From a virus: DNA of 22,256 nucleotides. The translations under genes were made by a program, and so were the position numbers. The notes under the pieces are model-generated. The model was given only the letters and a program-made list of their open reading frames with translations. It was not told the origin of the DNA and searched no databases. The stretch spans positions 1 through 22,256 of IMG/VR virus record IMGVR_UViG_3300022602_000466; one strand, 5' to 3'. Of this stretch, positions 1-22,256 are shown piece after piece; position 1 is the stretch's first letter; every line of letters begins with the position of its first letter.

Positions 1-493
1 AGAAATTCGAATCCCATGATTGCTGGCCCCGAAGCTGGTCCACAAGCTGGCCCGCAAGCTGGCCCGCAAGCTGGTCCCCAAGCTGGCCCCAAAGCTGGTC
101 CCGAAGCTGGCCCCGAAGCTGGCCCCCAAGCTGGTCCCCAAGCTGGTCCCCAAGCTGGCCCCAAAGCTGGTCCCGAAGCTGGTCCCGAAGCTGGTCCCGA
201 AGCTGGTCCTCAAGCTGGTCCCGAAGCTGGCCCGCAAGCTGGCCCGCAAGCTGGCCCCCAAGCTGGCCCTCGTTCATTTTGAAAATACTGACAGCCAGCA
301 TGCACGCGGCGGGACTGTCAAAAATAAAAACCTTAGGGGCCGGCTTCCCGATCACCGCGTAAGCATCGGCCAGCGCTGATGTTAACGCTTCCCGGTTAAT
401 ACGCGACCCGCCGCAAGCCTTGTCTATATATTGCTGACGGAATACCGGCAAATAAGCTTCTTGCTCAGGGGTGAGTTTTTCAATCTTAGCCAT
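1..493 (-). CDS. DUF6745-like protein with xGQL/xDQL tetrapeptide repeats (3' end cut by window edge)
   Basis: Reading the minus strand from ATG at 493 gives an uninterrupted frame that runs off the left edge (about 164 residues visible). The N-terminus contains KLTPEQEAYLPVFRQQYI, then KPAPKVFIFDSP around residues 53-64. From about residue 75 a tetrapeptide array of the form (G/A/R/W/L/E)(G/D)QL repeats about 20 times with a perfect 12-bp DNA period. The order KLTPEQEA, then P.V...SP, then a long four-residue repeat matches my knowledge of DUF6745-type proteins, which are widespread and of unknown function. The opposite-strand Gly-Pro-Gln-Ala frames are shadows of the repeat. The ATG overlaps the stop of the upstream gene (TAATG), so translation is probably coupled. 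The C-terminal domain lies outside the window, so the family call is inference. Confidence 0.75.
   Translation of the reverse strand, partial: MAKIEKLTPEQEAYLPVFRQQYIDKACGGSRINREALTSALADAYAVIGKPAPKVFIFDSPAACMLAVSIFKMNEGQLGGQLAGQLAGQLRDQLEDQLRDQLRDQLRDQLWGQLGDQLGDQLGGQLRGQLRDQLWGQLGDQLAGQLAGQLVDQLRGQQSWDSNF
20..275. repeat. 12-bp tandem repeat array coding for tetrapeptides
   Basis: About 20 tandem copies of a 12-bp unit (plus-strand form AAGCTGGNCCNN) keep strict phase from about 20 to 275. On the minus strand each unit codes for one xGQL or xDQL tetrapeptide. Variation falls at the residue before G/D and at the G/D choice. The CAG CTT codons for Gln-Leu are almost invariant, which suggests recent expansion by slippage or unequal recombination. 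Confidence 0.95.
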
Positions 494-651
494 TACGCAG
501 CCCCTCCAATCACCAGTTCAGAAGGGAACGCAAGAGTCAAGAACAGCCGCGCGCTCTTGGCGTGGCGCGCTGCCTTGCGGCTCAACGCGTGGAACTTGGC
601 CTCTGGGGCGCGTGACTTGTCGCGCAGGGTGCTATGGCGGTTATGTGACAT
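493..651 (-). CDS. small basic protein, unknown function
   Basis: A 52-residue frame begins with MSHNRHSTLRDK and is rich in Arg, Lys, His and Ala through its middle (SRAPEAKFHALSRKAARHAKSA). It ends in a short hydrophobic tail (LFLTLAFPSELVIGGAA). ATG at 651 is chosen because GGAG lies 8 bases upstream; a longer TTG start at 681 would run into the conserved promoter leader. The stop overlaps the ATG of the next gene (TAATG), supporting a real coupled gene. It is the first gene behind promoter cassette 685-725. No family is recognised; the basic composition would fit nucleic-acid binding, but that is a guess. Confidence 0.6.
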   Translation of the reverse strand: MSHNRHSTLRDKSRAPEAKFHALSRKAARHAKSARLFLTLAFPSELVIGGAA

Positions 652-684
652 ATCATGTGCTCCGATTCGTTTTGCTGACAATTA

Positions 685-725
685 GAGATTAAGCGATTCG
701 CGGATAAATGCAAGGGCTAATTGCG
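685..725 (-). promoter_or_regulatory. conserved early promoter cassette, copy F
   Basis: The minus strand shows CGCAATTAGCCCTTGCA (dyad CGCAA/TTGCA), -35 TTGCAT (708-713), a spacer with GCGAATCG and -10-like TAATCT (686-691) at 16 bp spacing. A TTGTCAGCAA leader and CGAATCGGAG follow, leading into the gene starting at 651. This is one of six copies of the cassette in the window. Confidence 0.7.
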
Positions 726-742
726 CTAGGCTTTCACAATGA

Positions 743-1042
743 TTAGGCTGGCTTTGCACAAGCGGTCAGGGCAAGGCGAAGAACACGCATAGCATTTAAG
801 TGACGCTGCGAATGCGGGTATTCAGCCACCTTACGCGCCGCGCTAGGATAGCCGCTCGCTTCCAGAATTTTGGCCAGCAATAGCGCCACCTCGTCCACTG
901 GCGCTTTCTCGTGCTCGGCAACGTGTTTGGCGAGGGCGTCCAATGCGGGGGACGAACCATCGCCGACGTCGCTTGGGTGGTAGTTGTCGCCCGCCAACTC
1001 ACAAGCGCGAACCTTTGCCCAGTGCGGGATCTCATAGGTCAT
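743..1042 (-). CDS. hypothetical phage early protein
   Basis: This 99-residue soluble protein starts MTYEIPHWAKVRACELAG and ends LTACAKPA. It has an acidic, predicted-helical middle (ALAKHVAEHEKAPVDEVALLLAKILEASGY). No family is recognised. ATG at 1042 has the SD-like CGGAG inside the end of the upstream gene, 9 bases before the start, and only 4 bases separate the two genes. It is the last gene of the three-gene operon behind promoter cassette E, and its stop lies just upstream of cassette F. Confidence 0.8.
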   Translation of the reverse strand: MTYEIPHWAKVRACELAGDNYHPSDVGDGSSPALDALAKHVAEHEKAPVDEVALLLAKILEASGYPSAARKVAEYPHSQRHLNAMRVLRLALTACAKPA

Positions 1043-1046
1043 AATG

Positions 1047-1262
1047 CTAACTCCGATACGTTGCCCACAGTTGGGCGAGGATTGCGGCGATGGGGCGGCT
1101 AGGCGCTACTTCCTGCGCGTTGCTCAGATCCTCGCGGAATGTGTCGGCCTTGTCGCCTCTCAGCCGCAGCCCCTCGCGGGTGTGCGCGTGGCGCAAGCCT
1201 ACCCCGTCCGCGTAGTAGTCCACGAGCCAAGGGCCGAACTGCGTGGACAGGAAGGGCTTCAC
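1047..1262 (-). CDS. hypothetical phage early protein
   Basis: This is a 71-residue protein beginning GTG-AAG-CCC (MKPFLSTQFGPWLVDYYADG) with charged segments RLRGDKADTFREDL. The GTG start overlaps the TGA stop of the upstream gene (GTGA), a typical coupled arrangement. The DNA for its last residues carries TATCGGAG, which doubles as the ribosome binding site of the next gene. No domain is recognised. Confidence 0.75.
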   Translation of the reverse strand: MKPFLSTQFGPWLVDYYADGVGLRHAHTREGLRLRGDKADTFREDLSNAQEVAPSRPIAAILAQLWATYRS

Positions 1263-1654
1263 GCCAACACCCCCGCGCTAAGTTTGCGCCCTGCGTCAAT
1301 CGCGGCGCGTGTCAATTCAAGCGGGGCCTTATCGGGCTTCACGTCCGCCGCGTCTGCGATCAGGGCGAACCACTCAGGGCAAGCTTCTTGCCACGCCTTC
1401 GCCCACGCGATCAGGTCCGCGCGCTTCTCACCGATGCAGCGGCCCGCATGAACGCTCGCCACGCTCATGCCGCTGGCAACGTGCGCCACGGTCCAGCCGT
1501 CTGGCTTGCGGGCGCAAAGCGTGTCGCCTTCCCACCAGTGGACAGGACGATGGACGGCTAAGCAGCCTACCACAGTCGCCGGGGTACCAAACATGCCCGA
1601 AACGCGGGGGTAAGCATAGCGCTCGACAAATACTTTAATGGTCTGGCGTGTCAT
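1259..1654 (-). CDS. hypothetical phage early protein
   Basis: This 131-residue protein starts MTRQTIKVFVERYAYPRV. It contains a Trp-rich stretch VHWWEGDTLCARKPDGW, then a helical C-terminal half (ADLIAWAKAWQEACPEW ... APLELTRAAIDAGRKL). No signal peptide, membrane segment or known domain is seen. It is the first gene of the operon behind promoter cassette E; AGGA lies upstream of the ATG. Its stop overlaps the following GTG. Frame openness, promoter position and overlap make it a confident gene of unknown role. Confidence 0.8.
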   Translation of the reverse strand: MTRQTIKVFVERYAYPRVSGMFGTPATVVGCLAVHRPVHWWEGDTLCARKPDGWTVAHVASGMSVASVHAGRCIGEKRADLIAWAKAWQEACPEWFALIADAADVKPDKAPLELTRAAIDAGRKLSAGVLA

Positions 1655-1684
1655 GTTGATTCGATCCTATTTGCTGACAAGTAG

Positions 1685-1725
1685 ACCCTAGCCCGATTCG
1701 CTCAGCTATGCAAGCGGAAATTGCA
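1685..1725 (-). promoter_or_regulatory. conserved early promoter cassette, copy E
   Basis: The minus strand has TGCAATTTCCGCTTGCA (dyad TGCAA-N7-TTGCA), -35 TTGCAT (1708-1713), a 17-bp spacer containing GCGAATCGGG, and -10-like TAGGGT (1685-1690). TTGTCAGCAA follows. The leader then diverges (AGGATCGAATCAAC) before ATG at 1654. Confidence 0.7.
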
Positions 1726-1730
1726 GCTAG

Positions 1731-1823
1731 TTATTTAAACAAATCCTCAAAGCCCCTAGCGGCGTCGCTGCCGAGCCTGAAGCCAAACCCGCGCAGGATC
1801 GCGCGCAAGAGATACATAAGCAT
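1731..1823 (-). CDS. 30-residue small protein, unknown function
   Basis: ATG at 1823 opens a 30-codon frame MLMYLLRAILRGFGFRLG... ending GFEDLFK with TAA at 1731. GAGG lies 7 bases upstream, at the end of the preceding gene. The N-terminal half is hydrophobic and cationic and could form an amphipathic or membrane-associated helix. The start region AACATGCTTATG is a variant of the AAGCATGCTT element found elsewhere in the block. It is the last gene of operon D and sits just upstream of promoter cassette E. Function is unknown. Confidence 0.55.
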   Translation of the reverse strand: MLMYLLRAILRGFGFRLGSDAARGFEDLFK

Positions 1824-1826
1824 GTT

Positions 1827-2186
1827 TTAACCTCGTTGCTCTCGAAAAATGTCTAGTGCTTTTGCAAACATAGCAGGCTGCAAAACCGTTATTTGATGCA
1901 AGAGCAAATCCGCCGCGTCGTCTCCGCGTGAGGATAGAGGAGTCCCTATAGCGGCTATCTTGAAGTCTCGCCCCCACCTCCACACCTTGCGCAAGAATTG
2001 CTCGCTAGACAATCCCGTCATGGGCGACGTATGAAGGCGGGGCAGTTGATCAGCCACCCACCAATCTTCTGCTAGGCACGGCGTGGCCCCGTGCAACTCT
2101 GCATCGCCTAAGAGGGCCGGCAACCTGTCCGCAGTAAAGCGCACTAGCGAGTCTATTAAGGCGTCGTCTATAGATTCTTGCGCCAT
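1827..2186 (-). CDS. hypothetical phage early protein
   Basis: This 119-residue protein begins MAQESIDDALIDSLVRF and includes CLAEDWWVADQLPRLH and EQFLRKVWRWGRDFKIAAIG. It ends in a helical segment MFAKALDIFREQRG. It looks soluble, and no known domain is recognised. The start at 2186 has AGGAG 9-10 bases upstream. The preceding gap is only 26 bases and is filled by the palindrome AAAAGCATGCTTTT. Possible roles cannot be named from sequence. Confidence 0.8.
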   Translation of the reverse strand: MAQESIDDALIDSLVRFTADRLPALLGDAELHGATPCLAEDWWVADQLPRLHTSPMTGLSSEQFLRKVWRWGRDFKIAAIGTPLSSRGDDAADLLLHQITVLQPAMFAKALDIFREQRG

Positions 2187-2200
2187 TGTCTTAATCTCCT

Positions 2201-2214
2201 AAAAGCATGCTTTT
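2201..2214. promoter_or_regulatory. perfect 14-bp palindrome AAAAGCATGCTTTT in 5' leader
   Basis: The palindrome lies between the stop of the 2213-2638 gene and the SD of the 2186 gene. Related copies occur at 2888-2901, 2615-2628 (inside the start of the next gene) and 1818-1829. On the minus strand it contains ATGCTT, opening a 5-codon ORF (MLLGD) that ends 4 bases before the real start codon. Confidence 0.5.
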
Positions 2215-2638
2215 ATCCTTCAGGCAAATAGGCTTCGCCGCTGGCGATACACACGAGCGCCTTGCCTATGTCGGCAACGAGTGTGCGAGTTGAAGCGGCA
2301 AACCCCATGCACTTTTGCCTATGATACGGATTGACAGAGGCGCCGACTACCGCGCCAAACGCAGGGGAGAATCGGCGGTCGCTCTTAAATGTCACGTTCC
2401 ACGGCGTCAGGTAGCTGCCCGATGCATCAATCTTTATCGACACATAAGCCCCATCAGCGGCAATGCGGACGCAAAGCGCCTTAGGGTCGCAAGGGTAAGG
2501 CTCAATTGTGGCGCTTGCTCCTTCACGCTCCGCAAGGTCTTTCAGCATGGCCGCAATGGCTTGCCGATTAGCGGCGCGCTTCGTGCCGGGGTACTCGTGG
2601 CGCTCTACCGGCGTAAGCATGCTTTTATCTTGTGCCAC
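2213..2638 (-). CDS. hypothetical phage early protein
   Basis: This is a 141-residue protein from GTG at 2638 (MAQDKSMLTPVERHEYPGTK). A helical N-terminus (RQAIAAMLKDLAEREG) is followed by a beta-rich middle (CVRIAADGAYVSIKIDASG, LTPWNVTFKSDRR) and a helical end. The GTG is favoured because GGGGGA at the end of the upstream gene gives a suitable ribosome binding site. An internal ATG at codon 7 lies inside an AAGCATGCTT element and is an alternative start. No family is recognised. Confidence 0.75.
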   Translation of the reverse strand: MAQDKSMLTPVERHEYPGTKRAANRQAIAAMLKDLAEREGASATIEPYPCDPKALCVRIAADGAYVSIKIDASGSYLTPWNVTFKSDRRFSPAFGAVVGASVNPYHRQKCMGFAASTRTLVADIGKALVCIASGEAYLPEG

Positions 2639-2642
2639 TATC

Positions 2643-2873
2643 TCAATCCCCCTTGCGTGGCTGGGTGAAGCCGTGCGGGTATCCCGGCCCTTGCGTCGTG
2701 ATCGCGCAAGCCAAGCCGAACGACTGCGCGAAGTCCTCGCGCTCGATACTCTTTGCCACCTTGACCAAAGCCCGCGCCATCAGCCGCGCTTGTGCTGCGG
2801 TGAGGTAGGTTGTCTCACCGCCATTGCCTAGCCATACGGCTGCACAATCCCGGAACCTGTGAATCTGTGCCAT
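2643..2873 (-). CDS. hypothetical phage early protein
   Basis: This 76-residue protein starts MAQIHRFRDCAAVWLGNGGETTYLT and continues with helix AAQARLMARALVKVAKSIERED. The beta-strand start with a following helix reminds me of small phage proteins of unknown function, but I cannot name a family. AGAAGG precedes the ATG at 2873. It is followed 4 bases later by the next GTG, and its last codons supply that gene's SD sequence. Confidence 0.75.
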   Translation of the reverse strand: MAQIHRFRDCAAVWLGNGGETTYLTAAQARLMARALVKVAKSIEREDFAQSFGLACAITTQGPGYPHGFTQPRKGD

Positions 2874-2887
2874 CGTCTTAACCTTCT

Positions 2888-2901
2888 AAAAGCATGCTTT
2901 A
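2888..2901. promoter_or_regulatory. second AAAGCATGCTTT-type palindrome in 5' leader
   Basis: AAAAGCATGCTTTA differs from the 2201-2214 copy only at the last base. Reading leftward it is again placed just before the SD of the next gene (start 2873). It again contains ATGCTTTTA, opening a 5-codon ORF (MLLEG) that ends 4 bases before the start codon. Confidence 0.45.
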
Positions 2902-2909
2902 GCCACGCA

Positions 2910-3263
2910 TTACACTGCTTGAAAAACAGTGAATCCAGCTTCGCGCAACTGGCGCTCCCATGTGAATCCGCCATCCTGAATAAGCGCTTGGTAAAAGTCC
3001 AATTCAGAGTCAGAAGTCGCCGCCTGGATCGCGGTTTCCTTGATCGCGTTAGCGCAAGCCGCGCTCCGCTTGTCATAGCCGTAACCGCTTGCTTGTCCGC
3101 GCACCATCTCAGTGCCGAACCAATGAACATAGGCGTACAAGCGGCCAGCGCCATCGGCAGGAAACTTAAAGGCGATAGTGGCGACACGCTCCGCGCCTTG
3201 CATTACAACAAACGCCGAAACGCGGTTAAAAGCTGCGGCGTGCTGATCATAAACCTTGGTCAT
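2910..3263 (-). CDS. conserved small phage protein with SGYGYDK motif
   Basis: This 117-residue protein begins MTKVYDQHAAAFNRVSAFVV. It has a beta-rich first half (FVVMQGAERVATIAFKFPADGAGRLYAYVHWFG) followed by RGQASGYGYDKRSAACANAI. It ends in a helical, aromatic C-terminus (LDFYQALIQDGGFTWERQLREAGF). The strand-rich half followed by GYGYDK and a helix is a pattern I know from many small uncharacterised phage proteins. It is the first gene of the operon behind cassette D, and GGAG sits at the usual distance before ATG. Function is unknown. Confidence 0.8.
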   Translation of the reverse strand: MTKVYDQHAAAFNRVSAFVVMQGAERVATIAFKFPADGAGRLYAYVHWFGTEMVRGQASGYGYDKRSAACANAIKETAIQAATSDSELDFYQALIQDGGFTWERQLREAGFTVFQAV

Positions 3264-3295
3264 TGTCTTTACTCCGATTCGTTGCTGACAAGGGA

Positions 3296-3336
3296 TTAGT
3301 AACCCGATTCGCTTGACCTTGCAAGCACTAATTGCA
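3296..3336 (-). promoter_or_regulatory. conserved early promoter cassette, copy D
   Basis: The minus strand has TGCAATTAGTGCTTGCA dyad (3320-3336), -35 TTGCAA (3319-3324), a 17-bp spacer with GCGAATCGGG and -10-like TACTAA (3296-3301). The leader TTGTCAGCAA then CGAATCGGAG leads into ATG at 3263. Confidence 0.75.
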
Positions 3337-3338
3337 GT

Positions 3339-3587
3339 TTAATCTGTAACAGGTGGCCAAGCGCCTGAACCTAGGCGACTGTAAAGGGCTTTGCGCAACG
3401 AAACTTCACTTGTGCCCATACGCGCCGCCGCCTCTGCGATACTTAGCCCCTCGTCCCGGCAAGCCAAGATTGCACGGAAACGAATTTCCGCCTTAACGCT
3501 AATGGAAGCGTAATGTTTCGCGTAGTAGGGGTGTTTCATTTTGAGGCGTTCTCGCCTATACTTCGCCTTGTAGGTTTCCAGATTCAT
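3339..3587 (-). CDS. small helix-turn-helix DNA-binding protein
   Basis: This 82-residue protein has a basic N-terminus (YKAKYRRERLKMKHP). At about residues 44-68 it has a helix-turn-helix typical of transposase/resolvase-like or sigma-region-4-like folds (DEGLSIAEAAARMGTSEVSLRKAL). The ATG at 3587 has a strong AAGGAGG 8 bases upstream. It is the last gene of operon C, directly before the operator-like dyad of cassette D. It is the only clear helix-turn-helix protein in the leftward block, so it is a candidate regulator of the repeated dyads. That role is inference. Confidence 0.75.
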   Translation of the reverse strand: MNLETYKAKYRRERLKMKHPYYAKHYASISVKAEIRFRAILACRDEGLSIAEAAARMGTSEVSLRKALYSRLGSGAWPPVTD

Positions 3588-3599
3588 CGCCCTGCCTCC

Positions 3600-3797
3600 T
3601 TATCCCATTGCCTTCAGCTTCATAAAGCCGGCATTATAGCCCGCGCTCCAAGCCTCTAGGCAATCCGCGCGGCGGTATGGGTTAGGCTTGTGCTCCTGCC
3701 CATCAGCGGCTTGCAAGCCGGCCTTGACGCCTAGCCTGTAGGCGCGCGTGGTGGACGGATAGGCAAGCCAATGATTGATCACTGGCGGGCTAGTCAT
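3600..3797 (-). CDS. ribosome modulation factor (RMF/CrpP)-like small protein
   Basis: This 65-residue protein carries AYRLGVKAGLQAADG (residues 19-33) and PNPYRRADCLEAWSAGYNAG (38-57). The pattern A...G..AG...PY........W..G(Y/W)..A is the one seen in the RMF/CrpP family. In that family, RMF dimerises ribosomes in stationary phase and CrpP-like proteins occur on mobile elements. Length is near that of the family (about 55-70). Its ATG overlaps the TGA of the upstream gene (ATGA). A phage version might act on host ribosomes, but this is inference. The family match is judged by eye. Confidence 0.55.
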   Translation of the reverse strand: MTSPPVINHWLAYPSTTRAYRLGVKAGLQAADGQEHKPNPYRRADCLEAWSAGYNAGFMKLKAMG

Positions 3798-3997
3798 GCC
3801 GCCGCGCTCCGCATTGCACGCGCCTTGCGCGTTGCCTCAGAATAACCCGCTTCCATCATTGACAGGGCGGGGCGATAGTTAGGCGCCGTTCGGTCAATCC
3901 CTTGCATATCATAGAAGTAACGATTCGCGGCGGCTTGCCAGTCCCGCGCAGTCCAATCCGCACGATTGCCGCTAGGGAAAGGGAAGGGGTGAGTCAT
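3794..3997 (-). CDS. hypothetical small phage protein
   Basis: This is a 67-residue protein starting MTHPFPFPSGNRADWTARDW. A helical region follows (AAANRYFYDMQGIDRTAPNYRPALSMMEAGYSEATRKARAM). ATG at 3997 is chosen over a longer upstream start because GAGGAAG lies 8-9 bases before it and it overlaps the stop of the small gene upstream (ATGA). It also overlaps the next gene by ATGA, so it sits in a translationally coupled chain. No family is recognised. Confidence 0.7.
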   Translation of the reverse strand: MTHPFPFPSGNRADWTARDWQAAANRYFYDMQGIDRTAPNYRPALSMMEAGYSEATRKARAMRSAAA

Positions 3998-4125
3998 TGT
4001 GGCGCTTCCTCTTGAACGCGGCACGCTGCATCGGCGCCGCAAAGTGAATCCGTTTGGCCGGCGATTGTCACTAGCAGGCCAGCGACTAGCGCCAGTGCCG
4101 CTAGGGCGATGACTAGGCGAGTCAT
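3994..4125 (-). CDS. 43-residue membrane or exported small protein
   Basis: ATG at 4125 opens a 43-codon frame. It begins MTRLVIALAALALVAGLLV, a single hydrophobic segment (residues 4-22) behind one Arg. A short polar tail with two Cys (CGADAAC) follows, ending in EEAPQ. Both ends overlap neighbours by ATGA, which strongly supports translation even though the gene is below usual length limits. It could be a single-pass inner membrane protein or a cleaved secreted peptide. There is no lipobox Cys at the expected place. Function is unknown. Confidence 0.65.
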   Translation of the reverse strand: MTRLVIALAALALVAGLLVTIAGQTDSLCGADAACRVQEEAPQ

Positions 4126-4535
4126 GCCTTCGCATACCTAGCAGAGTATACGCCCGCCGGGGCGCGATTCAGCGCCTCTCGGCAATCGCGCGCCCACGTC
4201 GTGCTAGCGAGATATGTGCCTCTTGCGCCGTATAGGTCAATCTTGCGATAGTCGCGCTTGTCACCATAGGAATAGGGCAAAACATTGCGTTTTAGAAAGC
4301 GCTGCGCCGCGCTATAGCTTGACCAGAATCTAATATCGCCCGCTGTATTATGCAGCCAACCGTAATCGCAGCCAACAATAGCATACTTGACGCACATCGG
4401 ATTGACCGAGGCCGATTCGCTATCATCAGCGAAAGTCAAAAACTGCGAGTCTTGGCGCAAGAGGCATGCGACTACGCGCGGGCTTCCTTCGCGGGCGTTG
4501 ATAGTAGCGCGGCTTGTGTGAACCTTGATTGCCAT
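4122..4535 (-). CDS. hypothetical phage early protein
   Basis: This 137-residue protein starts MAIKVHTSRATINAREGSP. It contains YAIVGCDYGWLHNTAGDIRFWSSYSAAQRFLKR (about residues 51-83), a motif-rich stretch with Trp and Tyr, and ends with an aromatic, basic tail. It appears soluble; no named domain is recognised. It is the first gene of operon C, with CGGAG 9 bases before the ATG inside the conserved leader. Its stop overlaps the ATG of the next small membrane gene. Confidence 0.8.
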   Translation of the reverse strand: MAIKVHTSRATINAREGSPRVVACLLRQDSQFLTFADDSESASVNPMCVKYAIVGCDYGWLHNTAGDIRFWSSYSAAQRFLKRNVLPYSYGDKRDYRKIDLYGARGTYLASTTWARDCREALNRAPAGVYSARYAKA

Positions 4536-4567
4536 TTTCTTAACTCCGATTCGTTGCTGACAAATAG

Positions 4568-4608
4568 ATCTTAGCCCGATTCGCTTATCCTTGCAAGCGG
4601 TAATTGCG
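4568..4608 (-). promoter_or_regulatory. conserved early promoter cassette, copy C
   Basis: The minus strand has CGCAATTACCGCTTGCA (4592-4608), -35 TTGCAA (4591-4596), a 17-bp spacer with GCGAATCGGG and -10 TAAGAT (4568-4573), the best -10 of the set. The leader TTGTCAGCAACGAATCGGAG follows. Confidence 0.8.
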
Positions 4609-4610
4609 GA

Positions 4611-4802
4611 TTATTCCGGCACGTAATCGTGCCACATAATCTGAAGAGCACATTGCCCCGAATATCCGCAATTGCCCACGAGGGAGTCAAAACGCGAGTC
4701 CACCTCGTTTGCATCGTCGCCCGGCTGAAAATAGACGTCCTGCCCAGTTTCCATATTCGCAAGCGTTATGCCGCCTGTCCAGTCATGCGCCATTGTGATC
4801 AT
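4611..4802 (-). CDS. hypothetical small acidic protein
   Basis: This protein has 63 residues (or 60 if the internal ATG at codon 4, position 4793, is used). The sequence is MAHDWTGGITLANMETGQDVYFQPGDDANEVDSRFDSL followed by GNCGYSGQCALQIMWHDYVPE. It is acidic, with two Cys near the end. GAGAG lies 8 bases before the first ATG; the second ATG has the ACAATG context common in this block. It is the last gene of operon B, ending just before promoter cassette C. No family is recognised. Confidence 0.7.
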   Translation of the reverse strand: MITMAHDWTGGITLANMETGQDVYFQPGDDANEVDSRFDSLVGNCGYSGQCALQIMWHDYVPE

Positions 4803-4815
4803 GATTCCGACTCTC

Positions 4816-4920
4816 TTAAATCGCTATGCCTGAATCGCGCGCAACCTTTACAGCGTTAGCACGTATGGCCGACGCAGGGCGGTTGACGGCTTGTTTTCGC
4901 TCTTGCTGTGTGAATGTCAC
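4816..4920 (-). CDS. 34-residue small basic protein
   Basis: GTG at 4920 overlaps the TGA stop of the upstream gene (GTGA). It opens a 34-codon frame MTFTQQERKQAVNRPASA ... VKVARDSGIAI ending TAA. It fills what would otherwise be an unexplained gap between two genes of operon B, has no hydrophobic segment and is basic. It is supported by the overlap and spacing only. Confidence 0.5.
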   Translation of the reverse strand: MTFTQQERKQAVNRPASAIRANAVKVARDSGIAI

Positions 4921-5279
4921 AAGCTGGACTCCGTTTTATAGATTGCATCAAGCTCAGCACGCATTGCTTGCGTGTGCTTTGGGCTTATCCGCTGGCAAAT
5001 TTCCAGTTGCACGGGGGCGCCGTAAATATCGGGCCGGGCGGATGGAGAGTCGGTGTAAATGCCTGTCAATTCGCGCAATAGGCTTGCGAATTCATCGGGC
5101 CGGGCCGGGCGCGTTCCCCGATACCAATCGAATGACGCGTTCCCATGTTGCCCAACATGAGCGTAGCAAGTCATATAGCGGCCATTGCAATCGGCGGGGA
5201 TAGTTGGTAAAATTGCAGTAATATCCCCCTTAAATTGCCCTGATTTATTGGCGCGAAAGATTACGGGAAGTTTTTGCAT
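4917..5279 (-). CDS. conserved small phage protein
   Basis: This 120-residue protein starts MQKLPVIFRANKSGQFKGDITAILP. It then has CYAHVGQHGNASFDWYRGTRPARPDEFASLLRELTGIY. The run from the DITAILP strand to CYAHVGQHG, then a TRPA....F..LL.EL..IY helix, is a layout I have seen in uncharacterised proteins of many phages. The start at 5279 follows GAAGGATAGAGACA; the longer frame upstream would run through promoter cassette B and is rejected. It is the first gene of operon B, ending in a GTGA overlap. Role unknown. Confidence 0.8.
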   Translation of the reverse strand: MQKLPVIFRANKSGQFKGDITAILPTIPADCNGRYMTCYAHVGQHGNASFDWYRGTRPARPDEFASLLRELTGIYTDSPSARPDIYGAPVQLEICQRISPKHTQAMRAELDAIYKTESSL

Positions 5280-5320
5280 TGTCTCTATCCTTCTAAGTGA
5301 TTCGCTTATCTTGTGCCCCA

Positions 5321-5361
5321 TTATTAGGGCCGATTCGCCACCAATGCAAGCGCTAATTGCA
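5321..5361 (-). promoter_or_regulatory. conserved early promoter cassette, copy B
   Basis: The minus strand has TGCAATTAGCGCTTGCA (5345-5361), -35 TTGCAT (5344-5349), a 17-bp spacer with GCGAATCGG and -10 TAATAA (5321-5326). The dyad includes the last codons and TAG stop of the upstream gene. The leader lacks TTGTCAGCAA but has GCGAATCAC before the AAGGA site. The dyad is identical to copy A at 7151-7167. Confidence 0.75.
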
Positions 5362-5793
5362 TATCCCTGCGAATATCTCGCTTGCATCATAAACCGCGCT
5401 TTCCTCGGTGATACGCGCCACCATCGCCAGCGTTATCCTAGGGGCAAGAGGTTGCAGCTTGATCCGCTCGCGGTACTTGCGCCGCGCCGCCTTGCCTCTT
5501 GCGTCGCGTACCGCCTCAGGCGAACCCCATGACAGGTGCATAGGATTCATGCAGCGGCGATTGCAGCACGTTGCCAGCACTTGCCCGCCAATAGGGGCCG
5601 GCCCATTGATCAATTCGCACAATAGCAGTTGTGCGCTCTTGCTCGTGCCATTGGCGCTTAGCACTGGTCGGCCCGGAAAGGGCCATATATCGCAATCCTC
5701 ATAGGTTAGGCTCATGAGCCTAGAATCGTCGCTTAACCATTTATAAGCCGCACTTTTGCGAAGGGGGGTCGGTATCTCGATGCTATTAGACAT
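5353..5793 (-). CDS. degenerate HNH-type zinc-binding protein
   Basis: This 146-residue protein from ATG at 5793 has AAAGGA upstream. The middle reads LLLCELINGPAPIGGQVLATCCNRRCMNPMHLSWG (about residues 57-90), the layout of phage HNH proteins (C.N..C.NP.HL..G). However, the His normally found just before the first Cys pair is Ala-Thr here (QVLATCC). A basic linker and a possible helix-turn-helix (RITLAMVARITEE) follow. Family knowledge suggests a homing-type nuclease; the missing His suggests loss of cleavage and retained DNA binding. It is the first gene left of the divergent region. Longer upstream starts lack a ribosome binding site. Confidence 0.7.
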   Translation of the reverse strand: MSNSIEIPTPLRKSAAYKWLSDDSRLMSLTYEDCDIWPFPGRPVLSANGTSKSAQLLLCELINGPAPIGGQVLATCCNRRCMNPMHLSWGSPEAVRDARGKAARRKYRERIKLQPLAPRITLAMVARITEESAVYDASEIFAGICN

Positions 5794-5970
5794 AATTATC
5801 CTTTCAAGGTGTTTATTAGCCTGCATTATAGAGCGGGGATAATGGGGTATAATAGAGCCTTTATAAATCACCATCCTTTGGTAGGTGTATAGCCCGGTTA
5901 ATTACAAGGGGTGTTAGGCACGTTTCGGCATATTAGCTATTAGACATTTTAGGCCTAATAATTAACCGTT

Positions 5971-5986
5971 CTATCCATTAGGATAG
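5971..5986. promoter_or_regulatory. perfect 6-bp inverted repeat CTATCC-ATTA-GGATAG
   Basis: A perfect stem with 4-base loop lies in the divergent region. No T-run follows on either strand, so an operator or structured RNA is more likely than a terminator. Confidence 0.35.
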
Positions 5987-6161
5987 CTAGGCATATTGCG
6001 CTTTTGCGTTTTTTATGTCAAGCGGTGTTTTATTGCGTTGTTTCAAGAGGTTATGAGCGTTTTGGAGCTTAGGCTCTAATGTCCCGTTTTATGGTGAGTG
6101 TATAACAGAGTAATTTAACTAATTAACGCAAGTGCCAAGCGGGGGGTGAGTTTAGGGGGAT

Positions 6162-6175
6162 TATCATATATGATA
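6162..6175. promoter_or_regulatory. 14-bp palindrome TATCATATATGATA, operator candidate
   Basis: A perfect palindrome lies about 20 bases upstream of the rightward -35 box at 6194, followed by an extra TGATA half-site. This is the position of an activator or repressor site for the 6255 gene. It is not seen elsewhere in the window. Confidence 0.45.
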
Positions 6176-6193
6176 TGATACCCCAAACGCCCC

Positions 6194-6221
6194 TTGCTTG
6201 TGGCGGGATTTATGGTAAGGT
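6194..6221 (+). promoter_or_regulatory. rightward promoter candidate (TTGCTT-16-TAAGGT)
   Basis: TTGCTT at 6194-6199 and TAAGGT at 6216-6221 are 16 bp apart. The boxes resemble cassette A at 7163-7191 (TTGCAT, TAAGGT). The leader contains CGAATCGGAG, as in the leftward operons, which serves as the ribosome binding site of the gene at 6255. Confidence 0.5.
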
Positions 6222-6254
6222 GAAGGCGGATAAAACGAATCGGAGATTAGAGAT

Positions 6255-6635
6255 ATGACCTCGTATAAGATTGCACCGATCACTTTCGCACAAGTCAGTA
6301 AGGGCGAATGTTTTGAGTGTGGCGGCAATCTGTACCGCAAGCGCTCAAGCCGCACGGCTGAGATTGTCGCCACGCGCCAATGCAACGGCTTGGCAAGCGT
6401 TCATCGCCGCTATGCCGGCGTTTGGGGCTATTTCAGCAATCCCGACAGGGTGAACCATAATCTAAGCGACTTCCAGCCCTGTGTACGTCGCTTTGCGGCA
6501 AGCGGCAAAGCCATACACCGCAAGATTAACCTCAATGCGGTTAACTTCGCAGTCAAAAAACTAGAACAAGCGCTTAGCTACACGCCACTAAGTGAAGCGC
6601 TTAGCTACACGCCACTAAGTGAAGCGCTTAGCTAA
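6255..6635 (+). CDS. conserved small phage protein with duplicated C-terminus
   Basis: This 126-residue protein starts MTSYKIAPITFAQVSKGECFECGGNLYRKRSSRTAEIVA. The N-terminal pattern (KGE.F...GN.Y.KRS.RTAE) is common in small uncharacterised phage proteins. Two Cys in CFEC are followed by further single Cys. The C-terminus is built of two and a half copies of ALSYTPLSE, from a 27-bp DNA repeat. CGGAG lies 9 bases before the ATG. It overlaps the next gene by TAATG. Function unknown. Confidence 0.8.
   Translation: MTSYKIAPITFAQVSKGECFECGGNLYRKRSSRTAEIVATRQCNGLASVHRRYAGVWGYFSNPDRVNHNLSDFQPCVRRFAASGKAIHRKINLNAVNFAVKKLEQALSYTPLSEALSYTPLSEALS
6569..6634. repeat. 27-bp direct repeat, 2.4 copies, at gene end
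   Basis: Two perfect 27-bp units (6569-6595, 6596-6622) and a 12-base partial third (6623-6634) are present. Each unit codes for nine residues. Units contain inverted arms (CTTAG/CTAAG, GCGCTT/AAGCGC), so slippage through a hairpin could have made the duplication. The third copy ends in the TAA stop overlapping the next ATG. Confidence 0.95.
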
Positions 6636-7150
6636 TGCTCGACTCACAATGGCCGCTAAGCCATGCGCTCAAAGTTTGGCACGCATTGCACAAGCCCGCC
6701 CAGCCCGGCGATTCCTTCGTATCGCCTAGCGGCCAGCTATTCGTCGTGCATGCCCGCGCCTATTACCGCTTCACTGGGCGCAAGAATCCAATAGTTGCAT
6801 TGGACTGGCAAAGCCATTGCGCCTTGTGCGGTGAGCCCTACGTGTTTCGCAAGTATCTATTTGCGCGCAGCATGATCCGCACCTGCCCCGCGCATAGGGG
6901 CGCTATGCCGCCAGCGCCGCGCCCTAAGCGCGATAAGCCGGCGCGCGCACCCTATGTGCCGCCCGCGCCGTTCCGTGACTTCATAGTGGCTGAGCTAGAG
7001 GCACTGGCGCAAGCCGGTGCAACTATGCCGCGCGATGAATTGGAAGAATACCTGATCGACAGGATAGAGCGCGGCGAGGGGCGTGACGCCCGTTGCCAGA
7101 ATGTTAGGCGCGTATTGGCGCAACTAGAGGCGCAAGGCTTAGTTGCATGA
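6635..7150 (+). CDS. hypothetical zinc-ribbon-like phage protein
   Basis: This 171-residue protein starts MLDSQWPLSHALKVWHALHKPAQPGDSF. Residues 60-86 read SHCALCGEPYVFRKYLFARSMIRTCP, with CxxC plus a later C..H that may bind zinc. A Pro/Lys/Arg linker follows. The C-terminal domain (FRDFIVAELEALAQAGATMPRDELEEYLIDRIERG ... NVRRVLAQLEAQGLVA) resembles a winged helix of primase- or replication-related proteins, but this is weak. The start is coupled by TAATG. The stop directly abuts the dyad of cassette A. A DNA-binding role is possible. Confidence 0.75.
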   Translation: MLDSQWPLSHALKVWHALHKPAQPGDSFVSPSGQLFVVHARAYYRFTGRKNPIVALDWQSHCALCGEPYVFRKYLFARSMIRTCPAHRGAMPPAPRPKRDKPARAPYVPPAPFRDFIVAELEALAQAGATMPRDELEEYLIDRIERGEGRDARCQNVRRVLAQLEAQGLVA

Positions 7151-7191
7151 TGCAATTAGCGCTTGCATTGCTAGCTGGCCAGCGTTAAGGT
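7151..7191 (+). promoter_or_regulatory. conserved promoter cassette, copy A (rightward)
   Basis: TGCAATTAGCGCTTGCA at 7151-7167 is identical to copy B on the other strand. The -35 TTGCAT (7163-7168), 17-bp spacer and -10 TAAGGT (7186-7191) follow. The GCGAATCG spacer box is absent here, and the leader has GATTCGAT before the start codon. It drives the small gene at 7224. Confidence 0.7.
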
Positions 7192-7223
7192 GGCGCTAGT
7201 TAAACAGGATAAGGTGATTCGAT

Positions 7224-7400
7224 ATGGGCGACTCGGTTGGTATCTCAGTCTCAGACATAGACCCTCTCTTTGGCGAAGGCGTGATTGATTGCACCGCGTT
7301 TAAAGTATGGTACGCGGATTATATGGCAGAATACGCCGTTCCTTACGATTTAACCGTAGGACACGTTAGGCGCTACCTAGAAGAAACAAGCGACGCATAG
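7224..7400 (+). CDS. 58-residue small acidic protein
   Basis: ATG at 7224 opens a 58-codon frame, MGDSVGISVSDIDPLFGEG ... CTAFKVWYADYMAEY ... LTVGHVRRYLEETSDA. AAGGTG lies 7 bases before the start, and promoter cassette A precedes it with nothing else between. It ends just before a GC-rich hairpin. It is a clear standalone transcription unit of unknown function and below usual gene-calling length. Confidence 0.75.
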   Translation: MGDSVGISVSDIDPLFGEGVIDCTAFKVWYADYMAEYAVPYDLTVGHVRRYLEETSDA

Positions 7401-7408
7401 CCTTAACC

Positions 7409-7433
7409 GGCGCGGCCCTAAGCAAGCCGCGCC
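7409..7433 (+). terminator. GC-rich hairpin after 7224 gene
   Basis: GGCGCGGC (7409-7416) pairs with GCCGCGCC (7426-7433) around a 9-base loop. No T-run follows, so it is a weak intrinsic terminator or an end-protecting hairpin. It closes the early rightward unit. Confidence 0.45.
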
Positions 7434-7655
7434 CCTCTCCACTGCTAATAGCGGGATTGCTTTTTACCATGAACCGCGAGGCCCCCCGCCTCCCGCTTCT
7501 GAGAGAAAATGATGAGGTAGGGTGTTACTCTGCCCCGATCCCACATACGCACAAAACCCAAAAAATTTCCGGCAAAATTTTACAAAACTATAAACGCAAC
7601 CGCCACTTGCAATTCCGTCACAGGATTTCCCATTTCGGCTTTGCCCATAAAATTT

Positions 7656-7684
7656 TTGCAAAATCCCCCGCCAACTGCTACACA
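7656..7684 (+). promoter_or_regulatory. possible promoter placing transcript start at the ATG
   Basis: TTGCAA (7656-7661), 17 bp, then TGC-TACACA (-10 at 7679-7684, extended -10 TG) lie so that transcription would begin at about 7690, the start codon of the next gene. The -10 is weak. The stretch 7434-7655 otherwise holds no supported gene, only AT-rich runs such as AAAATTTT. Confidence 0.3.
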
Positions 7685-7689
7685 GCACC

Positions 7690-8268
7690 ATGCGACACGC
7701 CTTATCCCTCATCGCCCTTCTACCCTCAGCCGCACTGGCACAGCAGATCACGGCAGACCGTCCCGGTATCGGCGTCGACCCTGAAGTTGTGCCGCAATGG
7801 ACCTTGCAGCCCGAGATGGGAACCGACAGCAAGGAGATCCGGCTAGGCGTGCTGCCTCACCTCGAACTAGACCGCGACGACACAAGCTGGGGCGCCAAGG
7901 TCGCGCTCACCGACGCTAGGCTAAAGACCTCGCTGAAGCTGTCTTACGACAACGCTCTACACCCCATAGCCGAAGTGCCGGCCAACTACACCTTCAGCGA
8001 TAGGTTCAACCTCGGCTTGGATGCGTCATGGGCCAAGAGCCAGCAGACCTACGCCGCCGAGTTTAACTACACACCCACCAACCGCTTGACGATCACGCCA
8101 ACGCTCTACCACGACGGCAAGACGCGCGCTGCGCTATTCGCCGCGTGGATAGTACCGCGCCACAACAACGCGCAGTTCGACCTCGGATACGACAAGCACA
8201 AGGTCAGCGTCGGGATCAGCACCGCGCTGAACTTCAAAGATGTGTTGCACCCGCATATAAAGAGTTGA
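7690..8268 (+). CDS. outer-membrane beta-barrel-like protein (MetA/transporter type)
   Basis: This 192-residue protein has a clear signal peptide, MRHALSLIALLPSAALAQ with an AxA-type cleavage site near residues 16-18. The mature part starts ITADRPGIGVDPEVVPQWTLQPEMGTD and continues with alternating strands (SWGAKVALTDARLKTSLKLSYDN, FNLGLDASWAKSQQTYAAEFNYTPTNRLTITPTLYHDGK). The DRP...VP...LQ.E opening resembles the MetA-pathway-of-phenol-degradation family of outer membrane proteins, although this one is short. No SD is seen upstream. It stands apart from phage morphogenesis genes and may be a host-derived lysogenic or superinfection gene. The role is inference. Confidence 0.65.
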   Translation: MRHALSLIALLPSAALAQQITADRPGIGVDPEVVPQWTLQPEMGTDSKEIRLGVLPHLELDRDDTSWGAKVALTDARLKTSLKLSYDNALHPIAEVPANYTFSDRFNLGLDASWAKSQQTYAAEFNYTPTNRLTITPTLYHDGKTRAALFAAWIVPRHNNAQFDLGYDKHKVSVGISTALNFKDVLHPHIKS

Positions 8269-8300
8269 CAAGTCTACACAGCGCGCATAGGATCAAGCGC

Positions 8301-8858
8301 ATGAGCAAACGAGCAAACATAGCACCGCACACATTGCAAAAATTGCTGGAGTACAACCCAGAAACCGGAAAACTGATGTGGAAGCCACGTGCGCGCGAAT
8401 GGTTCCAAAGTGACATGCTGTGCCGTGCTTGGAACACGCGCTGCGCGGGAAAAGAAGCGTTTAATACCAGAGGTGCCAATGGCTATTTGTGCGGAGGCGT
8501 ACTCGGCCAGATGAGATACGCGCATCGGGTAGCTTGGGCTGTCCGTCACGGTGAGTGGCCTCTAAAGGAAATAGACCACATCAACCACATACGCACGGAC
8601 AACAGACTCGTGAATTTGAGAGAAGTAGACCACGCAACGAATCACAAAAACCGGGGAGTTCGCTCTGACAATAGCAGCGGAGTAACCGGGGTGACGTGGC
8701 GAGAGGATTGCAAAAAATGGGTAGCCCGAATAAAGGACGGTCCAGAGCATCGTGTCGTAGGATATTTTGAGACACTGAACGAGGCGGCTGAAGCGCGTAA
8801 AATGGCAGATAAGCTATGTGGGTTCCATGCGAACCACGGGGTTGTAGAAACAGCATAA
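8301..8858 (+). CDS. HNH endonuclease with AP2 DNA-binding domain
   Basis: This 185-residue protein from ATG at 8301 has AGGA 9 bases upstream. The N-terminal domain LLEYNPETGKLMWKPR leads into the HNH motif: RYAHRVAWA (His75), then EIDHINHIRTDNRLVNLREV (Asp92-His93, Asn101, Asn105). Residues 125-180 form an AP2-type domain (SSGVTGVTWREDCKKW ... GYFETLNEAAEARKMAD). The family consists of freestanding or intron-borne homing endonucleases that nick DNA at specific sites. All catalytic residues look intact. Its TAA overlaps the ATG of the terminase small subunit. A longer upstream frame overlapping the membrane protein gene is not used. Confidence 0.9.
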   Translation: MSKRANIAPHTLQKLLEYNPETGKLMWKPRAREWFQSDMLCRAWNTRCAGKEAFNTRGANGYLCGGVLGQMRYAHRVAWAVRHGEWPLKEIDHINHIRTDNRLVNLREVDHATNHKNRGVRSDNSSGVTGVTWREDCKKWVARIKDGPEHRVVGYFETLNEAAEARKMADKLCGFHANHGVVETA

Positions 8859-9562
8859 TGGTCTTTCAGAAAGCGCCTTTACAACTTGCCCCTCCAATCG
8901 CGCGGGCAAAGTATAAATCCAAACAAGCCAAAACGCTTGTGCAGGAGAGTACTAATCAGCCTGAAGGGCCGATGCAGGGGTTCAGCGCGTTTGATGCGGC
9001 GGATTATACGGTACTGGCGCCCAAAGCTGGCAAAAACGGAGAGGATCGGTACTTAACGGTATCGCCGCTGCGCGCAGTTATGGCGGAACAAAATGGGGTA
9101 GCGGAGCACATCGTAACAGAACGAACCAGACAAGGTGTGCTCTACGGCGCTGGACTAGGAATGGAGCACAAAGTGCTCGCGCGTATCATGGGGCTACCGC
9201 TAGAACGGCTTCAAGAACTATACCCAACCGAGTTGGAGACAGCCACACATTTGATGATGTCCGACATCACCACAAATCTCTACGGTATCGCGCGAGATCC
9301 ACGCCACACCTCCTCGGTGAAAGCCGCTACCTACCTGCTAGGCAAGTTGGGCAACCGTGTGTATCAGGAGGCGCGCGTGGCGCAGAACGCTCTGGCGGTG
9401 AACCCAACGACGCGGACCATAGACCCCTCGTCTTTGAGCGAAGATCAGAGGAGCGCTCTGCGCCAGATCATCATGTCGGCCATGCAGCTAGCAACCCCCG
9501 GCGCGGCGCCGCTGGAGGGTGAGTACGACGAGGTGGATGAAGATGGAGAGGAGTTGCTATGA
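8858..9562 (+). CDS. terminase small subunit (putative)
   Basis: This 234-residue protein from ATG at 8858 overlaps the preceding stop (TAATG). Residues 95-125 (VLYGAGLGMEHKVLARIMGLPLERLQELY) form a helix-turn-helix like those of terminase small subunits. They are followed by a helical region ETATHLMMSDITTNLYGIARD ... VKAATYLLGKLGNRVYQ suited to oligomerisation, and an acidic tail (EGEYDEVDEDGEELL). Position just before the large subunit supports the role: recognising phage DNA and presenting it to TerL. Alternative start Met39 is possible. Identification rests on context and fold pattern. Confidence 0.7.
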   Translation: MVFQKAPLQLAPPIARAKYKSKQAKTLVQESTNQPEGPMQGFSAFDAADYTVLAPKAGKNGEDRYLTVSPLRAVMAEQNGVAEHIVTERTRQGVLYGAGLGMEHKVLARIMGLPLERLQELYPTELETATHLMMSDITTNLYGIARDPRHTSSVKAATYLLGKLGNRVYQEARVAQNALAVNPTTRTIDPSSLSEDQRSALRQIIMSAMQLATPGAAPLEGEYDEVDEDGEELL

Positions 9563-9684
9563 TGAGCAATTTCATATTGGCTATGCTGCTCACGATGCTG
9601 GTGTGGTGCGCAGTGCAGATCGCGGATTGGCTGGCCGGGATCGTCATGGATATGGTAGAGCCAGACGATGATGACGAGATGTAG
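9559..9684 (+). CDS. 41-residue hydrophobic membrane protein
   Basis: ATG at 9559 overlaps the TGA of the terminase small subunit (ATGA). The 41-codon frame reads MMSNFILAMLLTMLVWCAV, then QIADWLAGIVMDMV and an acidic tail EPDDDDEM. A membrane helix at residues 4-20 and an amphipathic second segment are visible. Both adjacent ATGs are in frame. It may be a holin-like or membrane-anchoring small protein; nothing more specific can be said. Confidence 0.6.
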   Translation: MMSNFILAMLLTMLVWCAVQIADWLAGIVMDMVEPDDDDEM

Positions 9685-9694
9685 GAGATAGACT

Positions 9695-9754
9695 GTGCAG
9701 TTCATAATCATGGTGTTGCTACTGGTCCTTGTTTTGCAGATGGACGAGAAATAG
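9695..9754 (+). CDS. 19-residue hydrophobic peptide
   Basis: GTG at 9695 follows AGGAG at 8 bases and opens a 19-codon frame, MQFIIMVLLLVLVLQMDEK, ending TAG 3 bases before the terminase large subunit ATG. It is almost entirely a single membrane helix. The good ribosome binding site and exact fit between genes argue for translation, perhaps for coupling with TerL; a peptide role is unproven. Confidence 0.45.
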   Translation: MQFIIMVLLLVLVLQMDEK

Positions 9755-9757
9755 CAT

Positions 9758-11404
9758 ATGGCTTCGCCCCCATTCGACATCAGCCAGATAGATGTGGAAG
9801 CACAGCTTCTAGAACTCGACCGATTCGAGTGCGAAGAATCGCTCATGGTGTTTCTGGAGCGTGCATGGCCGCATTTTGACCCGGCTGATTTCGACACCAA
9901 TTGGCATATCGAGGCGGTAGCCGAACACATTGAAGCGGTAGCTGACGTCACCGCAGACGGCGACGGCATTCGCAGGCTGATAATCAATGTTCCGCCCCGG
10001 TCTTGCAAGACCTCTATCTGCTCTATCGCTATGCCTGCTTGGATTTGGTGCCAGCGCAACAAAGGGCCAAATAGCGGCCCACATGTTAAGATGCTGTACG
10101 TCAGCTACAACGAAGGGCTGAGCCGTGAGCACAGCGTTGCGTGCCGACGTCTGGTGAAGTCTGAGTGGTATCAAGAGCGATGGCCGCATGTGCAAATCGC
10201 AGACGACGTGGATAACCTGTCAAAATTTGAAACTACATCGGGCGGTGCGCGTACCATATCGAGTATCGGCGCGCGCGTTACCGGCAAGGGCGCGGACATC
10301 ATTATTCTGGATGACCCGAACGCCACCAACGACGTCTCCGACCTGAAGCTAAAGGAAGTCACCGACTATTTCGACAACACGCTGCGATCGCGCCTAAACA
10401 ACCCAAAAACCGGCGCGATCATACTCGTGCAGCAGCGCACTTCGGAAACTGACTTAACGGGGCACATCCTCGAAAAGTATACTGAAGATGGGTTTCAGCA
10501 TTTGATGATTCCGATGCAGTACGAACCGGATCGCTCTTATGAAACATCTATCGGGTGGAAAGACCCCCGCACAGAACCGGGGCAGCTACTATGGCCAGAA
10601 CGCTTCGATGAAAAGTTTGTTGCTGCGGAACGTAGGAATAAGTACGTATATTCCGGGCAGTATCAACAACGTCCGGACCCTGTAGGCGGATCTATAATAC
10701 TGCGAGACTGGTGGCAACTGTGGGAGGAAAAGAAATTTCCGCCTATGGACTACATTGTTGCGTCTATGGATACCGCCTATACTACCAAAACCGAAAACGA
10801 CCCATCTGCTATGACTGTATGGGGGGTGTTTACTACCGACCAACACTCAGTAGCTGGGCGTACAATAGGCTCGGATGGGCGCCCATCATATTTCGCCCGC
10901 TCGCTTAACGAGACGGCCCCAAAAGTCATGCTATTGTATGCATGGGCGGAACGGCTAGAGTTCCACGATCTCATACGTAAGGTGGATGACACGGTAGCTA
11001 AATTCCGCGATATGCCCATGCCCATAGATAGGATAATCATAGAAAACAAAGCATCGGGCATATCACTAGCGCAGGAACTGCGCCGGCTTTACACATCTGC
11101 TGATTTTGCGGTGCAACTATCAGACCCTAAAAGCGCGGACAAAATGGCTAGACTATATTCGGTGCAGCATCTGTTCGAGGAGGGTATGGTTTATGCCCCC
11201 GACAAACCGTGGGCCGAGATGGTTATCACGCAAGTAGGTCAATTTCCAAAAGGCCGAAATGACGATTTATGCGACACAACATCCCAAGCTATTAGACACT
11301 TACGCGACATCGGCTTGCTGACGCGCTCCGCTGAACGCATCGAGGAGATCGAGTCGCGGGTTATTTACCCCAATGGGCAAGACGTGCCCCTATACCCCGC
11401 ATAG
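9758..11404 (+). CDS. terL: terminase large subunit
   Basis: This 548-residue packaging motor has an N-terminal ATPase and a C-terminal nuclease. Visible motifs are Walker A-like NVPPRSCKTS (residues 78-86), Walker B IIILDD (181-186), coupling motif LVQQRTSETD (223-232), and RNase H-like nuclease residues SMDTAY (Asp338), IIEN (Glu429) and GRNDDLCD (Asp502/503). It cuts concatemeric DNA and pumps it into the prohead through the portal. Walker A has Cys where many P-loops have Gly, as in the PPRxxKS/T variants of phage terminases. Length is normal. GAGAA precedes ATG at 9758. By eye its DNA is less GC-rich than the portal gene. Confidence 0.95.
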   Translation: MASPPFDISQIDVEAQLLELDRFECEESLMVFLERAWPHFDPADFDTNWHIEAVAEHIEAVADVTADGDGIRRLIINVPPRSCKTSICSIAMPAWIWCQRNKGPNSGPHVKMLYVSYNEGLSREHSVACRRLVKSEWYQERWPHVQIADDVDNLSKFETTSGGARTISSIGARVTGKGADIIILDDPNATNDVSDLKLKEVTDYFDNTLRSRLNNPKTGAIILVQQRTSETDLTGHILEKYTEDGFQHLMIPMQYEPDRSYETSIGWKDPRTEPGQLLWPERFDEKFVAAERRNKYVYSGQYQQRPDPVGGSIILRDWWQLWEEKKFPPMDYIVASMDTAYTTKTENDPSAMTVWGVFTTDQHSVAGRTIGSDGRPSYFARSLNETAPKVMLLYAWAERLEFHDLIRKVDDTVAKFRDMPMPIDRIIIENKASGISLAQELRRLYTSADFAVQLSDPKSADKMARLYSVQHLFEEGMVYAPDKPWAEMVITQVGQFPKGRNDDLCDTTSQAIRHLRDIGLLTRSAERIEEIESRVIYPNGQDVPLYPA

Positions 11405-11414
11405 GAGATTTAAG

Positions 11415-11621
11415 ATGATACAGATACCCGCCACTTGCGTCGTGGACGAACTCGGTGGTATGCAGTACGCGGTGGAAGTTACCGGCGCATTGGCTTGGGC
11501 TGACCACCGCAGAACTTACACGCTGAAGGCCACATCCGAGAAGGAAGCGGCTATGCAGGCTATGCAGGATTTCTCAGATGAGATAGAGGCCCTGCAATAC
11601 GCCGAACAGAAGGACGACTAA
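11415..11621 (+). CDS. hypothetical small protein between TerL and portal
   Basis: This is a 68-residue protein from ATG at 11415 with AGGAG 9 bases upstream. It begins MIQIPATCVVDELGGMQYAVEV and has a strand-rich first half. A helical end EKEAAMQAMQDFSDEIEALQ follows. It stops directly before the portal ATG (TAAATG). No family is recognised; its position suggests a packaging or portal accessory role. Confidence 0.75.
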   Translation: MIQIPATCVVDELGGMQYAVEVTGALAWADHRRTYTLKATSEKEAAMQAMQDFSDEIEALQYAEQKDD

Positions 11622-13913
11622 ATGGCCAGCCAACCGCCTGTCACTGACGACGAGCCTATCATCATTGACGCGGCGGATGAAGGTGCTGACAAGCCCGAGT
11701 TTGCGGACAACGGCGACGTGCTGCGCATCGAGCACCCAGATGGCAGCATCACGATCTCGTTGGATGGCGCGCTGGAGAAGGCAGAAGGCTCTGGTGCGAA
11801 AGATTGGTTCGACAATCTGGTAGACGACATCGACCCGATGGAACTCAGCAGTATCGCGGACACCTTGCTGCGCGGCGTGGATGATGACCTCACCTCGCGC
11901 CAAGAGTGGATCGAGAACCGAGCGCAAGGTATGCGGCTGCTGGGCCTCAAGATCGAGATGCCCGGAACGATGGGCGGCGCAGACGGCGCACCCGTGGAGG
12001 GTATGTCCAAGGTACGCCACCCGCTGCTGCTGGAAGCCGTGCTGCGGTTCCAAGCCAACGCGCGCGGCGAGATGCTGCCGACCGATGGGCCGGTGAAGAT
12101 CCGCAATGACGACAACAACGCGACCTACAAAGAGGATAATATCGCGAACGCGCTAGAGCGCGATCTTAACCACTATCTGACCTCGACGGCGACGGAATAC
12201 TACCCCGACACCGACCGCATGTTCTTGCTGTTGGGCTTCGGCGGAACGGCGTTCAAGAAGATCTACTTCTGCCCGCTGCGCAACCGGCCCGTGTCCGAGT
12301 CCGTGGATGCGGATGACCTGATTGTGAACAACGATGCGACTGACTTGGCTAACGCCAAGCGCATCACTCACCGGATTATGATGCGCCCCTCAGTGGTGAA
12401 GCGCATGCAGATCCTTGGCGCCTACCACGACGTAGACCTCGGTACGCCGCAGCAGCGCCGCGCCGACGCGCTGCTCAACGAGAAGCGCGACCAAGAGGGT
12501 ATCGCGGCTACGACCACTAACCCACTGGACCGTGACCGCGAGATTTACGAAGTCTACTGCGAACTTGATGTTAAAGGCTTCGAGCATAAGCACAAGGGCA
12601 AGCCCTCTGGGCTGGAGGTGCCTTACCGCGTCACTATCGACGTGTCGTCCAAGCAAGTGCTGTCTATCGTCCGTAATTACGACGAGAAAACGGAAAGCCT
12701 GCCGGTAGCCAAGCGCGCCTTCGTGAAGTACACATTCGTCCCCGGCTTCGGCTTCTACGACATCGGGTTGTTGCACATCCTTGGCAACACCACCAACGCG
12801 CTGACAGCCGCGTGGCGCGAGATGCTGGACAACGGGATGTTTGCCAACTTCCCCGGCTTCCTCATGGCCGACACAGGCGGACGCCAGAACTCTAACATCT
12901 TCCGCGTGCCTCCGGGCGGCGGCGCCACGGTCAAGACCAACGGACTGAATATCCAGCAAGCAGTGATGCCGCTGCCCTACAACACCAGCGGCATGCCAGC
13001 GCTCATGGCACTGACACAAGATATGGCGCAAACCGGCATGCGCGTGGGCGGTACGTCCGAGGCACAAGTTGGCGAAGGGCGCGCAGACGCGCCAGTTGGC
13101 ACGACTCTTGCAATGATTGACCAAGCGACTAAGATGCTGAACTCGGTCCACAAGCGCATGCACTCTTCGCAGGCGGATGAGTTCCGACTGCTGTGCGAGT
13201 GCTTCGAGGCGCACCCCGAGGCGTTCTGGGAGCGGAACTACCAGCCCACTATCGAGTGGGACGAGGAGACGTTCCTGAGCGCGCTGAAGAACTATGACCT
13301 TTGCCCTCAGGCCGATCCGAACACTGCTTCTCATGGGCAGCGTGTGATGAAGATCGTGGCGCTGATGCAGTTGGCTGCGCAGAACCCAACGCTGTACGAC
13401 CCGTTGGCAATTAACACCGCTGCGTTGCAGACGATTGGCTGGAGCAACCCTGCGCAGTTCTTCACGCCGCCGACCGCACAAGCTGCGCCCCCGCCACAAC
13501 TGGAAGCCATGCTGGCCAAGACGCAGAACGAGACGACTGCGGCGCAAGCCAAAAAAACCATTGCTGATGCCAAGCTGGCCGAGGTGCAAGCCAAAGCCGC
13601 AGAAGCACAAGCCAAGTTGCAGATGGAGGCCAGCAAGCCCGCAGAAGGCGGTGGGGGTGTTGACCCGAGTGCTGGGCAAGCAGCGCTGCTGTCCGCGCAG
13701 GCGAACATGATGAACGCACAGACCAAACGCGCTGATCTCCAGATCAAGGCGCAAGGCCAGCACGCGGAAGATCAGAACCGCGATCAGGACCGGGCGAGCA
13801 AGGAGCAGATTGCCTTGCTGGATCTGGCCAAGTCGGTTATGGGCAACGCGCACGATGAGAAGTTAGCACTGAAACTGGCGAAGCCGGCTGAGAAATCACA
13901 AGGAGTAGATTGA
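11622..13913 (+). CDS. portal protein
   Basis: This 763-residue protein is large, in the range of P22-type portals. Helical and strand segments include MSKVRHPLLLEAVLRFQANA (about 126-145) and DTDRMFLLLGFGGTAFKKIYF (196-216). Next come a wing/stem-like middle VKYTFVPGFGFYDIGLLHILG and a glycine-rich GGTSEAQVGEGRADAPVGTTLAMID. The last about 140 residues are an Ala/Gln/Lys-rich coiled coil (ETTAAQAKKTIADAKLAEVQ). It forms the dodecameric vertex ring through which TerL packages DNA. It sits right after TerL as expected. AAGGA lies 8 bases before ATG. A long opposite-strand frame is a GC-driven shadow. Confidence 0.85.
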   Translation: MASQPPVTDDEPIIIDAADEGADKPEFADNGDVLRIEHPDGSITISLDGALEKAEGSGAKDWFDNLVDDIDPMELSSIADTLLRGVDDDLTSRQEWIENRAQGMRLLGLKIEMPGTMGGADGAPVEGMSKVRHPLLLEAVLRFQANARGEMLPTDGPVKIRNDDNNATYKEDNIANALERDLNHYLTSTATEYYPDTDRMFLLLGFGGTAFKKIYFCPLRNRPVSESVDADDLIVNNDATDLANAKRITHRIMMRPSVVKRMQILGAYHDVDLGTPQQRRADALLNEKRDQEGIAATTTNPLDRDREIYEVYCELDVKGFEHKHKGKPSGLEVPYRVTIDVSSKQVLSIVRNYDEKTESLPVAKRAFVKYTFVPGFGFYDIGLLHILGNTTNALTAAWREMLDNGMFANFPGFLMADTGGRQNSNIFRVPPGGGATVKTNGLNIQQAVMPLPYNTSGMPALMALTQDMAQTGMRVGGTSEAQVGEGRADAPVGTTLAMIDQATKMLNSVHKRMHSSQADEFRLLCECFEAHPEAFWERNYQPTIEWDEETFLSALKNYDLCPQADPNTASHGQRVMKIVALMQLAAQNPTLYDPLAINTAALQTIGWSNPAQFFTPPTAQAAPPPQLEAMLAKTQNETTAAQAKKTIADAKLAEVQAKAAEAQAKLQMEASKPAEGGGGVDPSAGQAALLSAQANMMNAQTKRADLQIKAQGQHAEDQNRDQDRASKEQIALLDLAKSVMGNAHDEKLALKLAKPAEKSQGVD

Positions 13914-14230
13914 TGCGCGTTATTGTGGAGTCGCCATACGCGGGCGACGTGAACTATAATACGCAGTACGCACGGGCCTGCTTGCGTGATAGCTTGGAGC
14001 GCGGAGAGTTCCCTATTGCCTCGCACTTGCTTTATACGCAGACCGGAGTTCTGGACGACCAGAAGCCGGAGGAGCGCAAATTAGGAATCGACGCTGGGCT
14101 GGCGTGGCGCAAAGTTGCAGATTACGCGGTATTCTACATTGACCTTGGATGGTCTAGTGGGATGCTGGCTGCTAAAAAACTGTATGAGGCAGAAGGCCGG
14201 CCATTCAAGGAACGGCGCTTGCCAATCTAA
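13913..14230 (+). CDS. DUF7768-like (nucleoside deoxyribosyltransferase-like) protein
   Basis: This 105-residue protein starts MRVIVESPYAGDVNYNTQYARACLRDSL. It continues RGEFPIASHLLYTQTGVLDDQKPEERKLGIDAG ... YAVFYIDLGWSSGMLAAKKLYEAEGRP. The order ESPYAG, YAR.C...S..RGE.P.ASHLLY, DD..PEER..GI.AG, GWS.GM matches small phage/bacterial DUF7768/DUF4406 proteins with a nucleoside 2-deoxyribosyltransferase-like fold. The true activity of the family is not settled to my knowledge. AGGAG precedes the ATG, which overlaps the portal stop (TGATG). An unusual neighbour for capsid genes; it may act in nucleotide metabolism. Confidence 0.75.
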   Translation: MRVIVESPYAGDVNYNTQYARACLRDSLERGEFPIASHLLYTQTGVLDDQKPEERKLGIDAGLAWRKVADYAVFYIDLGWSSGMLAAKKLYEAEGRPFKERRLPI

Positions 14231-14288
14231 ATAAATTAGGATAGTGTCCCGCAGAGCCGCGCGTTTCGCCGGCATAAAAGGACTCCCT

Positions 14289-15200
14289 ATGAGCGATATG
14301 TCCCGCGAAGCCCGCCGTCAGATGAGGGCAAAGATCCACCGCATCACGCAAGGCACTAAAGGTCCGGTAGACGCCTCGTCTTACGGCCCCGAAGAACTGC
14401 TTGAGGCTGGTGTCAAGACCGGAATGCGGCCCGTATCGCGCCGCGCTTTCAAGGCTGGCGGCAAGGTCGAGGGCAAAGATACGCCAAAGAACGCTGGCAA
14501 GAAGCCGCGCGCTTCTGGCGGTAAGGCGATGGCCAACGATTTCGTGAACCGGAACGACAAGGACGCCAACGAGAGCCGCGAAGGTACCAAGCATGTTGGT
14601 GGTCTGAAGTCCGGTGGCCGCGCCAAGCGGGACGCAGGCGGCAGCGTGCCAACAACCCGCTTCGACATGGGGTCATCTAGCGGCTCGCGTATGACGCAGG
14701 CGGCGGGTCTGAAGACTGGTGGCCGTGCCAAGCGCGGTTCTGGTAGCGCGCTGGACGACATCGCTGGCTCCGGTATTATGGGCACCGGGGGTCTTGCGGC
14801 TTCTGGTAAACTTGGCCTGAAGCGTGGCGGAACCGTCTCTGATGGCGAACTCGAAGGCACGCGGCCTACAGGCGGACGCCTAGCGCGCAAGTCAGGTGGC
14901 AAGACCAACATCAACATCATCATCGGGCGCGGCGCTCCTAGCCAGCCAAATGCCCCCGGTCAGCCTCCTGCGGGCGGCCCCGGTATGCCGATGCCTGTCC
15001 CGGTTGGTCCTCCGGGTCTGGGGGCGCAAGGCCCACAGATCCCGCAAGGTCCAATGGCCGGCGCTCCTGCACCAATGCCGGGGCCTCCGCCGCAGGGTAT
15101 GCCGATGGGGCGCAAGGCCGGTGGCCGCGCGCAGCACGTAGGCGCAGGCTCCGCATTAGGCCGATTGGAAAAAGCGGGGCTTGCAAAGCCGAAACGATAG
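14289..15200 (+). CDS. basic Gly/Lys/Arg repeat protein, virion-associated candidate
   Basis: This 303-residue protein from ATG at 14289 has AAAGGA upstream. Low-complexity basic segments recur: AFKAGGKVEG, ASGGKAM, KSGGRAKRDAGG, KTGGRAKRGSG, LKRGGTV, ARKSGGKTN, GRKAGGRAQ. They are linked by polar stretches and a long Pro/Gly/Met-rich part (residues ~230-280). The related protein at 20764 shares the GGRAKR unit. Such positively charged, disordered proteins could bind packaged DNA or be ejected with it, but I know no function for the family. It ends at a strong terminator. Confidence 0.75.
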   Translation: MSDMSREARRQMRAKIHRITQGTKGPVDASSYGPEELLEAGVKTGMRPVSRRAFKAGGKVEGKDTPKNAGKKPRASGGKAMANDFVNRNDKDANESREGTKHVGGLKSGGRAKRDAGGSVPTTRFDMGSSSGSRMTQAAGLKTGGRAKRGSGSALDDIAGSGIMGTGGLAASGKLGLKRGGTVSDGELEGTRPTGGRLARKSGGKTNINIIIGRGAPSQPNAPGQPPAGGPGMPMPVPVGPPGLGAQGPQIPQGPMAGAPAPMPGPPPQGMPMGRKAGGRAQHVGAGSALGRLEKAGLAKPKR

Positions 15201-15209
15201 GACTATATA

Positions 15210-15237
15210 GGGCGGAGCGGAAACTCCGCCCTTATTG
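15210..15237 (+). terminator. intrinsic terminator
   Basis: GGGCGGAG (15210-15217) and CTCCGCCC (15224-15231) form a perfect 8-bp stem with loop CGGAAA. TTATTGT follows. It lies 10 bases after the stop of the basic repeat protein. Confidence 0.8.
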
Positions 15238-15251
15238 TATCAGGATCACAC

Positions 15252-15452
15252 ATGGCACATGCTACGGCCTTTGAAGCCGAACTTATGAAACTTGCGAGCG
15301 AACGTATCGCTCATTTCATTGATTCGATCACCAACAAGGACGCGGTGCCAACGCACGCGGATTACATGTATCTTGCTGGAAATATCAACGCGCTGCGGGC
15401 CGTGTTGCCTGATCTGTGCGAGGAAGCCAACGAAAACCTAGCCAAACGCTAA
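15252..15452 (+). CDS. hypothetical small helical protein
   Basis: This 66-residue all-helical protein, MAHATAFEAELMKLASERIAHFIDS followed by ITNKDAVPTHADYMYLAGNINALRAVL, has AGGA 7 bases before ATG. It starts directly after the terminator and leads into the GroES-like gene 13 bases later. Similar short proteins occur near capsid genes of related phages to my recollection, but no function is known. Confidence 0.75.
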   Translation: MAHATAFEAELMKLASERIAHFIDSITNKDAVPTHADYMYLAGNINALRAVLPDLCEEANENLAKR

Positions 15453-15465
15453 CTGGAGCATAGTC

Positions 15466-15876
15466 ATGCCACCTATGATGATGGAACATTCTGAAGACCC
15501 AAAACAAGCGTTGCTGAACAAAATTGGCGACATCAGCGATTTCAAAGTGTTCCACAACAACGTGTTGGTGGCCGTCTATCTCCGCCCGGAGAAGACCGAG
15601 AGCGGGCTATACTTACCCGACTCGGTGCGCGACGAGGACCGCTACCAGAGCAAGGTCGGCCTTCTTGTCAAACTTGGTCCTGACGCTTTCAGCGATGACA
15701 GCGGTAAGTGGTTCAAGGATGTGGATGTCAAACTCCACGATTGGGTGTGGTTCCGCCCCTCGGACAGTTTCAGCCTGACGCTGAACGACTCGGTAAGCGG
15801 CGGCAAGGTTCTGTGCCGGCTCATCGAGGACACGCTCATCAAGGGCACCATCCCGCACCCCGACGCGATCTGGTAG
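15466..15876 (+). CDS. GroES-like co-chaperonin
   Basis: This 136-residue protein from ATG at 15466 has GGAG 8 bases upstream. Residues 27-72 (KVFHNNVLVAVYLRPEKTESGLYLPDSVRDEDRYQSKVGLLVKLG) match the GroES layout: N-terminal strand, R/KPEKT.SGL.LP segment leading to the mobile loop, then strand G.L...G. VDVKLHDWVWFRPSD and the Cys-containing KVLCRLIEDTLIKG complete the barrel. The protein is longer than a host GroES (about 97), with extra termini. Phage co-chaperonins (T4 gp31, for example) help GroEL fold capsid protein. Being between portal and scaffold supports this role; the loop sequence differs from host GroES. Confidence 0.75.
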   Translation: MPPMMMEHSEDPKQALLNKIGDISDFKVFHNNVLVAVYLRPEKTESGLYLPDSVRDEDRYQSKVGLLVKLGPDAFSDDSGKWFKDVDVKLHDWVWFRPSDSFSLTLNDSVSGGKVLCRLIEDTLIKGTIPHPDAIW

Positions 15877-15886
15877 GAGATAACAT

Positions 15887-16780
15887 ATGACCACTGAAAC
15901 TGACAAAGACTCCATCGAGATCGAACTTAACGATCCGGCACCGGTAGCGACTGACATCATCGTTGAGGAGCCGAAGGCGAAAGAGCCTGAAGTCAAAGCC
16001 GATCCGGTTGACGATAGCCTCGTCAGGCTGCGCGAGCAACTCGACTCTGAGCGCCGCGCCCGCGCAGACGCGGAGCGCAAAGCCAATGAATACGCGCAGA
16101 CCGCGCATGCCTCACGCACCGAAGCGCAGCACGCCAACCTACATCTGCTCTCCGGCGCTATCGACAAGCGCAAGCAGGATGTGGAGATCCTCAAGGCCCA
16201 CTACAGCGCAGCTATGGCTAATCAGGACTACGAGTCCTCTGCGGAAATCCAGATGCAGATGGCTTCGGTGGCTGCCGAACTCCAGCAACTTACCCAAGGC
16301 AAACAAGCCTTGGAGGCCGCTCCTAAGGCAGAGTCTCCGAAACTCTACGTCCCTGACCCAGTGGAAGCCTTTGCCTCGCAACTCAGCCCCCGCTCTGCGG
16401 AATGGGTGCGTGCCCATCCCGAGTACGTCACCGACCCGCGCAAACAGCAGAAGATGGCGGCTGCGCACCAGTTGGCGATGGCAGACGGCATCACCGCTGA
16501 TACAGACGACTATTTCGCCGCTGTCGAGAGCACGCTGCGCATCAACCCGCAGCCGCAGGAAACCTACTCCGACGCCACGGCTGACGCGGCGCGAGTCACT
16601 CAGCGCCGGTCTTCTGCACCCGCTGCCCCCGTGTCGCGCAGCGGTGCTGCTCCCGGCACCAACCCGCGCCGCGTGACGCTTTCCTCTGACGAGCGCGAGA
16701 TGGCGCAGTTGATGGGGATGCAGCCGGAAGAATACGCCCGCAACAAACTCAGTCTTCAGAAAGAAGGCAAACTCCACTAA
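15887..16780 (+). CDS. scaffold-like prohead protein
   Basis: This 297-residue protein has an acidic N-terminus (TDKDSIEIELNDPAP ... KEPEVKADPVDD) and a long coiled-coil segment (LREQLDSERRARADAERKANEY, residues ~47-70). A second helical segment follows (residues ~85-135). It ends basic (RRVTLSSDEREMAQLMGMQPEEYARNKLS). Charge layout, coiled coil, length and position before the capsid gene fit a phage scaffolding protein. No domain is directly recognised, so this is context-based inference. GGAG precedes the ATG at 15887. Confidence 0.65.
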   Translation: MTTETDKDSIEIELNDPAPVATDIIVEEPKAKEPEVKADPVDDSLVRLREQLDSERRARADAERKANEYAQTAHASRTEAQHANLHLLSGAIDKRKQDVEILKAHYSAAMANQDYESSAEIQMQMASVAAELQQLTQGKQALEAAPKAESPKLYVPDPVEAFASQLSPRSAEWVRAHPEYVTDPRKQQKMAAAHQLAMADGITADTDDYFAAVESTLRINPQPQETYSDATADAARVTQRRSSAPAAPVSRSGAAPGTNPRRVTLSSDEREMAQLMGMQPEEYARNKLSLQKEGKLH

Positions 16781-16793
16781 GAGGAATTGAGAC

Positions 16794-17342
16794 ATGGATA
16801 ACGAAGACGGTTCTGACCTCGTAGGTACTTCCGCAGCGCCATCGGCCCGCGCCCCCAAGCGCCAAGCCATGCGCAAGGAAGACTCGCTGACCCGCGCTAA
16901 ACAGCGCGCCGATGCCCTGCGTGAGCACCTCGGCAATTCGGACGAGGGCACCGATGATTTCTACATCGCGCCTGAGGACGTGCCCGATGGCTGGTCTTAC
17001 GAGTGGAAGCGCAAGCTGCTCATGGGCCAAGAAGACCCAGCGTATCAGGTCGCTTTGGCCCGTGCCGGCTGGGAAGCCGTCCTAGCGTCCCGCCACCCAG
17101 CCTATATGCCAGCCACCGGACATTACGCTACTATCGAGCGCAAAGGCATGGTGCTGATGGAACGCCCCTCGGAGATTAGCGAGGACGCCCGCCACCGCGA
17201 ACTGCGCCGTGCCAAGCAGCAAGTTCGCCAGAAGGAAGAGCAGCTTACCGCCGCCAAGCAAGGCGAGTTCGAGCGCAGCAACAAGGGCGACAACCTTGTA
17301 AAAGTGCGAAAATCCTATGAAGCGATCCCCATCCCGGATTGA
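16794..17342 (+). CDS. conserved phage protein, virion-associated candidate
   Basis: This 182-residue protein includes DVPDGWSYEWKRKLLMGQEDPAYQVALARAGWEAV, then MVLMERPSEI and a C-terminal coiled coil (ARHRELRRAKQQVRQKEEQLTAAKQGEF) ending SYEAIPIPD. The central PDGWSYEWKR..L.GQEDPAYQV..ARAGWE block is, from memory, conserved among podovirus-type phages, usually unannotated. It follows the scaffold-like gene by 13 bases (GAGGAATTGAGAC before ATG) and ends before a terminator, so it is likely co-expressed with the scaffold. Role unknown. Confidence 0.7.
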   Translation: MDNEDGSDLVGTSAAPSARAPKRQAMRKEDSLTRAKQRADALREHLGNSDEGTDDFYIAPEDVPDGWSYEWKRKLLMGQEDPAYQVALARAGWEAVLASRHPAYMPATGHYATIERKGMVLMERPSEISEDARHRELRRAKQQVRQKEEQLTAAKQGEFERSNKGDNLVKVRKSYEAIPIPD

Positions 17343-17367
17343 CCAACACACCAATCGTCGCGCGAAG

Positions 17368-17394
17368 GGGTCAGAAGAAATTCTGGCCCTTTTT
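17368..17394 (+). terminator. intrinsic terminator
   Basis: GGGTCAGAA (17368-17376) pairs with TTCTGGCCC (17381-17389), with one T-G wobble and loop GAAA. TTTTT follows. It separates the scaffold genes from the capsid genes. The remaining gap to 17531 has no supported gene. Confidence 0.85.
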
Positions 17395-17531
17395 GCGTTT
17401 TTATGTTGACGCCGCTTCAAAAGTATGGGCATTGTCCTGCCAACATCTCCCCCGGCGTGGAGATTTAGCATATTTCCAGTCTAAGTCGGCCCGGTGCGCG
17501 ATGATGGCTCCCCCTAAGAAGGAGAACCGTC

Positions 17532-18437
17532 GTGGCGAACACATTCGCGCCTAACGGATTTTCGCAATATCAGGGCACCGGCTCCGCTCCCACCTATGAG
17601 CAGACTCAGCTTGCTATTGCGTCTACCAACACCACCCCCATTTTCGCGGGCGACCCCGTGGTTCTAGCTACCAATACAACCGGTGTCGGCACCGGCTATG
17701 TTGCGCAGGCTCCTGTGACCGCGCAGACCCTCGCGATTTCCGCCTTCGTTCTGACGAACGGCATTGTCACCGCGACTTTCACTTCCACGACTGCGCCTCA
17801 GGTTGGCGCAACGCTGGTTCTGGCGGGTCTGGCGACTGCCACCACGTTGAACGGCGCTTGGACGATCCTTTCGGCCACGACCACCACTGTCACCTTCGCG
17901 TACAGCGGCGGCGCTGTCACCACGCAGGCAACCACGGGTTACGTTTACGTCCCCGTCGCTGGCGTGTTTGTGGGCTGCAAGTATCTGTCGGTCGCTCAGA
18001 AGCGCCCGACGTATAGCAACTACTTCCCCGGCTCGGACGCCAACGGCGATGTCATAGCCTACGTGATTACCGACCCCAACGCTCAGTTCAGCGTGATGAC
18101 CGGCAACTCGAATACGACCGCTACCGCAGTCGGCTTCGCCAGCATCGGCCAGAACATTGGCTTCAACTGGAGCCAATCGGGCGTTACCAGCGCTAACGGC
18201 AACACGGCCAATGGCTTGTCGTCCTGTTTCGCTGATCAGTACACGCTGATTGCGAACTCGCCGGCTGGTTCGATTTCCAACGCACTGCTCCCGTTCCGCG
18301 TCGTTGCTTTGCAGAACTACGTACCGGGCGCCATCAGCCCGTTGCAGTCGATCAACGGCAACGACTGGACCACGGCCTACAACCGTGTCGTTGTGGCTTT
18401 CAACAACTCGATGCCACGCGAACTTTCGGGTATCTAA
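17532..18437 (+). CDS. virion structural protein with Ig-like insert (decoration-type)
   Basis: This is a 301-residue protein from GTG at 17532 with AAGGAG 7 bases upstream. An N-terminal arm is followed by strand-rich capsid-binding parts. Residues ~65-137 (LAISAFVLTNGIVTATFTS ... TLNGAWTILSATTTTVTFAYSGG) look like an inserted Ig-like/BIg2-type beta domain rich in Thr, of the kind displayed on phage heads. The rest (RPTYSNYFPGSDANGDVIAYVITDP ...) resembles capsid decoration or head proteins. It directly precedes the major capsid gene. Exact identity (decoration versus minor capsid protein) is uncertain. Confidence 0.65.
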   Translation: MANTFAPNGFSQYQGTGSAPTYEQTQLAIASTNTTPIFAGDPVVLATNTTGVGTGYVAQAPVTAQTLAISAFVLTNGIVTATFTSTTAPQVGATLVLAGLATATTLNGAWTILSATTTTVTFAYSGGAVTTQATTGYVYVPVAGVFVGCKYLSVAQKRPTYSNYFPGSDANGDVIAYVITDPNAQFSVMTGNSNTTATAVGFASIGQNIGFNWSQSGVTSANGNTANGLSSCFADQYTLIANSPAGSISNALLPFRVVALQNYVPGAISPLQSINGNDWTTAYNRVVVAFNNSMPRELSGI

Positions 18438-18451
18438 GGGAGTAAGGTAAC

Positions 18452-19366
18452 ATGGCTGTTAATCTTTCAGCAATCAAAGACCTTCTGCTCCCCGGACTCC
18501 GGGGGATCGAAGGCAAATATGAGATGATTCCAAGCCAATATGACAAAATCTTCACCAAGCATGACTCGAAGTTAGCCTTCGAGCGCACGGCGGAGATGCG
18601 TTATCTTGGTTTGGCTCAGTTGAAGACCGAGGGTGGCCAGACCAGCTTCGACAACAACGCGGGCGAGCGCTATGTCTACAACCAAGAGCACAACGAAATT
18701 GCTCTGGGTTATGCCATCACGCGTAAGGCCATTGACGACAACCTGTACAAGACGCAGTTCCACCCCTCGAACCTCGGCCTGATTGAATCGTTTCAGCAGA
18801 CCAAGGAAATCTATGGCGCGAACATCCTGAACACGGCTACTACGTATAACAACGCGGTTGCTGGTGACGGCGTGTCCTTGTGCTCGATAAGCCACCCCAT
18901 CGACGGCGGCACGGCTGCGAACCGTCCGACGACCGACGTGGATCTCAACGAGGCCACGCTGCTCAACGCGATGATTTCGATCCGTACCAACTTCCGCGAT
19001 CAGGCCGGCCTGAAGGTCTTTGCCCGTGGCCGGAAGCTGATCGTTCCTCCGCAGCTTGAGCCTGTCGCTATCCGTCTGACCAAGACCGAGATGCGTCCGG
19101 GTACTGCCGACAACGATGTGAACGCCATCCTGACGACCGCTGGCGGTCTGCCTGAAGGCTACCTGGTCAATGACTTCCTGACCTCGGCGTATGCTTGGTA
19201 CTTGCTCACCAATATCGACGGTTTGTCGTACATGGAGCGCATCAAGTTCGAAACCGACATGCAGGTTGACTTCACCACAGATAACCTCTTGGTGAAAGGC
19301 TACGAACGTTATAGTTTCGGCTATTATAATTGGCGTTCGATCTTTGGCAGTTTTCCTACTTCTTGA
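18452..19366 (+). CDS. major capsid protein
   Basis: This 304-residue protein starts MAVNLSAIKDLLLPGLRGIEGKYE. It contains SQYDKIFTKHDSKLAFERTAEMRYLG, helical KAIDDNLYKTQFHPSN, SIRTNFRDQAGLKVFARGRKLIVPPQLEPVA (a strand-loop that resembles the phrase 'P.LIVPP.LE..A' in major heads) and a C-terminal MERIKFETDMQVDF. Size and these blocks fit an HK97-fold major capsid protein. It builds the head shell with the scaffold and probably needs the GroES-like partner. The ribosome binding site is GTAAGG. Order with portal and scaffold supports it. Confidence 0.85.
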   Translation: MAVNLSAIKDLLLPGLRGIEGKYEMIPSQYDKIFTKHDSKLAFERTAEMRYLGLAQLKTEGGQTSFDNNAGERYVYNQEHNEIALGYAITRKAIDDNLYKTQFHPSNLGLIESFQQTKEIYGANILNTATTYNNAVAGDGVSLCSISHPIDGGTAANRPTTDVDLNEATLLNAMISIRTNFRDQAGLKVFARGRKLIVPPQLEPVAIRLTKTEMRPGTADNDVNAILTTAGGLPEGYLVNDFLTSAYAWYLLTNIDGLSYMERIKFETDMQVDFTTDNLLVKGYERYSFGYYNWRSIFGSFPTS

Positions 19367-19468
19367 CGATTTTTTACTTAATCCGAAAGAAAACCTCAAA
19401 TGGGCGCTTTACAACCGAACGCTAATGTTATACACCTTGCTCTGCCAATTAGGGCAAAGGAGAATGAC

Positions 19469-20206
19469 ATGGCTAAGGAAGCAAAGCACTCATTTGAGGA
19501 TCTCACCCGCGTACTGGCGTACAACGCTGATACCGGAGAGATTACGTGGAAAGTGTCGCTTACGTCGCGGTCGCAAGCAGGTGGCCGCGCAGGCGTGTGG
19601 CAACGGATGCAAAACGGCAAAGACTATCTTGGGGTCACGTATCAAGGCGTGAAAATCTCCGGCGCTAGGCTAGCTTGGCTACTGCATCACGGGGAATGGC
19701 CGGATCGGTCGGTGTTCTACATTGATGGGGACAGCACTAATCTTCGGGCTTCTAACCTGAAACTGGCGGACCACAAGTCCGACAAGCACATAGGCGAGGA
19801 CGGGAAAACGCGGTATCGCATGTCGTCGGAGCAGGTTCGCCATTACGGTCTTAAGCGCAACTACGGCATTTCGTACACCGAATATGCCGAGATGTTTGCG
19901 GCCCAAAACGGGGTTTGCGACATTTGTAAAAACGCTGAGACTGCGATGATTCCGGGGCGAAAAGGTGCTGAGGAGCGGACAGGCACGCGCGATTTGTCGG
20001 TTGACCACAACCACGAAACGGGTGCTATCCGAGGTCTGCTCTGCAACGCCTGCAACCACGTTCTAGGCGAGGCCAAAGACAGCGCTGCTATCCTACGCGC
20101 CGCTGCTGATTATCTCGACAAGCATTCGGCACACCAGCCTAATGTAATTTCGCTTGACCCTAAAGAGGGTTCTGTGGTTAATGCTAACTCGGCCACGGGC
20201 CGCTAA
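19469..20206 (+). CDS. endonuclease VII-type homing nuclease with HNH-like N-terminus
   Basis: This 245-residue protein from ATG at 19469 has AAAGGAG 6 bases upstream. Residues 149-200 carry the recombination endonuclease VII signature: CDIC (Cys150, Cys153), SVDHNHETGAIRGLLCNACNHVLG (Asp179, His180, Asn181, His182; Cys192, Cys195). Residues 14-100 resemble the N-terminal half of the HNH-AP2 protein at 8301 (YN.(D/E)TG.(I/L).WK ... HGEWP). However, its HNH site reads FYIDGDSTNLRASNLKL, lacking the Asp-His pair, so this half is probably inactive. Such genes are homing-type invaders inserted between essential genes; here it lies after an intact capsid gene. Confidence 0.85.
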   Translation: MAKEAKHSFEDLTRVLAYNADTGEITWKVSLTSRSQAGGRAGVWQRMQNGKDYLGVTYQGVKISGARLAWLLHHGEWPDRSVFYIDGDSTNLRASNLKLADHKSDKHIGEDGKTRYRMSSEQVRHYGLKRNYGISYTEYAEMFAAQNGVCDICKNAETAMIPGRKGAEERTGTRDLSVDHNHETGAIRGLLCNACNHVLGEAKDSAAILRAAADYLDKHSAHQPNVISLDPKEGSVVNANSATGR

Positions 20207-20218
20207 GGAGACAGCTAG

Positions 20219-20752
20219 ATGTCTGACATCAATGGCGGGCAATCGCCTAACCCCAATGGTAACCCCATTTGGCCCGGTACGCAGCTTACCGGCCCGCTGC
20301 TGGCTGGCAATGTCGTTCACTCGGACGGCTCTGGCACGCTTGCCGGCGTAGGCGAGTATAACGGCACGGCCAACGTCGGTTACGTGCAGATGGTGCAGAG
20401 CACTGTTGTCGCCTCGACCTCGGGCACTACGCAGACCACGACTATCGTGCTGCCAGCGCAGAGCCAGATCACTGACATCTACGCTATGGTGACTACCGTA
20501 CAGGCCGCTGGCACGTTCGGGATCGGCACCACGGCTGCTGGCGCTACGGCACTGACCAATGCAGGCATCGGTAGCGCGGCTACCCTCGGCCAAGTCAATT
20601 CCTCACTGCTTCCTGCCACGGCTGCTCAGGTTGGGCGTTGGGATAACGTGGGCAATACCGACGTGCAGTTGACTGTCACGTTTAACGCAACCGGCGCTGG
20701 CGTGCTCACCCTGACGGTGTTCTACGTTCAGGGCATCAACAACGCCTCATAA
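20219..20752 (+). CDS. small virion structural protein (beta-rich)
   Basis: This 177-residue protein starts MSDINGGQSPNPNGNPIWPGTQLTG. It has Thr/Ala/Gly-rich strands throughout (TVVASTSGTTQTTTIVLPAQSQITDIYAMVTTVQAAGTFGIG) and no Cys-rich or membrane segment. Position after the capsid gene and low charge suggest a head decoration or neck protein. No family is recognised. AAGGAG precedes the ATG. Confidence 0.65.
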   Translation: MSDINGGQSPNPNGNPIWPGTQLTGPLLAGNVVHSDGSGTLAGVGEYNGTANVGYVQMVQSTVVASTSGTTQTTTIVLPAQSQITDIYAMVTTVQAAGTFGIGTTAAGATALTNAGIGSAATLGQVNSSLLPATAAQVGRWDNVGNTDVQLTVTFNATGAGVLTLTVFYVQGINNAS

Positions 20753-20763
20753 GGAGTAGTGCA

Positions 20764-21135
20764 ATGAAGGCAGCACGTAAACATCGCGCTACTGGTGGCG
20801 TGAACGAAGCAGAAAAAGACCTAGGCTCCAAGCCCGAGGCGCGTACCAACGCCAAGATCATTGACACGGAAGCCGAACGACGCAAGTCCGGTGGCCGCGC
20901 CAAGCGCAAGGCTGGTGGTTCGTGCAAGGAAGGCTTCGGTCCCGAGGAGCAGAGCACCCTGCGCAAAGCGCGCAAAGAAGGCGGTCTGGTTCCCGGAGAA
21001 GCCAAGCACCACGCTGGTCGCGCCCCGCGCAAGTCCGGTGGCCGCACTGGGTCTGACACCAACCCCTTCACTTCGGCGCGCAAGGGCACCCCGCCCAAGG
21101 GCCGTGGGCTGGACATGGAAATGGAATCGGAGTAA
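20764..21135 (+). CDS. second basic GGRAKR-repeat protein
   Basis: This 123-residue, strongly basic protein starts MKAARKHRATGGVNEAEKDLG. The units KSGGRAKRKAGGS and RKSGGRTGS are close copies of those in the 14289 protein, separated by charged linker PEEQSTLRKARKEGG. It lacks hydrophobic cores, so it is probably disordered. AAGGAG lies upstream and a strong terminator follows. Possible roles are DNA-binding virion protein or processing substrate; this cannot be settled from sequence. Confidence 0.7.
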   Translation: MKAARKHRATGGVNEAEKDLGSKPEARTNAKIIDTEAERRKSGGRAKRKAGGSCKEGFGPEEQSTLRKARKEGGLVPGEAKHHAGRAPRKSGGRTGSDTNPFTSARKGTPPKGRGLDMEMESE

Positions 21136-21163
21136 GCTAGGTCAACTAGCTTCTGGTTCGTGG

Positions 21164-21189
21164 AACGGGGGCGTAATGGCCCCCGTTTT
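21164..21189 (+). terminator. intrinsic terminator
   Basis: AACGGGGGC (21164-21172) and GCCCCCGTT (21179-21187) make a perfect 9-bp stem with loop GTAATG, followed by TT. It lies 28 bases after the stop of the GGRAKR-repeat gene and just before the next ribosome binding site. Confidence 0.8.
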
Positions 21190-21209
21190 GCCATAAGAAG
21201 GATTCTCAG

Positions 21210-21860
21210 ATGCGCCCAATTACTGTAGTCGTTGGTCCCTTGGCCGCAGCAAGTGCCAACGCCATCTGCTTGACGCAGACCCCGAGTGCTGGCGCTTTGA
21301 CGCTGAATGGCGCGTTGGTGGTTAGCGGCGTAGCGGTGCTAGACACTCCTCGGCGCGTGCTGCTGACTACGACTGGGAACGAGACGGGCAAGACCCTTGT
21401 GCTTACTGGGACCGGCGCTACGGGGCAGATCCAGACCGAGACGCTGGCGGCGCCTAACGCTGGCACCGTGTACAGCGCGTTGGACTACGCGACTGTCACG
21501 AGCATCACGATCAGCGCTGCTGCGGCAGGCGCGCTCACGGTAGGCACTAACGGTGTCGCCTCGTCTAGCTGGGTTGCACTCGATTGCTGGGCGCCTGCAC
21601 AGGTGGCCTTGCAGTGCAACGTCACTGGCACGGTCAACTACACCGTGCAGCAGACTTTGGATGACCCGAACAACCCAATTAACCCCACGGCGCCAGCTTT
21701 GGTCGCGTGGCTGAACAGCCCTGATGCGGCAGTCGTGGGCGCGACAACGACTGTACAGAGCAACTACGCCTACGCGCCTACCTACGTGAAGGTGACGCTG
21801 AACAGCGGTTCTGGGTCTGTTATCATGCGTGTGATCCAGCACAGCGTGACTCCGTATTAA
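21210..21860 (+). CDS. virion structural protein (beta-rich)
   Basis: This 216-residue protein starts MRPITVVVGPLAAASANAICL. Its hydrophobic strands and small-residue repeats (GALTLNGALVVSGVAVLDTPRRVLLTTTGNETGKTLVLTG, SITISAAAAGALTVG) suggest a beta-sandwich, with a TVNYTVQQTLDDPNNPINP segment near residues 145-163. Similar proteins lie downstream of capsid genes in podovirus-type phages in my experience, unnamed. AGAAGGA precedes ATG. The residual hydrophobic start is not a classic signal peptide. Confidence 0.65.
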   Translation: MRPITVVVGPLAAASANAICLTQTPSAGALTLNGALVVSGVAVLDTPRRVLLTTTGNETGKTLVLTGTGATGQIQTETLAAPNAGTVYSALDYATVTSITISAAAAGALTVGTNGVASSSWVALDCWAPAQVALQCNVTGTVNYTVQQTLDDPNNPINPTAPALVAWLNSPDAAVVGATTTVQSNYAYAPTYVKVTLNSGSGSVIMRVIQHSVTPY

Positions 21861-21872
21861 GGGGACTGAGGT

Positions 21873-22256
21873 ATGAGCGGACTTTTCATAGGGGACGACG
21901 CCTCAGCGCTTTCGGCTCCCGGAGGCACGACGCCTATTGTGGTGAGCATACAAGGTTCTGCCACAGGGACGCCCATACCTATTAATGCACTTGCGCAGAC
22001 CTTCACTTATTCGCCCAACAACAGCACCAATGGCAACTCCTCTGTCTACGCGCTGACTACGGGCAATAGCTGGACGGGGACGTTGGAAAACGTCATCAAC
22101 CAGCCCTACTTGATCATCTCGGTGTCGAGCACGCAGAACGTCACACTGACGATTAGTCAATATTTGGACAGCGGCGCCGTGAACCCGGACGTGCCCCCGA
22201 TCACCTTTGCGGTGACTGCTGGTACGCCAACGGCGCAATCAGTTGCTATTCTGGGT
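21873..22256 (+). CDS. virion protein, 3' end cut by window edge
   Basis: An open frame from ATG at 21873 runs to the right edge (128 codons). It begins MSGLFIGDDASALSAPGGTTPIVVSIQG and has Thr/Ser/Asn-rich strands such as TFTYSPNNSTNGNSSVYALTTGNSW and LIISVSSTQNVTLTISQYLDSG. GGGGA sits 7-8 bases before the start. The strand-rich composition suggests a beta-domain virion or host-binding protein, but the protein is incomplete. Confidence 0.6.
   Translation, partial: MSGLFIGDDASALSAPGGTTPIVVSIQGSATGTPIPINALAQTFTYSPNNSTNGNSSVYALTTGNSWTGTLENVINQPYLIISVSSTQNVTLTISQYLDSGAVNPDVPPITFAVTAGTPTAQSVAILG

Follow-up and report, generated by a model that had tools for sequence, protein, structure and literature searches.

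Promoter cassettes of the early region

The left part of the window (the whole 22,256-nucleotide stretch of viral DNA analysed here) contains small early genes, mostly without relatives, and six copies of a repeated cassette, each sitting between two of these genes (Table 1). The repeat is 54-84 nt long, running from an inverted repeat (dyad) through to the start codon, with 70-85% identity between cassettes and a GGAG-type ribosome-binding site as its end. The six TGCAA-N7-TTGCA dyads proposed in an earlier sequence-only reading are all present where, and on the strands on which, it placed them, and have in common the form YGCAATT-N4-CTTGCA. GCAATT-N4-CTTGCA occurs exactly six times in the window and never in 300 dinucleotide shuffles; the loose form, allowed two mismatches, is not above chance (19 against 13.6 expected). 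The copies at 5345 and 7151, on opposite strands and 1.8 kb apart, indeed have an identical dyad, the identity in fact covering 20 nt.

Table 1. Coordinates of the cassettes, their parts and two associated genes in the window.
Feature	Span (strand)	Dyad	-35 box	-10 box	Spacer GANTC	Second (leader) GANTC	Start codon
Cassette 1	650-725 (-)	709-725	TTGCAT 708-713	TAATCT 686-691	695-699 (GCGAATCG)	664-668	
Cassette 2	1652-1725 (-)	1709-1725	TTGCAT 1708-1713	TAGGGT 1685-1690	1695-1699	1658-1662	1654
Cassette 3	3261-3336 (-)	3320-3336	TTGCAA 3319-3324	TACTAA 3296-3301	3306-3310	3276-3280	3263
Cassette 4	4533-4608 (-)	4592-4608	TTGCAA 4591-4596	TAAGAT 4568-4573	4578-4582	4548-4552	4535
Cassette 5	5277-5361 (-)	5345-5361	TTGCAT 5344-5349	TAATAA 5321-5326	5332-5336	5299-5303	5279
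Cassette 6	7151-7226 (+)	7151-7167	TTGCAT 7163-7168	TAAGGT 7186-7191	none	7216-7220	7224
Half cassette	6194-6257 (+)	none	TTGCTT 6194-6199	TAAGGT 6216-6221 (after 16 nt)		6237-6241 (leader ACGAATCGGAG, read directly)	6255
Early gene behind cassette 3 (117 aa)	2910-3263 (-)						
Small HTH protein, in operon behind cassette 4 (82 aa)	3339-3587 (-)						

In 6/6 copies the TTGCA of the dyad forms a -35 box, TTGCA(A/T), with a TAnnnn -10 box downstream at a spacing of 16 nt (copy 709) or 17 nt (the others); read directly, two of the -10 boxes (TACTAA and TAATAA) are without the final T at that spacing. A promoter and terminator consensus scan did not rise above shuffles. Relative to gene stops, 7151 begins directly after one, 3320 and 4592 are 2 nt after one, 5345 overlaps one, 709 lies 17 nt past one and 1709 about 100 nt past the nearest plausible one. 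There is good support for early promoters that form a coordinated set derived from a single cassette, but none for the suggestion that the set is phage-wide: the cassettes are confined to the left 7.2 kb of the 22 kb fragment. An operator over the -35 box is plausible, given that the dyad is kept throughout and that its upstream half-site is the varying one, but nothing found names the binder.

At least 44 viral loci, and Rhizobium phage RHph_X2_30 as well, carry an orthologue of the early gene behind cassette 3. The dyad is absent ahead of these orthologues, both at 44 viral loci and in RHph_X2_30, and is therefore not conserved with the gene, which partly realises the outcome (dyad lost, genes kept) that the sequence-only reading had named as refuting it. 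The HTH protein it had put forward for binding to the dyad is a generic HTH only, by sequence and fold. As a candidate GcrA the same protein was rejected (no PF07750 match, a low-confidence model, neighbours that are generic HTH only).

GANTC sites in spacer and leader

The spacer of all five leftward copies contains GCGAATCG, invariant in 8/8 columns, whereas 0/7 of the preceding spacer columns are invariant (Fisher p 1.6e-4). It includes GANTC, the CcrM site, in the extended form YGAKTCG. Exactly this methylation site serves alphaproteobacteria in timing their own cell-cycle genes. A GANTC is thus found between -35 and -10 in 5/6 cassettes, the exception being copy 7151, and a second GANTC lies 3-19 nt ahead of the start codon in 6/6, the pairs of the leftward cassettes being spaced 30, 30, 31, 33 and 37 nt. 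The leader GANTC stays in place while the ribosome-binding site switches side (copies 1709 and 7151 versus 3320 and 4592), and the leader is also present at 6237 without a dyad; its sequence is CGAATCGGAG or unrelated. The half cassette at 6194, like copy 7151, is without a spacer GANTC.

All 12 cassette and leader GANTC sites fit YGAKTCG, compared with 10/61 other GANTC (hypergeometric p 3.5e-8, a value to be read with the knowledge that the copies are duplicates, so that their sites are not independent events). The arrangement CTTGCA-N4-9-GANTC is seen five times against 0.3 expected. GANTC as such numbers 44 in positions 1-7450 against 17.5 expected, which none of 300 shuffles reach, and 29 in the rest of the fragment against 50 expected. 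Avoidance in the structural genes was dropped as evidence because the scarcity there mostly follows codon and amino-acid use (24 against 27.7 after synonymous shuffling). Neither spacer nor leader GANTC figured in the sequence-only description, and GCGAATCG is the most constrained part of the cassette.

Occurrence in other phages and the host side

In a second contig, L203, at least seven promoters have the same spacer site (shuffle mean 0.06) and the dyad is absent; the contig also has CTTGCAATGCCCAACGAATCGGGCTATAC and leaders CGAATCAGGAG. L203 and the window show no detectable protein relationship, and recurrence of the spacer GANTC without the dyad in an unrelated phage points to a host factor. 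Across 2.1 Mb of viral loci, with the window and L203 excluded, the arrangement shows no enrichment: its rate of 4.6 per 1000 motif occurrences is mid-range among 16 palindromes. Close relatives are without it. As a rule of related phages the spacer GANTC was rejected (2/28 strict promoters against 1 expected), as was a promoter with GATTC in its spacer in G021 (L052), which drives a transposase-like gene outside the phage family. The pattern TTGCA-N6-8-GCGAATCGG-NN-TA occurs in 34 contigs, many of the hits being coding chance matches; those in L201, L203, L206/L226, L207/L218 and L222 are promoter-like and directly ahead of a start codon, but they count little since the scan itself chose the motif. 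The exact cassette gave one coding match only in other viral contigs, in the unrelated low-GC phage L087, and the leader was found in none.

The capsid has relatives at 73-74% in Rhizobium genomes, and those genomes encode GcrA (E about 1e-60) and CcrM-type RAMA domains. Other relatives infect Caulobacter and Roseobacter, and one early gene is common to the window and a Sinorhizobium phage encoding a GcrA-like protein. Some alphaproteobacterial phages carry GcrA homologues; GcrA was found neither in the 22 kb fragment nor in 32 relatives. On Rhizobium chromosomes, consensus promoters that have the spacer site are no commoner than expected.

Proposed host control, alternatives and known systems

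We regard it as an even call that the cassettes are duplicated sigma70 promoter/leader units hooked to the host CcrM-GcrA switch, a reading that draws on the sequence and position of the sites, their constraint, their fit to the motif and their recurrence in a second phage. In Caulobacter, start sites in which a GANTC lies between -10 and -35 make up a separate temporal class (PMC4287350), GcrA is described in a report citing Haakonsen 2015 as an activator of methylated promoters carrying YGAKTCG (PMC7987155), and GANTC-to-GCNTC mutations lower GcrA-dependent promoters by 60-80% (PMC3667746). A GcrA-site scan of alphaproteobacterial phages found no pattern and no asymmetry (PMC9437464). The duplicated promoter-plus-leader cassette would drive the small early-type operons via the host sigma70 RNA polymerase. 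We infer an alphaproteobacterial host and methylation of the sites, in which case host GcrA, bound to sigma70, would most likely recognise the methylated spacer site and help open the promoters, so that phage early transcription would track the CcrM/GcrA state of the host. The second GANTC may provide an extra methylation-sensitive contact just downstream of the transcription start, and the dyad over the -35 box is a further putative operator, whose ligand would be a host or phage regulator. A doubtful extension is that the methylation state of the phage DNA acts as a clock: the early promoters would be on when a CcrM-methylated genome enters a cell with GcrA and would lose activity once replication runs ahead of methylation, which would confine early expression to a phase of the host cell cycle. 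If true, this would be a phage regulon resting on a host epigenetic switch.

Less probable, but the strongest of the alternatives, is that a phage-encoded repressor or activator rules the set through the dyad, the pair of CGAWTCG sites (spacing 30-37 nt), or both, the GcrA/CcrM motif match being coincidental. Repeated operators near -35 are common among phages, the dyad overlapping -35 is preserved in 6/6 copies, and CGAWTCG is itself a small palindrome, with GANTC twice per leftward cassette. Against it stand the fit of 12/12 sites to the narrower YGAKTCG and the dyad-less recurrence in L203; moreover, the part of the early region that was examined encodes no regulator-like protein other than the generic HTH. 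That these are plain strong promoter and ribosome-binding cassettes spread by duplication, their letters conserved for sigma70 and ribosome only, we consider unlikely: the identity along the repeat, its terminal ribosome-binding site, the dyad-less leader copy and the precedent of the Start-Associated Sequences of Cluster K mycobacteriophages (PMC3203893) agree with it, but GCGAATCG is invariant between varying bases where sigma70 promoters require no set sequence, and the leader GANTC is constant though the ribosome-binding site changes sides. Very improbable is a host operator of, for example, the MarR/OhrR type, for although a TGCAA-N7-TTGCA site, TGCAATTTGATTTTGCA, adjoins an OhrR-like gene in two Rhizobium genomes (in L127 with an ohr-like neighbour), its seven inner bases are unlike the phage ones and the dyad is about as frequent as its reversed control in whole Rhizobium genomes. 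No matching consensus was found for a Mur, Fur or NtrX box, and a CtrA site was rejected (two one-mismatch TTAA-N7-TTAA sites in the window against 3.9 expected; half-sites TGCAA/TTGCA).

The proposed CcrM-GcrA control resembles that of the Caulobacter and other alphaproteobacterial GcrA/CcrM promoters (ctrA P1, mipZ, podJ P2), which have GANTC in or near a sigma70-type core promoter; in the phage it lies, as YGAKTCG, between -35 and -10. Unlike those promoters, the phage set, known here from its sequence, is a phage-borne, multi-copy duplicated cassette that also has a dyad at -35 and another GANTC in the leader. The Cluster K SAS/ESAS (PMC3203893) are likewise cassettes repeated at gene starts, in which an inverted repeat precedes a start-proximal sequence, and are linked to many small genes, but in other hosts and with other sequences: the SAS has GGGATAGGAGCCC just ahead of starts, which the phage leader does not share, and ESAS sites are conserved with genes across the cluster, in contrast to the phage dyad. 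The phiCbK-type phages and RHph_X2_30 would also engage the GcrA switch, but these are annotated with a GcrA-like protein whereas in the window only DNA sites are seen. The cassettes offer a compact natural promoter set for direct tests of methylation-dependent initiation. Some promoters of alphaproteobacterial phages are CtrA-controlled, the host cell cycle being read via CtrA (PMC9437464); control of phage genes by a host cell-cycle regulator is likewise proposed here, though from cassettes without TTAA-N7-TTAA sites, and with a GcrA/CcrM site fixed within the core promoter in two unrelated phages, phages would draw on the epigenetic branch of the cycle too.

Architecture of the repeated cassettes

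All six TGCAA-N7-TTGCA dyads proposed in the sequence-only reading, five leftward and one rightward, are present (see table). Across the window the dyad with two mismatches stands at chance level (19 against 13.6 expected); GCAATT-N4-CTTGCA, the form common to all six, occurs exactly six times and in 0/300 dinucleotide shuffles, and the mismatched copies, 709 and 4592, vary in the half-site distal to the -35 box. The accompanying claim that the dyads mark gene junctions holds for five, which overlap the preceding gene's stop codon or lie within 20 nt of it, but 1709 lies about 100 nt after. What that reading missed is that the repeat unit extends beyond the 17-bp dyad, as a 54-84 nt cassette reaching the start codon, which in copy 4592 reads, on the transcribed strand, CGCAATTACCGC-TTGCAA-GGATAAGCGAATCGGGC-TAAGAT-CTATTTGTCAGCAACGAATCGGAGTTAAGAAAATG.

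The spacer of all five leftward copies contains GCGAATCG, its GANTC lying 9-10 nt past the dyad and 3-5 nt ahead of the -10 hexamer. Every column of this octamer is invariant (8/8), compared with 0/7 of the preceding spacer columns (Fisher p 1.6e-4). A second GANTC lies 3-19 nt upstream of the start codon in 6/6 copies, and is kept in 1709 and 7151 although the ribosome-binding site there is on its other side. Both rightward promoters (n=2) have the leader GANTC only, with no spacer GANTC.

Features of the window (unless another locus is named)
Feature	Position	Direction	TTGCA to TAnnnn gap (nt)	Remarks
Dyad 709	709-725	leftward	16	
Dyad 1709	1709-1725	leftward	17	
Dyad 3320	3320-3336	leftward	17	
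Dyad 4592	4592-4608	leftward	17	
Dyad 5345	5345-5361	leftward	17	
Dyad 7151	7151-7167	rightward	17	
Dyad-less promoter	6194-6221	rightward		
Second palindrome family, TAAAAGCATGCTTTTA	2200-2215, 2612-2627, 2887-2902			3 copies, 0.06 expected; at three gene junctions without cassette
Dyad frame in two Rhizobium genomes, TGCAATTTGATTTTGCA	L127 1501-1517, L136 1501-1517			adjoins OhrR-like gene in both; ohr-like gene on opposite side in L127
12-bp tandem array, GCTGGCCCCAAA type	10-300			contig's left end; about 17 registered copies; open in frame, repeated AGPQ/AGPE
27-nt unit	6568-6621			two perfect tandem copies inside ORF 6255-6635
HNH-type endonuclease-like genes	5353-5793, 8307-8858, 19463-20206			three in 22 kb; one each among leftward putative early genes, just upstream of terminase genes, beside major capsid gene
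192-aa ORF	7690-8268			start resembles a signal peptide; outer-membrane-like by eye; upstream of terminase block; no counterpart found in relatives
L203 convergent promoter pairs	4400-4510, 5129-5226			YGAKTCG in each spacer; separated by palindromes such as GGGTGATTCGCGAATCACCC holding two more GANTC
Promoter of IS1595-like transposase gene, related phage (L052, record G021)	2950-3000			TTGACT-ACACAGGCCGATTCGCC-TATATT; YGAKTCG in spacer

Identity and distribution of the site

CcrM, the alphaproteobacterial cell-cycle methylase, acts on GANTC. The extended form YGAKTCG fits 12/12 cassette and leader sites against 10/61 other GANTC in the window (p 3.5e-8, the copies being related). According to PMC7987155, citing Haakonsen 2015, YGAKTCG is the motif of promoters switched on by GcrA in their methylated form. 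As a sigma70 cofactor, GcrA brings polymerase to methylated promoters (PMC7403470). GcrA-dependent promoters are crippled by mutation of GANTC to GCNTC (PMC3667746), and the start sites in Caulobacter that have a GANTC between -10 and -35 make up a temporal class of their own (PMC4287350).

Scanning viral contigs for TTGCA-N6-8-GCGAATCGG-NN-TA gave 34 single matches, among them L203, a phage contig in which no protein similarity to the window was found and whose small terminase is akin to those of Vibrio phage VCPH and other large phages (110-130 kb). L203 has seven promoters with a YGAKTCG spacer site against 0.06 in shuffles, of which six were not dictated by the pattern searched for; its leaders carry CGAATCAGGAG, and CTTGCAATGCCCAACGAATCGGGCTATAC, at about 12225, resembles the window's core minus the dyad's upstream half. 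The arrangement is not enriched in viral loci outside the window and L203, and is absent from the window phage's closest relatives; it characterises particular phages and is no general grammar.

In most of the relatives tested, no other NNnNN palindrome is avoided as strongly as GANTC; the avoidance is greatest in the closest annotated relative, MW202675.1 (2 in 61 kb, 275 expected). This fits, without proving, hosts having a GANTC methylase, although such biases may have other causes (Gonzalez 2014, PMC3973325). Within the window, GANTC is 2.5-fold over shuffles in 1-7450 and under them in the remainder; synonymous shuffling within genes removes most of both effects (27 vs 20 and 24 vs 28), the surplus left being mostly outside genes.

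Host and proposed control

By capsid and portal, the window's relatives include phages that infect Caulobacter, Roseobacter and Pelagibacter. Capsids 73-74% identical occur in Rhizobium isolate genomes that encode GcrA (E about 1e-60), with a CcrM-type RAMA domain in 3/3 tested, and the nearest annotated relative of the putative early gene 2910-3263 belongs to a Sinorhizobium phage, in whose record a GcrA-like protein is listed too. The host is probably alphaproteobacterial.

We propose that host sigma70 would transcribe the operons, early ones judging by their genes' small size and position, from these cassettes, assisted by GcrA, which would bind the spacer GANTC in its methylated form; the dyad over the -35 box may add a second control through a further factor. 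Leftward operons, with spacer and leader sites, would then differ in dependence from rightward ones, with the leader site only. The main rival is a phage regulator with the cassette sites as operators; two unrelated phages share the spacer site, not the dyad, which makes a host factor likelier than a phage-specific one. Plain promoter cassettes without special control come second to such a regulator; with eight columns fixed and the neighbouring seven not, the octamer is constrained beyond simple duplication.

Relation to known systems

Phage promoters under host cell-cycle control are already known, in the case of CtrA, from a study whose scan for GcrA sites found no asymmetry (PMC9437464). 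Our literature search, which covered few subscription papers, turned up no phage promoters described as built on the CcrM/GcrA site. Repeated start cassettes are likewise known, from Cluster K mycobacteriophages (PMC3203893). The GcrA/CcrM promoter class is known from chromosomes, and the window's cassettes are phage-borne candidates for it.
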